In this document: piece after piece, positions 1 through 64,000 of the stretch
Numbering within the stretch: position 1 is the stretch's first letter
How the letters are laid out: each line of letters starts with the position of its first letter
Assembly: GCA_019721075.1 (NCBI GenBank)
Contig: JAHEAD010000007.1
Coordinates: 1 to 64,000, forward strand
Length of the DNA: 64,000 nt
Direction of reading: 5' to 3'
Source of the DNA: Candidatus Sysuiplasma jiujiangense
GTDB lineage: Archaea; Thermoplasmatota; Thermoplasmata; Sysuiplasmatales; Sysuiplasmataceae
Notes under the pieces: model-generated
Database searches by the model: none
What the model was told of the DNA's origin: nothing
What the model saw: only the letters and a program-made list of their open reading frames with translations
Made by a program: the position numbers and the translations under genes

Positions 1-98
1 GCAAGTTCATCCAGTCTTGCACTGTCCTCATCGGACAGCATCAGTTCCTTTCTCCGCCAATAGTTTCTTATCCTTTCATCCACATCCATTTCCGACAT
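1..98 (-). CDS. N-terminal part of an unrecognised protein (cut by window edge)
   Basis: An open frame reads leftwards from an ATG at 96-98 and leaves the window without a stop after about 32 codons. The visible part is strongly charged and helical-looking (begins MSEMDVDERIRNYW). No family can be named from so short a piece. A second in-frame ATG lies three codons downstream. An 11-bp perfect hairpin sits just upstream of the start (110-140). Confidence 0.45.
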   Translation of the reverse strand, partial: MSEMDVDERIRNYWRRKELMLSDEDSARLDEL

Positions 99-109
99 GT
101 GTTCTATTA

Positions 110-140
110 CCTCTCCGGGATTTCATCCATCCCGGAGAGG
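110..140. repeat. Perfect 11-bp inverted repeat (hairpin or operator)
   Basis: Arms 110-120 and 130-140 are exact reverse complements (CCTCTCCGGGA and partner) around a 9-base loop. On the + strand a short T-run follows within 12 bases, so it could end a rightward transcript. It also lies 12 bases upstream of the leftward start codon at 98, so it could be an operator. Confidence 0.5.
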
Positions 141-829
141 ACATGTCTTTTTGATCGAAAAATGTACCGGTCACTGACTTTGTTCTGCAACTGGCGGTTT
201 CAAATATAAGATCCTCAAATCTTTATGACCCCGTTTTCAGTGTTGCGGTCTAACCTTCTAAGGGCTGGATGTTTTTTGAACGTCTTGCCAATGACAATGA
301 CATATCGATTGAAGGGTTGCCCGCGTTGTTTTTGCCTAGTGTACTTTTGTGAGGAATGACCGGTTGAGATGTGACTGTTAACCTGTGCACCGGACCTGCG
401 TTGGATGCATGAACCTCTGTTATCTTCCAAGAGCCCTGTGTTTGCAGGGCCGCAACAGGAGATAGATGAACTTACACGTGTGCCGATATCATGGCGCGGC
501 TGGACACCGACAATTTATTTCCTGATGCCAGATCGCAGATGCAAATTAGCCAATATGAATGTCACGTCCACGTCGGTTAGTAGGCAAATGACAAGGTTCC
601 CACGCTCAAAGAAGTGTTGATTCTGAAGGCGTATTTCTCTCCATTGATCCAGTCAGCATCTTCAAACAGAGCATTGTCCAGACTCAATCCACCAAAGCGC
701 TTTGAGGTATGTGAACCACAGGGCGCTTTCGTCTTTGACAATGGATTTTTCCCAGAGCATCTCGTAATCGGTCTTGTTGGTAAACAATCCGACAAGGTGT
801 TGGATAGATGAGAGTTTGAAGCAAACAGG
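141..829. other. Region without a supportable gene
   Basis: Only short overlapping open frames of 60-75 codons are present on both strands. None has a recognisable domain, promoter or ribosome site, and frames change often. It is best read as decayed DNA at the edge of the accessory island. Confidence 0.4.
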
Positions 830-1210
830 ATGACAACTCTGGCTTGTGACGTATCAATAAAAGCTGATGAAAATTACGTAAGGGGGCTGATTCAAAACGG
901 AGAGTCGTCAACGGCTGAGTTTAAGGAAAGCATCGATGGCGCGGACGGTTGGATCAAAACCGTTTGTGCATTTTCGAATAGAGATGGCGGGCTTATAATT
1001 TTTGGTGTCAAACATTATTGTTCTATTGCGGGACCAAACTAATAGATACCGACAGGATCGCAAATAAGTTGCGCGCACTGATAGAGCCATTTCCTGATTA
1101 TGAATAACCAGGAATCGAGACGGATGACAAGATATTTACTACCTGCAGATAGGCCGTGGTTCTCAGAAAAAGTATGTTGTTAGGGTCCTGGCAGTGTTCA
1201 TACGCGCCAA
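830..1210 (+). pseudogene. Decayed Schlafen/AlbA_2-domain protein fragment
   Basis: The first 70 codons carry the hallmark start of an AlbA_2 (Schlafen-like) domain: AEFKES followed by AFSNRDGGLIIFGV. The frame then stops at about 1035. The domain clearly continues in another frame (IDTDRIANKLRALIEP, to 1107) and again further on (GRGSQKKYVV, VFIRA, about 1155-1210). At least two frameshifts therefore separate the pieces. AlbA_2 proteins are often ATP-dependent regulators or parts of defence loci. No intact copy is in the window. It lies beside the methylase/helicase pair on the opposite strand. Confidence 0.7.
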
Positions 1211-1337
1211 ACCACAACCTGTCACTAAACTTGTTACGAGCTTTTATCGCTTAATGATCAAGCAACCCAGACTCAATAGTCTACAGTCGTTTGTTTATGA
1301 AATCCAGTCTTACCGAACTTCATCTGGCCTGTTCCTC

Positions 1338-4300
1338 TCATGTCGTCTTTGTCGGTGATGACCTCACCTGTTTCGAAGGTTGAATCCAGCACCAGCACAC
1401 CCTCTTAAGCTTCAATCCGCCTGCCTGTCCTGCTGGTTCCTGACCAGAATCGGTCGACTCTTGCAGCAGTTCCCTCGCCTTATCGATGAGCCTGCCCTCC
1501 TTCCTTGCCTTATTCAGGGCAGAAACAAGACTCTGAGTGTTCGATCTGGCTCTGAACCTTGCAGCAAGTGTTTCGCCATCTCCCCCACTGTTTGCAAGTT
1601 CGTCAAATATCTCCTTCACTGCTTTTGTCGCTCTTAGAGGGGTACCTCCCGTCGTTATCTCTCTCTGCCGTCTTTTCTTAAGCTCCATTCTGAGCGATTC
1701 CTTCATTTCCCTCATTCTTTCAAGCAAACGACCGTAATCGATCCTCTCTCCATGATTTTCGGCTTCTCCATCAAGCAGTATGGAGACAGTGTCATTAATA
1801 GAGTCGCTTATTTCCCTGTCACCGTCGAAGTATTTGGTACGCCAGTAAAGATCTTGGCCGTTCCTGAACAGCACGAACATGGCGTCCCTGTCCCCCTTCT
1901 TGAAGGCGCCGATGCCATCGGGTATCCTCTCCAGCCATTCGATGGATCTGTCCTGGATTATCTTTGCGAGTGTGTCGAGAGGATCGCTCGTGAACTGCTC
2001 GAGCTCCCGAGAAAGCTTCTCTATTGCAGAAAAGTTTCCCTTTGACATTTCAATCTGTAATCCAAAATCCTTTGGATCCGCTTCCTCGCCGAGTGTCGTT
2101 GCGTCGATACCAATTGTGGCGCGTATAGCATCTAACTTCTTGTAAAGCTTCCCCATGAGGCCTAGAAAATGTTCCAGCGTTTTGGGATCGTCACGGTTGC
2201 CGTTCACGGAGAGTATGTTGCTCACATACACCTTGTCGTGGACGGAACCCATTCTGTCGACTCTTCCAATCCGCTGTATTAGAACGACAGGATTCCATGG
2301 AAAATCGTAGTTGACCACGTACTGCGCGTTTTGCAGGTTCTGCCCTTCGCTCAGAACATCGGTGCTGACGAGTATGCCGCCATTGTTCTGGAACTCTTCG
2401 ATTATCGCCGATTTCTCTCTGTTGCGCCCTTTTGCATCCCTGCAGATGCTTCCGGTAACCATCATTACGGGCAATGCAGCCGATGACTTGGAAAGCCTGT
2501 CGTAAAGGTATGTCGCGGTTGAGGTAAACTGCGAAAATATTATGACGCCGTTGTTATCATCTGAGGCAATGGCTTTGGTTATGACGCTTAATCTCGATGC
2601 AAAGGTAGCGAACTTCGGATCATTTGCAGGAATTTCCGAGAGAAGTGAGTCGATAGTCGTAACGTCTTCCCTGCACTTTGCAACAAACTGCGCCACTTCA
2701 TCCCGGGTCAGTTTGCACCTTTCCTTGATTTCCGAGTACTTCCCTTCCCTGAAGATATCTTCGGGAGAGGGCAGCTCCTCGTCAAAATCGAACAGCGGAT
2801 CGTTCCTGAATGATGGCGGAATGAAATAGCTCTTTTCGTCAGCGAATGCGATTGCCTTTTCGATATAGTCACGGAGCATGCCTAGTGTATCCTCAAAAGC
2901 TTTCGAGCTGCTTTCGAGGCGTTTGAATATACCGATGATTACAATTGCCTTGACCAGCTTCTTCAGGTTGTCCCTTTTGCTTTGCTCAACCGCCTTCGGG
3001 ACTGGGGTACCGTCCGGCATTTTCAACTGACCACTTAGCCTGTCTATGGACAGGTCGTAGAACATGAAATTCATTTTGTCGAGCAGCGCGTCTATCTTCT
3101 CGTAATCAATCCTGGCATCGTATCGCGTCAGCGGATCCATGTCAAGTTCCCTTTCGGGAAATTTGAGCTTCCCTTCGCCGAGCGCAACCGCGAGCCTTCT
3201 CGAATGCCTCACGATGAAGCGCTCAAGAACCTTCTCCAAATCGATGGGCTCTCCCCTCAGCCATCTCTTCTGGTTTGCAGTGAAGAAACCCTTGAGCGTC
3301 TGGTCAAGGATGTCGGTAATGCAATCCTCGGGAAGGTAAAGCGACAGGAGCGAATACAAATCCATCAGGCTGTTATTTACCGGTGTGGCGGTTGCTAGCA
3401 CCACCTGTGCCTTTGTCCTGAGCAGCAGATCCCTTAGAGCACCGTACCTGTTAGTGGAGGGGCGCCTGAAATCGTGCGCTTCATCCACAATGACGAGGCC
3501 CACGTCGGAAAACTTCTTGTTGTCGAAATAATCAGGATGATCGGAAAGTGACTCGGTTGAGATGGTTTCGTCGAGAGAGATATGCGTCTTGGCAAATTCA
3601 TGTTTCCATGTGGTGGCAAGGACGCTTGCTGGTGCTATGAGAAGGCATTTCTTTCCCTCCCTTATGGCATTCAGGGCAAGGCTGAGAGCTATCCTGCTCT
3701 TGCCAAGTCCGGTAGCGTCTGCAACAACCACGCCGTTGTACCGCTCAAGCATGAGCAGCGCGTCCCTGACTGTCAGTTTCTGGTGCGGCATAAGTGTCTC
3801 GAGCACCTTCTGACTTTCCACAGAAACATCAAGTGTATCCTTGTAAGTTTCATACAGTGCCTTTGCAGCTACCTCATAAGGGCTCCTTGTGGTAACGTAA
3901 TTCTTCAGTACCGACAGAAACTCCTCCTTGAAATCTGTCGAATGCTCCCACGCACCGTTAAACCATGACACAAGTTCATTGACCACTTCCCTATCCGTGT
4001 TCAGCATGTTGAGTTCCCTGTTGGTGACAAGGCCTCCCTTTGTGAAATTACTTGACCCCACGACGCCTATCCCTCTCTTCAGGTTGTCCAGTGCAGGAGC
4101 GGCACCGATGTACGCCTTGCCGTGAAAGAAGGGACCCTTCAGAGCCCTGACACTGACCCTTTCACCTTCAAAGAATTCAACTGCGTTCTGCAGAAGTTCG
4201 AAATAACGGCGTTCGTCCTCGTTTTCCTCAAGCTCTCTGATAATCTCCTCTTCCCATTTTACGCTTTCAGTCTGGGCGCGGCCAAGAAGAAACTTCAGTG

Positions 4301-4445
4301 GTTTGTTCCTGAGGGCGTCCTTCAGTTCACCATATCCATTTACGTTGAAGTAGGCGGATGCAATGGCGATATCATCCGCATCTTCAAGAGCGTTATTCAG
4401 GGTTGCAGACAGTTTTTCCTTTGAATTGTCAATTATCCTGGTCAT
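1338..4445 (-). CDS. PLD-like nuclease domain fused to SNF2-type helicase (putative defence/restriction subunit)
   Basis: This 1035-residue protein starts with a phospholipase-D-like region (single HxK motif HGKAYIG near residue 107, then GSSNFTKGG near 130). A superfamily-2 helicase of the SNF2/RapA type follows: Walker A ATGLGKS near 241, DEAH box VDEAHDF near 319, and C-terminal motifs SEGQNLQ and QRIGRVDRMGS near 700-728. The start ATG overlaps the end of the upstream methylase by 17 bases, so translation is probably coupled. A methylase paired with a SNF2 helicase resembles drmMI-drmD of class 1 DISARM and other R-M-like systems, but no drmA, drmB or drmC is seen here. The last 25 or so residues look like frameshifted sequence (cysteine/tryptophan-rich); a more natural tail is open in another frame down to 1273. 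Assignment to a defence role is inference. Confidence 0.85.
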   Translation of the reverse strand: MTRIIDNSKEKLSATLNNALEDADDIAIASAYFNVNGYGELKDALRNKPLKFLLGRAQTESVKWEEEIIRELEENEDERRYFELLQNAVEFFEGERVSVRALKGPFFHGKAYIGAAPALDNLKRGIGVVGSSNFTKGGLVTNRELNMLNTDREVVNELVSWFNGAWEHSTDFKEEFLSVLKNYVTTRSPYEVAAKALYETYKDTLDVSVESQKVLETLMPHQKLTVRDALLMLERYNGVVVADATGLGKSRIALSLALNAIREGKKCLLIAPASVLATTWKHEFAKTHISLDETISTESLSDHPDYFDNKKFSDVGLVIVDEAHDFRRPSTNRYGALRDLLLRTKAQVVLATATPVNNSLMDLYSLLSLYLPEDCITDILDQTLKGFFTANQKRWLRGEPIDLEKVLERFIVRHSRRLAVALGEGKLKFPERELDMDPLTRYDARIDYEKIDALLDKMNFMFYDLSIDRLSGQLKMPDGTPVPKAVEQSKRDNLKKLVKAIVIIGIFKRLESSSKAFEDTLGMLRDYIEKAIAFADEKSYFIPPSFRNDPLFDFDEELPSPEDIFREGKYSEIKERCKLTRDEVAQFVAKCREDVTTIDSLLSEIPANDPKFATFASRLSVITKAIASDDNNGVIIFSQFTSTATYLYDRLSKSSAALPVMMVTGSICRDAKGRNREKSAIIEEFQNNGGILVSTDVLSEGQNLQNAQYVVNYDFPWNPVVLIQRIGRVDRMGSVHDKVYVSNILSVNGNRDDPKTLEHFLGLMGKLYKKLDAIRATIGIDATTLGEEADPKDFGLQIEMSKGNFSAIEKLSRELEQFTSDPLDTLAKIIQDRSIEWLERIPDGIGAFKKGDRDAMFVLFRNGQDLYWRTKYFDGDREISDSINDTVSILLDGEAENHGERIDYGRLLERMREMKESLRMELKKRRQREITTGGTPLRATKAVKEIFDELANSGGDGETLAARFRARSNTQSLVSALNKARKEGRLIDKARELLQESTDSGQEPAGQAGGLKLKRVCWCWIQPSKQVRSSPTKTT

Positions 4446-7400
4446 TTATTGCCCCCTGTGATTTCAATCCCCTGTCGGCCTTGATCAAACGATCATCAAC
4501 TAGGTCAACGTATTCTTTATAAAACTCAGCTAGTGGAAAATTATTGGCGCCTATAGCTCTTAAGACTTCGATATCTAACTTTTGTCTGTCTTCCATTTTG
4601 ACCTCTTCAAAATATCTCTTTGCTTCTCTGTTCAATGAAACACCAACGTTTGCTAAATCCAGCTTGCCCAAATCCGGTGCGGGCATCTGTTCGTAGTCAT
4701 TTACCTGAATCTTTAATGCACCTCCACCCATTCTCTTACCAAGAAGTTCTTTACAAACGTGAAAGATTGATGAATTCATATACAAGAAAATAGTCGCCAC
4801 TTCAGTCTGCTTTGGATAAATCAGTACAAACATATCAGAAGCCAATGTGGAATTAACAGAGTATAAAGTGAAATGCCGATCGTTTACAACTTCGTTAGAA
4901 ATCAAATTCGCAGGATCGAGCCTTCGAAGATTATACCACTTTGGAGAGTTGTTTGAAACACTCTGCAATTTGTGGACCCCAATCACAACACTTCCTTTCT
5001 TGGTTCCTTTCTGAATGACGAACTCGCGGTTCATCGCTTGATGAATATACCTAAGCGAAAATTGACCTGGTTCTCTCTTAATGTCTGGATAAAATGCGTA
5101 CTTTTTGGGCTTCTTAATGATGTAAGTATTAGTCTCCTTTGGGCTCCTTACAACCGGAATGACGTCGGTACTATCTATTACGTATCTTTCTCTGCTCTCA
5201 TTTTCTACATAGATGAGCCCTTGATCCTTCAACCCACTTTCTTCCTTCGTCTTCACTCCCCACTCTTCGAACTTCTTCGGATTTGCAAGATAATCGGTCT
5301 CGTATAGGTGGCTTACGTCCTTCATGTAGAAGAAGTCGTTAGCGCCGGTTTTAATCCCAAATTTAATTTCAGCAAAATCTCCGAGTTTGTGTGTGAGTTT
5401 TGGAAGTATCTTTTCCATGAACACCTTCGGCGCGCGAAGGTAGAACCACTTACCGGGCTGGAGGCCCTTCCTCGGGATGGCGTAATGCAGTCGAACCTTT
5501 TCCAGCCCATAAGTCTCGAGGTAAGTAAAATCTATGGCGGGTTTGCTGTTTGGCCGCGAAGTGCATACGGTAACAACGGTGTTGATGTCTGCACCAAAGC
5601 TCCTCTCCCTCTGGCCGTATATTGCGACTATATTGTCCTTTATCCGCCGCTGAAGGGTTATACCGTAACCAGTCTCAAGCCATTTGTCAGATGTTATGAC
5701 GGACAGGACACCATCGTCTGAGACAAGATTGAGCGCCCTGATGAAGAAATACGCATACAGGTCGGATTTCCTGTCGATGCCGAACTTGTCGGTGTAGTAT
5801 TTCTTCCTGGCCTGTGGAATGCCCTCCTGCCTTACGTACGGTGGATTCATGACCAGTATCTGAGCCTTTTGCGGCATGTGCATTTCGATGACAGATGGGC
5901 TGTTCCCCGTCCGCTTCGATATTTCAGCACTCAAGCGAGCCATTTCCTTTCTCAGTTTTGCCTTCTCATGTGGAGAGTGTTCATTCACATACACGGCGTG
6001 AATGCGGTTGTACTGCTCCCTGACCGACTCCGTTTCCTGGTCAAGCGTGCGCTGGCCATCAGGCAGCTGCAGCGAGTCGTCAATGGCGACAATGTTGAAA
6101 TCCAGATTCGGCAGCGGTTCAGGTTCCTTCTCGTCTATTATCAGCGAGAGCCAGAGCCTGAGTCGGGCAATCTCGATTGCCTCTGACTCTATGTCAAAAC
6201 CGTACAGGTTGGGCAATATTCTCTTCTTGTGTGCCTCCGGATCTGATTTCCACCCTACAATCGCTTCCGCCTCCTGTATCAGCGCTATGATCTCGTTCAT
6301 AATCACCAGAAGGAACCCGCCTGAACCAACTGCAGGATCTAGCACCCTCAAAGAGAGCAGTCTTTCACGCAATTCCCTGACTTCCTTCTCGCTCTTCCTG
6401 CTTTTCATGTCTGCGATGAGCGCATGCAATCCATCCCTGAATTTCTCACTCTTTTCAGCTTCTTCGACAGTATCATGGCTGCCGAGATATTCAGCAAGCG
6501 CCCTCCTGCAGATGAATGAGCTTTCATTCAAGGGCGTGTAGAACGTTCCTTTGCCGCCCCTTTCATTCTCCGGCAGCATGTTCTCGAAGACAGTTCCGAT
6601 CAGGGCTGGATCGATGCTTACCTCCAGTTCAAGAGGGGCTGTTTCATCAACTGTGAAATTAAACTGGTTGAAGAAGTCCTTGGCATCCCTGAACATGCCA
6701 TCCATTACACGGTCAAGTTTCCGTTCCATAGAATCGGTCATGTATTCCTCGCGTTCGAACAGGGAGCCGTTGAGGAAGGGGATGCCATCTGTACCCTCTC
6801 TGCTGAGGCTTTCATAGAAAAGCTCATTGAGATGCCTATAGCCTTCGATGGTGTCGATGAACCTCCTGTTCTTTCTCAGCCAGCCTTTCCTCTGCAGGAA
6901 ATAGAGGAACATGAGTCTGCCAAGGAATCTCTGCGCATACGATGTGCTGTGCTTTCCCAGAAACGGCCTGACTGCCTTCTCGATATCCTGATAGAGTCTC
7001 CGATAACCTTCGAAGAACTCTTCGCGCACTTTCTCATAGGGGAAGAATGAAGTGTCGTAGAGATGTGAAAGCTCTTGAGGGTTGTCAACGTATCTGATGG
7101 AGTTCAGCACTTCGATGTCCGTCCTGTAAAGCCGGTCGGCGAGTTTGAGTATCTTCGCCTCACCGTAAGCGCCTTTGCCCGGAACTATCACGGCAAAGGA
7201 TTCATACCTGTTTGTGAACAGCAGCAGCGGTTTCAGCAGCCTGTTCTCCTTCCAGCGTCTTGCCGTCTGGGTGCACAGACTCCTCGAGAAGCCGGAGCCC
7301 GAATCAACCTCCACGATCGCGATTTCAATGAAGCTGTTGGAAAACATGCTTAAAACTCTGGCAGGTTGAAAGTTAGGCGGGAACACTCGCTGTTTTCTCA

Positions 7401-7500
7401 ATGTTTCTATATCCAGCATCTCTTCTTTCACCGGATAACCCAACTGTTCCAGTTGTGATTTCCAGAAAGAGACGTTGAAATTTATGACATCGCCTGCCAT
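4429..7500 (-). CDS. Eco57I-like N6-adenine DNA methyltransferase (type IIG/DISARM-like)
   Basis: A 1023-residue protein of the large Eco57I/PglX/DrmMI class, which methylates adenine in DNA using S-adenosylmethionine. SAM-binding motif I (DPAVGSGGF) lies near residue 387 and the catalytic NPPY motif IV (VMNPPYVRQ) near 550. The long C-terminal part from about 650 would hold the target-recognition region. The N-terminal 350 residues are helical and contain no obvious PD-(D/E)xK nuclease motif, so cleavage would depend on the partner. It is the first gene of a two-gene operon with the PLD-SNF2 helicase. An A/T-rich stretch lies at 7508-7523 just upstream, but it is too close to the ATG to be a certain TATA box. 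Recognition sequence unknown. Confidence 0.88.
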   Translation of the reverse strand: MAGDVINFNVSFWKSQLEQLGYPVKEEMLDIETLRKQRVFPPNFQPARVLSMFSNSFIEIAIVEVDSGSGFSRSLCTQTARRWKENRLLKPLLLFTNRYESFAVIVPGKGAYGEAKILKLADRLYRTDIEVLNSIRYVDNPQELSHLYDTSFFPYEKVREEFFEGYRRLYQDIEKAVRPFLGKHSTSYAQRFLGRLMFLYFLQRKGWLRKNRRFIDTIEGYRHLNELFYESLSREGTDGIPFLNGSLFEREEYMTDSMERKLDRVMDGMFRDAKDFFNQFNFTVDETAPLELEVSIDPALIGTVFENMLPENERGGKGTFYTPLNESSFICRRALAEYLGSHDTVEEAEKSEKFRDGLHALIADMKSRKSEKEVRELRERLLSLRVLDPAVGSGGFLLVIMNEIIALIQEAEAIVGWKSDPEAHKKRILPNLYGFDIESEAIEIARLRLWLSLIIDEKEPEPLPNLDFNIVAIDDSLQLPDGQRTLDQETESVREQYNRIHAVYVNEHSPHEKAKLRKEMARLSAEISKRTGNSPSVIEMHMPQKAQILVMNPPYVRQEGIPQARKKYYTDKFGIDRKSDLYAYFFIRALNLVSDDGVLSVITSDKWLETGYGITLQRRIKDNIVAIYGQRERSFGADINTVVTVCTSRPNSKPAIDFTYLETYGLEKVRLHYAIPRKGLQPGKWFYLRAPKVFMEKILPKLTHKLGDFAEIKFGIKTGANDFFYMKDVSHLYETDYLANPKKFEEWGVKTKEESGLKDQGLIYVENESRERYVIDSTDVIPVVRSPKETNTYIIKKPKKYAFYPDIKREPGQFSLRYIHQAMNREFVIQKGTKKGSVVIGVHKLQSVSNNSPKWYNLRRLDPANLISNEVVNDRHFTLYSVNSTLASDMFVLIYPKQTEVATIFLYMNSSIFHVCKELLGKRMGGGALKIQVNDYEQMPAPDLGKLDLANVGVSLNREAKRYFEEVKMEDRQKLDIEVLRAIGANNFPLAEFYKEYVDLVDDRLIKADRGLKSQGAINDQDN

Positions 7501-7654
7501 TGCTCAGCGAATATATCGATACTTTGATAATGGTTGCGCCATGCGGGTTTCCACGCATTCTATCCGAAACTGAAAAGACAAATTTGCATCGATATGCGCC
7601 AGTCCCGTTCGCTGCGCACCATGTCGCCTTATCAGCGCATACGCTGTAGAGATT

Positions 7655-8390
7655 CCAGTAGGCAATGTCTGTTGCCACGGCTGTGACGGTGGAGCCTTCC
7701 GTCACTTCATTCATGAGCTGACCGGGCCGTGTGCTGTCATCCCATGTCCCTCTCGTTGTCCTTACAGCCAGTGTCATCAGCGAATCTGTGCCTGAAAGCA
7801 CATGTATCTTTCCGTAATCCTTCCTCCCTTCCCTGTACCTGCTGCTCCTCCATGAGCCTGAGCCGTGGAGGAGCAGGCCAGATGAGTCAATCGCGATGAT
7901 AGACTCCTCCTTCCATGCACCCTCTGCAGTGTGCCCAAGGAGCGATTTCAGCGTGACCTCCATGGAAGGCATCCTGTTGTATGCCGCAAGTGTGCTGAAG
8001 TGCGGTATACGGCTCAGGAAACCTGTGAGCCTCCTGCAGCTTACATTGAGGCATGCCTTAACCAAGAGGCACAGCACAATGTCCCTCCTGGCTATTCTGG
8101 GTCTGCCGTCCCTCCTCTCCCAGTAATGCACCCTTGAGTTGTCTACAAGTCCTCTCAACACAGTGCATGCGAGGACGATCTCCTTGCACTGCCATTCGTT
8201 GTATTTTCTCCAGTCCCTCTTCCTTTCATGGCACCTGCTTCCGCAACGTTTACGTATGCTGTTTGCACTATCTCTTCTCAAGCATCCCATCCCCGGTTTT
8301 GAGCTTCGTGCTCGTGTTAAACCAGGATGGGATGCCCACAATAAAAATCAATTCACGAACACACTGGAATTACACTTTATGTGCAAGGCC
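7655..8390 (-). mobile_element. 5' half of an IS5-like insertion sequence (copy 1, truncated)
   Basis: The leftward frame encodes the N-terminal and central part of a DDE transposase: the first catalytic Asp in AIDSSGLLLHGSGSW and the second in ATDIAYWN. Similarity to copy 2 (52120-52775) then stops abruptly near 7655, 155 bases before the methylase start. The upstream end keeps a terminal repeat at 8376-8390 that matches, inverted, the other end of copy 2. The long frame continues to 7373, but its last 90 or so residues lie in DNA unrelated to the IS, partly inside the methylase gene. A perfect 11-bp inverted repeat (8282-8292 with 8325-8335) lies within the 5' part. The element cannot be active: it lacks the C-terminal catalytic Glu region and one end. 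Confidence 0.85.
8376..8390. repeat. Terminal inverted repeat of IS5-like element, copy 1
   Basis: The reverse complement reads GGCCTTGCACATAAA and is identical to 52120-52134 at the opposite end of the second copy. This fixes the two outer boundaries of the element. Confidence 0.85.
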
Positions 8391-8716
8391 ACATTTTCTT
8401 TAACTTTCCTCTAAATGCTCCGGGAGCATGAAATACTCGATCGTGCTGGGGTGCAGGCCGGAAGGACTCGCAAAGATCATAGCAAATTAGGAGCACATCT
8501 CCCAGCATCCGCCGGCAGCGCTTTCAAGTCATCGATATCTGTACTCCAATCTTACGAGGATGAAAGTGCCTTTTCAATCAAGCTGTAGAGGGCGATTTTG
8601 GCTAATGTCTCGGCTCTCGGGCAATAGGTCATGTGGGCCGCCGAGCAAATCAGAAAATCTGCTGATACACATTTTACACAATTTGTCTGGAATGCTTGTT
8701 ATTCTGGCTGACCACC
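8391..8716. other. Region without a supportable gene
   Basis: No open frame here has a recognisable domain or a start signal. It separates the IS5-like fragment from a decayed HTH gene and is probably degraded DNA. Confidence 0.35.
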
Positions 8717-9130
8717 TCATCCATTACCGATTTTCGGATCTTCTCCTGCATGCCCATTGCAGAGGGGAGGGTGGAACACTAAGTGTGGGCAATTTAGTTG
8801 ACCTGCGCATCGAGATTCGATTGTTCTCGCCAGCGTGTTTCTTGCTGATCTGCTGATAGCTGCACGCTCGGTTTCGGTCAGCGCGATGGTTTCGGTGTCG
8901 GGTTGCGATGCCGGTGGGCGGGTCTCTTCTGGATGGTTCGCCTTATATAACCCTGCCTGCTGCCAGATTCTACTTGCCTGACGCTCTGATGGGCCCGTCA
9001 TTGCCGCTACCTCTGCAAGGTGCGGCCTGCGGAAAGGGCATTGAGCACTGTCTCGTTTTGCCGTCTGATTTAGGCCAGAGTCTGTACGGTCACATTTCGG
9101 TCATAAATGCGGTCATACATACGACCGTTT
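8717..9130 (-). pseudogene. Decayed helix-turn-helix protein
   Basis: Read leftwards, one frame gives NETVLNALSAGRTLQ and, after a frame change at about 9020, the next gives EVAAMTGPSERQASRIWQQ. Together they form a typical helix-turn-helix of about 45 residues, as found in transposases and small regulators. The rest of the frame (to 8717) is low in recognisable features. The frameshift and lack of a clear start make it a remnant. Its 5' end overlaps the CGGTCA repeat cluster. Confidence 0.45.
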
Positions 9131-9144
9131 CGAACATGTGACCG
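9087..9144. promoter_or_regulatory. CGGTCA iteron-like cluster within a 9-bp inverted repeat
   Basis: CGGTCA occurs at 9087, 9098 and 9110 (spacing 11 and 12 bases, about one helical turn). Inverted forms CGACCG and TGACCG follow near 9122 and 9139. The outer arms CGGTCACAT (9087-9095) and ATGTGACCG (9136-9144) are a perfect inverted repeat. Such phased repeats are typical of replication-initiator, partition or repressor binding sites. The function is inferred only. Confidence 0.45.
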
Positions 9145-9154
9145 CTTTTTCAGG

Positions 9155-9200
9155 GCCACATGTTAGGGGTCAGAGAAAAAGCCACGTAGGGGTCGAAAAA
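9155..9200. repeat. Imperfect tandem repeat
   Basis: Two adjacent units share GCCAC, TAGGGGTC and GAAAAA: 9155-9180 (26 bases) and 9181-9200 (20 bases). They lie between the CGGTCA cluster and a 20-bp palindrome. Confidence 0.45.
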
Positions 9201-9201
9201 T

Positions 9202-9221
9202 ACGGGCAGAATTCTGCCCGT
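9202..9221. repeat. Perfect 20-bp palindrome
   Basis: ACGGGCAGAA followed directly by its reverse complement TTCTGCCCGT, with no loop. A TATA-like TTTAAAAAG lies about 50 bases to the right, and the transposase fragment starts at 9325. It could be an operator or part of an origin. Confidence 0.6.
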
Positions 9222-9324
9222 GGATCAAGAGTGCTAAATGCCCGGGCGTCCGTTTCGGAAATTTCACAGAGTGGTTTAAAAAGGACAGGGGTAGTGCTTT
9301 GGAAGAGGACATCTGTTTCGCACT

Positions 9325-9540
9325 ATGTCGAGCACAACAATTATTTCACCCCCTCCGATAACCCCTGTGGCCAAACTAAGCGAGACACAGATCCGTTTCA
9401 TCTGCAATCATACAGTCCACAGGAAAGACTGGTCTGTCTCACGTATTGCCATACAGTATAGCGTTACCGCAAGGAGGGTAAGACAGCTGGTTGCACAGTA
9501 CAGGAGGACAGGCATCTGCACCGTGTCGAGGAGCATGGCA
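9325..9540 (+). pseudogene. N-terminal HTH fragment of an IS481-like transposase
   Basis: The frame starts at ATG 9325 and gives a helix-turn-helix of the kind found at the N terminus of IS481-like transposases (KLSETQIRFI, then SVTARRVRQLVAQYRRTG). No catalytic domain follows. The frame runs into the antiparallel IS1634-like fragment near 9545 and ends at 9576. A TATA-like sequence at 9272-9281 could still drive it. Confidence 0.6.
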
Positions 9541-9549
9541 GAAAGGCAT

Positions 9550-10200
9550 CGGCATATGAAATGCCGGCCTCCTTAATCGTCAATTTTATGGTGGACACAT
9601 CGCCTATGCTCCCCTGCACCATCCTGAAGAATGAGAGGCGGTTGCCACTGACATATGTAAGCAGGACATTGTTCAGCTGCGGAATGAAGCCACCACCGGA
9701 GTTGTGGCCGAGCGTGGCTTCCACCATATTGTCGCTCTTTGAGAACACGTGCGACAGGTCTATGACGCACTGCTCCCCCTGAACGAAGTTTGACATGAAA
9801 TCGACAACTCTCTGCCTTCTCAGTCCTGTGTCGTGCAGCAGGTTGCTGACGCTTTCAGGAGATATCCCTGCATCAGGCAGCGCATCGAACAGATGCGATG
9901 ACACGTAGTGCAGGAGCATATTCTTCATCGGCGCCGAATGGAAGAACCGCATTATAGAGCACACAGCAATCTCTTTCCATTCATCTGGGAAGTGTGCTTT
10001 CAGAAGGTCTATTGTGTCAGAGCATTCGGAAAGTATGAATGTCGATACACCGTACTCCCTGTTTGTTATGGACTGCAGCTCATCCATCATCCTGACAGCC
10101 TTCGGTCTGAGAAGACCGTCGGGTGTTATCTTTCCGGGACATTCGAGTTTGATCTTCCTTGACCTCTTTATTGCCGGATCATATTTGCTTGTTACACGGT
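9550..10200 (-). pseudogene. Fragment of an IS1634-like (IS4 superfamily) transposase
   Basis: The leftward frame shows family signatures: YRVTSKYD near the upstream end (about 10195), GKITPDGL, then QCVIDLSHVFSKSD with the first catalytic Asp, and GSIGDVSTIKLTIKEAG. The frame is cut near 9550, where sequence of the adjacent HTH fragment begins, so the second half of the catalytic domain is missing. The upstream end is also incomplete: there is no clear start codon at the true N terminus, only internal ATGs at 10090. Confidence 0.7.
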
Positions 10201-10546
10201 AAAGGTATTACTGTCCGTTAAGATGCCTTATATCGGTATCTTTCACTCTGTGTTTCAGTGCCCAGTCAGCTAAGTCCCCTCAATGGGGAGTGCAAGCAAT
10301 CTACTATTTAGATCTGTCTGTCGATTTGCACTCAAAAACAACGATACGCAGGACAGATTACGCAAATCAGCGGAAGTTAGGGCTTAACCAGAGCCGCGAT
10401 TGATATACTAAAGTAACATAGAGGGGAGTCCGAACTCTACTCATCAGGACCATTTATGAAGGAGAAGCCATTCTCGTGACATACAAAAGCCACTTGAACA
10501 GCGACTATTGAGGACGCTCTGGCTATAAGATACCTGCATTTAACAG
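10201..10546. other. Region without a supportable gene
   Basis: No coding frame or RNA gene is recognised between the IS1634-like fragment and the parB control region. Given the neighbouring ParB-like gene it might hold centromere-like sites, but no clear repeat was seen. Confidence 0.3.
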
Positions 10547-10606
10547 AATACAGTATATTGCATCGTATTTCATTGTAATACAGTGAATAACAGAGAGCTT
10601 AAATAC
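10547..10606 (+). promoter_or_regulatory. parB-like gene promoter with repeated AATACAGT boxes
   Basis: A TATA-like TTAAATAC at 10599-10606 lies about 27 bases before the ATG at 10630, which fits a leaderless archaeal transcript. Upstream, AATACAGT occurs at 10547-10554 and 10577-10584, 30 bases apart. GTATT (10565) and AATAC (10577) form a small dyad. These are candidate autoregulatory sites. Confidence 0.5.
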
Positions 10607-10629
10607 AAAAAGCGAGTTATCTGCTGGCA

Positions 10630-11628
10630 ATGACAGATCGTGTCAGTGGTGTGAGAAGGCAGATAGCAATACCTGACCTGATTATCAGCGAGTCGAATGT
10701 TAGGATGGGAGACATTGAACGGGACCAGCATGAAGTGGACAAGTTGGCAAAGAGTATCAGTGAAACTGGATTGCAAAACCCGCTTCGAGTGAGAGAGATC
10801 CCTGGGCAACCAGGCCAGTATGAAGTCTACGAAGGAAGCAGAAGGTTGAGGGCTCTAAAGCAGCTGGGCAAAAGTCACGCAGACTGTATTGTGTCAAATG
10901 TTTCAGATGCAGAAGCTACTCTTGCGTCCCTTCACGAAAACTTGGTCCGTGGAGAGATATCCGCACTGGAGATATCCAAAGGCATTTACAAGATCATGGA
11001 GCAGATCGAAGGAGGAGACATAACCAAAAGGAGAGAAGTTGCAAGGAGGTTAAACTGGTTTAAAGACGATGGTCGTCCTGATACCAATCGAGTGACGAAG
11101 ACGCTCAAGCTTGGCGAGTTTCAGGAAAAACTAGGTGGAAAGGTAGCGGTTAAGTACAGGACAAAAGGGGATGCCATGCGCAAGGAAAAGGTGATTCCGT
11201 GGGCAGTTGCAGAGCGACTGCAGACGATTCTTGAGAATCCCGTCGTGGAATCACAACTGCAATCATTAAAGGTGCCTGAACGTCAGAAGGACTACGAAGA
11301 TTATGTCATGCGACTGGCTAATGCTTATCGTCAAGTCAGAACAGGGAGAAGAAAGGTCTTTGAAGAACGGTTCATAGCCAATGCCAATCAAGATCCGGTA
11401 GAAACAGCGCAGGAAGTGGAACGAGAATCGATCAAAAGCCAACTCGTCACATTCCGCCTGGATCCGGAACTCTACGGGTGGATTGTACAGTTTGCAGCAA
11501 AGAACAACGTCACGAAGACTGAAGCAATTATTCGAATTATACAGGCACATAGGGCCCACCTCTCTTCTTCTGGTCGACAAGACCAGATAAACGACACTAA
11601 AATGACAGTGGAGGGTCAAACACTATGA
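10630..11628 (+). CDS. ParB/Spo0J-like DNA-binding protein without a ParA partner
   Basis: A 332-residue protein. Residues about 12-110 match the ParB N-terminal (ParB/sulfiredoxin-fold) domain, including NPLRVREI, YEVYEGSRRLRALKQLG (ParB box-II-like GxRRxxA) and the Arg-containing LHENLVRGEISALE. A helical HTH-like section follows (residues about 110-160, SKGIYKIMEQI onward). The C-terminal part is unassigned but ends in a possible ribbon-helix-helix-like segment (VTFRLDPELYGWI, then TKTEAIIRIIQ). ParB proteins bind and clamp centromere-like DNA using CTP. No parA-like ATPase gene is adjacent, so it may be a solitary regulator or a plasmid remnant. A T-rich hairpin terminator follows at 11762-11817. 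Confidence 0.8.
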   Translation: MTDRVSGVRRQIAIPDLIISESNVRMGDIERDQHEVDKLAKSISETGLQNPLRVREIPGQPGQYEVYEGSRRLRALKQLGKSHADCIVSNVSDAEATLASLHENLVRGEISALEISKGIYKIMEQIEGGDITKRREVARRLNWFKDDGRPDTNRVTKTLKLGEFQEKLGGKVAVKYRTKGDAMRKEKVIPWAVAERLQTILENPVVESQLQSLKVPERQKDYEDYVMRLANAYRQVRTGRRKVFEERFIANANQDPVETAQEVERESIKSQLVTFRLDPELYGWIVQFAAKNNVTKTEAIIRIIQAHRAHLSSSGRQDQINDTKMTVEGQTL

Positions 11629-11710
11629 AAGACGGGCTCAACTACAGCCGCAGAAGGTGCACCCGGCAATCATTTCTCCTTTCTATGGTTATCAAGCGGC
11701 ACCTTCTGAT

Positions 11711-11728
11711 CAGGAATATATTAATATA
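11711..11728 (+). promoter_or_regulatory. TATA-like promoter upstream of mini-ORF and NYN gene
   Basis: The A/T block around AATATATTAATATAT at 11714-11728 is the strongest TATA-like sequence between parB and the NYN gene. Initiation about 26-30 bases downstream would fall close to the ATG at 11753. Confidence 0.45.
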
Positions 11729-11752
11729 TCGAAGTGATAATCAGTGATCACA

Positions 11753-11833
11753 ATGAGCCCCGGTGTTCCCAAGGGGACGCCGGATGAAATAATCTTCTTT
11801 TCTTTTTTTTGTTTTTTAAGTGGTGGGTTTTAG
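11753..11833 (+). CDS. 26-codon mini-ORF in the same frame as the NYN gene, ended by one TAG
   Basis: ATG at 11753 opens a frame beginning MSPGVPKGTPDE and followed by a Phe-rich stretch read from the T-tract. It ends in TAG at 11831-11833. The next codon, TTG 11834, is the start of the NYN gene, and the phase is identical. Three readings are possible: a leader peptide coupled to the NYN gene, the true N terminus of the NYN protein interrupted by a nonsense codon, or a chance frame across a terminator. Nothing in the sequence decides between them. Confidence 0.3.
   Translation: MSPGVPKGTPDEIIFFSFFCFLSGGF
11762..11817 (+). terminator. Hairpin followed by long T-tract (terminator of the parB-like transcript)
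   Basis: CCGGTGTTCCC pairs imperfectly with GGGGACGCCGG across a three-base loop, and a T-rich tract (about 25 of 29 bases T from 11793) follows. This is a good rho-independent-like or archaeal T-tract terminator. It overlaps the 26-codon frame, so transcription reaching the NYN gene may be attenuated here. Confidence 0.5.
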
Positions 11834-12433
11834 TTGGATAAGACTATTGTTTTCATAGATGATGGGTATCTCAGCAAGATTTCTAAGTTCCTAGGAGGAG
11901 GCACTTATCTCCAGATAGATATCAACCAATTCGCGATAAACCTAGCAAAGGCTCAGAACCTCTGGTGCGAAGAAGTCTATCTTTACACAGCTCCCCCTTT
12001 TCAATCTGCTGTTCCCACAACGGAAGAGGCAGAGAAGCGGGCGAGGTACGACCGCTTCACTTCTAGAGTGCGGAGGATTTCAGGCTTTAATGTCAGAGAA
12101 GGCAGACTGCAATACGTGGATGGTGAGTATCGCCAAAAGGGAGTAGATACGCTGCTCACAATGGATCTGCTCACGCTCACGAAAGAGAATTACCCTAACA
12201 TCAAGACCGTAATACTACTTGCATGCGACACCGACTTCGTGCCTGTTCTTCAGGAAATAAGACAAAATGGGGTCAAGATAATCCTTTATTACTTCACTGA
12301 TTACAAAAGGGGGTCCCTCTTTTCGATGTCCAATTACATTTTGACTGCTTGCGATCAGTGCGTGCTATTGGATATAAGCTACTTCACCATGAGTCTGCGG
12401 AAGCAGAGGTCAATTTCAAAGACCGAAGTATAA
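11834..12433 (+). CDS. NYN-domain (PIN-like) putative ribonuclease, LabA/DUF88 type
   Basis: A 199-residue protein of the NYN family, a PIN-like fold that usually cuts RNA with a metal ion. Conserved acidic positions are visible: FIDDGYLSK near residue 8, KGVDTLLTMDLL near 100 and LACDTDFVPVL near 130, followed by VKIILYYF. The start is taken as TTG 11834 because a GGTGGG ribosome-site-like sequence lies 6 bases upstream and the codon follows directly on an in-frame TAG. The last 20 or so residues after the core (SLRKQRSISKTEV) run close to an IS630-like remnant, so the natural C terminus may have changed. It lies downstream of the ParB-like gene on the same strand. NYN proteins are common in toxin-like and RNA-decay settings. 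Substrate unknown. Confidence 0.75.
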   Translation: MDKTIVFIDDGYLSKISKFLGGGTYLQIDINQFAINLAKAQNLWCEEVYLYTAPPFQSAVPTTEEAEKRARYDRFTSRVRRISGFNVREGRLQYVDGEYRQKGVDTLLTMDLLTLTKENYPNIKTVILLACDTDFVPVLQEIRQNGVKIILYYFTDYKRGSLFSMSNYILTACDQCVLLDISYFTMSLRKQRSISKTEV

Positions 12434-12449
12434 CCACGACTGACTAATC

Positions 12450-12900
12450 TAGTGCCGTGTTCAATAACTGAGTTCTGTCTCCTGAATTTCCAGATAACTC
12501 TTTTCCTTGCGGTTCTCCTGTCTCTCTTCCTCCTCTCCCTGTTCTCGAGCATCTCCTTCCTGTGCGCATTCTTGTACCTGATGGCACTCTGAAGTGCTGC
12601 ATCGACTTCCAGCCTTGATCTGTAGTCTGTATCCTTCAATGCCAGGCGCTGAATGTCACCTATGTGTGTTTCGACGGGATTGAGCCATGAAGCGTTTGTC
12701 GGTGTGGGTGCGAAGGAGACCCTGTTCTTCTTCGCCCATTTCATTATGTCCTCTGTTGAATGGACGGACAGGTTTTCCATTATCATGTGAATGCGCTGCT
12801 CCGCCGGATAGTGTCGTCGCAGCTCCTTGAAGAAGGAGAGTACGTTCTTCGCAGTCTTCCTTCTCCTCAGTCTCTGTCCACCATCAACAATAGATGGGCA
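12450..12900 (-). mobile_element. 3' half of an IS630-like element (transposase C-terminal fragment)
   Basis: The leftward frame encodes the end of a DDE transposase of the IS630/Tc1 group: IHMIMENLSVH (Glu where other copies have Asp), then APTPTNASWLNPVE with the family's NxxWLNxxE pattern. The N-terminal part is missing beyond about 12900. The end at 12450 (TAGTGCCGTGTT) resembles ends at 35616 and 42539. The stop codon has been lost, so the open frame runs on into the opposite strand of the NYN gene. Confidence 0.7.
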
Positions 12901-13122
12901 ATACACCTTAAAATGCTAAGCATAGGCGTAAATTCTACCCGAACCACAAACAGATATTAAGCGACAGTTTCTGGAATTGAATCATAGCAGATTGAGGCAG
13001 ATTTGAGACAATATCGTCTCTAGCACGATCAAGGAATCCACAGTGGCCTATTTGATGAGGTTTTCCGTGGCAATCATTATCCCCATTGGCAGAATACATA
13101 AGCAAATGCTTCAGAAACACCA

Positions 13123-15813
13123 TCAACCGTAAATCTTGGTCAACTCGCGGAATACCTGATCCAAATGTTTCAGACATAGTTCTTGGTCGGTTTTCCCATA
13201 CTTTGATAGATGTTCCGTCCTACCGCGTACGACGTTCCCTCTTGCGCTCCTAATCCATATCAAGCTATTAAGAGAGTCCATCCAGATGTGTTTAGACTTT
13301 AGGCATTCAAGTAATTTCCCAGTCACAAGTTGAGCGTGTTCAGCTCGCAATCTCCCTGAGCCAGTGACATATCTCTTCACACCATATTTGTCTTCGTAGA
13401 ACCACTCTTCTTTCTTCACGATAAGCGCATCAACATCAGTATTTCCTAACTTGCATAATATTGCAAACATCAGATTTTCAACACAGTCCCATGCCATAGA
13501 TATTATCTGGAATGGAGGCGCAGTGGACCGTCTCAAACTTATGTAAATTTCCCTTGCATTTTCGTAAAAGATTATGTCTGGACCCAGGAGTAAAGGACTC
13601 TTGAATCTTACCTCAAGATCATCATCCTTCGACTCGGGTGGGGTTGGATTGGTGGAATAGTAAGTCACAAAGTCCCTCACGGAGTAATTGTCCTTCCTCA
13701 ACCCTTTGAAGAGAGATTTCAACCCTTTGTTAGCAGCATAAACTGAGGAGCCATTGCTTAGCATAAGACTTCGATTCGCGATATACTTTAGTGGAGTAAT
13801 AAAGGAGGGTTGAACTTTGTCGGCAGGCAGACCACGCTCCACGAGTTCAATAAGGTAGTTCCATCCTTCTGCTGCATTCATTCCGCGTCTTTCCATCTCC
13901 AAGTAGTAGTGGTAGATGGATATCATGCCATCCCTAGCTTCAGAGTCAACGAGCACTAGTCTGTCAATGGATTTTCCAATGGCGTTGTCAAAATCTCTCT
14001 GGTATTGTTCGATGATAAAGTCCTTGGAAATCACGGTCTGCTTTTTTTGAGCTCCGTATCTGCAAATGGCTTCCGCAAGAATGAGTGCTTGCCGTGGATT
14101 GCCACCACTAAGCGTTCTAAACAAAGATGAGCAGCCTTGTGCGAACACTTTATCATAAGAGGATCCTGAGCTAATTAGTCGTCTTTCCAACAGGTTTTGT
14201 ACATCCTGAGTACTAAATGGAGACAGCTCCCATGCGTTTCGATAGCCCACGTATGAGAGTTCACTTGAACTTAGAAACTGACCCCACCTCTCTGCACATG
14301 CGAACACAACAATAGAAACCTCCCGCAATCTCGAAAGCAGATATTGCGAGCTTTTAAAGAAATCGACAACTAGTGGGTCTTTATCACTTGGCAACCTGTC
14401 AAGACTATCAACACAAATGATCTTCTTATTGCCGAGACGGACTGCCTCGACTATTCTCTCCGAGTCGATATCTTCACCTTTCCCTGTAACTCCTCTGTAT
14501 ATCGATTTGCAGACTATGTTGTAGATATCTGCTGAAGTCCTGACGTTCGAAATTCTGTCGGCGACGTCAGTCATGATCACGTCATACCTAGAATCAAATC
14601 TGCTCTTGATGCTTTGAAACAGTGTTGTCTTACCAAATCCTCTTCCTGCTATCAAGAGTTTTAACTCGCCGTTATTCCCACGCAGATAACCGCCAACTTC
14701 GCTTAAGATCGTTTTTGAAGAGGGTGTTTCAACGAATCTATCTGACCCAAAAGCCATTGGAATATCTATGAAAGGATTTCCGATGAATTTCCAATAAGAC
14801 ATCCAGTCATCGCCTTCGATGATGTCGGCATCCGAAGATGGAATGCTCTCAACTCTCTTGGGTGCGGCGGTAGTCAACCTTGGCCTGATAATATCGAGAA
14901 CACTTTCTGGAAGACCCTGCTTAACTGAGGATAGGGCCGAATCCGTAGTCTGTAGCTTTCGAGGGAAATGCAGTTTTATGTTATTATCCCATAATGCATC
15001 TTCAACGATTCCTAATTCCCTGCCAAGTTTTCCTAACAAATTCTCGGAGAGATATGAAATTACGGGTCCGCTTATTGAATCTGGATACGAAGCACAGATT
15101 CGAACTGAGCCGTTTTCGATAGTCACAGCATCGATGTAGTAGCAGTTGAGCCAATGAAGTATGGATTCAGGAGAAAGCCCATACTGACCTATCTTGCTCA
15201 TATCAACTCTCCTGAAGCTACAATCGAGTTCATCTGAAATCCTGAGCAAACCGGTAAGAACGCCAATGCGAACGTTGCCCTCGCCAAGAGGAGAATTTTC
15301 GTGGGGATCAAACTCAACGGACGATTGGTGCCGCTCACAGAGTGTAGCTACAAAGGGCAAATATCGACGAACACCACCATCGCTCAAACCTACCTCAAGA
15401 ATGTTGTCATTTCCCTTGGCAATTTCCCTGACTAGATATCCTGAAGCTTTCCCGTGAGATGCCCTTATTACCGCGTATTCGTCATTAGTGAGTTCATCTA
15501 CAGGCATATTGATACCATGGGCCCGGGGGACTTGCATTCCGACGTCATGAAACAAGACGGCTAATGCAAATATAAACAGCTCATCTTTAGTCAGTGATTT
15601 GGTGTCATTATTGGCCAAATTTTGGCCCAACAATCGATGAGCCACTGAAATGATGCGATCACAATGTGAAATTGAATGATCGGTGAAATTTGGCAGTAGA
15701 TTGTTATTAAGTATCTTAGTGAGTTTGTAGCGAACCTGCTTCATGGTTTGAAATTGGAAAAAGTGCAAATGATCCTCAAGCCAATTCCAATTATCAGGTT
15801 CTTCCTCCTGCAT
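13123..15813 (-). CDS. HD-domain + STAND-like ATPase protein with possible HEPN-like C terminus (candidate defence effector)
   Basis: An 896-residue protein. Residues about 40-230 form an HD-type metal-dependent phosphohydrolase-like domain: an early His in HSISHCDRI, then FHDVGMQ near 86. Residues about 360-600 form a P-loop ATPase: Walker A GRGFGKTT near 388, Walker B IICVDSLDRL near 462, then SGGNPRQALILAEAICRYG, typical of the winged-helix side of AAA/STAND ATPases. The C-terminal region (about 740-896) is helical with paired patterns MAWDCVENLMFAILC and IRSARGNVVRGRTEH; the latter contains R-x4-H (RGRTEH near 862), the signature of HEPN ribonucleases. HD and ATPase assignments are seen directly; the HEPN call is inference. 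It stands alone in its operon, with a TATA-like TTCTTATCTT about 25 bases upstream of the ATG, inside an island rich in R-M and mobile genes. This suggests a single-protein antiviral sensor-effector. Confidence 0.75.
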   Translation of the reverse strand: MQEEEPDNWNWLEDHLHFFQFQTMKQVRYKLTKILNNNLLPNFTDHSISHCDRIISVAHRLLGQNLANNDTKSLTKDELFIFALAVLFHDVGMQVPRAHGINMPVDELTNDEYAVIRASHGKASGYLVREIAKGNDNILEVGLSDGGVRRYLPFVATLCERHQSSVEFDPHENSPLGEGNVRIGVLTGLLRISDELDCSFRRVDMSKIGQYGLSPESILHWLNCYYIDAVTIENGSVRICASYPDSISGPVISYLSENLLGKLGRELGIVEDALWDNNIKLHFPRKLQTTDSALSSVKQGLPESVLDIIRPRLTTAAPKRVESIPSSDADIIEGDDWMSYWKFIGNPFIDIPMAFGSDRFVETPSSKTILSEVGGYLRGNNGELKLLIAGRGFGKTTLFQSIKSRFDSRYDVIMTDVADRISNVRTSADIYNIVCKSIYRGVTGKGEDIDSERIVEAVRLGNKKIICVDSLDRLPSDKDPLVVDFFKSSQYLLSRLREVSIVVFACAERWGQFLSSSELSYVGYRNAWELSPFSTQDVQNLLERRLISSGSSYDKVFAQGCSSLFRTLSGGNPRQALILAEAICRYGAQKKQTVISKDFIIEQYQRDFDNAIGKSIDRLVLVDSEARDGMISIYHYYLEMERRGMNAAEGWNYLIELVERGLPADKVQPSFITPLKYIANRSLMLSNGSSVYAANKGLKSLFKGLRKDNYSVRDFVTYYSTNPTPPESKDDDLEVRFKSPLLLGPDIIFYENAREIYISLRRSTAPPFQIISMAWDCVENLMFAILCKLGNTDVDALIVKKEEWFYEDKYGVKRYVTGSGRLRAEHAQLVTGKLLECLKSKHIWMDSLNSLIWIRSARGNVVRGRTEHLSKYGKTDQELCLKHLDQVFRELTKIYG

Positions 15814-16330
15814 CTATGAGCGAGATGTCATTTCAAGATAAGAATATGTCGAAGCTTCGGAATAATGGGGACAGAGTGAAGGGTAAGCGAGCAGCCGCCC
15901 AATGTGTGCCGACCAAGGCAGTTGACTGGATTTGTTGACTGCCCGAAAGTGTCATCCTAGGCAGAAGCGACAATAATGTAGCTTATTTTCTGTAACTGGA
16001 AAGGTCTCTCCTGTAATACCAGCCTTTTCAGCTGGATTGAAGGCATTCGCAAGGAGAGTTATTGACATTCAGATTTTTCTATCATAGACTCGACAGAAAT
16101 CAGCCTGTCCGGCGTTACAGTATCGATGGGTCTGAACCAAGCGGACAAGTCAAGCACACTACAGGGCATGATGCATTGTCATTCGTGACAACTTTTCTGA
16201 TTTTTGACTTAACAGAGATGCACAAAACGTGCAAGAAATTTCTTGACGGAGATCTTCATGGGCGATTGGTCGGCCTGTTGACACCCGAATGAAATCGCTT
16301 TTGCCAAGATTGCAATAGATGTTTCAACCA
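15814..16330. other. Intergenic region with no recognised gene
   Basis: One 76-codon + frame (16062-16292) is open but matches nothing I recognise and has no promoter or ribosome site. No RNA gene is visible. Confidence 0.35.
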
Positions 16331-16377
16331 AAATACTTAAATTGATGAGTAAAATTACTTAATATATTGAGTAAAAT
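16331..16377 (+). promoter_or_regulatory. Promoter with two TGAGTAAAAT boxes 22 bases apart
   Basis: TGAGTAAAAT occurs at 16346-16355 and 16368-16377, the second touching the start codon of the ATPase gene. The first box lies inside the dyad AGTAAAATTACT (16349-16360). A TATA-like ATACTTAAA is at 16333-16341. The spacing of about two helical turns suggests a dimeric repressor, possibly autoregulation. Confidence 0.45.
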
Positions 16378-17596
16378 GTCAGATATCGAAACTGCTTACC
16401 CGTTCCGACGCCCAATCCTGAACGTCCTGCTCAATCGCTTGAGAGAACCGAGTCGGTTCATACAAGTCCTGACAGGACCGCGTCAGGCTGGAAAGACAAC
16501 TATGGCGACTCAGGCGATGAAGTATTCGGGATTACCGGCCCATTATGCCACAGCCGATGTGCCCGGCCTCAGGGATCGTTACTGGATTGAAGAGCAGTGG
16601 GATGTCGCCAGGAGACTAGCCGGTGAACAAGGTGGCAGGAGAGGGTTGCTGATATTGGACGAGGTGCAGAAGATACCGGACTGGTCGGAAGTGGTGAAGA
16701 AGCTGTGGGATGAGGAGGTGTCAAAGGGAGGGGGACTGCATGTATGTATCCTGGGTTCTGCTCAACTTCTCACTCAACACGGACTCTCAGAGAGCTTGGC
16801 CGGCAGATTCGAAACCATTCATGTTCCTCACTGGTCCTTTACCGAAATGTCACAGGCATTCGGATGGAATCTGGATCAGTACATATTTTACGGCGGATAT
16901 CCCGGTGCTGCACATCTCGTGAATGATGAGCGAAGGTGGGCGCAATACGTTTTGAATTCTCTGATCGAGACAACAATATCGCGTGATGTGCTTCTGTTGA
17001 CTCGCGTCGATAAACCCGCACTGCTTCGGCAGCTGTTCCTTCTTGGCTGTGAATACTCAGGACAGATACTCTCCTATCAGAAGATGATCGGCCAGCTCCA
17101 GGACGCGGGAAACACAACGACACTGGCACACTATCTTGAACTTCTTGCTGGGGCCGGAATGATTGCGGGTCTTCAGAAGTTCTCCGGCGCAAAGGTGAGG
17201 CAAAGGGGATCCATGCCGAAGCTGTTGGTGCTCAACACCGCGCTTATGACTGCCACTTCGGGATTTACACTTCAGGAAGCTAAAAGGAAACGTGAATTCT
17301 GGGGAAGAATCGTGGAGACAGCAGTTGGAGCGCACCTGTGGAACTCGTCCCTTGGAACAGGCATTCGGCTTTCCTACTGGCGCCATAGAAATCAGGAGGC
17401 AGATTTTGTTCTCTGGGACAAAAGAAATATTCTCGGTATTGAGGTAAAGGGCGGGGGCAGGGTCTATTCCCGAGCCGGACTGGACGCATTCTGTCAGGCG
17501 CATCCGGGAAGCGGAAGGCTTGTGATTGGCGCCGATGGTCTTCCCCTGGCAAGTGCGTTCCGCCTGACGTCTGAAAATCTGCTCCATACGAAATGA
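16367..17596 (+). CDS. AAA ATPase with DUF4143 domain (nuclease-like C terminus)
   Basis: A 409-residue protein of the archaeal/bacterial AAA_14-DUF4143 family. Walker A GPRQAGKTT is near residue 39, Walker B LLILDEVQK near 95, a sensor-like LGSAQLL near 130, and the DUF4143 domain (about 200-400) ends with WRHRNQEADFVL and IEVKGGG, a PD-(D/E)xK-like E-x-K arrangement. The open frame starts at TTG 16367; ATG 16376, three codons later, is an equally good start. Such ATPases are frequent in accessory regions and their role is not established. It is monocistronic and followed directly by a strong hairpin at 17614-17640. Confidence 0.8.
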   Translation: MSKMSDIETAYPFRRPILNVLLNRLREPSRFIQVLTGPRQAGKTTMATQAMKYSGLPAHYATADVPGLRDRYWIEEQWDVARRLAGEQGGRRGLLILDEVQKIPDWSEVVKKLWDEEVSKGGGLHVCILGSAQLLTQHGLSESLAGRFETIHVPHWSFTEMSQAFGWNLDQYIFYGGYPGAAHLVNDERRWAQYVLNSLIETTISRDVLLLTRVDKPALLRQLFLLGCEYSGQILSYQKMIGQLQDAGNTTTLAHYLELLAGAGMIAGLQKFSGAKVRQRGSMPKLLVLNTALMTATSGFTLQEAKRKREFWGRIVETAVGAHLWNSSLGTGIRLSYWRHRNQEADFVLWDKRNILGIEVKGGGRVYSRAGLDAFCQAHPGSGRLVIGADGLPLASAFRLTSENLLHTK

Positions 17597-17613
17597 ATGA
17601 CATTACAACTGTC

Positions 17614-17640
17614 ATGATTGACTCCGCGACAGTCAATCAT
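17614..17640. terminator. Perfect 10-bp hairpin after the AAA/DUF4143 gene
   Basis: ATGATTGACT (17614-17623) and AGTCAATCAT (17631-17640) are exact reverse complements around a 7-base loop. The hairpin starts 18 bases after the stop codon at 17594-17596. No T-run follows, so it may stabilise the mRNA end or be a protein site rather than a true terminator. Confidence 0.45.
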
Positions 17641-17788
17641 CGTTGGAAGGGTAGTGGAAACAAGTCTTGGAGATTATGGGGGCATCAAAGTGACAGTTGA
17701 CAGAAAAGGACCTGAAAAGGTGTTGAGAAGCATTGAGACGCAGCTTAATGCCGATATGAATTTACCGGAAGAATGCCACACTGCCTGA
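17618..17788 (+). CDS. Possible 56-codon ORF, unrecognised
   Basis: A TTG-started frame overlapping the hairpin gives a protein-like sequence (QSIIVGRVVETSLGDYGG, then DRKGPEKVLRSIETQLN). The composition is plausible for a real protein, but there is no clear ribosome site, promoter or family. It may be the tail of a decayed gene. Confidence 0.2.
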   Translation: MTPRQSIIVGRVVETSLGDYGGIKVTVDRKGPEKVLRSIETQLNADMNLPEECHTA

Positions 17789-18015
17789 AGATAACTGTGA
17801 GATTCTCAGAGTGAACGTTTGAATCTGCACGCATGAGGATGAGACAGCGTGGACTTTCGGCTTTTACTTCCTTTGATTATGGGAGTTTTCCCATGACCAA
17901 ACAGGTATTCATGCAGGTCCCTTGCCTGCCTCCTGGCAAGTATTGCTCTCACATTCTCTGAGAGTACACAGGATCTGCAGGAAGAATTGCAGTATATGTT
18001 CAATGGATCAGGTGT

Positions 18016-19749
18016 TCATCTGAACAATGCTGTCCTGGCAAGATCGATCACTTCGTCGCCTCTTCCGCTCAGAACGGCCTTTGCCATGTATAGCGTGAAT
18101 CCCCTGATCTCCTCATAATGTATGCCCGGCGGTATGATGAGTTCGTTCCTGTTGACAGCAACGTCCACGAGGGCAGGACCATCATGTTTCAGCGCCTGGG
18201 AAATCGCCGGCTCAACCTCCTCGGGCTTTTCGGCCTTAAATCCGGGTATACCCGCTGCCTCTGCCACCTTCGCAAAATCAGGATTGACAAGATCTGTCCC
18301 GTACGGAATAATACCTGCGCCTTTCATCTCCAGCTCCACAAAGTCAAGCGCGCTGTTGTTGAACACGACGACCTTCACAGGCAGTTTGTGCTGGCGGAGC
18401 GTCATCAGCTCGCCCATGAGCATTGAAAGACCGCCGTCGCCTGAGAGCGAAATCACCTGTCGTCCCGGAAAAGCCGCCTGTGCCCCGATTGCAACCGGAA
18501 GCGCGCCTGCCATCGATCCATGCGAGAATGAGCCTATCAGCCTTCTCTTCCCGTTCATTGTGAGATAACGGGCCGCCCAGAGCGTAGGTGTTCCGACGTC
18601 GCAGACGAATATTGCATCCTCCGCCGCCAGTCTGTCGACTGTCCTTGCGGCATACTGCGGATGCACTGGCGTCTTCCCTTTCTTTCCGGTGGCGAGTGAA
18701 TCGAGATCCGCCCTTGTCTTTCTGTAATGGTCGAGAGAGGTTTTCAGGTGTCCGTCCGCATCTGTCTTCTGCTTCAGATACGGCTTGAGCGCAATGAGCG
18801 TTGTCTTTACATCTCCGAGCAGCCCGAGATCAACCCTTGTTCTCCTGCCTATCTGCTCTCCGCGAATGTCCACCTGTATGACTTTCGCATGCTGGGGGTA
18901 GAACTGGCGGTAAGGGAAGTCTGTCCCGAGCATGAGCAGCGCATCGGAATTCATCATTGCGTAATAACCGGAAGCGAAGCCGAGAAATCCCGTCATGCCC
19001 ACATCGTAGGGGTTGTCATGCTCTATGAATTCCTTGCCGCGCAGTGCATGCACTATCGGAGCCTGCAGTATGCCCGCAGTTTCAATAAGTTCCGTGTGGA
19101 CGCCCTCACATCCGGCTCCGCCCAATATAGTCACCTTTGAAGCGCTGTTCAGGATATCGGCCGCATTTCTCACAGCATCTTCCGGCGGCCGGGCAGAGGG
19201 CTGCTCCGTTCTGACTGCAACAGCGGGCGCTTCATCTGAAAGGTCCATCAGTGAAATGTCGCCGGGAAGGACCACTACGGAGACGCAGCGTTCGGTGATC
19301 GAGGTGCGCATCGCAACCTCCAGTATGTCCGGCATCTGCTCCGGCCTCGACACAAGTTCGCAGTAGCGGGCGCATTCTCTGAACAGCAGCTCCGGGTGGG
19401 TCTCCTGGAAATACCTGCTTCCTATCTCCCTGCTGGGAATATGGGAAGCAATGGCAAGCACGGAAGCACGGCTGCGATAACAGTCGTAAAGACCGTTTAT
19501 CAGGTGCATGTTGCCGGGGCCGCAGCTGCCGGCGCAGACTGAAAGGTTTCCCGTCAGCTGTGCCTCTGCACCGGCCGCAAAAGCGGCACTTTCCTCATGC
19601 CGTACACCGAACCATTCAATTTCTCCGGATCGTCTGTGTATGGCATCTGCTATGCCGTTAAGTGAGTCTCCCACAATGCCGTAGATCCTCTTCACACCCG
19701 AGGAGATGAGTGCATCTATCAGGAAGTCGGCGACATTCTGCCTGGCCAT
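18016..19749 (-). CDS. poxB: Pyruvate:quinone oxidoreductase (PoxB-like, thiamine-diphosphate enzyme)
   Basis: A 577-residue protein of the thiamine-diphosphate enzyme family closest in layout to PoxB, which oxidises pyruvate to acetate and CO2 and passes electrons through FAD to membrane quinone. The catalytic Glu is in HEESAAFAAG (Glu 52). GSCGPGNMHLINGLYDC follows near 95. The ThDP/Mg motif GDGGLSMLMGEL starts near 433 and closes with FNNSALD near 461. Length is close to E. coli PoxB (572). Acetolactate synthase and oxalyl-CoA decarboxylase share the fold, but the overall motif spelling (RYFQETHP, GVRHEESA, FNNSALDFVELEMK) points to PoxB. A TATA-like GATATAAG at 19780-19787 lies about 33 bases upstream of the ATG. 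The gene is monocistronic. PoxB is mainly a bacterial enzyme, so acquisition by transfer is possible. Confidence 0.88.
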   Translation of the reverse strand: MARQNVADFLIDALISSGVKRIYGIVGDSLNGIADAIHRRSGEIEWFGVRHEESAAFAAGAEAQLTGNLSVCAGSCGPGNMHLINGLYDCYRSRASVLAIASHIPSREIGSRYFQETHPELLFRECARYCELVSRPEQMPDILEVAMRTSITERCVSVVVLPGDISLMDLSDEAPAVAVRTEQPSARPPEDAVRNAADILNSASKVTILGGAGCEGVHTELIETAGILQAPIVHALRGKEFIEHDNPYDVGMTGFLGFASGYYAMMNSDALLMLGTDFPYRQFYPQHAKVIQVDIRGEQIGRRTRVDLGLLGDVKTTLIALKPYLKQKTDADGHLKTSLDHYRKTRADLDSLATGKKGKTPVHPQYAARTVDRLAAEDAIFVCDVGTPTLWAARYLTMNGKRRLIGSFSHGSMAGALPVAIGAQAAFPGRQVISLSGDGGLSMLMGELMTLRQHKLPVKVVVFNNSALDFVELEMKGAGIIPYGTDLVNPDFAKVAEAAGIPGFKAEKPEEVEPAISQALKHDGPALVDVAVNRNELIIPPGIHYEEIRGFTLYMAKAVLSGRGDEVIDLARTALFR

Positions 19750-20156
19750 ATTAATCTCCGGGGGACGATGGAGTGCATCTTATATCACTGTGACGAAAAT
19801 ACAGACCATGCAAAATACGGAAAGGAGCGCCGGGAAAAGGAAATCCAGAGTCAGCCAGGCCACTCAATTCATGTGCTTGCGGATATATCTGTTATTATGC
19901 ATTATGCAAAAAAATCCGCCACTCTCCGGTGATGTATGCTGATAGCTTGTTTTTCAGTCGGGCAAAATTCTCTACAGGAAAGGAATGCGATTAGGAAAAT
20001 GTGACAACATTCCGCAAAATCCAAATTCATTTGATAAGGAATAAGTGCAGTGAAATTTACATGCAGCGACCGGACTGCCTCCTATGAATGTTTCCGGCTC
20101 CTGCCCAATCCGGCGTGAATCCGCGCTTCTGCAGCTGCTGCCTGCAACCCGGGCTA
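19750..20156. other. Intergenic region between divergent poxB-like and ABC-transporter genes
   Basis: It carries the leftward promoter of the poxB-like gene near 19780 and the rightward promoter of the ABC operon at its right end. A 78-codon + frame (19706-19942) overlaps poxB and is not supported. Nothing else is seen. Confidence 0.4.
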
Positions 20157-20165
20157 TTCTTATAT
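20157..20165 (+). promoter_or_regulatory. TATA-like box of the ABC exporter operon
   Basis: TTCTTATAT at 20157-20165 lies about 27 bases before a GTG at 20188. This fits a leaderless start at that GTG and argues against the ATG at 20164, which would lie inside the TATA box. Confidence 0.5.
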
Positions 20166-20187
20166 GACGGTATGCTTCGGGCTATCC

Positions 20188-21120
20188 GTGACCAGTGAAG
20201 CGCTCCGGGCTGTCGGACTCAGGAAGACATACCATCCTCGCGGTGCATCTGCCGTTGAGGCGCTCAAAGGGGTATCCATGACACTCCAGAAGGGAGAACG
20301 GATAGCCATCCTCGGCCGTAATGGCGCAGGAAAGACCACTTTCCTGCGCATCTGCTCAACCCTCCTCCTGCCGACATCGGGTACGCTGGAAATCTTCGGT
20401 AGCGATGTGGTGGTCCACCCGGAGCAGGTCCGGCCGCTCATTGCAATTGTCCCGCAGGAGGGCAAACCTTTCTACCATCTGACACCCCGCGAGCAGATAT
20501 ACGCCTACCTGAGGGCCCGCGGGATAGACAGGGAACAGGCGAAGGCCAGGGTGGCGGAGGCCCTTGGTCAGATGGAACTGGATTCAGTGGCTGACAGATT
20601 GTCAGTCACGCTCTCCGGAGGGCAGAAGCAGCGGGTCATGGTGGCAACTGTCATAGCCACCAAGGCGCCGCTTCTTTTCCTGGACGAGCCGACGATAGGC
20701 ATGGATCCGTTCGCGAGAAGAAAAGTATGGGATTCACTGCGCAGCCTGACGCTGCAGGGTTCCACGATTTTGCTGACTACACACTACCTTGACGAGGCTG
20801 AAGAACTCTCGCAGCGTCTCTACGTCATCGAGGGCGGGCGCGTTCTTATCGAGGGCACCGCCTCCTCCATCAAACAGCAGGTCGGGGGGACGCTGAAGGT
20901 GTCGGTCGCCAACGGCAAGGCGATAAGGGAGCAGCTTTCGACATTCGGTGAAATCGTTCCGGACGGGTTAACGATACATCTAATCACCAGCCCTGAGCGG
21001 ATAAACGAAGTAATGGCCCTGGCTCTGCATAACGGCCTTTCCGCGACGGTGGGACCGGTGACGCTCGAAGAAGCATTCCTCAGGATCGTGGGACGATCAA
21101 TCGATGCAGGGGAGGAGTGA
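20188..21120 (+). CDS. ABC exporter ATP-binding protein (ABC-2 type)
   Basis: About 310 residues. ATPase motifs are complete: Walker A GRNGAGKTT, Q-loop IVPQEGKPF, signature VTLSGGQKQR, Walker B LLFLDEPTIGMDP, and H-loop TTHYLDEAEE. The C-terminal 90 residues form the extension usual for drug/polysaccharide ABC-2 exporters of the DrrA/NatA type. The GTG at 20188 is preferred over ATG 20164 because of the TATA spacing. The stop overlaps a GGAGGAGTGA sequence that serves as ribosome site for the next gene. Together with the two following permeases it forms a membrane exporter; substrate unknown. Confidence 0.9.
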   Translation: MTSEALRAVGLRKTYHPRGASAVEALKGVSMTLQKGERIAILGRNGAGKTTFLRICSTLLLPTSGTLEIFGSDVVVHPEQVRPLIAIVPQEGKPFYHLTPREQIYAYLRARGIDREQAKARVAEALGQMELDSVADRLSVTLSGGQKQRVMVATVIATKAPLLFLDEPTIGMDPFARRKVWDSLRSLTLQGSTILLTTHYLDEAEELSQRLYVIEGGRVLIEGTASSIKQQVGGTLKVSVANGKAIREQLSTFGEIVPDGLTIHLITSPERINEVMALALHNGLSATVGPVTLEEAFLRIVGRSIDAGEE

Positions 21121-21130
21121 GGGATTGCCT

Positions 21131-21871
21131 ATGGGTATGATGTGGACCGGCATGAGCAGCTTCATGGCAACGGAGATCCGTGTCCAGCTCCATGAGTGGT
21201 TTGCCGTCGTTACCGGCTCACTTGTGCAGGTGGCACTGCTCGTCTTTGTCTGGGTATGGGCTCCGGGCCTTCTTTCATTTGCACTCATCGGTTCACTGTC
21301 ATATTCCATGTTTCTCGTCGGGCAGCGTGTCCTCAACGAGGCCGCCTATATACGTGTTGACCACAAGCTGAACGAGCTCTACCATGCCAGTCCGCTGTCC
21401 CCCGAGTCGTACTTCCTCGGCATGTCCCTGGGCATACTGATTGCCTACCTGCCTCCGGTAATACTCCTCTTCGCATTTCTGGAGATACTGCATCCGATGA
21501 ATCCTCTTTCCGTACTCGCGCTCATTCTTTCGCTCCTGTCGGTATGGGCCTTTTCCTCCGCACTGGGCTACAGCATTTCGACCAGGTTCAAGGACATGAA
21601 GACCATATGGCCCTACTCGAGCCTGCTCACCAACATGTTCGGCATACTCCCGCCTGTCTTCTATCCGCTTCGGTACTTCGAGGCCTCCCTGCGCACTGTC
21701 GCACTGCTCATACCGACCAGTTCCTCCGTTGCGCTGGTGGAAAATGCTGCCGGCATGGCGGCGCTCACGGGCCTGGAGGTACTCACTGCTGCAATTTCTC
21801 TTGCGCTTGAGGCCACTGCTTTTCTCGCCTTCGGCATCTACATGGCAAGGCGCACGGCAAGGGAGGCATGA
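21131..21871 (+). CDS. ABC-2 exporter permease, first subunit
   Basis: About 246 residues with six hydrophobic segments (for example LVQVALLVFVWVWA, SYFLGMSLGILIAYLPPVIL, ALILSLLSVWAFSSALGYS). The pattern IWPYSSLLTNMFGILPPVFYP is typical of ABC-2 permeases. ATG 21131 is chosen because GGAGGAGTGAGG ends about 9 bases upstream; an earlier ATG at 21104 lies inside the ATPase gene. It probably pairs with the next permease as a heterodimer. Confidence 0.85.
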   Translation: MGMMWTGMSSFMATEIRVQLHEWFAVVTGSLVQVALLVFVWVWAPGLLSFALIGSLSYSMFLVGQRVLNEAAYIRVDHKLNELYHASPLSPESYFLGMSLGILIAYLPPVILLFAFLEILHPMNPLSVLALILSLLSVWAFSSALGYSISTRFKDMKTIWPYSSLLTNMFGILPPVFYPLRYFEASLRTVALLIPTSSSVALVENAAGMAALTGLEVLTAAISLALEATAFLAFGIYMARRTAREA

Positions 21872-21875
21872 ACAC

Positions 21876-22649
21876 ATGAAAGGTGACGGGAGTGACGGGA
21901 TGGCGACAGCCGGAACACGCAGAGGGAAGATATTTCCTGCCTTCGCGCTTGTTGGCTGGCGATGGATTGCACGCAATCCCATCGCCGTTGCTGTGCCGGT
22001 GCTTCTGCCGTTCTTCTTCCTTTACTTCCTGCATCTGATATCGCAGCCGAAATACTTTCCGCTCGAGGTTGCAGGCGCCATGCTCTTCACGACACAGAAC
22101 ATAGGAAGCTGGTGCCTCAGCGATGCCGCTGAAATGCGCCTCGAGATGAAACTGCAGGAATTGTTCACAGCCTCCCCTCTTGACCGCATCCGTTATCTCT
22201 TCGGCATTGCATTCTCAAACCTCATACCTGCGGCGCCGGCTCTTGTCGTATTAGGCATACTGCTCTCGTTTGTGACGCACGTTTCGCCGGAGGCCTGGCT
22301 GGTTCTCGTGGCTTCCATCTTCGCAGTGTGGATACTCTATTCGGCTGTCGGCCTTGCCCTGGCAAGCCGTGTCAGGAGCCAGATGGAGGTCTGGCCTGTC
22401 GGCAGTCTTGTTTTCACATTCCTCGGCATCTTCTCTCCGCTTTACTATCCTCTTTCAGTGCTGCCTCCCGCATGGCAGGTTGCGGCGCACTTCCTTCCGG
22501 CCACTTATGCCGCCCTCCTGGTCCAGGGGGCGCTCGGTTTCACCAGCGTGACAGTCGGCGGCATGCTGCTGAACGCGGCGCTGCTTGTCATTTCTACTCT
22601 CGCCGGTCTTGTCATTGTCCTCCGCCTTTATACCTGGCGCGAACGCTGA
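21876..22649 (+). CDS. ABC-2 exporter permease, second subunit
   Basis: About 257 residues, starting at ATG 21876, four bases after the stop of the first permease. An open frame extends upstream to 21729 but overlaps the other permease and is not needed. Six hydrophobic segments are visible, with VWPVGSLVFTFLGIFSPLYYP matching the first permease's IWPYSSLLTNMFGILPPVFYP. The two subunits are therefore paralogues. The N terminus carries a polar 20-residue tail before the first membrane segment. Confidence 0.85.
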   Translation: MKGDGSDGMATAGTRRGKIFPAFALVGWRWIARNPIAVAVPVLLPFFFLYFLHLISQPKYFPLEVAGAMLFTTQNIGSWCLSDAAEMRLEMKLQELFTASPLDRIRYLFGIAFSNLIPAAPALVVLGILLSFVTHVSPEAWLVLVASIFAVWILYSAVGLALASRVRSQMEVWPVGSLVFTFLGIFSPLYYPLSVLPPAWQVAAHFLPATYAALLVQGALGFTSVTVGGMLLNAALLVISTLAGLVIVLRLYTWRER

Positions 22650-22937
22650 ACATACCCCGGAACAAACGGCAGAAGAAAGGCACATGGCTTCCGGACAGGG
22701 TGCATCAGGACTTCATTACGCTGCCCTGGAACGGTTTAAAGGGATACAGGCAATTTGCACTTGAGAAAGAGGGCAGGCCCAGCAAGCGGATTACAATGAC
22801 GGCACTCATGGCCCTCAGGAGGGTCCGGGAAGCGGCCTGATCACGCAAAGTCCCGCGGGCATCCGGACCGTGTGGATTGGAGGAACCGTGCCTCGGATGA
22901 AGCGAACGAAACACATGGGGGGAAGCGCAAAGCAGTG
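22650..22937 (+). other. Region after ABC operon with a possible gene-tail remnant
   Basis: One frame (about 22660-22840) reads LPWNGLKGYRQFALEKE then RITMTALMALRRVREAA and stop. It looks like the C terminus of a protein but has no start of its own and no family that I recognise. It may be a remnant. Confidence 0.2.
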
Positions 22938-22990
22938 CGAAAATCGCACGCAGCCAAACCATCCGTTCAGACATGTTCCTGCTTTCTCCC
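22938..22990. repeat. 53-bp dispersed repeat, copy A
   Basis: Matches 27927-27979 in the same orientation with 8 differences (about 85% identity), starting with CGAAAATCGCAC and ending with TTTCTCCC/TTTCTGCC. The two copies flank the thermopsin-like and Nudix-like genes. Confidence 0.7.
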
Positions 22991-23134
22991 TGCTTTGAAT
23001 GGCAACACCACCGGCAGGAACCTGTTGTGCAATTACAGACCGGTTAAGCATTAAGTCAGGATTTCTGGACATAATCATAAAATTGCAAGGAAAGTTGAAA
23101 TATCGAGTTGGAGATTCTATCCGAGGGGAAGTAA

Positions 23135-25525
23135 GTGAAACCTCTGTTGTCAGTGTTTTGTGTTGCATTGCTGCTGGTCGCATTCGGTACTGCGTTGGGC
23201 ACGGTCCACACCGGGCCGGATAAAGCGTTTACCGGTAAAAGTGCGGCAGCGCCATTGAATTCGGCTCTTCCCCTGCAGCCGCGGAGCACGGATCAAAGGG
23301 CGGCAAATATTCTGAATGAATTGAGATCCAGGCATGTTCCTGTTAATTATGCTCTCCTGCCCAATTTCAATGCCAGGGTCTCGATTACAAAGGGAACGGT
23401 TTCTCCCCTTTACACCTCTTCTCCGGCTCCGATGGGGATCGGTGATTTCGGCCTGATTAACACAAGCTCAGGCATTGTTGGTTATAACACCACGACTTCG
23501 AGCATAGAAGGAACCATAGCATTCAAAGGGCTCCAGCCCTTTTATCTGCTGAATGATGCGCCTCAGACGGTCACTGTTCAGCTCAATGCTGTACTGGACA
23601 ATGTAACCCTGTTCGGTGTTCCTGCGTACAGCTTCTGGACACAGAATGTCTTTTTTTACTCGCAGAGAACGCACACGCTGACCTTCCTTGACAACATATG
23701 GAACTTTTCGAGCCCTGCCTTTGATTTCACGCAGAACAGTCTGTACAAACACAACGGAACCATAGTAGCACCTGTGTTTTATTTTGATGTGGGACCAACG
23801 ATAAGCGTTGGCTATCCTTTCACCGTCAATCTCTATCTGAACTCCACCGTGCTTCAGGACAGGACGGCCGTGTTCTTCAACTACTCCATCTCTTCCCCTA
23901 CCCTGCATTCCACGAAAAGCGGATCTTATGACGAGGTGCTTTTCAATTCAACTTCCCCCGGTATTTCCACGCCAACAATGCCGGCACCCTATCTGATTAG
24001 CGGCACCACAGTCACGCCGACCGGGTATCTGCTCTATGATGCCGAGCTCATGATAGGCGGACCCGGAGGCGGCAGCACAACATCAATTTACAGCATAAAT
24101 GGCACAATGCGGCTGCAGTACCTGAATTCAACAACCGGAGTCTACAACAATGTGCAGTCCGCATTTGACTTCGGGACGGACACCGGTGAGACATCCGAGG
24201 GTGTTGCAGTCTACTGGACTCAAAATGCAGTGGCCCACCTGACAGCAGGGCCGTCCCTGCTCTACGGTATGTGGAATTTGTCCTCTGGCTCACAGGCCGG
24301 AGCGGACATCATGATAAGCGGCACTGTCAGTCCGTCCAATGCATTTCTCTTTGTGAGCGGCGGAAGCTCATTCAACAACACATCGGCCGCATGGGCGCCT
24401 GTGCTTCCGAACGGCATGTTCAACTTCAGCCTCCCTCAGGGAGTGTATTCCGGTGCGGTCCTGATGAGCAACTATGAGCCGGAGTACAATTTGCAGATGG
24501 GACCGGATATGACTGTAATGCTCACGGCCAACGCCTCGGAGGGAGTGTATACACCCCTGTTTGCATTTAACAATATGCAGCTTGCGAACCTTTCCAGCAG
24601 CGGCAATGGCACTATGAAGAGCCCGTACAATATCACTGCGACTGTGATAAACCCGATAAACCAGCTGTTCGGCGAACTGAATGACTTCTTCTTCCCGGTA
24701 TTCCCTGGAGTAATGCTGGTCAACACATCATCCTATGCAGTGCTGATGGGCCTGCCCTCCTTCTATATACAGTATCCGGTTTCACAGCAGTTTGCACTCG
24801 AATTCTTCGGATTCCCGATATGGAATTACATGCCTTTTGAGACGTACGGCGCTTCGAATGTGAGCATAGTCGGATCGCCATTCATTAGCGGCTGGTACCC
24901 AGTGTTCCTGTACGGTTTCCCTCTTGCGAATCTCATCGTATGGAACTCAAGCAGCGTGCTCATCGCCGGAAACTACTTCTCAAGCATGGGCAGTTCAGCG
25001 CTGATATTCAACAGCACCGATGTGCTTGTATGGGGCAATGTATTTGCAGAAAACAGCCTCGCGGGTATTTCGGTTACTCACCCGACCCGTTACTTCGAAT
25101 TCGAGCTGGCACCCATATATCCTGCCACGGTTCCGACCGGTCTCAGCGTCTTCTCATCCGGCGATACAATTTACAACAATGCGTTCATTGTCGATCTTCC
25201 GGCGATCAGCCCCGACTTCAACATATACACATTCGCCGGCGCGACTTATATGGACGCATGGAATGTGTCATTCCAGCTTGTCAAGAATGCAATGCCGTAC
25301 ACGTTCAATGGAATTGCAATTCCGCCAGTGAGTATTACGGGCGGCTCATACCTGGGCGGTAACTTCTGGTACAACTATCACCCGCGCAGCACACTGAAAC
25401 TTCCATTCAACGACAACGGCTGGATCGCGAACGGAGGGGACTATGTCCCGCTTGTCCTTGGAAGTTCCCAGTCAAGCAGCTACAACAGTGTCCTTCAGCC
25501 GCTTGATCCTGGCATCAGCGCATAG
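23135..25525 (+). CDS. Secreted thermopsin-like (peptidase family A5) protein
   Basis: A 796-residue exported protein. It starts at GTG 23135 with GAGGGGA about 7 bases upstream. Residues 1-25 are a signal peptide (PLLSVFCVALLLVAFGTALG). The thermopsin family core follows: APMGIGDFGL near 90, then TTTSSIEGT, LNAVLDNVTLFGV, SFWTQNV and NIWNFSS. Further family landmarks are MIGGPGGGSTTS and DFGTDTGETSEGV near 310-355. The C-terminal half shows a parallel beta-helix-like pattern of short N/S-rich repeats. Thermopsins are acid proteases active outside the cell at low pH. No C-terminal membrane anchor is visible, unlike the S53 protein in this region. It is a paralogue of the 1300-residue protein at 31512-35414. 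A GC hairpin follows the stop. Confidence 0.85.
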   Translation: MKPLLSVFCVALLLVAFGTALGTVHTGPDKAFTGKSAAAPLNSALPLQPRSTDQRAANILNELRSRHVPVNYALLPNFNARVSITKGTVSPLYTSSPAPMGIGDFGLINTSSGIVGYNTTTSSIEGTIAFKGLQPFYLLNDAPQTVTVQLNAVLDNVTLFGVPAYSFWTQNVFFYSQRTHTLTFLDNIWNFSSPAFDFTQNSLYKHNGTIVAPVFYFDVGPTISVGYPFTVNLYLNSTVLQDRTAVFFNYSISSPTLHSTKSGSYDEVLFNSTSPGISTPTMPAPYLISGTTVTPTGYLLYDAELMIGGPGGGSTTSIYSINGTMRLQYLNSTTGVYNNVQSAFDFGTDTGETSEGVAVYWTQNAVAHLTAGPSLLYGMWNLSSGSQAGADIMISGTVSPSNAFLFVSGGSSFNNTSAAWAPVLPNGMFNFSLPQGVYSGAVLMSNYEPEYNLQMGPDMTVMLTANASEGVYTPLFAFNNMQLANLSSSGNGTMKSPYNITATVINPINQLFGELNDFFFPVFPGVMLVNTSSYAVLMGLPSFYIQYPVSQQFALEFFGFPIWNYMPFETYGASNVSIVGSPFISGWYPVFLYGFPLANLIVWNSSSVLIAGNYFSSMGSSALIFNSTDVLVWGNVFAENSLAGISVTHPTRYFEFELAPIYPATVPTGLSVFSSGDTIYNNAFIVDLPAISPDFNIYTFAGATYMDAWNVSFQLVKNAMPYTFNGIAIPPVSITGGSYLGGNFWYNYHPRSTLKLPFNDNGWIANGGDYVPLVLGSSQSSSYNSVLQPLDPGISA

Positions 25526-25534
25526 GGAAGCGTT

Positions 25535-25552
25535 GCCGGCCATTAAACCGGC
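25535..25552. terminator. GC-rich hairpin after the thermopsin-like gene
   Basis: GCCGG (25535-25539) pairs with CCGGC (25548-25552) around an A/T loop, ten bases after the stop codon. There is no T-run. Confidence 0.35.
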
Positions 25553-26561
25553 CCGGCTGCGGCAATACAGTTTACGACTGTGAAATCGGCACTTGTTCAT
25601 GCGACCTTGAAATACCGGACTCGAAGCCGCCGAAACAGCACTTCCAGTGCAGATAAACCGCTCAATCATATCTGAAGAAGGATGCGAGTGTCACAACGAA
25701 CACAGTGGGTGCAGGCATACACAGGATACTGTTTTTCAGGTGAAAAGATCGTTGCTGCCGAAATCCGATGCCCCCGGTGCCTGCAGCAATGGGCGCCCGA
25801 AACGCGATGACCAGATAGCAGATGTAAATTAACATGGCGGCCAAATGTGCTCCCTTGAGATTTCTTCCCTGCCTCCTCTGCCGTCGCTGGCAATCCCTGA
25901 ACCGTTGGATGGTATCGGGCTCAAGCCTCAGTATCCCGGCGTGCCTGAAGCATGCACGTGTTCGCATCATGGTTATGAAAATGGTTGAACAGGGATGCTT
26001 GAATGAACACCATCGATGCTATGGAGGCGAATCGGTTATCCCTGATTGCTTACTGTAGAGTGCCTGCAGGTGCTCCGAGCTTGCAGGATTGTATATCCGG
26101 TTGCCCTTTGTGGGAGAACAGGGCCTTAAACTGTCTGTGATCTGCCACTCTATATTTCTCATGGGCGCGGTAACAGCTGTCTGTCCCCAGATCACTCTTA
26201 ACTGCGCCGTGATCACGCAAAACCGGAACTGTCTTGGCAATGGGGATTATCGCGATCGTTTGTAGACACCATTTTCCAGGCCAGTGTAAGAACATTGTCC
26301 ATGTTGTCTTCAGGCACTTCCCCGGCTCCGTGTATGCCAGCTGACGCAGGAAAAAGGCTCAGTCTCATTGTCCCATGCAACGATCGTTCGCAAATTGCGA
26401 TGGTGATGCAGGAACAGGTAATTCCGCACGGCGCTTCATTCACTGGAAAACCGTGTTCATCTGCCTATTGACAGCTTCGTTTTGCCGGAACACCGCTGTT
26501 CTCCATTGTCTGCCTGCAGCCCGAGTCGTGTTACGATCCTGGCATTTCATCTGATCCACCC
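25553..26561. other. About 1 kb with no supportable gene
   Basis: Many short frames on both strands, none longer than 102 codons, and none with a family signature, promoter or ribosome site. Frame changes suggest decayed sequence. No RNA gene was recognised. Confidence 0.4.
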
Positions 26562-27845
26562 CTAACCGGCACCGCAGAGCCTTTCAGTGTTCCTGGAGGC
26601 GATCCTCAGGAGAGCCTGTGTGGTTGGTGATGCCGGATACGATGCCTGAGACAGCAGATTTGACGGATTAAAGGCGTATCCCGTGAATTTCTTCCCGCTG
26701 CCGGACCATAGAACTGTCCCTTCATCGTCCCTGGTTACAGGCTTTCTGAATATCTCCTGAAATGAACTGCCATGGAATACTGCACAGGTCAGGATCTGCG
26801 GCTTCAGGTTTATGGGATCGATGACTACGCCGAGAAAGTAGAGCTGCAGCCTCCCTGTCTTTCTTGCTTCGTCAAGTTCCCTGAATGGTTTGTCTGCGGC
26901 ATAATCGGGTACGGGCCTCGCCTCCTGATCGTGTGTGCCCAGCAGCTCCTCGTCGTACTCCCTCATTATGTTCTTCCAGAGATCAAAGTCTTCAGAGAGT
27001 GCTTCCGCGCCGTCGTTTGTAGGCTGGAACTCGCCTGCGGGTATCACGTGCACCGAACCCTTCCCCTGCGCTACATCGCGTTCGCTGCGCCTGTGCAGCA
27101 CAAATTCAAATCTTCCCCCATTCTCATAAACGGTCAGCGTGTTGATGCCTGCAACTGCGCATCTTGTTCCGAAATTTGCGGGATATCCGGCAGTCTCCCT
27201 GACTTTCATCCTGGGCAATGTCTCCGGCGCTGCCCTGTCGTCATCGTGTTTTACGAAATACCTCGCAATTTCATATGCCAGCACTTCCTCGGTGTCATGG
27301 TGGTCAAAGTACTTTCCCGCGGTAAACCTCAAAGAGAATGAATCATGGTCAGGCTCAACAGAAAGCAGCCTGTAGGCATTCCTGTTGCTGAAGAGCGACG
27401 GCCTGTCCAGTGTTGAAACAGCCTGCGAATACCTGTGGTAATTGTGGAACCAGATTGCCCCCGGTCTGTGCGGGAGCAATTTCGAAGCCTTCTTCAGGAT
27501 ACTGCCGTATTCATTCTGCCTGTCTGCGTTCATCTCGAGTATTATTCTGACCCGCTCGAGTTTCATAGGGCTGGCAGGCAGCCAATCCCTTTTGAATAGA
27601 ACGGGACCGGTGTATTCGGCACCTTCACCTCCACCGTGGTACATATCCCCCTTCAGGCCGCTGTAGTACCCGAACGCTGCAGTGGCAAGAGTCGTGACCC
27701 TTTCTTCCCTTAGATGTTTCCGGATGTCGATGAACTCATCCCTGCTTCCGGTCAGCCAGCCCCTCAATCCGAAGAAAATTGCCACGGCTGTGACAGCAAT
27801 GCCTATCACAGCCACATAAAGAGCCAGCATACCCTGGGAGTACAA
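26562..27845 (-). CDS. Membrane-anchored protein with Nudix-like C-terminal domain
   Basis: A 427-residue protein. TTG 27845 is the start because GAGGTGA, a near-perfect anti-16S match, lies 6 bases upstream. Residues 5-30 form one membrane segment (LALYVAVIGIAVTAVAIFFG), followed by a basic stretch. The middle (about 50-220) has no clear family. Residues about 250-330 resemble a Nudix fold: VHVIPAGEFQPT, an insert, then NIMREYDEELLG, which matches the REUxEE core of the Nudix box but with a longer spacing from the glycine than usual. The C-terminal 90 residues continue the alpha/beta pattern. Nudix enzymes hydrolyse nucleoside-diphosphate derivatives; similar modules also act as ligand sensors. 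The function here is unknown. Confidence 0.65.
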   Translation of the reverse strand: MYSQGMLALYVAVIGIAVTAVAIFFGLRGWLTGSRDEFIDIRKHLREERVTTLATAAFGYYSGLKGDMYHGGGEGAEYTGPVLFKRDWLPASPMKLERVRIILEMNADRQNEYGSILKKASKLLPHRPGAIWFHNYHRYSQAVSTLDRPSLFSNRNAYRLLSVEPDHDSFSLRFTAGKYFDHHDTEEVLAYEIARYFVKHDDDRAAPETLPRMKVRETAGYPANFGTRCAVAGINTLTVYENGGRFEFVLHRRSERDVAQGKGSVHVIPAGEFQPTNDGAEALSEDFDLWKNIMREYDEELLGTHDQEARPVPDYAADKPFRELDEARKTGRLQLYFLGVVIDPINLKPQILTCAVFHGSSFQEIFRKPVTRDDEGTVLWSGSGKKFTGYAFNPSNLLSQASYPASPTTQALLRIASRNTERLCGAG

Positions 27846-27926
27846 TTCAGCTCACCTCTTCAATAACCGCTACAGTGCGTTGCCGCCGGTCTTTCAGCAT
27901 AATCGGGACGGCATCCGAAGACATGT

Positions 27927-27979
27927 CGAAAATCGCACACAGCCAAATCATCCATTCTGACATGCTCCTGTTTTCTGCC
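27927..27979. repeat. 53-bp dispersed repeat, copy B
   Basis: Same-orientation match to 22938-22990 with 8 differences. It starts about 80 bases upstream of the Nudix-like gene's start codon, so it could carry regulatory signals or be a remnant of a mobile element. Confidence 0.7.
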
Positions 27980-28599
27980 ACATAATTTATCGGTAACACA
28001 GATAATCCATTATAAATTCAACTCATGTTTACGTCTAAACGAGCCTAACCGGTCGATTCGAAACAATACGGATACCGCACTGGTCATTTTCTGAAATGCT
28101 GCAGTCATTCGTGTAGAAGCTGACCATTACATGTTTTTACCGGGAAAAGGTTGCGAAACCCAATGACTTCGACCGTGCGATAGATGTATGCATATAAACT
28201 TCATCGGCAGGTGTGAACTGTAGCCATAAAGGATTTCTGTATATTTGTTCACAATCTCCATTCTCAATGTTGTCCGAAGTACAGGAGGCACCAGCTTGTT
28301 GACAGCATCAAACAAAAACCGGAAAGCACCATCATGAATGTTGCTACCGAACATGAATGGGACATCCTTGCAATGGAGGTGATGTCGGACCGCGTCCGGC
28401 TGTCTGTCTCCTTGGTTCTAAGGACTTTTCCGCACAGGGTGTGACTAAGACGTTCGAGGGGAGGAGTTAGATAACCGCTCTGAATCATTCACGAAATCAC
28501 AGGGAAACCGGCAAATTTTGATATGCCGGGATTCGGTGCGCCGCGAACTTCGGAATCACGGGCCCACCAGTGAAAACTATTATGAAACTCTCCTCCAAA
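27980..28599. other. Region without a supportable gene
   Basis: Leftward frames at 28127-28354 and 28264-28488 overlap in different phases and carry no recognisable domain. Probably decayed sequence. Confidence 0.35.
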
Positions 28600-29094
28600 G
28601 GCAAGAATATCGCGAATGTTTTAAGGAGGCCGGATGACATCCTTCGCAGGGATCCGTAACGGCTCTGAGGACAGACAACGAGGCTTTTACCTGAAGGGCT
28701 GGACTAATGTGGAACAGGAGAAGCTCACATTCATCCCTGGTCAGTCCGGCTGGTTGGGCGCCTATCCGTCAGTGATTCTGATTTGAGTAAGAAGATATCT
28801 GCCAGGCAAACTAGAGAATCGCCTGGCGCCCATCTAATGACAAGAAGGACGCTGGTTTCATTCAGGGGGAAAATGGCCGGAATACAGCGATAATTGAGGA
28901 TCAGGAGCAGCTCCATGGTGAAATTCACGTGCAGCATTTCAGGAGAATTGCCTCGACAAAAAGCACGAGCTATTCCGTGTACTGGCCATACGGGACAAAG
29001 AAAGTTTGCCTTGATATGGAACTGGGTTTCCTATCGGAGCTTCGAATACATGATTACATAAATCTGAGAGTCAAACAAGGGGAGACGGAGCGAT
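28600..29094 (+). pseudogene. Possible decayed integrase-core (IS481/IS3-like) fragment
   Basis: One frame reads FKEAG, then after a stop VTALRTDNEAFT. This resembles the rve integrase motif around the second catalytic Asp (TDNGxEF). Further right, another frame gives ELRIHDYINLRVKQG, which resembles the transposase tail. Stops and frame changes interrupt it. A 50-codon frame with a good AAGGAGG site starts at 28634 but crosses the same DNA in another phase. Weak evidence only. Confidence 0.25.
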
Positions 29095-29123
29095 GAATTA
29101 AGGCAAAATAACCGCCTTAATTC
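29095..29123. repeat. Perfect 10-bp inverted repeat
   Basis: GAATTAAGGC (29095-29104) and GCCTTAATTC (29114-29123) around a 9-base loop. It lies 110 bases beyond the stop of the kumamolisin-like gene and has no T-run on either strand. Confidence 0.5.
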
Positions 29124-29189
29124 CAATGGACCGTAGAAGAAACTGTTCACATGACTATTTGTCAAACAGAACAGTGAACAAGTTGTTCA

Positions 29190-29208
29190 TGCAAAAATAA
29201 AAGGGAAA
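29190..29208 (-). terminator. T-rich terminator of the protease operon
   Basis: On the minus strand a CCCTTTTATTTTTG tract lies about 30 bases after the stop of the kumamolisin-like gene. T-rich tracts of this kind end archaeal transcripts. Confidence 0.4.
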
Positions 29209-29232
29209 TGGTTTGGGGATGGGAGTTGCGGA

Positions 29233-31461
29233 CTACTGTTTCCTGGATGTGAATTTTGCTATCAACACACCTGCACCGAGACCGACGAGCAACGCCACTA
29301 TGGTACCTGCAATAATGAATAACGGACTGACGGATGGCGCCGGTGCCGCTTTTGCTGTCGTTTTTACCTGTGTCGATGGATGAATGAAAGAGACGGTTAT
29401 AAGCGCTGAATTGCCCTGGACGACAACATTCCCTGAAGCAACTGAAATATTGTATCCGGAAACTGCACCTATTGAAAATTGATACGTACCATTCGGAACA
29501 GTAAACGACATGATTGCCGATGTTGTGCTTTGTGACGTTCCATTGAATGTTACAGTCCATGACTGACCGGCTGCAAGACCCGTTTCTTCAAAGGAGACTG
29601 TATATTGGGGCACCACTGTTTTGACTGCGGGATACTGTGAGACATCATAGGTGAGATTCAATGCATTAATAGATCCGATACCTGTCCAGTCATTCCAGCC
29701 ATTGCCCAGATATGTGTTGTCGGAGATGCTTCCACCAGGCTCAAGGTATTCGACTTTGGTATATGCGCTGTAACCGTATGTGCTGTTATACCCGAGGTTG
29801 TAAAGCGTGGGTTGTATCCATCCGAGCGGATATGCGGTTACACCATGACTGTGCGCAAGCATGGATTCCATATCTGCAAAAGTACCGGCTAAGATGGGGG
29901 CAGCAAAGCTCGTTCCTCCCCCGGCATGCCAATTGCCGTTGACTTCAATCGCGAGAGACGATGCTGGAGCTGAAATATCAGGCATGGACCTGTTGGCATA
30001 TGTTGAGGGAACGGTAATCGCTTCACTTGTCTGATATGCGGGTTTGGGATAGAAAAAGCTTGATCCTCCTCCGCTGCCGACGGAAAGCCCGTAAAAAGAT
30101 CCTGATGGGACATACCACGCATACTGCCCGACAATATTTCCGGTCGAATTGAGGACCGGGTATATTCCGCCCACCGCGACAAAGTACGGCGTGTCCTCGC
30201 CTATCAGGTAGTTGATATTGTGGCTATCAGATGAACCTTCAAAATACGTCGTGCCTTCAGCCACCGCCTGAAGACTCATCTGCGTGTAAGACACAGACCA
30301 TGCCGCATCGTGATGATATTGAAATGCACCCCAGCTGCTTGTAATTGTATTGGGGTCTATGACATTCAGCATGTAATATATTTCGAGCCTGACACCGTTG
30401 TCACCGAGACCAGTGAGATTGAATGCCTGCTGTATGTCGTATATGGATGCCCCGGGTGCAATGGCTGCAGACCATTCGAGATCAAGCGACTCTTCGCCAC
30501 CCACCCGTGCGGTATTGAGGCCGTTTGCGGTAAGATTTACAACGTGGACATGCGTCGGATAAATGCCATACGTATGCCAGAATAATTCTTCTGCTGTCAT
30601 ATTAAGACCCTGTCCGACTCCGACTATGCCGATTTTCTGGCCTGTCCCGTTATATCCACTGGACAACAGAGGCGATATCTGGTAGAACTGTTCCAGATTT
30701 GCCGGCGTCAGCATGCTCTGGGATGCATTCGGGGACCCGGTATTGTCCTGCATCTGGTACAGCCCGCCTCCGACCGCACTCTTGGTGAGCAATACTTCTG
30801 ATGCGTAACTGAGTCCGTGCACATTGACGATGTCATGGGAAAAGATGAACGGCACACTGGGGCTCTCATTGTTGGTAATGAATATCGAGCTCAACTTCTG
30901 GTAGGTATAACTGTTTTCCGTTGGTAGTGTAGTGTTGTAATCATACAATGTTATGCCGAATGCCTTATCGATTGTTGTTATGTTTGCCTGTAGTATTACT
31001 ACAAGCGGTGCATATGGATATGACCACACCTTGAATCCCTCTGAACTGTAATACGATTTTATTGCCGAAACCGTGGCGTTGGAAGGATAAAATTCAGCAC
31101 GAAATTGAGAGGGTGTCAGATAATGATGATAGAGAGCATTGCCTGGCGTATTCAATTCATTCACTAGAATGTAAAGATATGTCAGATTTGTAAGGGCCAG
31201 ATAGAGTGTCACGTTCAAAACAGTACTGCCGTTTGCCGGTCCCATATTGGTAAAAAAACTGCTGAACTGCGGATTGGATATGAGATAAGGCACGTTGCCG
31301 GTCAGCGGTACGAGCCGATATGGATTCGGCCGGATCACCGACACCGATGACGTCGCGTTCTGTCTTTTTACCAATCCCGCTGTCCCCATCATTATGGCGA
31401 AGCCTGTGATAATCACCAGCGCTGCCACAATGAATGCTGCCACCTTTCTGTGTGCTTTCAT
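29233..31461 (-). CDS. Membrane-anchored kumamolisin-like acid protease (peptidase family S53)
   Basis: 742 residues when started at the ATG at 31461, which precedes the signal peptide (KVAAFIVAALVIITGFAIMMG). The frame is open to 31515, but the extra 18 residues would precede the signal. The long prosequence (about 40-230) includes YHHYLTPSQFRAEFYPS, as in pro-kumamolisin. The catalytic domain carries ESLDLEWSAAIAPGA (Glu/Asp pair) and GGGTSFAAPILAG (Ser). The calcium-site-like region NGWNDWTGIGSIN ends the peptidase. An Ig-like SFEETGLAAGQSWTVTFNG domain and a C-terminal membrane anchor (PLFIIAGTIVALLVGLGAGVL then KFTSRKQ) follow. It should be displayed outside the cell and self-activated at acid pH. 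It lies 50 bases downstream of the large thermopsin-like gene and is probably co-transcribed with it. Confidence 0.92.
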   Translation of the reverse strand: MKAHRKVAAFIVAALVIITGFAIMMGTAGLVKRQNATSSVSVIRPNPYRLVPLTGNVPYLISNPQFSSFFTNMGPANGSTVLNVTLYLALTNLTYLYILVNELNTPGNALYHHYLTPSQFRAEFYPSNATVSAIKSYYSSEGFKVWSYPYAPLVVILQANITTIDKAFGITLYDYNTTLPTENSYTYQKLSSIFITNNESPSVPFIFSHDIVNVHGLSYASEVLLTKSAVGGGLYQMQDNTGSPNASQSMLTPANLEQFYQISPLLSSGYNGTGQKIGIVGVGQGLNMTAEELFWHTYGIYPTHVHVVNLTANGLNTARVGGEESLDLEWSAAIAPGASIYDIQQAFNLTGLGDNGVRLEIYYMLNVIDPNTITSSWGAFQYHHDAAWSVSYTQMSLQAVAEGTTYFEGSSDSHNINYLIGEDTPYFVAVGGIYPVLNSTGNIVGQYAWYVPSGSFYGLSVGSGGGSSFFYPKPAYQTSEAITVPSTYANRSMPDISAPASSLAIEVNGNWHAGGGTSFAAPILAGTFADMESMLAHSHGVTAYPLGWIQPTLYNLGYNSTYGYSAYTKVEYLEPGGSISDNTYLGNGWNDWTGIGSINALNLTYDVSQYPAVKTVVPQYTVSFEETGLAAGQSWTVTFNGTSQSTTSAIMSFTVPNGTYQFSIGAVSGYNISVASGNVVVQGNSALITVSFIHPSTQVKTTAKAAPAPSVSPLFIIAGTIVALLVGLGAGVLIAKFTSRKQ

Positions 31462-31511
31462 AATCTCACTCCGAACAGTAAAAGGTTTTGGGAAAAGATT
31501 TAGGAACAAAC

Positions 31512-34500
31512 TCAAAATGTGTAGACAAAGTCTACAGTTATTGTCCCGAAATAGTCAGGTCCCGGCGGATTGTTGCTTACCGCTTCGAGTACGTGCTGGT
31601 ATCCAGACTCAAGGACCAGCCTTCCATCCTGCGAGCCGTAGACAAGCGATGTGTATGTCTTCAGTGTGGTGCCCTTTATTGCCGTGATTGATGAGATAAT
31701 GCCGGCGACAGGGCTGGTAAGCTCGATGACGCCTGCAAAGAGATCGCCGCTTGTGTAGAGACTGTTGGAAACGGATGTTTCCGTCCTTGTTATGCCGTTA
31801 GCCGTTACGTTTGTGTAAAAGTGTGAAACATCGAAAGCCTCTGACATGTTGTTGAGGTACTGCGCGAACGGGCCATACATTGGGAAGCCGCCGTTTGTTG
31901 TCTGCGTGATTGTGAATACAAAACCGGTCTGCATCTCTATGGGGAAATAAGTCGTCTTTGCATTGATGAAAATATCATGCATCCCCTGCTCGTTGTAAAC
32001 TGTGACCATTCTGGATTGCGTCAGCTGATATCCTGTGAGGTTTTCCCACACAGGGCCTACCACATACTGGTCCATGGATGAAACTTCGCTTGTTCTCTTC
32101 GAGACTGTTATCGTTCCTGTCACTGTATGTATTGATGATGAGAAGCCAAAGTTGTTAATGACGTTCTCGTAAAAGAAGGAGTTCACCGATGCTGTGCCGC
32201 CTGAAGGCAGCGGGACATTTGTGACTATCCGCGGCTTGCCCATATTTGCAAAGTAGCTTACAGGCTGCGCACCGGTTACAGCTGGGTTTGTGTAAATAAG
32301 CAGATTTGCACTGACCATCCAGTTGGCAGCATACGGAAACACGCCTGTCATGTTGAACTCCATGTTGCCAGAGTTTTCAATAATGCCCAGTGCGGCCGTG
32401 ACGTTCACATTTGTTGGCACTTCAGAAAGGTCATACGGTGCCGGTAGAGGTCTCCATGCGAACAGGTCAATGCCGCCGGTGTTGACGAGATACCACGGCA
32501 GTACGTTGGCTATGAGCTTGTTTCCGGAGTAAACTGTTACTGCTCTGTAGGAGGGTTCGTCGCCGTACCAGAACTCGTCAAAGGTGTTACCGCGCTGGAA
32601 AACCTGGAGCGTTGCAGCAGCAGTATCGGATGGTACTGAAACTGGCACCGTTACCTCTGGATGCCCATAGGTAAGACTCGCCCTGGTGACGAGCGGAACG
32701 ACCATATTGGGAATGCCTGCCGGTTTAGAGCCCGGATAAAAGCTCAATGTCGCGTTTGTGTAATACGAACCGTTCACCGCGCCATTCGGGCTGTGCCATA
32801 TCAGATTTACACTCCCATGGAAGAGCGATTCATATTCTGTGAGGTTGGCGACTATTGTCCAGTTTCCGTTTTCAGGCTGGACGCTGTGCCACACGAGAAC
32901 GTTGTTAACGATCAGAAATTCGACAACATCGTAAACAGTTCCATATGCCTGGCCGTTGTATGTAAGGATGATACTCTGGAAGGATTCGTTCGGTACCTGG
33001 ATAGTTGTATACAGTGTTGTGTTCGGTGTCAAACTTCCGACTGTTTTCAGATCATGGACAAGTGTATAATTGATCGGTGCTATATCCGGGATTCGTGTAG
33101 GCTGCCTGACCTGTATTGTTGTATTCGGCGGCAAGTTCAGGGGGACATAATCCCCGCCAGTGCCTATGAGACCTCCATCGTTGTAAGGGATGGTACCGTT
33201 GTAATTCCACCAGAGGTTTCCTCCCTGATATGTTCCATGAATGATGCTGCCAGTGAGCGCATAGCCATTTACGTAATTTATCGCACTCGCGGGTTGCTTT
33301 GATATGTTCCATGTGTTGGAGAAGATTCTTGGGCTTTCCGCAGTGAAACTGACAGGCTGAAGAAACATGTTATTATAGACAAGATTGCCGGAAGACCGTA
33401 CCAGTAAACCCGAACCCAGGTCTGTAAACATATTGCTTTCAAACGTGTTTCCCCACACTGTGTTGTCTGTGCCTCCCAGGATTGCGACCGAGCCTCCGTT
33501 CCTGTGCCCGACAAAGGAGTCCACAGCACTTGCATGTAGTCTGTTGCCGCCCACCAACATATTAGAACTGTCGAGCAATATTATGCCATAGGGAAGAAAA
33601 CTATTGGTGAAGTAGCCGCTCACTTCCGATTTCCAGAGTGAGATGTTCGAGTCGGCATAGAACTCATAATTCAGATAATTGTACACAGCCGGCAGAGAAT
33701 CAGCACTGGCCGTCTGTGTGCCGTACATGACTCTTAACAACGGCATTCCGTTCATTTCCACATGTGCAGAAACATTCCAGAAAAATACGCCAGCGAACAC
33801 GGGGAACAACCAGTCGTTAAGCTCATCAAACAGCGGACTTATGGAGGCGACTGAAGAGACGCCGCTAAGCATATATGGGCTCGACAACGATCCGTTGCCG
33901 CCGCTCGCAATATACGCAATCTGGCTGTTGCCAAAAGCGTAAAGCGGCGTGTATATGCCTGCATTCCGGTTTCTTCGCAGATTGAAATTCTTTCCAGCGG
34001 AAATGGTGAAACTCACCGGCCTGTAGTAGCTGAGTAGTATCTGACCGGAAACCTCACCGTAAGGAACATGGAAGTCGTAATTTCCAGAGAGTGGCAGCGG
34101 ATTCCATGCATCGGCCGAAGCGTTGAATGTCGATCCGCCGCTGACAAACATAAATGCGTTTGAAGGAGAAACCCGACCTCCGAACCCGCGCGGCATGGAA
34201 GACGACACGTTCCACATGCCGTACAGCAGCGAAGGACCTTCGTTAAGGAAGGCTGTTGTTCCATTCCACCACACATTGGCGCCGGTGGATGTTTCACCGG
34301 TATCGGTTCCGAAATTGAACGCCGAAGGAACGCTGACAAGTCCAGAGGATGAAGTGTTATAGTACTTCAGTGCCATTGTCGCATTTATGTTGTAGATTGT
34401 TGTGGTGCTTCCTCCACCCGGACCGCCTATCATTATTTCCGCATCGTACAGGAATCCCATGTGCGTGTGAGTCCCTGCGTTAAGCAGTGGAGGTGTAGTC

Positions 34501-35414
34501 ACGGTTCCGCTGATCAGGTAATGCGGTGCCGGAGCGCTGTAACCGGGAGGCATGCCACCCGTTGAATTGAACAGCACTTCATCAAAAGTCCCTGATGATA
34601 TAACACCGGCGTCCATGAGTGTGTAGTTGAAGAACACAGCGCTGTCCCCGTTTATCAGTGATGCGTTTGTGTAAAGATCCACGGTTGCAGGCAGAGCCAC
34701 ACTGAAACTCGGACCCTGAGTTATGTAAACCTCGTTGCCGACGACTCTTCCCTTTCCCTTTGCTATGCCATTTTTCGGGAATGTGCCGGCTGAGGATGAA
34801 AAATTCCATATGTTTAAAACAAATTTGATTCGGTGGAAGTTGTTGCTGTAAACAATCACGTTTTGTGTCCAGTATGTGTAATTCGTTACACCGAAGAGGG
34901 TAACATTTGTAAGAACAGTGTTAAGCTGGATGCTGCCGCTTGTCTGCTGCGCCGACGACATGCTGGATGAGCTGAGATTGTTCACAGTCATTGTCCCTTC
35001 AATACTGCTCGTGGTCAGGTTGTAGCCTACGATGGTACCGTTCTGATTCTTAAGCCCGAAATCACCGATGCCCATCGGTGCGGGAGCAACGGGATAGAGA
35101 GGCTGGACATGTCCGTCATTCATAGTGACAGGCGGATTAAAATTGGGCAGGTAAATATCACTGGTGGGCGTACCTTCAGTTTCCAGGGAATTGAGCAACG
35201 CGTTTACTCTGTCATTGTATCTGTTTTTTGGCACCCTTGTGACATGAGACACAGCGTTTCGCTGATATGTATACTGAGGTAATACAGCGGTTGCGGGATT
35301 CGTTAAAGTTTTTTGAGACGCAACGCTGTTCCATCCACCCAGAACAACACCTGCAGGTAAAACGAACAGCACTGCAATTGCAAAAACTGTATACTTCAAA
35401 ATCGAGTCTTCCAT
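31512..35414 (-). CDS. Very large secreted thermopsin-like (A5) protein, 1300 residues
   Basis: The N terminus carries a signal peptide (VFAIAVLFVLPAGVVLGG, residues 11-28). The thermopsin core matches the paralogue at 23135-25525: APMGIGDFGL, NLTTSSIEGTM, LNTVLTNVTLFGV, TYWTQNVIVY, MIGGPGGGSTTT and DFGTDTGETS. Residues about 600-760 form an S/N-rich beta-helix-like section, and residues about 800-1300 add several beta-sandwich-like regions absent from the smaller paralogue. There is no C-terminal membrane segment. Length is well above that of classical thermopsin (about 340). It is the first gene of an operon with the S53 protease. A TATA-like CATATAAATAG lies at 35456-35466. The likely role is extracellular protein breakdown or a surface layer function in an acid habitat. 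Confidence 0.85.
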   Translation of the reverse strand: MEDSILKYTVFAIAVLFVLPAGVVLGGWNSVASQKTLTNPATAVLPQYTYQRNAVSHVTRVPKNRYNDRVNALLNSLETEGTPTSDIYLPNFNPPVTMNDGHVQPLYPVAPAPMGIGDFGLKNQNGTIVGYNLTTSSIEGTMTVNNLSSSSMSSAQQTSGSIQLNTVLTNVTLFGVTNYTYWTQNVIVYSNNFHRIKFVLNIWNFSSSAGTFPKNGIAKGKGRVVGNEVYITQGPSFSVALPATVDLYTNASLINGDSAVFFNYTLMDAGVISSGTFDEVLFNSTGGMPPGYSAPAPHYLISGTVTTPPLLNAGTHTHMGFLYDAEIMIGGPGGGSTTTIYNINATMALKYYNTSSSGLVSVPSAFNFGTDTGETSTGANVWWNGTTAFLNEGPSLLYGMWNVSSSMPRGFGGRVSPSNAFMFVSGGSTFNASADAWNPLPLSGNYDFHVPYGEVSGQILLSYYRPVSFTISAGKNFNLRRNRNAGIYTPLYAFGNSQIAYIASGGNGSLSSPYMLSGVSSVASISPLFDELNDWLFPVFAGVFFWNVSAHVEMNGMPLLRVMYGTQTASADSLPAVYNYLNYEFYADSNISLWKSEVSGYFTNSFLPYGIILLDSSNMLVGGNRLHASAVDSFVGHRNGGSVAILGGTDNTVWGNTFESNMFTDLGSGLLVRSSGNLVYNNMFLQPVSFTAESPRIFSNTWNISKQPASAINYVNGYALTGSIIHGTYQGGNLWWNYNGTIPYNDGGLIGTGGDYVPLNLPPNTTIQVRQPTRIPDIAPINYTLVHDLKTVGSLTPNTTLYTTIQVPNESFQSIILTYNGQAYGTVYDVVEFLIVNNVLVWHSVQPENGNWTIVANLTEYESLFHGSVNLIWHSPNGAVNGSYYTNATLSFYPGSKPAGIPNMVVPLVTRASLTYGHPEVTVPVSVPSDTAAATLQVFQRGNTFDEFWYGDEPSYRAVTVYSGNKLIANVLPWYLVNTGGIDLFAWRPLPAPYDLSEVPTNVNVTAALGIIENSGNMEFNMTGVFPYAANWMVSANLLIYTNPAVTGAQPVSYFANMGKPRIVTNVPLPSGGTASVNSFFYENVINNFGFSSSIHTVTGTITVSKRTSEVSSMDQYVVGPVWENLTGYQLTQSRMVTVYNEQGMHDIFINAKTTYFPIEMQTGFVFTITQTTNGGFPMYGPFAQYLNNMSEAFDVSHFYTNVTANGITRTETSVSNSLYTSGDLFAGVIELTSPVAGIISSITAIKGTTLKTYTSLVYGSQDGRLVLESGYQHVLEAVSNNPPGPDYFGTITVDFVYTF

Positions 35415-35455
35415 TTTTTGTCACACTCTTTTTTTGAACGCTTATCTTTTTATTC

Positions 35456-35466
35456 TATTTATATGT
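35456..35466 (-). promoter_or_regulatory. TATA-like box of the protease operon
   Basis: On the minus strand CATATAAATAG lies about 45 bases upstream of the start codon at 35414, leaving an untranslated leader of about 18 bases. Confidence 0.5.
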
Positions 35467-35615
35467 GGCGTGTCGGCCATAGACCAATAAAGAAATTTGG
35501 TGAGAATGTGGGATATCCACAGCCTTGTTGTCCTTCTATTGGCTCCTGTATGCAGGCATCTGTGTAACCGCTACTTTTCCTTTCTACATTTCCTGGGAAT
35601 TACTTCCTGATGTTC

Positions 35616-35968
35616 TAGTGGCGTGTTTCGAAACTAAGACCCGGATTTCCTGAGACGCCACAACAGCCTCTTCCTCCTTTGCCTCCTGTCCCTTGTATCA
35701 AGCATTTCTTTCCTGTTTTCATTCTTGTACTTGATTGCCTTCTGCAATGCCGCATCCACCTCATTCCATGACCTGAAGTCTGTTCCAGACAGTGCAATCC
35801 TCTGCATGTCGTTGAAATGCGTCTCTATCGGGTTGAGTCATGATGCATTTGTCGGCGTTGGAACAAGTGTAACCCTGTTACACTTTGCCCACTTCACTAT
35901 ATCCTGTGTCCAGTGTGCCGACAGGTTGTCCATTACTATGTGCATGCGCTGCTCCGCTGATATATTGA
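35616..35968 (-). mobile_element. 3' remnant of an IS630-like element with an internal stop
   Basis: Leftward translation gives HIVMDNLSAH, then VPTPTNAS, a TGA at 35838-35840 where the family has Trp, then LNPIETHFND and a basic tail ending in RLRKSGS and a stop near 35636. The N-terminal half is missing beyond about 35968. The end at 35616 (TAGTGGCGTGTTTCGAAA) matches the element end at 42539 closely and that at 12450 less closely. Confidence 0.75.
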
Positions 35969-36238
35969 AATGCAGCAGTAGCAGTTATGAAAACAAGCGG
36001 GGTTGCTGAAATGGCGATCACGGCTATTCCAGTTATACCAGTATTGCTACAGTGATTGCGGGGGCGATAACAGCAGGGCGCTGTGCTGAAAGCCGCCTCA
36101 GAGAAAGAACTTCTCTTTCAAGATCATGTATGTTGTGGCCGCATCGACCATGATAGTTACTGCACTTCTCATTATTTCTGATGCTGTGCAACCTGTTGCA
36201 GCAGGACCGGGTTTATCCTGCTTTCATTCCCTTCCAGT

Positions 36239-36649
36239 TCATTGCAGCCTTACATCTATACCCATGCATTGTATCTCCTCTCTCCTAATTCCGAATTCCT
36301 GATCAAGCGTGATTAATGTGCCAGCGCCTGTTTCAGAACAGGCAGCCAGATGCAAAAGATCCAGTGTTTTCATCCTGACAGAGAACGAAATCTCCGCCGC
36401 TCTCTTGAATACCTTGCCCATGTCAATACTCTTCAGCTCAAATCCAAGCCTGTCAAGGTACTGCACGTATGCTTCAATCTCCTCCTCCCGCAAGTTGGTA
36501 GTCTTCGCCATCACGGACCTCATTTCAAGGACTGTAACCATGGATATTGCCATTTCCTTTGACTCACGGGTCAGCCGCAACGCAGTATCGTGATTTATGT
36601 CTGCAGGATTGATGAGTGAAAGGACTACGTTCGTGTCGATATAGTCCAA
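36239..36649 (-). CDS. VapC-like PIN-domain toxin
   Basis: A 136-residue PIN-domain protein with all four expected acidic positions: Asp in YIDTN (residue 5), Glu in VLEMRS near 43, Asp in KTLDLLHLA near 97 and Asp in ITLDQEF near 115. VapC toxins are metal-dependent ribonucleases that cut tRNA or rRNA. The start is TTG 36649, just after the end of the antitoxin remnant (its tail reads KERE then TGA). The antitoxin upstream is broken, so the toxin must be silent, weak or controlled elsewhere. Confidence 0.8.
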   Translation of the reverse strand: MDYIDTNVVLSLINPADINHDTALRLTRESKEMAISMVTVLEMRSVMAKTTNLREEEIEAYVQYLDRLGFELKSIDMGKVFKRAAEISFSVRMKTLDLLHLAACSETGAGTLITLDQEFGIRREEIQCMGIDVRLQ

Positions 36650-36652
36650 TTC

Positions 36653-36904
36653 ACTCTCTCTCCTTCATCGACTGCACTGAGAGGTCGGCAGGAAGTTCCG
36701 GAAAGCCTTTTTACTGCCATCGTGAAAGCAGCTTCTCTGCCTTCTCCTTCTTCTCTCGACTTCCTCCCGCGCAACTCCTAGGCTTTTGAGCATTATGAAC
36801 CTGAGAGCATCGGCGCTGTTGTCGGCGAGATTGTATTTGATCAGTTTTTTGATAAGCAGAGAAGTGCTCTCGTCTATTCTCATAGCAATTACAGTTGTTT
36901 TCAT
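36653..36904 (-). pseudogene. Broken VapB-like ribbon-helix-helix antitoxin
   Basis: ATG 36904 opens a typical antitoxin N terminus (MKTTVIAMRIDES, then LIKKLIKYNLADNSADALR). After VAREE near 36765 the natural sequence continues in a different frame (EKKEKAEKLLSRW), meets a TAA, and resumes as KGFPELPADLSVQSMKERE up to the toxin start. One frameshift plus one nonsense codon therefore separate the parts. The unshifted frame ends in arginine-rich nonsense sequence at 36665. Confidence 0.65.
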
Positions 36905-37100
36905 TAGTTAACACATGATTTCATATGTATGTAACACTTGAGACACTTTGTAGCAGAACCCCGACATGAATCCCGTGGAACTCCTTGTCAACAGAAAGAT
37001 GTCTTCTTTTGTGCAGTGCAACAGATGCTACTACAGCACGGACGAACTCAGGGATGCAGGCAGCATGTTTCTTTGCAGATACAACAGTATCTGCGCATGA

Positions 37101-37352
37101 TCACTTGCGCTTCCTCTTCTTGTCCCTGACCCATCCGTACTCCTCGCTGCTCATGTCCGCCTCGCCCAAGTATGGACCCTCCGACATGGCCAGCGCGTTC
37201 ATGGCGTTCATTATGATATCGTAGACTCTGAGGCGATGGTCGAGATCCATGTCGCTGTACTGCTCGCATATCTCATCCCATATGAGTCTGAAGTAAGCTA
37301 TGTCGGGCTTTATCGCAATCCTTGCAGACTTTTCATCGCCATTCGCAGGCAT
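37101..37352 (-). CDS. Small conserved-looking hypothetical protein
   Basis: An 83-residue frame beginning MPANGDEKSARIAIK, acidic in the middle and ending in a basic run (RDKKRKRK). It is helical-looking, soluble and not recognised. No clear TATA or ribosome site was seen. It lies between the VapBC remnant and a membrane protein gene on the same strand. Confidence 0.45.
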   Translation of the reverse strand: MPANGDEKSARIAIKPDIAYFRLIWDEICEQYSDMDLDHRLRVYDIIMNAMNALAMSEGPYLGEADMSSEEYGWVRDKKRKRK

Positions 37353-37428
37353 ACCCTGCAGCTGGCTGTAATGCGGACACAGCGGCGCAACAGCGCTGTG
37401 ACAGGAAAGCTTTCATGTGAAAAACTGA

Positions 37429-38259
37429 TCAGTCACTCTTTAATTCAAAATTTTCGACTTCCTTCTGCAAATGTATGATTGACGCTGCCTGTGTTCCCGC
37501 ACCTGCCGCCTGCAATCCGCTGAAGTCTATTCTCAGACGTAACTCAGAATTCAACTCCGGATCTGCTTCGATAAATGCTGTCAGTCTCCTTTCCATGAGA
37601 ACGCCGAAGGCGGCCACCGCAAGGTAACAGGAGGGACCCACAATAATCAACTCCATCACTACAAGGAATAACAGGTCGTACGGTGTATTGAAAAGATAGA
37701 TGAGGGACAGTAGCAGCCCCGCTCCGGTGATGAACCTGACGGCGTTTGATCCAGGCGCAGTGACCAGCAACCTGTCACTGTCACAGATTCTCAGTCCTGC
37801 GTCATTCTTGACCCATGCCGGAATCAAAACGAACGGCAGACTTGCCAGAACAACCAGCGACAGGAAGACGAATGAAATCCATTCCGTGGTGAAGTTTTTC
37901 AGATCGCCTGGAAACAAAGGTTTGAGTGCAAATCTCATGATCGCTGCAGTAAGGCCAAAGACTGCGATTATAACAATGAGAGACCGCCTCCCGACTCTCG
38001 GCTCCGCAGGTTTGCCTTTCAGATATCGGGGAGGATGTCCCATCCTCAGATCCTTGCGTACGGATCTTGTAATCATCTTCGCAATTCCTTTCCGCCTGCT
38101 CCCGGCAATCACCCATACCAGCACAGGCAGCAAGGCAACGGCTGTAATGGCAATAGCTCCAGCCATCCCCATGGCCTCCGAAAACGCAAGGAATAACAGA
38201 ATCACGGCAATGATTGCCAGTGCCAGATGTATGCGAGCCGCTCCCCCTCTGCCGCGCAC
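37429..38259 (-). CDS. Multi-pass membrane protein of unknown function
   Basis: 276 residues starting at GTG 38259. Six hydrophobic segments are visible: LALAIIAVILLFLAF, IAITAVALLPVLVWVIAG, SLIVIIAVFGLTAAI, WISFVFLSLVVLASLPFVLI, FITGAGLLLSLIYLF and LLFLVVMELIIVGPSCYLA. A short basic loop and a polar C-terminal tail of 50 residues face the same or opposite sides. No transport family motif is recognised. Confidence 0.6.
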   Translation of the reverse strand: MRGRGGAARIHLALAIIAVILLFLAFSEAMGMAGAIAITAVALLPVLVWVIAGSRRKGIAKMITRSVRKDLRMGHPPRYLKGKPAEPRVGRRSLIVIIAVFGLTAAIMRFALKPLFPGDLKNFTTEWISFVFLSLVVLASLPFVLIPAWVKNDAGLRICDSDRLLVTAPGSNAVRFITGAGLLLSLIYLFNTPYDLLFLVVMELIIVGPSCYLAVAAFGVLMERRLTAFIEADPELNSELRLRIDFSGLQAAGAGTQAASIIHLQKEVENFELKSD

Positions 38260-38339
38260 ATGTTAGCATGTGTTGTCGAAGGTAAAAAACTTCCTACGAG
38301 CCGAAATTCTGCAACTCGGACCATTTATCACGGTTCGAT

Positions 38340-38979
38340 CGGTCCCGGGAGATGGAGTTGCACCCGGATCTGAGGTTCAATACAATTCTTACATCCGGGG
38401 TATTCTTCCTGTCAAACATGTCATCTGCAATTTACCAAAGGGAAAGTTGCAGTACGTGATTTGTATTACTTTGCCGATTTTGTGAAAGATTAGACTGTCA
38501 CGCCAATCATAGTTGATCTTGACGGTGGAGTGATCGTCGCTTCAGCCGTCACATTCACCGAATTACATGCGCGCTGGCAATACGATGAATGCGGTCTGCC
38601 CGCTGGCAAACACTGGAATGCGACGGTTGACAGGGTTACACACACATCCACCACGCCGTGCATCAACATCACGGAAACAAATGGCGCATACCAGGCATCT
38701 GCAGCAGCACCAGGTTACACTTCATCCGCTGTCTGCAACATAACAGCAGTACCCGGCCCATACGCAACATTCACGGTGCAGTTCAGCAGGGCTTTGACAG
38801 CACAGCTGTCATCTCCCTCTACCGCCACAATGAAAGAGGGCATCGGCATAAGTACAGTCGTCGGAACGATTGCAGGCGCACGGGCAAACATATTCGTCGT
38901 CACCGCAATCAGGAAAACAAGGAAGGTGCCTGAATGGGCGCGCCTAAAAAAACAGGTCCGTTTACAGGCAGGCGTTTGA
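38340..38979 (+). pseudogene. Decayed C terminus of a secreted surface protein
   Basis: Frames read NLPKGKLQYVI (about 38430), then, after a stop and frame change, VTFTELHARWQYDECGLPAG and further Ig-like sequence, ending in a broken membrane anchor and a basic tail (IRKTRK). The same VTFxETGLPAG-type module occurs near the C terminus of the kumamolisin-like protein (SFEETGLAAGQSWTVTF). It is therefore a remnant of a protease-like or cell-surface protein. It ends two bases before the convergent glycoside-hydrolase-like gene. Confidence 0.5.
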
Positions 38980-38981
38980 TG

Positions 38982-40094
38982 CTACGCGGGTAATCCGTAC
39001 AGAGTGGCAAGGGACTGGAATTCATAGAAGACAGGCTGCCTCAGGTTGTAATTGCTTATTATATCGGTTGAGTTGGTGTTCCATGTGTAGGAGGAGAAGA
39101 AGTCGGTGTAGAAAGGAAGGACCGCGCTTGCATTGATCTTGAGTGCGAAATAATACAGCACCTGCATCCATTCCCTGTCCAGCATAGCCCTCGAGGGATT
39201 GTGTATATACTTGCCGTCGCCGCTCCATGCTTCCGCTATCCACACGGCCTTTCCTCCGTTGCCGTTCTGAGTCAGGAATTTCATTGTGCCATAGAAACCC
39301 TGGGTGTCGTATATGTCGAAACCAATGAAGTCAAGAGAAGGTATCTTCTCCACAAGCTGCAGATAGCGAACCTCGAATGAAACCTTTCCCTGGTAGTAGG
39401 AACTGTTGTAAAGATCATATGCCGCCACTGAAACACCGACAATCGTCTGTGGAGAGACGCTCTTGACAGCGTTGATAAGAGAGACGGTGAGATTGCTCCA
39501 GTCATACGGACTGTGAACAAGCGGGTTGGTAAGGGCATCCGAAATCATGGGGAAATACCAGCCAGGTTCCTTCACAACAATATATGCATAAGGATGATAG
39601 AGACTGGCAAGCGTCCTGACCCTTTGTATCCACTGCTGCTTGAAGTCGGTCCAGTTCAGCTGGCCTCCGCTCCTGTATGTCTCAGATGAGGCATCGGCAA
39701 TTATCAGTGCCTTTCCGGACGACTTGACAAGGTTCACCGCACTTGTAATTTCGCTGATAATGGCCGTGTTGTTGGTTAGCCATGGTCCATAGCCGATGTC
39801 TATGCGTATCGCTGAAACATTGGATGACAGAAGCATTTTTATGTCAGCTGCCTGGACCTGCATTGTGTTGTAACTTTTAATGCCGTAAGAAGACCTGAGC
39901 GCTGTGGCGCCAAAAATCAGAGACCCGTTTGAAGACGGTTTCCAGTTGATGAGTTGCCGGTTCAGCCACTGGGTGGTTATAGACCCTGATCCGGGGCTCC
40001 TGTTCAGTTCCACGAAGGCCACAGAGACAGTTGCGCTCAGGAGTATGGCAAAGGCTGCAACTGCGAAAATGATGCGCCTTCTTCTCATTCGCAC
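38982..40094 (-). CDS. Secreted glycoside-hydrolase-like TIM-barrel protein (GH5-like)
   Basis: 370 residues. A basic N terminus (MRMRRRR) and hydrophobic IIFAVAAFAILLSATVSVAF form a signal peptide or anchor. The remaining sequence has the alternating pattern of a TIM barrel. Two Glu positions fit a retaining glycosidase of clan A: IVVKEPGWY near 178 (acid/base) and WIAEAWSGDG near 287 (nucleophile), with DFIGFDIYDTQGF in between. A TATA-like GATATATTAATT at 40119-40130 lies about 27 bases upstream of the ATG. Substrate unknown; clan assignment is by motif only. Confidence 0.6.
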   Translation of the reverse strand: MRMRRRRIIFAVAAFAILLSATVSVAFVELNRSPGSGSITTQWLNRQLINWKPSSNGSLIFGATALRSSYGIKSYNTMQVQAADIKMLLSSNVSAIRIDIGYGPWLTNNTAIISEITSAVNLVKSSGKALIIADASSETYRSGGQLNWTDFKQQWIQRVRTLASLYHPYAYIVVKEPGWYFPMISDALTNPLVHSPYDWSNLTVSLINAVKSVSPQTIVGVSVAAYDLYNSSYYQGKVSFEVRYLQLVEKIPSLDFIGFDIYDTQGFYGTMKFLTQNGNGGKAVWIAEAWSGDGKYIHNPSRAMLDREWMQVLYYFALKINASAVLPFYTDFFSSYTWNTNSTDIISNYNLRQPVFYEFQSLATLYGLPA

Positions 40095-40130
40095 TAAAAC
40101 CGTGGTATGTTTTTAATTAATATATCGTCC

Positions 40131-40980
40131 AGAAAATCAAAAAAGGACCCGGGTGAGATGCTACGCTTTCCGCAGCTTTACAATATAAACATCAGTATCA
40201 ATGGTGACAATCAGGCACTGGAAGCACAGGTGAAGATGCTCAAGGCGACGAGTATTCCTTCGGGCCCTGGCAACAGGCAATTTACAGAACGATTCCGAAT
40301 TCTCGAGGTTCACACAGATGCCGGAGAGGTTAATGGGAAAACTGCAGCAGGTATTACGGCCCGGCGAGAGTGTGCGGTTTGCACTTAGGGGCATGGGCAT
40401 GTCACATTTCCAGGGAGGAAATTTTGCAGGAAACTTCAGGTCTCCCAGCAGAGGCGACGGGAGTTCGCATGTCGGCCATCCCTGATTACCTATAACAGAC
40501 AGAAGACTGCCTCTCGTTTCCACCGGACTGGTTTCGTTCGAGTCAATGTCCGTCAATGTCCTTTACATGGGACCGGCTCAATTCCATTGAACTCCGGCAG
40601 GACATTATGGACGGCCATGTGATCATAACAGGCATGTCAACCGCAGAAAACCGGACATTCCGGAAGAAGGTGGGACCCCTTACACTGCAGGCAGTTCAGT
40701 TGTCGATATTGTTCAGTTTCACACGTGAAAGAGCAATAACTTCATCAGGAAGGCAGATGCCAAGAAGGGAGCAACGCGGGCATTTGGGGCTGTCAACAAG
40801 CGGAGGCGGAATGGCAGAGCAGTCTGCAGTATGCTTATTCCTGCATGCGGACAGGACAGGATCGGCGTGACACCACACCCGGTCCATTCGTTGATCGGTA
40901 GAATTCACATGGGGCGATATGATGCAGACTCTAGGCTGTTGGGACGCCTTCACAGCCAGTAAGCACCATAGACGCAGGCA
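40131..40980. other. About 850 bp with no supportable gene
   Basis: Frames at 40161-40556 (-), 40556-40870 (+) and 40696-41313 (-) overlap each other. The last also crosses the vapB promoter and gene on the opposite strand. None has a family signature. Probably decayed sequence. Confidence 0.4.
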
Positions 40981-40987
40981 CCATCTG

Positions 40988-41010
40988 CATATATTTCTAT
41001 ATTGATATAG
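40988..41010 (+). promoter_or_regulatory. vapB promoter with 14-bp palindromic operator
   Basis: TATA-like CATATATTT (40988-40996) lies about 27 bases upstream of the ATG at 41017. CTATATTGATATAG (40997-41010) is a palindrome of two 6-base arms placed between the TATA box and the start, as expected for toxin-antitoxin autoregulation. Confidence 0.55.
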
Positions 41011-41016
41011 TGCTAT

Positions 41017-41217
41017 ATGAGTGAAAAAACAACCCTTCTCGCTTCCAAGACTACAAAACAATATCTTGAGCTTGTAAAAGACGAGACAGGGCTGCAGAGT
41101 TACGATGAGGTTATTGACTTCCTGCTCAAGACTTCGAAACGTTTGGCAGGCAGCGAGAAAGGCAGACTTCCCAAGTTGAAGACCTTCAGGAGGGAAGAAG
41201 GTTACCGCACTCTTTGA
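41017..41217 (+). CDS. VapB-like antitoxin
   Basis: A 66-residue protein with an AbrB/RHH-like antitoxin layout: TTLLASKTTKQYLELVKDETG, then YDEVIDFLLKTSKRL and a polar tail ending FRREEGYRTL. It starts leaderless at ATG 41017. The stop TGA at 41215-41217 overlaps the toxin gene, and the last sense codon is CTT, so the end of the gene reads CTT TGA. Confidence 0.7.
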   Translation: MSEKTTLLASKTTKQYLELVKDETGLQSYDEVIDFLLKTSKRLAGSEKGRLPKLKTFRREEGYRTL

Positions 41218-41576
41218 TAGTTCAGTCTGGATTGAATACTGGAAGGGCGGCGGATATGCCGGATGCGGCAGCCCAGTATATTGAAGGAAATGAAAGAGCA
41301 CTTGCGCCAACAATTAATGTGGGTGAAGTTCATAATTGGATAGCAAGAACATATGGTGAAGAAGAGGCAAATGAGAGAGTTGCCTCAATTGAGAGAAGAT
41401 GCCATTTGCTTCCGGTGTCAAAGGAAATTGCGATTGACGGATCCAGACTTAAACAGAAATATGGTCTCTCTATCGCAGACTGCCTGATTCTCTCCACAGC
41501 TTACAGATATTCGGCCACGGTCATTACTGGCGATTCCGACTTCGAGAAAATCGATAATGTGGTCGTGCTGAAGTAG
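41201..41576 (+). pseudogene. VapC-like PIN toxin with shifted N terminus
   Basis: The PIN N terminus, with the first catalytic Asp, is encoded in one frame from 41201 (VTALFDSSVWIEYWKGG). The remainder (INVGEVHNWIARTYG, LSIADCLILSTAY, VITGDSDFEKID) is in the next frame, to 41576. The frame change lies near 41250 in a GGGCGGCGG run. The first part has no ATG, GTG or TTG of its own in frame. The open frame alone could start at TTG 41214 but would lack the first catalytic Asp. It may be a decayed gene, a sequencing error, or a gene that needs ribosomal frameshifting. Confidence 0.65.
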
Positions 41577-41690
41577 TGTTAAGTGTTGTGGTCAATATAA
41601 TGATTTGAATCGGAGAAGAGACCGGTGTACAGCGACTATACTAACGGCCAATGATAAAATAGATATGATGACCGTTATAAGTGAGCGAAA

Positions 41691-42297
41691 TTGAATCAGA
41701 AGCAGTCCCAAAGAGTTGCGTGTTTTCTGCCGAAAACCAGGGCAGAACTGCCCTATCTTCTGTATTTTCTTGTTGAAATTGCAGTGTTCCTTGCTGTCAA
41801 TATTCCTACAGGTACCCTCAGTTTTGCCTTCAAAGCAGCCAGCAACTCCGCTCAATCAGGATACACTTTTCCCTCTGACCTATTCCCTTGCAATATTTTC
41901 ATTTCTGCTTTCACTTTACTGGTTCAGGCATGAGGGCATTCTTGCGCTGCCTTATGCGATCGGAATCCCCTTCCTGTGGGTAATATTCTTTGAGATCCTG
42001 TGGCAGAATTCCTTCGTTTTCTTTGGAACACTGAATGACAGCCTGACGAATGAAGTGGTGCTTCTGAGCTGGCTTTTACCAGGCACAGCATCCTTTCCTG
42101 AGTGGAGGATGGACAGAATATCTCTGATCGCCTTCCTTACCTTTTCAGCAGGCTGGGTCTACTGGTTTGCAAGCGGTTACCTGCAGATGCCTTCAGCTGC
42201 CGGATATCTGTTTAATATTCCGCTGAAAATAGGTGCGTTCCTAGCTGTGCTGATACTGGTCATGCCCAGAAAGAGGCCATTGCACATTGAGAATTGA
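41691..42297 (+). pseudogene. Small multi-pass membrane protein with an internal frameshift
   Basis: A TTG-started frame at 41691 gives MNQKQSQRVACFLPK, then a membrane segment (LPYLLYFLVEIAVFLAV) and stays open to 41933. Typical membrane-protein sequence then continues in the other frame (TYSLAIFSFLLSLYWF, LPYAIGIPFLWVIFFEILW, LIAFLTFSAGWVYWFASGY, AFLAVLILVMPRKRPL) up to 42297. The switch lies near 41820-41850. Read together it would be about 200 residues with five or six membrane segments. Family unknown. Confidence 0.5.
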
Positions 42298-42538
42298 ATT
42301 CTTGTTCGCAACCGGCGCAAACCGCTTTCAAGAAGGCTCCATGAAGCCCGTACTCCTCTACGAGCTGATACAGGCTGCGAAAATTGAATTTCAGGGCAAA
42401 GATACTTTTTCATGATTGCCTGAAGAATCCATTACTGCAAACCCGTGATTTTGAAGTAGTCTCACTTTTGGCAGTCGGGCCGGATAACGCTTCATATCGA
42501 TGATGCGTAGGGAATATTGCTACCTGCCACAAAATTCT

Positions 42539-42660
42539 TAGTGGCGTGTTCGAAAACTTGTGGTCTGGATTCCATGTATTCCACTTCGGCGGTAAAAGAG
42601 GCTATTCCTTTCTTGTGCCTTCTTCAATGTCTGTGTTGCACTCACCAAAATGCGGAAGTG
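42539..42660 (-). mobile_element. IS630-like element end (short remnant)
   Basis: TAGTGGCGTGTTCGAAAAC at 42539 matches the end of the IS630-like remnant at 35616, and GGATTCC follows at the same spacing. Inside it, only a short stretch resembling the transposase C-terminal tail remains. Confidence 0.5.
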
Positions 42661-42694
42661 CGCTATGGATCAACACTTTTTCGAGATTAGGCAA

Positions 42695-42707
42695 TATTTA
42701 ATATAAG
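42695..42707 (+). promoter_or_regulatory. TATA-like box of the AbiE-like pair
   Basis: TATTTAATATAAG at 42695-42707 is centred about 26 bases upstream of the ATG at 42726, which fits a leaderless start. Confidence 0.55.
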
Positions 42708-42725
42708 TTCCGCTAATTTAGGATT

Positions 42726-43289
42726 ATGAGCCTGACCTACTATGACATCATTACTCTGACATTCGGGGAATCAGAATTCACTTCCGATGAACTGGCTGCA
42801 AGGACCGGCAGCACGAGGGCTCCAAAGCTTCTGAATGAGCTCAAGATGAGGGGCTATGTCATGAGGACGGCGAGAGGCAGATACCGGGCGTTGAAGCCCT
42901 CTGAAAGGCCCGACCTCCGCGAAAATGAGTGGAACAGGGCGAGGAAGATCATACTTGCAGGCCCTGAGCCCAAAGCATGGACCGGTACCAGTGCGGTAGA
43001 GTTATGGACCGGCATGAGATACTGTCTTGCTCCGTCTGTTTATCTCAGGGAATTTCATATTGCCATTCCCGAAGGCAGAAGTTCAATGTGGAAGAACTAC
43101 CTCAGGTCGCATGGTGTTCCAACAGGCGGAAAGAGGAAGATTGGTGTCATTGTAAAACTCTACCCTTCAAGGAACCTGCGAATAGAACACCTTCTTGGAG
43201 AACCGGTGATTTCCAGGGAAGAGACCGTCAGGATAATAAGAGAGCATCCCTCGGTGTATGCCTCTGCAGAAGGTCTGCTGATTTCATGA
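42726..43289 (+). CDS. AbiEi-like antitoxin / winged-HTH regulator
   Basis: A 187-residue protein. Residues 5-60 form a winged helix (FTSDELAARTGSTRAPKLLNEL, then GYVMRTARGRYRAL). The rest (about 65-187) resembles the C-terminal part of AbiEi-type proteins, with an arginine-rich REFHIAIPEGRSS region. Its stop overlaps the start of a nucleotidyltransferase gene by four bases (ATGA). This arrangement is typical of AbiE-type (type IV) toxin-antitoxin or abortive-infection pairs. Assignment is from layout and partner. Confidence 0.6.
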   Translation: MSLTYYDIITLTFGESEFTSDELAARTGSTRAPKLLNELKMRGYVMRTARGRYRALKPSERPDLRENEWNRARKIILAGPEPKAWTGTSAVELWTGMRYCLAPSVYLREFHIAIPEGRSSMWKNYLRSHGVPTGGKRKIGVIVKLYPSRNLRIEHLLGEPVISREETVRIIREHPSVYASAEGLLIS

Positions 43290-43990
43290 TGCCCGCTGGC
43301 AGAGAAAGGAGAATCGTTTCCGTGCTCGACGGCTGGCCATTCAGCGATGACCAGGCGGTTATAGGAGGATATGCTGTCGCCGCCTATGGTCCGGCGAGGT
43401 ATTCACAGGACCTTGATGTCGTCGTCTCCAGAGCTTCGCTTGAAGGGGTGAAAGAATGGCTGAGGTCGGAGGGGTTTGAGTTCAGAAAAGGTTCATCGGT
43501 GCAACCGGGTTCGGATGCATTGTTCTTACGCGGAACTGACGGTCAGGCAACAGTTGACATTTTGTCCGGAGCAGTTGTGGACAGGGAAGTGAAGGTGAAA
43601 ATACCGGACATCTGGATAATAGAAAAATCAAGGAAAACACGTCTCATTTTAATGTCCAGTTCCACACAGCATGAAGTTCCAATTGCCAGGCCTGAGGCAA
43701 TATGGGCGCTGAAGCTTCAGGCAGGAAGGGATCAGGATATCGGAGACCTTTTCTCGATTAGCCGTCACTCCATCGATGCTTCGGAAATCATATCTCTTTT
43801 CAGACTGCTGAGGTCGAAAACGCTGTCAGACAGGCTGGAGAAAGTCAGAGGCAAATTGCATGAGCCGAAGTTGTACGAGGATTCAATTTCAAGGCTTGGC
43901 AGAGGAAAACCAGCCGATAAGCGGAACAGGAAGGACTGGTCAAACTTCGTTTCACTTGCGATCCGCATAATTGACAGCAGTATGCCTTGA
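43286..43990 (+). CDS. AbiEii-like nucleotidyltransferase (putative toxin)
   Basis: 234 residues starting at ATG 43286; a second ATG follows directly. The open frame extends upstream to 42977 but only through the partner gene. The nucleotidyltransferase signature is clear: IGGYAVAAYGPARYSQDLDVVV (GG, S and DxD) near residue 24-45. A third acidic position may be in ATVDILSG near 92. RPEAIWALKLQAGRDQDIGDL near 140 matches the minimal nucleotidyltransferase/AbiEii C-terminal pattern. AbiEii toxins modify tRNA or nucleotides. The partner upstream would be the antitoxin and repressor. Confidence 0.7.
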   Translation: MMPAGRERRIVSVLDGWPFSDDQAVIGGYAVAAYGPARYSQDLDVVVSRASLEGVKEWLRSEGFEFRKGSSVQPGSDALFLRGTDGQATVDILSGAVVDREVKVKIPDIWIIEKSRKTRLILMSSSTQHEVPIARPEAIWALKLQAGRDQDIGDLFSISRHSIDASEIISLFRLLRSKTLSDRLEKVRGKLHEPKLYEDSISRLGRGKPADKRNRKDWSNFVSLAIRIIDSSMP

Positions 43991-44095
43991 CTTTTCTATG
44001 TACCTGTGCTTCCGTTGTAGCGTGTCAGGGAGCAGGATTCCAGGTTCCCTGCCAGTCGAAAGTTTCGTAGTTTATATGCTGCTCTGTGCCGTCAC

Positions 44096-45589
44096 TTATG
44101 CTCCCTTATAAATCTGATAGTACCAGCTCTTCTTTACTTTTCCAGTGAGGTCGAAATACACGTGCTTTATGTATGTGAACTCTTCGAGCGAATAGGGAGA
44201 CAGTGAAGCACCGTGTCCGCTTTGTTTATACCCGGCCCATGGCATCTCTGAGGGCACCGGAACATGTTCATTTATCCAGACGGTTCCAAACCGAAGATCC
44301 TTTGCAGCATTCATTGCAGTTTTAACATCCTTTGTCCACACGGACGAACCGAGACCATAAGTCACGTCATTTGCCTTCTGAACAGCTTCGTCATAACTGC
44401 TGAATGGGAGCACGGTAAAAACAGGCCCAAAAATCTCTTCCTGAACAATGGATGACTTCTGGTTTTCTGTATATACCACAGTGGGCTCGAAAAAGTACCC
44501 ATGTTCAAGACCCTTGATGTTCGGCCTCTTTCCGCCGTATTCAAGTCTGCCCTGTTCCTCCATCCCTCTTTTCACGTAGCCTTCCACTCTTTCTCTCTGG
44601 GTCTCCGATACCAGTGGACCCATGTCAGTGTTCTCATTGAGCGGATCTCCCACCTTTACCTTTGAAAGCTTTTGGATCAGCATCTTCATGAATTCATCCT
44701 TTACCGATTCGTGCACATAGTATCTTGTTGAATTTGCGCAGTCCTGTCCGTTATTCACCATCCCTCCTACTACGGCCCCTTCAGTTGCTGCGTCCAGGTC
44801 GGCATCGCCGAATACCACAAACGGAGCTTTGCCACCAAGTTCCAGCGAAACCTTCTTGAGGCTCGAAGAGCCTATTTCCGAAAGTCTTTTTCCGACCTCC
44901 GTACTTCCTGTAAATGCAATCATATCCACATTTCTGTTCCTGGCAAGTTCCTCACCTACCAGGCTCCCGGGGCCTGTCACAACATTAAAAACACCTTTTG
45001 GAATTCCTGCAGTTTCAACAAGCTTTGCCAGTTCCAGAGTCGTCAACGGAGTATAGCTTGCCGGTTTCACGACAACGCTGTTTCCCATCGCCAGCGCGGG
45101 GAAAGCTCTCCAGACAACCATCATCAGCGGATAATTCCATGGAGTGACGACTGCAACAGTGCCAATTGGTTCCCGTCTGATCGCACTCGTGCCTTCCTGC
45201 ACATACTCTCCCATCGCCTTGCCTTCCAGAATTCTGCAGGCGCCTGCGAGAAACCTGATGTTGTCAATTGTGTAGGGAATGTCGTAATTGACCGTTTGCT
45301 TTATTGGTTTACCTGATATGCGGCTTTCGAGTTCTGCGAACATGCCTGCTTTTTCTTCCAGGAGGGAAGCAACTTTCAGCAGAAGGTTAGACCTCTCTCC
45401 CGGTGTCAGTCTACTCCAGCTCCCTCTTTCAAAGGATAGTTTCGCGGCATCGACTGCCCTGGCCACATCTTCCCGGGTTGCTTCCGGAACCCGATCAAAA
45501 GCACGGCCATTTGAAGGATTGATAACATCTAAGTGTTTCTCACTGGAGGATTCCGTCCATTCTCCATCAATATACATCTGATATGTCAC
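44096..45589 (-). CDS. NAD(P)-dependent aldehyde dehydrogenase
   Basis: A 497-residue class-1/2-type aldehyde dehydrogenase. Substrate-channel and cofactor motifs are present: TPWNYPLMMVVW, FTGSTEVGKR, catalytic Glu in SLELGGKAP near 250 and catalytic Cys in NNGQDCANSTR near 285. EEIFGPVFTVLPF and the C-terminal GTVWINEH follow. The wording (GQDC rather than GQxC of other clades) is close to 4-aminobutanal/betaine aldehyde dehydrogenases, but the substrate cannot be fixed. It lies 6 bases downstream of the Fe-alcohol dehydrogenase on the same strand, so the pair may convert an alcohol or amino-alcohol to an acid. Confidence 0.88.
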   Translation of the reverse strand: MTYQMYIDGEWTESSSEKHLDVINPSNGRAFDRVPEATREDVARAVDAAKLSFERGSWSRLTPGERSNLLLKVASLLEEKAGMFAELESRISGKPIKQTVNYDIPYTIDNIRFLAGACRILEGKAMGEYVQEGTSAIRREPIGTVAVVTPWNYPLMMVVWRAFPALAMGNSVVVKPASYTPLTTLELAKLVETAGIPKGVFNVVTGPGSLVGEELARNRNVDMIAFTGSTEVGKRLSEIGSSSLKKVSLELGGKAPFVVFGDADLDAATEGAVVGGMVNNGQDCANSTRYYVHESVKDEFMKMLIQKLSKVKVGDPLNENTDMGPLVSETQRERVEGYVKRGMEEQGRLEYGGKRPNIKGLEHGYFFEPTVVYTENQKSSIVQEEIFGPVFTVLPFSSYDEAVQKANDVTYGLGSSVWTKDVKTAMNAAKDLRFGTVWINEHVPVPSEMPWAGYKQSGHGASLSPYSLEEFTYIKHVYFDLTGKVKKSWYYQIYKGA

Positions 45590-45595
45590 GGTCAG

Positions 45596-46858
45596 TCACC
45601 TCTCCTTTCCCTCTTCGGATGCCGTAAACTTTCCCTCCCAGAGATCATCGAATAGATGTTCAAGATTGTCCCTCGTCAGCTGTCTTGGATTATATGCAGA
45701 CAGGTTGTACAGAAATTGCCTCTCATTGAGCATGTAATCCAGCATCGAAAAGAGAAGATCCTTGGATTCCTTTGTATTTCTCATCAGGGCAGGATCAACT
45801 TCAACTTGTCTCATCAGTGCGGTAATATGCGATATCAGCCTGTCGCACACATCGTCGTCGCTGTTGGGATTTTCCTCTTCTCCGAAAGCAGACAGCAACT
45901 GTCTCATCCTGTGCTTGATACGGGAGCGGTTGAAGTCTATCACATGCGGAAGCATAAGCGCTACGGCGAGACCATGCGGCATTCTGTATTTAGGTCCGAA
46001 AGCTTCCGCCATGTAATGGCCGATGGTTGCAGGTCCGCCCACCCAGGGAAAACCGAGAACCCAGCCTCCCATCGTAGCGGCAAGCGAGAGTGCGGTCCTG
46101 GCCTCCTCGTCATGTCCGTTGCGGTAGGCTCTGGGAAGGTATGTATTTACCAGCGACGTTCCCTGTAATGCCAGTCCATCCGATATCTGGTTGTGGAGGC
46201 TCGAAACAATCCCCTCATCAAGATGGCCAAGAGCATCGAGCGCGGGAAATCTTGTTGCGTTCGGAGGGCAGGAATATGTATTTTCCGGATCAACTATCGT
46301 TGCAGTGGACAATATCTTGTTGCTTGTTATCCAGGTCTTCACACCTTCATGTATTATCACGAGAGTGTTTGATGTTTCGCTCCCCGTTCCCGAGGTCGTT
46401 GGGATCAGTATTTCCGGAACTCCTCTGTTTTTTACCTTGTCAGAGGCAGGATCCGGAGGAAGAGCACAATATTTTATCGGATCGCCGGGATTTGTCTTCA
46501 TTATGGACATCAGTTTGGCCATATCCAGGGAACTGCCGCCCCCAACGCCGACGACGCAGTCGAATTCATTGTCTCTGGCAAACCTGGCAATTTCCAGAGC
46601 CACAGACATGTCAGGTTCCTTTGCATCGATTATATTCTCTATAAATGGAATCTGGCCGGACTTGAGGCTGCTGACGACCTTATCAGTGATTCCGGCATTC
46701 TTGACATTGGCATCTGAAACTATTACTGGTTTTTTTGCACCAATGTCCCTGACTATGCCGGATACCTGGGATGTAAGCCCTCTCCCGAACAGAATTCGCT
46801 TTGGGTTCTCCCAATCCATGGTCAGTTTCCCGGTCAATACTTCATTTTCGATATTCAT
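45596..46858 (-). CDS. Iron-containing alcohol dehydrogenase
   Basis: A 420-residue type III (Fe-dependent) alcohol dehydrogenase. NAD-binding GGGSSLDMAK lies near 100, PTTSGTGSE near 150, and metal ligands are in FPALDALGHLDEG (Asp and His), TIGHYMAEAFG (His) and YRMPHGLAVAL (His). Length is slightly above the usual 380-400, due to an N-terminal extension before MDWENPKRILFG. A TATA-like AAAAATACTAAT at 46898-46909 lies about 45 bases upstream of the ATG. It is the first gene of the ADH-ALDH operon. Confidence 0.88.
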   Translation of the reverse strand: MNIENEVLTGKLTMDWENPKRILFGRGLTSQVSGIVRDIGAKKPVIVSDANVKNAGITDKVVSSLKSGQIPFIENIIDAKEPDMSVALEIARFARDNEFDCVVGVGGGSSLDMAKLMSIMKTNPGDPIKYCALPPDPASDKVKNRGVPEILIPTTSGTGSETSNTLVIIHEGVKTWITSNKILSTATIVDPENTYSCPPNATRFPALDALGHLDEGIVSSLHNQISDGLALQGTSLVNTYLPRAYRNGHDEEARTALSLAATMGGWVLGFPWVGGPATIGHYMAEAFGPKYRMPHGLAVALMLPHVIDFNRSRIKHRMRQLLSAFGEEENPNSDDDVCDRLISHITALMRQVEVDPALMRNTKESKDLLFSMLDYMLNERQFLYNLSAYNPRQLTRDNLEHLFDDLWEGKFTASEEGKER

Positions 46859-46925
46859 TGGCGTTTCACTATGGCTTGTAATTACGCCGAGTGCATTAGT
46901 ATTTTTTGGTACTGTCAGTCAATGA

Positions 46926-47672
46926 GCAGAAAGTACACGCTATTCTCATAATTTCCACTCAGTGCCCAGTTTGGAAATGTACCCTGTTTTGTTCGGGATT
47001 CTGATTGCATCATCATTCCCGGGAGATGACTTTGTACGGGGAATGAAGAAGCCGAGCGCGCGCAACCTGTCACTTCTCAGGAGAACGGTCAGGACAGATG
47101 GGCAGGAGCGTGACAGTGACGGGCATCCATCTCTGGACGGGGGATGACATACTGCATACCGTCAGGCAGAAGTAAAACGTGCCCTGAAACTCTTGGTTTG
47201 TACTGTTCAGACTCTCCACCGTCGCCGCCATTGCAGAGGCGACAATCAACTTCACTTCATTGAAACTGTGAAGCATCGGCGGCAAGGACGTTCTACGAAG
47301 TAATCTGCACCCCTATGTCCATACTCGGACAGAAATTACGGCGTAGCTGCCTGTCATCTAGGCAATCAGTGAGTTTTTTCCACACATCAAATCAGGAAGA
47401 GGGTTGAGATATGCCGGGTGACGCTTATATGTGGTTGTATTTCCACGGGCCCGGACAGACTGTGGCAGTTTGGAATTTTTTGCCTCTTTAGCGCTTTTGC
47501 AAATTTCAAGCATGAATGAATTGCACATGTGAATTTCCCAGATCCAATATTCAGGATGCCCGCTTCTGGCCGTGATTCTTTTCCTGCCCTGGAATGATGC
47601 AGCCAAAAAGACCCGGGGTGTTTCACACGGTGTCCTGTTTACGGCGCCAGATGTCCTCAGCGCGCGATGTTC
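46926..47672. other. Region without a supportable gene
   Basis: Short frames (60-82 codons) on both strands, none recognised. It contains the leftward promoter of the Fe-ADH gene at its left end. Confidence 0.4.
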
Positions 47673-49139
47673 TCATGCAACGGTTTCCTCAACAACATCG
47701 TAGTCTGCGGAGCCGGCACGCATGAGCGCGTCCCTCTTGTTTCTGTAGAGATAAACACCGAAAAGCAATGCACCGATTATCCATATGCCCGCCAGTACAG
47801 GGGAGAGAACATATGGCCATCCGAGTTCGTCAAACGCAAACACGATTACGGGCAGCAGGGAAACACTCGAAACTATTGGGATGACTGCGTCCTTGAGAAC
47901 ACTGTAGTCTTCCCTTTGTTTGTGTGCAAAACGAAGATACGCAATATTGGCCATCGTATGACCTGCAACAAGCCCTATACCCGCCATTGCTCCGGTAATT
48001 ATTGCCGCAATGAATGGTCCAAATGGAATCGAAAGCGCAAGAGACATAAACAGGGCAATAAGAGAAACCACCACTACGGCCCTGTACGGTGTTTGATATT
48101 TAGGATGTGTTTCAGAGAGCCATTTTGGGAGAACACCGTCTCTTGCCATGGCATACAGAATCCTGGACTGGACGATGGGATTTGCGACAGTATATGCGAT
48201 GTAACCGTTGAGTATGAAGAAAAGCAGTATCAACTCACCGGGAAGACCGAAAAATCTGTGCCAGATTATCAGTCCGGGGTCAGGTGATGTTGCATACGAA
48301 GCCATCTTTGAAGGACCCCAGGCGATAGTCAGTGCATACATGGCAGATATCAGAGTCGCGCCGGCCAGCACAGCGGCAATTATGATCGCCCTGGGGACGC
48401 TCCTCTTTGCCATCTTTGTTTCTTCACCGATCCCGATTACTGTTCCCATTCCTCCATAGGCTTCTATTCCGTAAAGCATCGCGAACAGGAAGGGAACAAT
48501 ACTGATGCCTGCGGGGTTGAATACACTCAGGGTATTCGCCGCTCCCATCCTGATTATGATTGTCCAGCTTGTTACCAGGAGAAATATAACTTCTGCACTG
48601 GCTGTTATCAAAAGGTATACCAGGGAAGGCCTTATGCCGAAATAATTGAAGACGAGGCCGGTTGCAAACGGAATCAGGAGTATTGGGAACCAGATGTATG
48701 CGATGGAAGATATCGCAGGTGAAAGCAGGAATACTACAGAAGTGAAACCCAGAAGTCCAAAACTGGGATAGATTACCATTTCGTTCAGCAGATACATCCA
48801 TCCATTCATGAACCCGTAAAATCCACCGAATCCATGGCCCCCTATCGCATAATATCCGCCTGCATGAATTACTCTCTTCGAAAAGCGGTAGTTTGTATTT
48901 ACCATCAGCAAGTAGAAGACCCACGAAAGCAGGACAGAGAGGGGAGAGGCACCAAGCGCGAAGAGCGCGACGCCCGTCAGCAGTATACCGATGTCGCCAG
49001 AAGGTGCCACATGCGTGTATGCCTGAAAGACAGCATGCCAGACGCCAACAGCATTTTTCCGAAGGGCGTGCTTCGAGTCGAGTTTAATTTTCCCTCCATC
49101 CACAGCCGCGCCAGAAAATTCCACGCTAGGAATGGGCAT
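47673..49139 (-). CDS. APC-superfamily amino-acid/amine permease
   Basis: A 488-residue polytopic membrane protein with 12 predicted segments. After a polar 35-residue N terminus come AVFQAYTHVAPSGDIGILLTG (typical first APC helix), GGYYAIGGHGFGGFYGFMNGW, and IEAYGGMGTVIGIGEETKMAKRSVPRAI, the hallmark E-x-x-x-P region after helix 6. The motif NPIVQSRILYAMARDGVLP is the helix-8 signature. It takes up amino acids or amines. The downstream Fe-ADH/ALDH operon suggests amine catabolism, but they are 800 bases apart. A strong TATA-like run at 49155-49172 suggests a leaderless start. Confidence 0.88.
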   Translation of the reverse strand: MPIPSVEFSGAAVDGGKIKLDSKHALRKNAVGVWHAVFQAYTHVAPSGDIGILLTGVALFALGASPLSVLLSWVFYLLMVNTNYRFSKRVIHAGGYYAIGGHGFGGFYGFMNGWMYLLNEMVIYPSFGLLGFTSVVFLLSPAISSIAYIWFPILLIPFATGLVFNYFGIRPSLVYLLITASAEVIFLLVTSWTIIIRMGAANTLSVFNPAGISIVPFLFAMLYGIEAYGGMGTVIGIGEETKMAKRSVPRAIIIAAVLAGATLISAMYALTIAWGPSKMASYATSPDPGLIIWHRFFGLPGELILLFFILNGYIAYTVANPIVQSRILYAMARDGVLPKWLSETHPKYQTPYRAVVVVSLIALFMSLALSIPFGPFIAAIITGAMAGIGLVAGHTMANIAYLRFAHKQREDYSVLKDAVIPIVSSVSLLPVIVFAFDELGWPYVLSPVLAGIWIIGALLFGVYLYRNKRDALMRAGSADYDVVEETVA

Positions 49140-49154
49140 GGACGCTGGATTACT

Positions 49155-49172
49155 GATATAATATATATACGT
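49155..49172 (-). promoter_or_regulatory. TATA-like box of the APC permease gene
   Basis: On the minus strand ACGTATATATATTATATC lies about 27 bases upstream of the ATG at 49139. Confidence 0.55.
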
Positions 49173-49429
49173 TATTGGGTCTTTCTACCAAACTCTGGTT
49201 GTATACAATGCCAGCAGGTGAAAGTCAAATCAGCAGGACACCGTAAAATTTAGAGTCGGGTGCATCGTTTCACCTGGTATCAAAGCAGGGGATGCAACTT
49301 GACAGAGTCAGAAGTGGATTCGCAAATAAGAAGATATTGTGCCATTTTGGAGAGAACCTTCGGTGAACCTCCCGACAGCTTCCTGAGTCTTCACCCGGAC
49401 TTCAGAGACGCTGTTGCCGGATGACCGTT

Positions 49430-49670
49430 TCCGGCAGCGGCGTCCCTCCATGGCCTGAAGCCTGACACGGTGGAGGAGCTCCTCCCCTCCCTTTACCGCA
49501 GGCAGCCGAAATACCCGGCAGCCGCGATGCTGAAGTCTCTCATGCTGATGGATCGGAAGCTGATGAACATCCATCCCTGCATGCCGGCATTGCTCCTCAT
49601 GCAGAAATGCGGTCTATCGGGGCTTAACATGGTAGATCTTTACACTGAGGTGTGTAGACCCTGAACGGCT
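49430..49670 (+). pseudogene. Fragment of a transposase N-terminal domain (IS4/IS5-like)
   Basis: The frame reads ASLHGLKPDTVEELLP, then KYPAAAMLKSLMLMDRKLMN and LLLMQKCGLSGLNMV. This matches the four-helix N-terminal domain that precedes the DDE core in many archaeal IS4/IS5 transposases. No DDE core follows; the frame stops at 49664. Sequence from 49680 to 49890 has another short frame (LRKYSPMGILEHRSGVQML) that might be linked to the same element, but this is not certain. Confidence 0.45.
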
Positions 49671-49931
49671 GGCTGTTTGTCAATTTCACTGCAATGATGC
49701 TCTAATACCGCATACACAACCTGCTTGTTTCGCACGGTATGCTCAGGAAGTATTCGCCGATGGGCATCCTCGAGCATCGGTCAGGGGTGCAGATGCTCAG
49801 CGTGGACGGTCAATGGATAATGGCGGAGATGCTGAGGAGGACGAGAGAGATGATAACGCAGCCGGAGATACCTGTTATTCAAAATTGACGGAGTTACGGA
49901 TTAAGCCGCAATGCAATGACCCGAACTGTTT

Positions 49932-50219
49932 TCATGTTCTGAGTGTAAAGTAAAGGGAGAGCAGAGCCGCGAGTCCGAGTGTGTTGAGAATTGCGAGCGG
50001 CAACGATACGGAATCTCCCATGCTCCTGTAAAACGACAGTATTGTCCAGGTTCCCAGCGCATCCTGAGCTATGAAGAGGAGAGCAAAGAGCTGTATTCCG
50101 ATGAGCAGCCTTCCACCGGTTGATCTGTGTATCTTCGAGTAGAGGATGAGAATGTACAGTAGCAGGGCTATCTCCACGGCAAGGACCGCAATTGAGACGA
50201 TCCACCAGAAGCCAATCAT
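49932..50219 (-). CDS. Small membrane protein paired with an ArsR-type regulator
   Basis: 95 residues from ATG 50219, with three hydrophobic segments (WWIVSIAVLAVEIALLLYILIL, LIGIQLFALLFIAQDALG, ILNTLGLAALLSLYFTL). Its start overlaps the regulator stop as ATGA, so translation is coupled. Small three-helix membrane proteins next to an ArsR-type HTH occur widely in archaea. Function unknown. Confidence 0.65.
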   Translation of the reverse strand: MIGFWWIVSIAVLAVEIALLLYILILYSKIHRSTGGRLLIGIQLFALLFIAQDALGTWTILSFYRSMGDSVSLPLAILNTLGLAALLSLYFTLRT

Positions 50220-50524
50220 GCTTTCCCTCCATATTTTTCCACTACATCTTTGATGCAATGACCGTTTTCAGTCACTTTCTGTGATGGAAAATACGTCTCC
50301 CCGTACCTCTTTCCAACGACAGCCACTAAACCATTTCCGGCAAGAACCCTGAGATGATGCTCCACTGTCCTGTAGTTCAGTCCAAGCTCACTGCTCAGTC
50401 GATTAGCGTTCATGGGTTCCTTCATCAAACTCTGCATGATCATGAGTCTCGTCCTTCCGCCTCTGGTTGCGAAGAATAACCAGAAACACAGTCTGCTGAA
50501 ATTCTCATCGCTCTCACTCTTCAC
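50216..50524 (-). CDS. ArsR-type winged-HTH transcription regulator
   Basis: A 102-residue protein with an archaeal winged helix: RTRLMIMQSLMKEPMNANRL, then SSELGLNYRTVEHHLRVLAGNGLV and a wing (GKRYGETYFPS). It starts at GTG 50524, with a TATA-like TTTATTTTAATAG at 50546-50558, so the start is probably leaderless. It likely regulates itself and the membrane protein encoded by the overlapping gene. Confidence 0.75.
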   Translation of the reverse strand: MKSESDENFSRLCFWLFFATRGGRTRLMIMQSLMKEPMNANRLSSELGLNYRTVEHHLRVLAGNGLVAVVGKRYGETYFPSQKVTENGHCIKDVVEKYGGKA

Positions 50525-50583
50525 GAGGATGACAGCAACCTTGAGCTATTAAAATAAATTTGGAAACGGTTTAGGATCCGGTC

Positions 50584-52032
50584 TCAAACCCTGGACAGGG
50601 GACCGGATCCGGTGAGATCAAACGTCTCGGCAACAATTGCATAGCCGATCTGACCTGTGACAGCGCTGAATCCCTGGCTGTAGTAATGAATTGTGTAGGT
50701 AACGTTCAGGTAGAAGAACTGCGAAGTGTTGGAGGCGTTCTGGACGACGAACTGTACCACAGCCTTCACTAAAGCATTCTGTCCGTTAACTGTGACCACA
50801 GGCGGACTTTCGCTGTAGAACCACACAGCACTCCATATGCCGAAGAACCTGTTCCAAACGCCGTTGATTGCAACTGTGCCATTGTAGGTGCCTGAGAGCT
50901 TGCCGCCGATCCAGTGCAGTGTTGCGTTTGATGCATACTGTTGCATCACAGATGTGCTGTTCTCTATCGCTATATTGTTCCAGTGCGTGAATGCCAGGGA
51001 AGTGACGCTGTTCAATTCTGCAGATTCCTGGGCGAGGGAGATGAAGCCGCTCCCTACTATGTGCCAGATTTCGTTGTATATCATCCAGCTGCCTGCGTTT
51101 TCGATGAAATTCAATGTGTAGTTAATTGTCAGGTACTGTACCTGGCTCTGGTTTGAAGAAGGTGTGAGCACAAACTGATTCATTGATGTCACAGTTGCTG
51201 TATTTCCGCTGACACCGACAGCGGGCGGAGATACCGTATAGAACCACACAGCACTCCATATGCCGAAGAACCTGTTCCAAACGCCGTTGATTGCAACTGT
51301 GCCATTGTAGGTGCCCGTGAGAGGGCCGCCGATCCAGTGCAGTGTTGCGTTTGATGCATACTGGTCGGAGAATAGAGAGGCGTTCTCTATTGCTATGGCA
51401 TCCCAGTGGGAGAATGCAGCAGAACTGACAGCGAGATAATTAAGTTCGCTGAACTGTCCCTGAGTGTATGAGAGAGGCCCTGCGCCCTTGATCATCCACT
51501 CTTCAGCATATATGTGCCATTCTGAAGCGTGTTCAATAAAATGCAGCGTGTACGATATATTCAGATAGTTCACCTGCTGAGGCGATGCAGCCGGAGAAGC
51601 GGTGAACTGTATTCTGGCTGAAACCGAGGAAACATTTCCCGTGACAATCACAGACGGCTGTCCCTGGCTCAGGAACCAGATGGATGACCAGCCGGAAAAG
51701 AATTTCTGCCATACACCCTCTATTGATGCCGTGCCCGAATATGTGCCGTTCAGCGGACCACCTATCCAGTCGAGCGTGGCGTTCGAGGTGTACTGACTCA
51801 TCAGTGAGGAAATATCCCTGTCAGAGATGTAGTTCCAGTGATCATAGGAGGATTTGAGAACAACAGCGCCCTGCTGATTCACATAATTCTGCGAAACCGT
51901 GTTCAACGTCTTCTGATAACCTGCAGCCTTTGAATTTGCTGAGTTGAGGGATACAAGCTCAAAGGCAAACGCAGATGCAAATACAATCGACAGCACAACA
52001 AATACCGCAAGTGCAATGCTGATTCCTTTCAT
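50584..52032 (-). CDS. Secreted protein of three NTF2-like repeats
   Basis: 482 residues when started at the ATG at 52032, directly before the signal peptide (ISIALAVFVVLSIVFASAFAF). The frame is open to 52170, but this would start inside the IS remnant. Three similar domains of about 140 residues each follow. Each has a core like HWxxIAIENxxxxxxQYASNATLHWIGG, then SGTYNGTVAINGVWNRFFGIW and INYTLNFIE. This resembles the NTF2/SnoaL cone fold. Domains 2 and 3 share a 125-base stretch at about 96% identity (50816-50940 and 51239-51363), which points to recent duplication or gene conversion. Role unknown; an extracellular binding protein is likely. Confidence 0.7.
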   Translation of the reverse strand: MKGISIALAVFVVLSIVFASAFAFELVSLNSANSKAAGYQKTLNTVSQNYVNQQGAVVLKSSYDHWNYISDRDISSLMSQYTSNATLDWIGGPLNGTYSGTASIEGVWQKFFSGWSSIWFLSQGQPSVIVTGNVSSVSARIQFTASPAASPQQVNYLNISYTLHFIEHASEWHIYAEEWMIKGAGPLSYTQGQFSELNYLAVSSAAFSHWDAIAIENASLFSDQYASNATLHWIGGPLTGTYNGTVAINGVWNRFFGIWSAVWFYTVSPPAVGVSGNTATVTSMNQFVLTPSSNQSQVQYLTINYTLNFIENAGSWMIYNEIWHIVGSGFISLAQESAELNSVTSLAFTHWNNIAIENSTSVMQQYASNATLHWIGGKLSGTYNGTVAINGVWNRFFGIWSAVWFYSESPPVVTVNGQNALVKAVVQFVVQNASNTSQFFYLNVTYTIHYYSQGFSAVTGQIGYAIVAETFDLTGSGPLSRV

Positions 52033-52119
52033 TTCAACCGGTAGAATCAACAGCGGCGCCGTTATTTGAGCGATTTTCGCAATTATTACACAAATCATAT
52101 GCAAATTACGTGCAATTTG

Positions 52120-52134
52120 GGCCTTGCACATAAA
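52120..52134. repeat. Terminal inverted repeat of IS5-like element, copy 2
   Basis: GGCCTTGCACATAAA, identical to the reverse complement of 8376-8390. It lies 88 bases upstream of the start codon of the three-NTF2 protein gene. Confidence 0.85.
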
Positions 52135-52775
52135 CTCATGATCTGGCACCCTTTGCGAGCAGCCTGACATTGTGGCATATCTCCCTTGCAGGCACCTCGT
52201 TTCTCCTGCTCACTGGTTTCCTGCACCTGAGCCTCTCACCGAATATCGCCTTCTCCATGTGGTGACGTGTTTCAGCCATGCTCATTCTGTGGTATCTGCT
52301 CCGGAACCTGTTCACGAATCTCATCGAGTAGTATGTCATGCTGTCGAATGCATCGCTGATATTCCGGGGGAGTACTGCATTGCCCTTCGGCCTGAAACAG
52401 GGCTGCAGTCCGGCAGCCCTTGCAGAGTTGCAGCATCTGTGGTTCCAGTAAGCACTGCCGGCCGCCATGGCTGTGGCGGCGGATTGTTCCGGCACCTCAT
52501 TCATGAGCTGATCGAGCTGGGTGCTGTCATGCCATGTGCCTGCTGTCCTTACAGCCAGTGTCATCAGCGAATCTGTGCCGGAGAGCACATGTATCTTGCC
52601 GTAATCCTTCCTCTCTTCCCTGTACCTGCTGCTCCTCCATGAGCCTGAGCCGTGGAGGAGCAGGCCGGATGAGTCAATCGCGATGGTCGACTCCTCCTTC
52701 CATGCACCCTCTGCCGTATGCTCAAGGAGCGATTTCAGCGTACCCTCCATGGAAGGCATCCTGTTGTATGCCGCT
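52120..52775 (-). mobile_element. 3' half of the IS5-like insertion sequence (copy 2, truncated)
   Basis: The leftward frame (52136-52759) gives AIDSSGLLLHGSGSW as in copy 1. Here AAGSAYWN replaces ATDIAYWN, so the second catalytic Asp is lost. The C-terminal part missing from copy 1 follows (LQPCFRPKGNAVLP, ISDAFDSMTYYSMRFVNRFRSR). The frame ends four bases inside the terminal repeat GGCCTTGCACATAAA at 52120-52134. Matching to copy 1 stops at about 52775. Together, the two copies allow the full-length element to be rebuilt. Confidence 0.85.
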
Positions 52776-53677
52776 GGAAACTCTGGACCGGCACTTACAC
52801 CAGAGGATCCCCTGATTCCTTTGCAGGCCTGTTAAGAATCTTTGATTCTGAATCCGGAACTATTCCCATTCCTGCCGGCAGGAGATATGGCATTCCCGAA
52901 ATTTAACGTTTTCCACACAATTTTCCTGGAGAGCTATAAATGATATAGTTCAAATCAGAATTTTATCTGCCTAAAAATACTATCATCATTTCAGGAATTT
53001 TGAAACTGTATTCCTCTTCCTCTTTTATAATGAAGCGGAAGCAGGCAGCGTGAATCCCTTCCAGAGTGCAGGAGGCAAATTATTTTGAGTGCCCGGCTTC
53101 GGACCGGACATGGTTTTACGTGTGACCTTTCGGGAATTTTACTTTCGATTTGTGGTGATAGCTGAAAAGCGCGTCTGCCCAGGCAGACAGAACTATCTCA
53201 TCTTCCGTAAACACCATCTTCCCCGTGCCGAGAGCATCTGCAAGCGAACAATACCATTTAGCTGGTTTGGTTGAGGCGAGCTATCTGTGCTTTGTGTCGT
53301 TTCCTTACCGGTATGCCTCGACAGCATCGGATGCACCAGCTCACAGCAGCTTGACCTCGCAAACGGTTTTCAACGTGATTGCAGGGTGGGCAGGCGCGCT
53401 GTATCTTACCGGTTCATATATCATGTCAAGCCTTCACGTTTCCGTTCAACTTGCGGAGAGGCTGAATGTCTGTTGCTAACACAGACAGTCAAATCAAAGA
53501 AGAGTGAAATTGATATGCCGGACCTGACCAGGGTGCAAATCGGCATGCGTCATATGTGGAATGATGAGATGCCGTCATCCTGCGCTGTTATTGGATGACC
53601 TGAGGCATTATGCTCGCAGCCGGCCAATGTTTATCTGAAATCCAACGTCACCTGCACCGCGTGGTTGATTGTACGAT
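52776..53677. other. Region right of the IS remnant with no supportable gene
   Basis: A + frame that begins inside the IS ends at 52906 with a protein-like tail (GTYTRGSPDSFAGLLRIFD, then IPAGRRYGIPEI). It may be the C terminus of a gene interrupted by the IS. The rest, including frames at 53089-53274 and 53225-53598, shows no recognisable domain. Confidence 0.35.
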
Positions 53678-54460
53678 TTACAGCCTGACTTTGAGTCCGC
53701 TCGGATCCAGTCTGTATTTCCCGAAGTCATTTGTTGAAAGCAGAAAAGAGCCGTCAAACACCGGACCGTCGCGACATACAAGGTAACCGTCAATTGAGCA
53801 GGCATCGCATATTCCGAAACCACATTTCATGTATCTCTCCACAGCGATCTGAGATTTTATCCCGTTCTGCTCCGCAATCTCTGCCAGCTTGTAGAGCATA
53901 ATCTCAGGGCCGCAGGCAATAAGGCAATCGTAAGTTCTCGACCGCATCAATTTCTCTGCCACTTCCGTGGCAAACCCTCTGTGCCCCTCCGAGCCGTCGT
54001 CCGTGGAGACTAGAAATTCATTCGCATACTTCTTCATCCTGCCGCAAAAGAACAACTCATCAGCGCTTCGTGCTCCAAAGACTACGTCGACAACAGCCTT
54101 TCTGGAAAACTCTTCGGCAGCAGTTACAACCGAAGCTATGCCTGTCCCACCGCCGACAACAAGCATCCTCTTTCCATTTGGTTTGAAACTGTTGCCAAAG
54201 ACTCCTCTGATGCCAATTCTCTGGCCGACCTCCATCTTTGACAGATATGATGTTGTTTGACCTATCGTTCTGAACGTGAAGCCTTTCTTCCTGGCATTGT
54301 ATGAGAGCGACATGGGGACCTCCCCTGCTCCCGGCGCCCAAACCATCACAAACTGTCCCGGCTGTGCTTTCCTGGTATCGTCATACCGAATAGTCCAGAT
54401 GTCTTTCCCCTCGCATGTTATCTCTCTGATTTCGGCAATCTCAAGGGTTCCTGTGGGCAA
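53678..54460 (-). CDS. pyrK: Dihydroorotate dehydrogenase electron-transfer subunit
   Basis: A 260-residue flavin/iron-sulfur subunit that passes electrons from dihydroorotate oxidation to NAD. It has an N-terminal FAD domain (GQFVMVWAPG, PMSLSYN), NAD-binding MLVVGGGTGIASV near 100, and a C-terminal 2Fe-2S cluster with four Cys: CGFGICDAC then LVC near 215-232. It follows pyrD with a 20-base overlap, so the two are translationally coupled and make the class 1B heterotetramer. Confidence 0.92.
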   Translation of the reverse strand: MPTGTLEIAEIREITCEGKDIWTIRYDDTRKAQPGQFVMVWAPGAGEVPMSLSYNARKKGFTFRTIGQTTSYLSKMEVGQRIGIRGVFGNSFKPNGKRMLVVGGGTGIASVVTAAEEFSRKAVVDVVFGARSADELFFCGRMKKYANEFLVSTDDGSEGHRGFATEVAEKLMRSRTYDCLIACGPEIMLYKLAEIAEQNGIKSQIAVERYMKCGFGICDACSIDGYLVCRDGPVFDGSFLLSTNDFGKYRLDPSGLKVRL

Positions 54461-55361
54461 TTCCGATCATCTCCTTTATGTTCTTCAGGTTCTCCCTCTC
54501 CATGAAGTCAGAGAGTTCCGAAATCACCCTGCCGAAAATGCCACTGCCGAATTCCGCGACAGCCGTTCCGATCTGGAAGGCGCAGGCGCCCGCCATTATA
54601 TACTCGGCGGCATCGAGTCCCGTGTAAATTCCTCCCACTCCAACAACTGGAATGGAACATCTCTCGTAAACTTCATATACGCATCTTAGGCCGATAGTTT
54701 TTATCGCCCTTCCTGAGAGTCCGCCATATTTGTTTGACAGAACAGGCATTCTCAACTTGGCCGATATGGCCATTGCCTTGACAGTGTTTATGCACACAAT
54801 CGCATCTGCACCTGAGGATTCGGCCGCCTCGGCAAGGTCTGCAATATCTGCTACATTGGGTGTGAGCTTTGCCCAAACAGGAATATCGACCGCATCCCTG
54901 ACTGAATGAACAATCTCCGAAACATCTTCCTGTGTGCTTCCTATCTCAGAGCCAACTCCCTTTGCATGGGGGCAGCTCAGGTTGAGTTCCACCGCTGCTG
55001 TCCCGGCTTCCTCCATCTCCGAGGCGATTTGTGAAAACTCATCGCCGCTTGCTCCGAATACGCTTCCGATAACCGTAACGCCCTTGGAAACCAGTGAGCG
55101 GATCACATCCGTATAATTCCGTATTCCAGGGTTTGGAAGACCCATTGCGTTGACCATTCCTTCCTCTGTGACGTAAACTGTAGGATTTCTGTAACCGATT
55201 CGCGGTTCAAGGCCAATAGATTTGGTTACCACTGCTCCAGCCCCATCCCTGTATGCCCTGTACATCGATTCTGCCGTCTCGCCAAGTATGCCGCTGGCGA
55301 GAAGAGTTGGGTTTCTTATTGGAATTTTCCCGATTTCACATCTTAATTCCGGTGCTTCCAC
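54441..55361 (-). CDS. pyrD: Dihydroorotate dehydrogenase catalytic subunit (class 1B)
   Basis: A 306-residue FMN-containing TIM-barrel that oxidises dihydroorotate to orotate in pyrimidine synthesis. The start is GTG 55361, with a TATA-like CATATAAC at 55386-55393 suggesting a leaderless start. The active-site base is the Cys in NLSCPHAKGVG near 130, which marks class 1B. FMN-binding and C-terminal GVGGIYTGLDAAEYIMAGA are present. It forms an operon with pyrK. Confidence 0.93.
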   Translation of the reverse strand: MEAPELRCEIGKIPIRNPTLLASGILGETAESMYRAYRDGAGAVVTKSIGLEPRIGYRNPTVYVTEEGMVNAMGLPNPGIRNYTDVIRSLVSKGVTVIGSVFGASGDEFSQIASEMEEAGTAAVELNLSCPHAKGVGSEIGSTQEDVSEIVHSVRDAVDIPVWAKLTPNVADIADLAEAAESSGADAIVCINTVKAMAISAKLRMPVLSNKYGGLSGRAIKTIGLRCVYEVYERCSIPVVGVGGIYTGLDAAEYIMAGACAFQIGTAVAEFGSGIFGRVISELSDFMERENLKNIKEMIGIAHRNP

Positions 55362-55469
55362 GGTTATACGGTTAAGGACGCAGGTTATATGAATTCTGTT
55401 GATGAACCTTATCCAATTTATTTCTGCCAGTTATCGAAAAATATTATTTTGCCGGAATTTATCACCGTT

Positions 55470-56339
55470 TCAGGGGGACGTTATTTGCATATAGCCTATT
55501 TCGATATTCAGGTCTGTTATATTGAAAATCGAAAGCTGAATACTGTTGCTGCTAACCTCAATTGAATATTCTCCGCCAGTACCGGTAGGCGGAATGCCTG
55601 TAACATTCTGCAGCTTTCCGAAAGACTGTTTAAGATATTTCGCCCAAGCTTCTGTATAACTGGAGTGTATGGTGAGGTTGAGATCGCCAATTTCGCCTGA
55701 ACCGAACGAAACGCTTCGGTTTGAGAAATATGTGCTTGTCAGAGAAACAGGTCCATCGCCAGAGACAGTGAAATCCCGACCGATAAGTGAAATAAGATTG
55801 ATTGTTATTGAGGCTCCGTTTGAACCTTTTGTGACACTTAGTTGCGGGCCCTCCTGGACGAAGGCAACACTTCCCTGGCTGAGTATTACTGCACCTCCTT
55901 GATATGCAACTGTCTGCGGTGTGTAGTACTGATTGCCAACATTGGTCGATAATGATCCGTTTATTGAGTAATACTCGGTGACATTAGAATGCGCCAGTTT
56001 AAGCTGGTAGCTGAGGGAGGCAGAAAAGGACGTACTGGAAAAGCTCACGCGCCCATTTGTCGGCGAGGCAAAAGGAGCAGATCCCGGCGTTCCCAGCACC
56101 ATTGTCGCTGTCATTGGATAGGGCCATTTCCCGGATTCAAGATTGTAATTCTGTATCTGAAGGGCGGAGAATTCGCCGTAAAGCTGCTGCATGTGGTTGT
56201 ATTCCTGTGTCTTCATGTAAACGGGCACATAGCCAATCATGTAGAGATTTATGAATGAAAGCACGATCAGCAGGATGAACATGGTTGCTATTGCACCTGC
56301 CACCCCTTTCCTGTCAGCGTACAGCTTCTTTACTGTCAT
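55470..56339 (-). CDS. Pilin-like secreted protein
   Basis: A 289-residue protein. The N terminus has the type-IV-pilin-like pattern used by archaea: basic YADRKGVAGAIATMFILLIVLSF, where cleavage after Lys-Gly/Ala would leave a hydrophobic helix. The remainder is S/T/N-rich and beta-like, with NxS/T sites suitable for glycosylation. A TATA-like TGTTTAAAAAG at 56368-56378 lies about 30 bases upstream of the ATG. No archaellum or pilus assembly genes lie nearby. Could also be a single-span surface protein. Confidence 0.6.
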   Translation of the reverse strand: MTVKKLYADRKGVAGAIATMFILLIVLSFINLYMIGYVPVYMKTQEYNHMQQLYGEFSALQIQNYNLESGKWPYPMTATMVLGTPGSAPFASPTNGRVSFSSTSFSASLSYQLKLAHSNVTEYYSINGSLSTNVGNQYYTPQTVAYQGGAVILSQGSVAFVQEGPQLSVTKGSNGASITINLISLIGRDFTVSGDGPVSLTSTYFSNRSVSFGSGEIGDLNLTIHSSYTEAWAKYLKQSFGKLQNVTGIPPTGTGGEYSIEVSSNSIQLSIFNITDLNIEIGYMQITSP

Positions 56340-56453
56340 TCAAGCCGCTACATCTTCCGTTTGGCTCTTTTTAAACATTACACTCCAGTTTCAACTGTGA
56401 TAATCACATTTAATAAGGCCGAGAGATAACCGCTAAGACGGGCAGGCACGAAA

Positions 56454-57833
56454 ATGATGATCTATGACACAATGTCTCGCGGCAAGGTGAAATTCATCCC
56501 GCAGAAACAGGGAGAAGTAAGCATCTATGTCTGCGGCCTGACAGTATATGATTCAATGCATGTCGGTCATGCAAAGTCATTCGTTTCATTTGATTTCATT
56601 GTCAGGTATCTGAAATTTGCTGGCTATAAGGTAAATCTTGTCGTCAACATCACAGATATCGACGACAAGATCATAAAAAGGGCGAATGAGAAGGGAATTG
56701 AAGCGCTCAAACTGTCATCGGTGTATGCTGCGGAGTTCATCAGTGATATAGATTCGCTGCTGATCGACAGGGCGATTGTCTATCCTAAGGCAAGTGAACA
56801 CATCGGCGATATAATGGCAATGATCGTCTATCTGCAGGAAAACGGCTTCGCATATGAGCTTGAAGGGAGCATCTATTTTGATATAGCAAAGACAAAGGAC
56901 TATGGTAAACTTTCCGGGCAGTCGATCAGCCAGATACTCTCCGGAGCGAGAGTGGAGGTCAATGAGAGAAAGCGGAACCCTGCGGACTTCGCTCTATGGA
57001 AGGCGGCAAAAGAGGGGGAAATAAGCTGGGAGAGCCCGTGGGGAAGGGGCAGGCCGGGCTGGCATATCGAGTGCTCTGCAATGTCTATGAAGTATCTCGG
57101 ACAGACACTCGACATCCATGGCGGGGGTGAGGACCTTATATTCCCCCATCATGAGAACGAAATACAGCAGAGCGAAGCTTACACAAAGAAGAAATTTGCC
57201 AATTACTGGATGCATGTCGGCCTGCTCAATTTTTCTGGCGAAAAGATGTCCAAGTCATTACACAATTTTGTGACAGTGCGGGAACTGCTTTCAAAATACA
57301 GGCCGGAATCGCTCCGTTTCTTTTTTGCCGGCAGTCTATACCGGAGACAATCGGAATTCGGCATGGAGTTGCTCGAGGAAAGCGAACAGGCCCGCAGAAA
57401 ATTGGAGGGCTACGTTCAGGAGCTCCTTTCCGTGGAATCCGAGTCAGGTTCGGGTGAGGAACTGGCATCGTCAATGCTGAATTCATTCAGGGAGCTGATG
57501 GATGATGATTTCAATACACGCGACGTCATAGCTATGCTCTTCACTAAACTCCATGAAGCAAGAAGAATGAAGGAAGCCGGGCAGATATCCGGAAAGGGGG
57601 CGAAGAGCATAATTTCTGCGTTGAAGGAAATCAACGGCGTTCTAAGAATCATGAATGAGGATGCATTTATCAGGCAGACACTGGAAAAAGAAGTCCTCCT
57701 CCTCATAGAGCGCAGGGAGAACGCCAGGAAGGCAAGGCGGTTTGATGAAGCGGATGCAATCAGGGCAAGACTGAGCGAAATGGGCATTGTGCTTGAGGAC
57801 ACGCCTGAAGGTGTCAGATGGCGTAAGAAATAG
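56454..57833 (+). CDS. cysS: Cysteinyl-tRNA synthetase
   Basis: A 459-residue class I synthetase that charges tRNA-Cys. HIGH-type motif HVGHAKS is at residues 36-42, zinc ligands are Cys27 (YVCGLTVYD), Cys in WHIECSAMS, and His in IFPHHENE, and the KMSKS motif (GEKMSKSLHNF) is near 264. Length is normal. Start ATG 56454; a second ATG follows at codon 2. A TATA-like CATTTAATAAG at 56408-56418 precedes it. The gene converges on gltX with a gap of 5 bases. Confidence 0.95.
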   Translation: MMIYDTMSRGKVKFIPQKQGEVSIYVCGLTVYDSMHVGHAKSFVSFDFIVRYLKFAGYKVNLVVNITDIDDKIIKRANEKGIEALKLSSVYAAEFISDIDSLLIDRAIVYPKASEHIGDIMAMIVYLQENGFAYELEGSIYFDIAKTKDYGKLSGQSISQILSGARVEVNERKRNPADFALWKAAKEGEISWESPWGRGRPGWHIECSAMSMKYLGQTLDIHGGGEDLIFPHHENEIQQSEAYTKKKFANYWMHVGLLNFSGEKMSKSLHNFVTVRELLSKYRPESLRFFFAGSLYRRQSEFGMELLEESEQARRKLEGYVQELLSVESESGSGEELASSMLNSFRELMDDDFNTRDVIAMLFTKLHEARRMKEAGQISGKGAKSIISALKEINGVLRIMNEDAFIRQTLEKEVLLLIERRENARKARRFDEADAIRARLSEMGIVLEDTPEGVRWRKK

Positions 57834-57838
57834 AAAAT

Positions 57839-59509
57839 TCAGTTATGTGTGTAGTAGAAGAGCAGTTTCTCTCCTTTCCTTCTCAGATTCACGAACCCGA
57901 ACCTCTCAAACTGGATTGGCACGTCGATAGCTACGTCCTTTACCGATGGTTCCGCAAATCCGCTTATCTTTGATCCGTCCACCATCACAACCTCGCACGG
58001 AACTGCGCCGTCAACTGGTGCCCACTGTATTCTCGGTATGTTTTTGTTATCTCTTCCGGTGAATAATCCCTTCCTTCCGCTGAGAACGAGATTGCAGTAG
58101 TCTTTCAGCCTTATCTCCTGTCCTCTGAATCGGTCCGCGTCTGCGGAAGGTATATACACATACCTTCCCGCGTCTATGCGCCTCTTGCCTTTTTCCGGCC
58201 GATCCGGATGAAGCGGTACCTCCACGTAATCTATGTCCGGGGCGTTCTCTATTTCAATTCTCGCTGGGGTGTCGGCAAAGAAGTACCTGTTTGCATCTGC
58301 CTCAAGGAATTTCCTGTTTTCCGAATAAAGCGACTCCACCGGCACAGTGATGTCATTGAGACTCATTCCGAAATTCAGTATGAAATTTCTGATTGCCTCC
58401 GGCTTTATTCCCCTTGAGCGCAAAGACTGGAGGCTCCATGTCCTCGGATCGTCAAATCCGGAATATTCACCGCTCTCAATTTCTTTCATTGACTTGCTTT
58501 TGCTTATCTTGACGCCAGAAATGCGCAGCAGGCCGAAGTGTTCGAATCTCGGTCCTGTTATTCCCAGTTTGCCCCATATGAATTCCTCCATCAAATCCTC
58601 CATATAGAGGTCCTTGCCTCTGATTACATGTGTCATTCCGAGTTCTATGTCGTCTACGGCCCACGAAAATTCGAGCATGGGCCACACTTTATATCTTGTT
58701 CCCACTCTTGGATGACTCCTGTCTGAAATTCTGCAGAGCACCCTGTCTCTGAAAGCAGGATTCTTGTGCTTCATATCCGTCTTCGCCCTGAGAACCGCCC
58801 TGCCCTCCTCGAATTCTCCGGAGAGCATTCTATTCCACAGAGCAATGTTTTCGTCAACGTGCCGGTCTCTGTGCTGGCACTCATTCCCGTTTTCTCTGTT
58901 CTTTCTCAACTCTTCTGCGCTGCACTCGCAGACATATGCTATTCCCTCCTGTATTAGCCTCAGAGCCCAACTGTAGAAAAGTTCCAGCCTGTCTGATTTG
59001 TAGTATTCTGCATCCCACCTGACGCCAAGCCATTCCAGCCCTTCCTTTATCAGATCATATGAAAAAAGCTGCGGCAACTTTTCTTCCGAGCCTATTGTGT
59101 CGTCATAGATGAGCAGTAATTTTCCGCTGTATTTCTTTGCATATTCATCATTCAGTATTATCATTCTGCTGTTGCCTATGTGAAGAGCGCCGGACGGATA
59201 TGGTGCCAGTCTCACGGTGAAGCCGGGGCCTGCGCCCTCAAGTTGCCGGAGCTGCTGAATCTTCTCCTTTTTCTCTTTCTTCAGCAGTTCAGGCGCTCTT
59301 TCGGTCAGCTCTCTGTTCTGCATTTCCAGAGACATTGAATTGACTTCCGCAACCACTCTGGATATCAGCACCATCGCCTCCTTTGCGCTGGCATTCTTGA
59401 ATTTGGCCATTATTCTGCCCAGAACTGCGTTAACCTCCGCCTTCCCGTCATGCAATATGGCGTTCTGGAGGGCGAGAAGACGTGCCTCAAATTCCATTTG
59501 TTCCGTCAT
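57839..59509 (-). CDS. gltX: Glutamyl-tRNA synthetase, archaeal type
   Basis: A 556-residue class Ib synthetase of the archaeal/eukaryotic GluRS type (related to GlnRS). The HIGH-type motif is ALHIGNSR near 108, and the KMSKS motif is VKISKSKS near 333. The beta-barrel anticodon domains of this type are seen at the C terminus. A helical N-terminal extension of 100 residues precedes the catalytic domain. A TATA-like ATTAATATAC at 59534-59544 lies about 27 bases upstream. It is divergent from the Hef helicase gene. In archaea this enzyme usually charges both tRNA-Glu and tRNA-Gln. Confidence 0.95.
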   Translation of the reverse strand: MTEQMEFEARLLALQNAILHDGKAEVNAVLGRIMAKFKNASAKEAMVLISRVVAEVNSMSLEMQNRELTERAPELLKKEKKEKIQQLRQLEGAGPGFTVRLAPYPSGALHIGNSRMIILNDEYAKKYSGKLLLIYDDTIGSEEKLPQLFSYDLIKEGLEWLGVRWDAEYYKSDRLELFYSWALRLIQEGIAYVCECSAEELRKNRENGNECQHRDRHVDENIALWNRMLSGEFEEGRAVLRAKTDMKHKNPAFRDRVLCRISDRSHPRVGTRYKVWPMLEFSWAVDDIELGMTHVIRGKDLYMEDLMEEFIWGKLGITGPRFEHFGLLRISGVKISKSKSMKEIESGEYSGFDDPRTWSLQSLRSRGIKPEAIRNFILNFGMSLNDITVPVESLYSENRKFLEADANRYFFADTPARIEIENAPDIDYVEVPLHPDRPEKGKRRIDAGRYVYIPSADADRFRGQEIRLKDYCNLVLSGRKGLFTGRDNKNIPRIQWAPVDGAVPCEVVMVDGSKISGFAEPSVKDVAIDVPIQFERFGFVNLRRKGEKLLFYYTHN

Positions 59510-59616
59510 TCAAACCTATCCTGTGTATGCTCCATGTATATTAATGCGGAGAGTCCAGCCTCATTTTAATATACCCTGCCGGTTTAATTATTGCCTGTCC
59601 GGAGCCAGGGAACTCT

Positions 59617-61188
59617 TTGACTTACATAAGAGAAGGTAAAATCAGCGAAAGGCTGTACCAGAGGAATATTGCTGCCGCCGCCGGAGAACTGTCAACACTA
59701 GTTGTTCTGCCCACCGGTCTCGGTAAAACCGTTATAGCACTGCTTGTCATTGATAATGTGCTGGCGAATTCCCCGGGAAAAATACTGTTCATGGCTCCCA
59801 CGAAGCCCCTGGTGGAACAGCATTTCAACTTTCTGAAGGAAAAACTCACACTGGCTGAAGGGGACATGGCTCTGATGACCGGTGAGATTCCTGCCGGCGT
59901 CCGCAGCAGACTGTGGAAGACTTCAAAGGTAATTGTCTCCACGCCACAGGTCGTCGAGAATGACGCTGAATCCGGCCACTGTGACCTGACTGGTTTCTCC
60001 CTGCTCATTTATGACGAATGTCACAGAGCAAGAGGAGATTATTCTTATGTCAGAATCGCACGAATGCACTCTTCAGCAGGAGGCGGAGGGCTTGTTCTCG
60101 GCATAACGGCCTCTCCGGGCAGCGATCCATCCTCTGTTGAGGAGATATGCAATGTTCTCGGCATAAGACACATAGAGGTCAGAACAGAGGAGGATCCGGA
60201 TGTGGAACAGTATGTACAGGACACTTCAATCAGGTGGGTTGACATTGAACTCTCTGAAGAACTCTCGGCATTATCGGGTGAACTTCGTTCGATGCTTGGA
60301 GAGAGAATTGAGAAATTGAAAAATCTCAACGCATTGCCAAGAGAGTCCCAGGGTTCTACAAAGGATCTCCTCACTGCGGGCAGGGAACTGTCAATGAAAC
60401 TTTCCGCAGGGATGAAAAACAGAGCGCTATTTGATTCCATGCGTATCCAGTCGGAGGCAATCAAGATCGCGCACTCAATCGATCTCGCGGAAACGCAGAC
60501 TGTATATGCACTCAGGAAATTTGTCGAGAAGCTCATTTCGGAGGCGGATGGGAAGGCATCGAAAGCCTCTTCCTTCATTGTGAGCGATGAGCATTTCGGC
60601 ATAGTGCAGTCGATGCTTTCGTCAATCGGGCACGAACATCCCAAGATCTTTAAATTGAAGGAAATAGTCTCCCGTCAGCTTGAAAGTGTTCCTGCGAGCA
60701 GGATAATGGTATTCACACAGTTCAGGGACACGGCGGAAATCGTGCAGAAGGAACTCTCACAGATTCCCGGCGCGAATGTGGTGAAACTCATCGGGCAGGG
60801 GACACGAGGAGAGGACAGGGGTCTCCGTCAGAGCCAGCAGAAAGAGGTTGTTTCCAGGTTCAGCTCCGGCGGTGCCAACGTTATGATATCCACTTCAGTC
60901 GGCGAAGAGGGACTGGACATCACCTCCACTGACATGGTGATATTTTACGAGCCCGTACCATCGGAAATCAGGCTTATTCAGAGAAAAGGGAGGACTGGAA
61001 GACTGAGTTCAGGCAGGGTTGCCATACTTGTCACGAGGGGAACGAAGGATGAAAGTTTCTATTATTCCTCAAAGAGAAAGGAGAGGATGATGAAGATGGC
61101 ACTGATGGCGCTGAATGAGAAATTGAGCGGCAGGAGCGTCGGCTTTTCTGAAAGAGAGGCAAAGCAGAAGACAATTTTTGAATTCTGA
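59617..61188 (+). CDS. Hef/FANCM-type DNA helicase (nuclease domain absent)
   Basis: A 523-residue superfamily-2 helicase of the Hef/MPH1/FANCM group, acting on stalled replication forks. Walker A LPTGLGKTV near 32, motif Ia MAPTKPLVEQH, DECH box YDECHRARG near 132, and SF2 motif VI RKGRTGRLSSGR near 455 are clear. The helical insert between the two RecA domains typical of Hef is present (about 200-330). Euryarchaeal Hef proteins carry a C-terminal XPF nuclease domain; it is missing here, as expected if a separate nuclease exists. The start is TTG 59617. It lies 44 bases upstream of the DNA ligase gene. Confidence 0.9.
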   Translation: MTYIREGKISERLYQRNIAAAAGELSTLVVLPTGLGKTVIALLVIDNVLANSPGKILFMAPTKPLVEQHFNFLKEKLTLAEGDMALMTGEIPAGVRSRLWKTSKVIVSTPQVVENDAESGHCDLTGFSLLIYDECHRARGDYSYVRIARMHSSAGGGGLVLGITASPGSDPSSVEEICNVLGIRHIEVRTEEDPDVEQYVQDTSIRWVDIELSEELSALSGELRSMLGERIEKLKNLNALPRESQGSTKDLLTAGRELSMKLSAGMKNRALFDSMRIQSEAIKIAHSIDLAETQTVYALRKFVEKLISEADGKASKASSFIVSDEHFGIVQSMLSSIGHEHPKIFKLKEIVSRQLESVPASRIMVFTQFRDTAEIVQKELSQIPGANVVKLIGQGTRGEDRGLRQSQQKEVVSRFSSGGANVMISTSVGEEGLDITSTDMVIFYEPVPSEIRLIQRKGRTGRLSSGRVAILVTRGTKDESFYYSSKRKERMMKMALMALNEKLSGRSVGFSEREAKQKTIFEF

Positions 61189-61232
61189 TGTAGCGTAACT
61201 GTAAATTAGACAAGCGGCAATACCATTGAACC

Positions 61233-62990
61233 ATGCTCTACAGAGAGGTGGCTGATTTTTACGAAAAGGTCGAAGCCACAGCAAAAAGGCTCGAAATAAC
61301 ATCCCATCTTGCCGACATGCTCAGGAAATCGGATTGCAGTGAAATAGCATTCGTCGTCTATCTCACGCATGGCAGGCTGTTTCCTGATTTCTATCCTGAC
61401 AAGATCGGGATGGCAGAGAAGATGGCGTTGCGTACTCTCTCGACTGTATGCCGTATGGATCAATCGTCAGTGGAGAGTATGTGGAAGGAGTCGGGGGATA
61501 TAGGCCTTCTAGGCGAGAAACTTCTGCTGAAATCCTCTTCATCGTTTCCCGGTAAGGAACTGAGCGTTTCTGAAGTGCACAGATCTCTGGTAAAGATCAC
61601 CACGGCAACTGGCCAGGGGTCGCAGGAGACGAAGATCAGTCTGCTTGCCGAACTTCTCTCCTCATCCACTCCGAAGGAGGCGAAGTACATACTCAGGATT
61701 GTCGTTGGTAAAATGAGGATAGGCGTGGCGGCAATGACGCTTGTAGATGCGCTCGCTTCCACTTTTGGAACGAAGGAAGACAGGGACGAAGTGGAGCACG
61801 CATTCAACATAACAAGCGACATAGGCAAAGTTGCGAAGACACTCTGCATCAAAGGAACTGCCGGTCTGAAGGATCTCAGGCTCGAAATTGACGTTCCCGT
61901 TCGTTCGATGCTCGCAGAGAGGCTTCCCAGCCTGGAGGAAATACTGGAAAAGATGGGCGGGAGGGTTGCACTTGATTTCAAATACGACGGCCTGAGGATG
62001 CAGGCGCACATAAAGAAAGGAAAGGCGAAATTGTTTTCAAGGCAGCTTGAAGACATAACGGAACAGTTTCCTGAAATAAGCCACGCTGTTGCGGAGGCGT
62101 TCAGGGGAAGAGAGGGGATAGTCGAGGGTGAATGTGTTCCGGTGGACGTTAATACCGGGGAACTGCTTCCATTCCAGGTTGTTTCGAGAAGACGGGGAAG
62201 GAAACATGGTGTCAAGGAAGCGGTGGAAGAATTCCCGGTGACGCTGTTCCTTTTTGACATACTGATGGCTGACGGAGAAGAGCTGCTGACCACTCCATAC
62301 GTGGGGAGAAGAGACAGACTGAAGTCGCTTATTTCAGAAAGCGAACGGGTAAAACTTTCAACTGTCCAGATTGTGGACAATCTTAAGGATGCTGAAGACT
62401 TCTTCAATCTCGCCCTCCAGTCAGGATGCGAAGGCGTAGTCGCGAAGTCGCTTGCCGAAAATGCAGTGTACCAGGCTGGAGCCAGGGGCTGGCTGTGGAT
62501 CAAATACAAGAGGGACTACAAATCGGAGATGATAGATACCGTTGACCTTGTGATTGTCGGTGCTTTTGCAGGAAGAGGCAGAAGGAGTGGTACATACGGA
62601 GCCCTCCTGATGGCCACATATGACAGCGGTAAGGATGTTTTTGAAACAGTGACGAAGCTCGGAACAGGTTTCGATGATGAAACGCTGTTCTCGCTGCCGA
62701 AGTTGCTTAAGGATTATGAAGTGGCGTCAAGGGATCCTGGCGTAGAGAGCAGAATGCAGGCGGATTTCTGGTTCAGGCCCGGGATAGTTCTCGAAGTCCT
62801 GGGCGCGGAGATAACACACAGCCCGGTACATACATGCTGCTGGAATGCGGTCAGACAGGACTCAGGTCTTGCGATCAGATTTCCGAGATTCACCGGAAAT
62901 TTCAGGAAGGACAAGTCGCCGTTCGACGCAACCACCAGCAAGGAGATTCTCGAAATGTATAATATGCAGATGAAGAAGACCAGAGACTGA
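61233..62990 (+). CDS. lig: ATP-dependent DNA ligase
   Basis: A 585-residue archaeal ligase that seals nicks by lysine adenylation. The N-terminal DNA-binding domain covers residues 1-220. The nucleotidyltransferase motif I FKYDGLRMQ has the active Lys at 250. Other motifs follow: VEGECVPVD (III), LFLFDILMADGE (IIIa), GCEGVVAKS (IV) and WIKYKRDY (V) near 425. The OB-fold ends the protein. Length is normal. It follows the Hef gene closely and they are probably co-transcribed as a repair/replication pair. Confidence 0.95.
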   Translation: MLYREVADFYEKVEATAKRLEITSHLADMLRKSDCSEIAFVVYLTHGRLFPDFYPDKIGMAEKMALRTLSTVCRMDQSSVESMWKESGDIGLLGEKLLLKSSSSFPGKELSVSEVHRSLVKITTATGQGSQETKISLLAELLSSSTPKEAKYILRIVVGKMRIGVAAMTLVDALASTFGTKEDRDEVEHAFNITSDIGKVAKTLCIKGTAGLKDLRLEIDVPVRSMLAERLPSLEEILEKMGGRVALDFKYDGLRMQAHIKKGKAKLFSRQLEDITEQFPEISHAVAEAFRGREGIVEGECVPVDVNTGELLPFQVVSRRRGRKHGVKEAVEEFPVTLFLFDILMADGEELLTTPYVGRRDRLKSLISESERVKLSTVQIVDNLKDAEDFFNLALQSGCEGVVAKSLAENAVYQAGARGWLWIKYKRDYKSEMIDTVDLVIVGAFAGRGRRSGTYGALLMATYDSGKDVFETVTKLGTGFDDETLFSLPKLLKDYEVASRDPGVESRMQADFWFRPGIVLEVLGAEITHSPVHTCCWNAVRQDSGLAIRFPRFTGNFRKDKSPFDATTSKEILEMYNMQMKKTRD

Positions 62991-63118
62991 ACCGCGGAAG
63001 TAATTTACATGGCGCCCACAGTAATCCGGATGTCCGTCGGGTGCTCCTCAGGAAACGTGAAATGGGCAGTCATGCAAAAACTTAACAACTTTCATGCCAT
63101 CGTGAGCCCGGATTGGCC

Positions 63119-64000
63119 ATGGAAAGGAGGATCTTCGGATATGCCGCTGTTATGACGGTGCTCCTGCTGATCGTTATCTTTGCGATTTTTCTGGTAACAT
63201 CGGTCTACAGGTTGATTCCTGTTAATTTTACAAGACTCGTGAACGCCATATTCGCCGTCATCATCATATTCTTCATTTTCAGGATCATAACGGGCTTTCT
63301 TTACCGCTATCTCAGGCGCTACCTTGACATCACAAAGGTTCATCCAATTATTTTCATAGTCAACATATTCGGATATTTTATCATCGGCGTGGCTCTTCTT
63401 GCCTCCCTCGGCATAGATGTATCATCACTGATACTCGGTGGCTCACTGATTTCGGTTGTCATCGGACTTGCCGCCCAGACAGTGCTCGCGAATCAGTTCG
63501 CGGGGCTGTTAATAGCCATAGTTCGACCATTCAAGATAGGAGACTCAATTACAATCAACACATGGCAGTACGGCGGGGCGTATCCGGTCCTCTTTCCGAA
63601 ATATTTTTCGGTCGACAGGCTTGAGATAACCGGGTACAGCGGGACTGTAATGAACCTTACAATAAACTACACTACAATAAGCATGGCCAATGGAGATCAG
63701 GTGAAGATACCCAACAATCTGGTCTTCCAGGCAGCGGTCATCATAAGAACAGGCAGTATATCGGTGAAGGCGAGGTACGAGGTACCGAAGTACATACCGT
63801 TTGACATTTTAAGACAGAAAGTAGCTGAAGAAATAGTGAAGCTACCGGACTACAGGGGGGAGGCGGCTGTCACCGTTGACGAAACGACACTGAACACCTA
63901 CATACTTATGGTCGTCGCAAAGTTCAACGGAACAGACGCCGATTTGATGCGCAGCAATATCCATAATCTGCTCATGGGGATAGTTGAACCGCAGAAGTTC
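63119..64000 (+). CDS. MscS-type mechanosensitive channel (cut by right edge)
   Basis: An open frame from ATG 63119 runs 294 codons to the window end without a stop. Residues 10-95 hold three hydrophobic segments (AAVMTVLLLIVIFAIFLV, LVNAIFAVIIIFFIFRII, HPIIFIVNIFGYFIIGVALL). The MscS pore helix region follows: LGGSLISVVIGLAAQTVLANQ and GLLIAIVRPFKIGD near 125-145. The beta domain contains VKIPNNLVFQ. An insertion of about 15 residues lies after the GD motif. These channels open under membrane tension to release solutes. Confidence 0.9.
   Translation, partial: MERRIFGYAAVMTVLLLIVIFAIFLVTSVYRLIPVNFTRLVNAIFAVIIIFFIFRIITGFLYRYLRRYLDITKVHPIIFIVNIFGYFIIGVALLASLGIDVSSLILGGSLISVVIGLAAQTVLANQFAGLLIAIVRPFKIGDSITINTWQYGGAYPVLFPKYFSVDRLEITGYSGTVMNLTINYTTISMANGDQVKIPNNLVFQAAVIIRTGSISVKARYEVPKYIPFDILRQKVAEEIVKLPDYRGEAAVTVDETTLNTYILMVVAKFNGTDADLMRSNIHNLLMGIVEPQKF

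Follow-up and report, generated by a model that had tools for sequence, protein, structure and literature searches.

A conserved archaeal gene pair of an Eco57I-family methylase and a PLD-SNF2 protein as a candidate two-gene ATP-dependent restriction-modification system

The window analyzed here, a stretch of DNA of 64,000 nucleotides, carries near its left end two minus-strand genes that overlap by 17 bases. The coordinates and strand given for these two reading frames in the original prediction, together with their overlap, were all confirmed. The features of the pair, in window positions, are as follows:

4429-7500, minus strand: gene 1, an Eco57I-family N6-adenine methylase of 1023 aa (reading frame and Pfam)
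7051-7500, minus strand: alpha/beta domain at the N-terminus of the methylase, residues about 1-150, with no family match and a divergence that parallels that of the helicase
6313-6339, minus strand: DPAVGSGGF, the AdoMet motif I of the methylase (residues 388-396), unchanged in all 10 proteins aligned
5836-5847, minus strand: NPPY, the catalytic motif IV of the methylase (residues 552-555), unchanged in all 10 proteins aligned
4681-5433, minus strand: methylase target-recognition region (residues about 690-940), which has been swapped independently of the other parts
4429-4445, minus strand: 17-base overlap of the methylase end and the helicase start codon (reading frame ends)
1338-4445, minus strand: gene 2, a PLD-SNF2 fusion of 1035 aa, probable motor-nuclease or restriction subunit (reading frame and Pfam)
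3948-4376, minus strand: PLD-like nuclease domain of gene 2, residues 24-166, with HxK (108-110) and GSSN (130-133) (Pfam and alignment)
2247-3821, minus strand: SNF2/SF2 ATPase core of gene 2, residues about 209-733, with Walker A, DEAH, TATP and QRxGRxxR intact (Pfam and alignment)

A TATA-like stretch, judged by eye only, lies shortly upstream of the methylase start. Elsewhere in the window, G+C drops to 0.44-0.45 at 10-16 kb, which is not decisive, and no tRNA genes were found within the 64 kb.

The gene pair is a real unit, beyond chance. In 18 of 19 distinct archaeal loci belonging to the subfamily, with helicases 41-58% identical, the methylase lies directly upstream or at a distance of one gene, the remaining locus being untestable; the stand-alone set of methylase and PLD-SNF2 protein proposed in the original prediction was thereby borne out as conserved in archaea. 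The gene layout is alike in an actinobacterial branch with helicases of 25-29% identity. Overlap lengths were measured in 15 of the 19 loci, and the two genes overlap in 14 of these pairs: by 17 bases in ten, and by 4, 4, 8 and 20 bases in the others, with one pair showing no overlap. The genome survey that had been proposed as a check likewise found that the pair recurs. Across 292 genomes of the phylum, a methylase relative was present in the fetched flank of 16 of 18 helicase loci, the window included (L036 and L039 had none in their flanks), and in a separate methylase search 14 of 16 matches adjoined a helicase match (G092 and G134 were without one).

The distribution of the helicase is patchy (17 of the 292 genomes), and the flanks are not common to the loci, with eight similar between-locus pairs among 156 neighboring ORFs of at least 110 aa. 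This patchiness and these unshared flanks, along with the exchanged recognition regions described below, argue against a housekeeping or repair helicase lying beside an orphan regulatory methylase, an arrangement for which the generic SNF2 fold, and nothing further, could be cited; a housekeeping role was dropped on the basis of the patchiness and flanks, and we assign it a close to negligible probability. Viral contigs gave one weak, partial match and phage records two at 25-27% identity; there was no sign that viruses carry the subfamily.

Contig C7 (98,149 bp) begins, at an assembly break, with window base 1, and positions 1-1337 contain no ORF of their own of at least 80 aa. Since the contig ends there, genes left of the window were sought in relatives instead. 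Both the contig edge and the extra genes that sit between methylase and helicase in distant relatives would be compatible with a larger system of which only this pair is in view, the rest of its genes lying unlinked or having been lost past the edge. However, the genes inserted in the various relatives are of different kinds, and no third family was seen to recur at the pair except HSDR_N, the sole family recurring directly beside it, in two loci. The family scans covered 145 of 157 neighboring ORFs (the other 12 being one ORF of 573 aa and eleven of 110-179 aa). A larger system is considered clearly improbable.

The methylase matched the Pfam families Eco57I (6.8e-25) and MmeI_Mtase (3.3e-12) above their cut-offs, with no match to DUF1156 in the Pfam scan. 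In structural comparisons that used predicted models of moderate confidence (mean pLDDT 74.5 and 76.2, pTM 0.65 and 0.50 for the two models), the methylase model resembled CamA, PglX/BrxX, MmeI, LlaGI, LlaBIII and HsdM, chiefly within residues 155-988, with PglX/BrxX among the best matches and a Z score of 18.0 against LlaGI (rmsd 4.0, 376 aligned). Amongst PADLOC models, a Type IIG model scored higher (149.6 bits) than PglX (63.6) or DrmMI (39.6). A known fold or family was looked for in the N-terminal domain: Pfam gave no match for the window protein up to an E-value of 10, and the fold comparison, which concerned mainly residues 155-988, barely touched this part. Three of six proteins tested each gave one stray, sub-threshold Pfam match in this domain.

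In the partner protein, Pfam identified PLDc_2, SNF2-rel_dom and Helicase_C in that order, all above cut-offs, and these PLD and helicase/ATPase domains were the only ones seen, with no sequence-recognition domain amongst them. The motifs of its ATPase motor and nuclease are intact, save for the D of the HKD motif. In an 18-row motif table of 13 archaeal and 5 distant actinobacterial proteins, H and K are invariant (18 of 18) and the N of GSSN is kept in 17, the archaeal L045 having T in its place; at the D position, each of the 13 archaeal proteins carries A, V or T, and four of the five actinobacterial rows carry D or E. The best Foldseek E-value for the helicase model was obtained with SauUSI (7clg_B, 5.9e-12), a match that is weak in shape (TM-score 0.13 by query, 391 columns, rmsd 17.0). 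SauUSI was absent from the best 50 matches of a second structure aligner, nearly all of which were SNF2-family motors, and there the SNF2 fold 7oob_b gave a Z score of 18.8 (rmsd 3.7, 379 aligned). The observation in the original prediction that the pair has no separate restriction subunit stands as such but undersold the PLD-SNF2 protein, which is itself likely the restriction subunit.

DISARM class 1 includes DrmD, a helicase of the SNF2-like kind, and the adenine methylase DrmMI, and the pair shares this combination in a generic way. The particular likeness to DISARM class 1 that had been proposed did not hold up, because the best PADLOC model for the helicase was a candidate described as 'HKD+Snf2' (168.5 bits) rather than DrmD (125 at best) and because the methylase is nearer to Type IIG. 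Curated DrmD cut-offs were far from being reached by the helicase (135.7 bits versus 610, and 98.5 versus 950), and no DrmB-type gene lies near the pair: DUF1998 (PF09369) gave no match in the genome of the window and matched in two of the 18 host genomes, always on contigs other than those of the pair, with controls matching in 8 of 14. DISARM was rejected due to this lack of DUF1998 at the pair and to the scores below cut-offs. The proposed absence of drmA, drmB and drmC was accordingly upheld for drmB, which was not seen beside the orthologues, and is less firm for DrmA and DrmC, which were not among the best 25 of 191 families matched by the 145 of 157 neighboring ORFs.

For the comparison with BREX-related systems, COG1743 was taken by us to be equivalent to DUF1156. 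The BREX-related type-2 (BR-2) set, according to the available text of PMC12839542 and PMC7641849, consists of an N6 methylase, a DUF499 ATPase, an HKD-Swi2/Snf2 helicase and DUF3780, and the latter source gives the BR methylase as COG1743. An HKD/PLD nuclease joined N-terminally to a Swi2/Snf2 helicase, present here as the ordered Pfam domains, and an N6 methylase are thus shared with BR-2 as the available text describes it. In contrast to BR-2, the methylase here is of the Eco57I/MmeI type without DUF1156, the helicase reached 149.3 bits against the NCBIfam phospholipD_antiphage cut-off of 1100, and DUF499 (PF04465) was found in none of the 18 host genomes (controls matching in 1 of 14). DUF3780 (PF12635) was also found in none of the 18, and the controls were without any match either. 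PglZ (PF08665) gave partial matches in 4 of the 18 genomes, two of them over the cut-off, in frames of 347-428 aa located on different contigs or some 400 kb from the pair (controls matching in 2 of 14). BREX and BREX-related systems were rejected since DUF499 is missing and PglZ is missing from the locus.

These results also bear on a block of the BREX or DISARM kind that lacks sequence-specific cutting, in which the methylase would mark self and the PLD-SNF2 protein would load on unmarked invading DNA and stall or degrade it generally. The PglX/BrxX structural matches fit such a block, as do helicase scores with the DrmD, BrxH and HmaA models of PADLOC, but the missing DUF499, the DUF1998 and PglZ matches lying away from the pair and the HxK kept in all 18 proteins made us regard it as rather unlikely.

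The recognition region and its exchange gave the strongest indication of where specificity resides. In the 12 of 19 loci with both genes whole (13 for the methylase-only comparison), helicase identity follows that of the first 480 methylase residues (rho 0.93, Mantel p 0.0002) and is unlinked to that of residues 715-940 (rho -0.09, p 0.64). Between L046 and L049, nucleotide identity rises from 64.9% in the core to 83.1% in the recognition region; L026 and L052 show the reverse pattern (74.3% and 66.0%). Vertical history alone could make helicase and methylase core co-vary, but the exchange of the region is independent of that. The methylase is intact and its target-recognition region varies independently; exchange independent of the helicase would be expected for a methylase that carries the specificity.

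This exchange, pointing to sequence specificity, also weighs against a Type IV-like, modification-dependent system, in which the PLD-SNF2 protein would cut DNA with foreign modification and the methylase would have another role. The available text of PMC7913695 describes SauUSI, the top match by Foldseek E-value, as a Type IV enzyme with PLD then SF2 ATPase in a single chain, as in the PLD-SNF2 protein, that dimerizes via its PLD domains, translocates and cuts modified DNA. SauUSI, however, is one protein with its own SRA-type recognition domain in that account, and the helicase here has only PLD and helicase/ATPase domains. We consider the Type IV-like alternative very improbable.

Altogether, the pair is probably a two-gene ATP-dependent restriction-modification system with a Type III-like layout and a PLD-SNF2 motor-nuclease, a reading held with slightly less confidence because the SauUSI match has a low TM-score. 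Type III Mod proteins are beta-class methylases, and the Type ISP enzymes LlaGI and LlaBIII, both matched by the methylase model, hold a similar domain set in a single chain. Type III systems have two genes, recognition by the methylase and a helicase-nuclease partner with a PD-(D/E)XK nuclease (PMC4267653, available text). The pair resembles them in these respects apart from the type of nuclease; it differs in that Pfam shows PLD and Eco57I-type domains in place of a PD-(D/E)XK Res and a beta-class Mod, with an SNF2-like motor and a PglX-like fold of the methylase. CglI and NgoAVII, as described in the same text, similarly combine a PLD nuclease, an SF2 ATPase and a methylase within one ATP-dependent system, but with three genes, a C5 methylase and the PLD joined to a B3 recognition domain rather than to the motor.

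Methylation, cleavage and defense by such a restriction-modification pair may proceed as follows. The C-terminal target-recognition region of the methylase would read a short DNA sequence, and the enzyme would place an N6 methyl group on adenine in host copies of the site. The PLD-SNF2 protein would dock on the methylase, probably via the N-terminal domain and core of the latter. At an unmodified site, the complex would fire the SNF2 motor, which would translocate on, or switch state on, double-stranded DNA; the cut would come once two PLD domains pair to form an active nuclease.

The suggestion that the pair is possibly undescribed has so far been sustained. A PADLOC search of both proteins did not identify it as a named system, and no named system of its composition was found in PADLOC or NCBIfam, nor was a two-gene system of such make-up named in the available text of the literature searched (PMC12839542, PMC12458937, PMC11090510, PMC10734518, PMC4267653, PMC7913695 and PMC7641849), which did not extend to REBASE or subscription papers. 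More tentatively, and with a probability we place somewhat short of even, the pair could represent an unnamed type of ATP-dependent restriction-modification in archaea and Actinomycetota, in which specificity lies wholly in the exchangeable region of a PglX-like methylase, the PLD-SNF2 protein is both motor and nuclease, and an intergenic slot in distant branches takes up toxin or defense modules that might serve as a safeguard should restriction fail.

If the restriction-modification reading is right, motor-driven restriction around a PLD nuclease would be achieved very economically by two genes, with no need for a separate specificity subunit or an accessory ATPase, and PglX-like methylases would be seen to work without the remaining parts of BREX. 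The exchangeable recognition region provides a natural set of enzymes with varied specificities on one motor, and the pair is a candidate system for thermophilic and acidophilic archaea.

The window starts at the first base of a 98,149 bp contig in a genome of 2.29 Mb and 55 contigs. As the original prediction had described, two genes that overlap by 17 bases lie on its minus strand.

4429-7500, minus strand: methylase of the Eco57I family, 1023 residues, the upstream gene of the pair
1338-4445, minus strand: PLD-SNF2 protein (here called the helicase), 1035 residues, the downstream gene, in which a SNF2-type helicase comes after a PLD-like domain at the N-terminus

Motif checks found DPAVGSGGF and NPPY intact in the methylase, Walker A, DEAH, TATP and QRxGRxxR intact in the motor, and HxK and GSSN intact in the PLD domain; the 13 archaeal proteins aligned do not retain the D of classical HKD. 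At its C-terminus (1338-1390) the window helicase carries 16 residues beyond a conserved RVCWC-like motif, the longest such tail among these 13 proteins, which may reflect a local alteration close to the stop codon. The AlphaFold models were of moderate quality (mean pLDDT 74.5 and 76.2, pTM 0.65 and 0.50). The methylase model matched CamA, M.BseCI, PglX/BrxX, MmeI and Type ISP enzymes, chiefly across residues 155-988 (for PglX 8c45_B, Z 20.4 and rmsd 3.6 over 450 residues), and its N-terminal 150 residues gave no family match. For the helicase model, Foldseek gave SauUSI (7clg_B) the best E-value (5.9e-12, with a TM-score of 0.13 and rmsd of 17.0 over 391 columns); a second aligner matched the motor to SNF2 proteins (7oob_b, Z 18.8, rmsd 3.7, 379 aligned), and SauUSI had no place among the best 50 matches it listed.

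Of 292 genomes of the phylum, 17 held helicase relatives (E up to 1e-20), and an independent search recovered methylase relatives in 15 (E up to 1e-30). The seven genomes with a methylase match at least 47% identical are exactly those with a helicase match at least 48% identical, and the genes adjoin in all seven. With distant matches included, a methylase relative lies in the flank of 16/18 helicase loci, and 14/16 methylase matches adjoin a helicase. A scan of named genomes yielded 21 loci, namely six from Actinomycetota (27-29%) and 15 archaeal (41-58%), the latter titled Thermoplasmata, Nitrososphaeria, Nitrososphaerales, Marsarchaeota, Hadesarchaea, Bathyarchaeota, Caldarchaeum, Calditenuaceae, Aigarchaeota, Thermogymnomonas and uncultured archaeon. 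These 15, the window and three further loci (L024, L026 and L027) bring the archaeal subfamily to 19 distinct loci. The two-gene neighbourhood is kept across it, with the methylase upstream in 18 of the 19; the one not judged (L050) is on a contig that begins inside the helicase. The 18 include two loci whose contigs hold only the methylase's C-terminal tail (L043, L044) and one with part of the methylase (L045). The methylase is split in L047, and both genes are split into many ORFs in the named species Thermogymnomonas acidicola (L054), through decay or sequencing errors. In one locus a single gene separates the two, the only such case in this close subfamily.

L040:7989-10004: OLD-like AAA-TOPRIM gene, between methylase and helicase

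Among 156 neighbour ORFs of at least 110 aa, eight similar pairs connect different loci, and a sole family recurs directly at the pair, in different hosts.

L041:5696-6541 and L052:5467-6507: HSDR_N nuclease-like gene, adjoining the methylase upstream

The flanks are thus not conserved, and the unit is therefore the two genes.

Several other features of the window were observed. The flank at the contig start (1-1337) has no ORF of its own of at least 80 aa, and about 840-1020 resembles by eye a Schlafen AlbA_2 gene that has been broken; at L024 the pair adjoins an AlbA_2 gene that is intact. The window ORFs 7373-8341, which extends into the methylase start and has a sub-threshold DDE_Tnp_1 match, and 52136-52759 look similar by eye and are probably transposase remnants. 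A ParB-like gene (10630-11628) is followed by an NYN-domain gene (11834-12433), and a similar ParB-like protein is encoded near the pair of another locus (L048:18431-19240). The 896-residue HD-CE protein at 13123-15813, with a sub-threshold ATPase match and no PADLOC match, may be another conflict-system gene.

The original prediction had likened the pair to DISARM class 1. DUF1998 (DrmB) matches occurred in 2/18 host genomes, on contigs (47,200 bp, more than 52 kb and 11,705 bp) other than those of the pair (25,449 bp; 9,775 and 4,618 bp), and the helicase scored far below the curated cut-offs for DrmD and the phospholipase D anti-phage protein, as did all seven distant helicase relatives scanned. 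Neither DrmA nor DrmC was seen at neighbour ORFs among the best 25 of 191 PADLOC families. On the DUF1998 and DrmD results we rejected DISARM. A BREX or BREX-related system was likewise rejected, since DUF499 matched in 0/18 host genomes and PglZ gave partial matches (frames of 347-428 aa) in 4/18, which lay about 400 kb from the pair or on a different contig. DUF3780 had no match in the host genomes searched, and neither did its control. What stands of the original prediction is a stand-alone, conserved two-gene set, for whose composition the resources searched hold no named system.

The family reaches beyond archaea. In the actinobacterial branch the gene order is the same and the methylase has about 1300 residues; it lies upstream, whole or in fragments, in 11/13 loci, the contig ending there in the other two. 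The Eco57I domain was found in the single actinobacterial locus scanned by Pfam (L055), and Eco57I matches in 6/6 actinobacterial genomes searched for them. Close helicase relatives occurred in 8/296 Actinomycetota genomes, the query's own included, and 30 plasmid records hold more distant ones, mostly annotated 'helicase-related protein'. Several relatives have extra genes between methylase and helicase (L029, L031, L032, L033, L037, L078, L079, L080). These were an HTH-IrrE protein and DUF4411 where scanned (L031, L032), with ORFs of matching size in L033 and L037; in other distant relatives, AbiEii, GmrSD and then a protein whose RelA/SpoT match is sub-threshold, or genes with no assigned family intervene. 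Speculatively, the gap could be a slot for guard modules. A Vibrio plasmid (L081) has a PLD-SNF2 relative in a different arrangement, with DUF4391, a downstream methylase and a second helicase gene.

Pairwise identities among 12 loci with both genes whole were compared by Spearman correlation and Mantel test. Helicase identity tracked methylase residues 1-480 (Spearman 0.93, Mantel p 0.0002) and was unrelated to residues 715-940 (Spearman -0.09, p 0.64). At the nucleotide level, L046 and L049 are 83.1% identical in the recognition region and 64.9% in the methylase core, and L026 and L052 74.3% in the core and 66.0% in the recognition region; identity climbs near residue 690 in pairs of the first type and drops nearer 780 in those of the second. 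The window and L048 methylases share 74% over residues 181-480 and 26% over 801-940. Such a pattern would be expected if recombination exchanges the target-recognition region and the methylase core co-evolves with the motor. It suggests that the methylase gives the helicase its specificity and that the helicase contacts the methylase's N-terminal half.

Altogether, we favor, with some reserve, a two-gene ATP-dependent restriction-modification system, every enzymatic step of which we infer. The PLD-SNF2 protein would be its motor-nuclease and the PglX-like methylase the source of both recognition and protection. SauUSI dimerizes via its PLD domains and translocates with ATP, with cutting proposed on convergence (PMC7913695), and in CglI and NgoAVII a PLD nuclease is linked to an SF2 ATPase that is separate from it and to a C5 methylase (PMC4267653). 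Type III restriction has the same two-gene plan, but the pair is built from other parts. Those parts are familiar; their combination, its reach and the exchange of recognition regions are worth testing.
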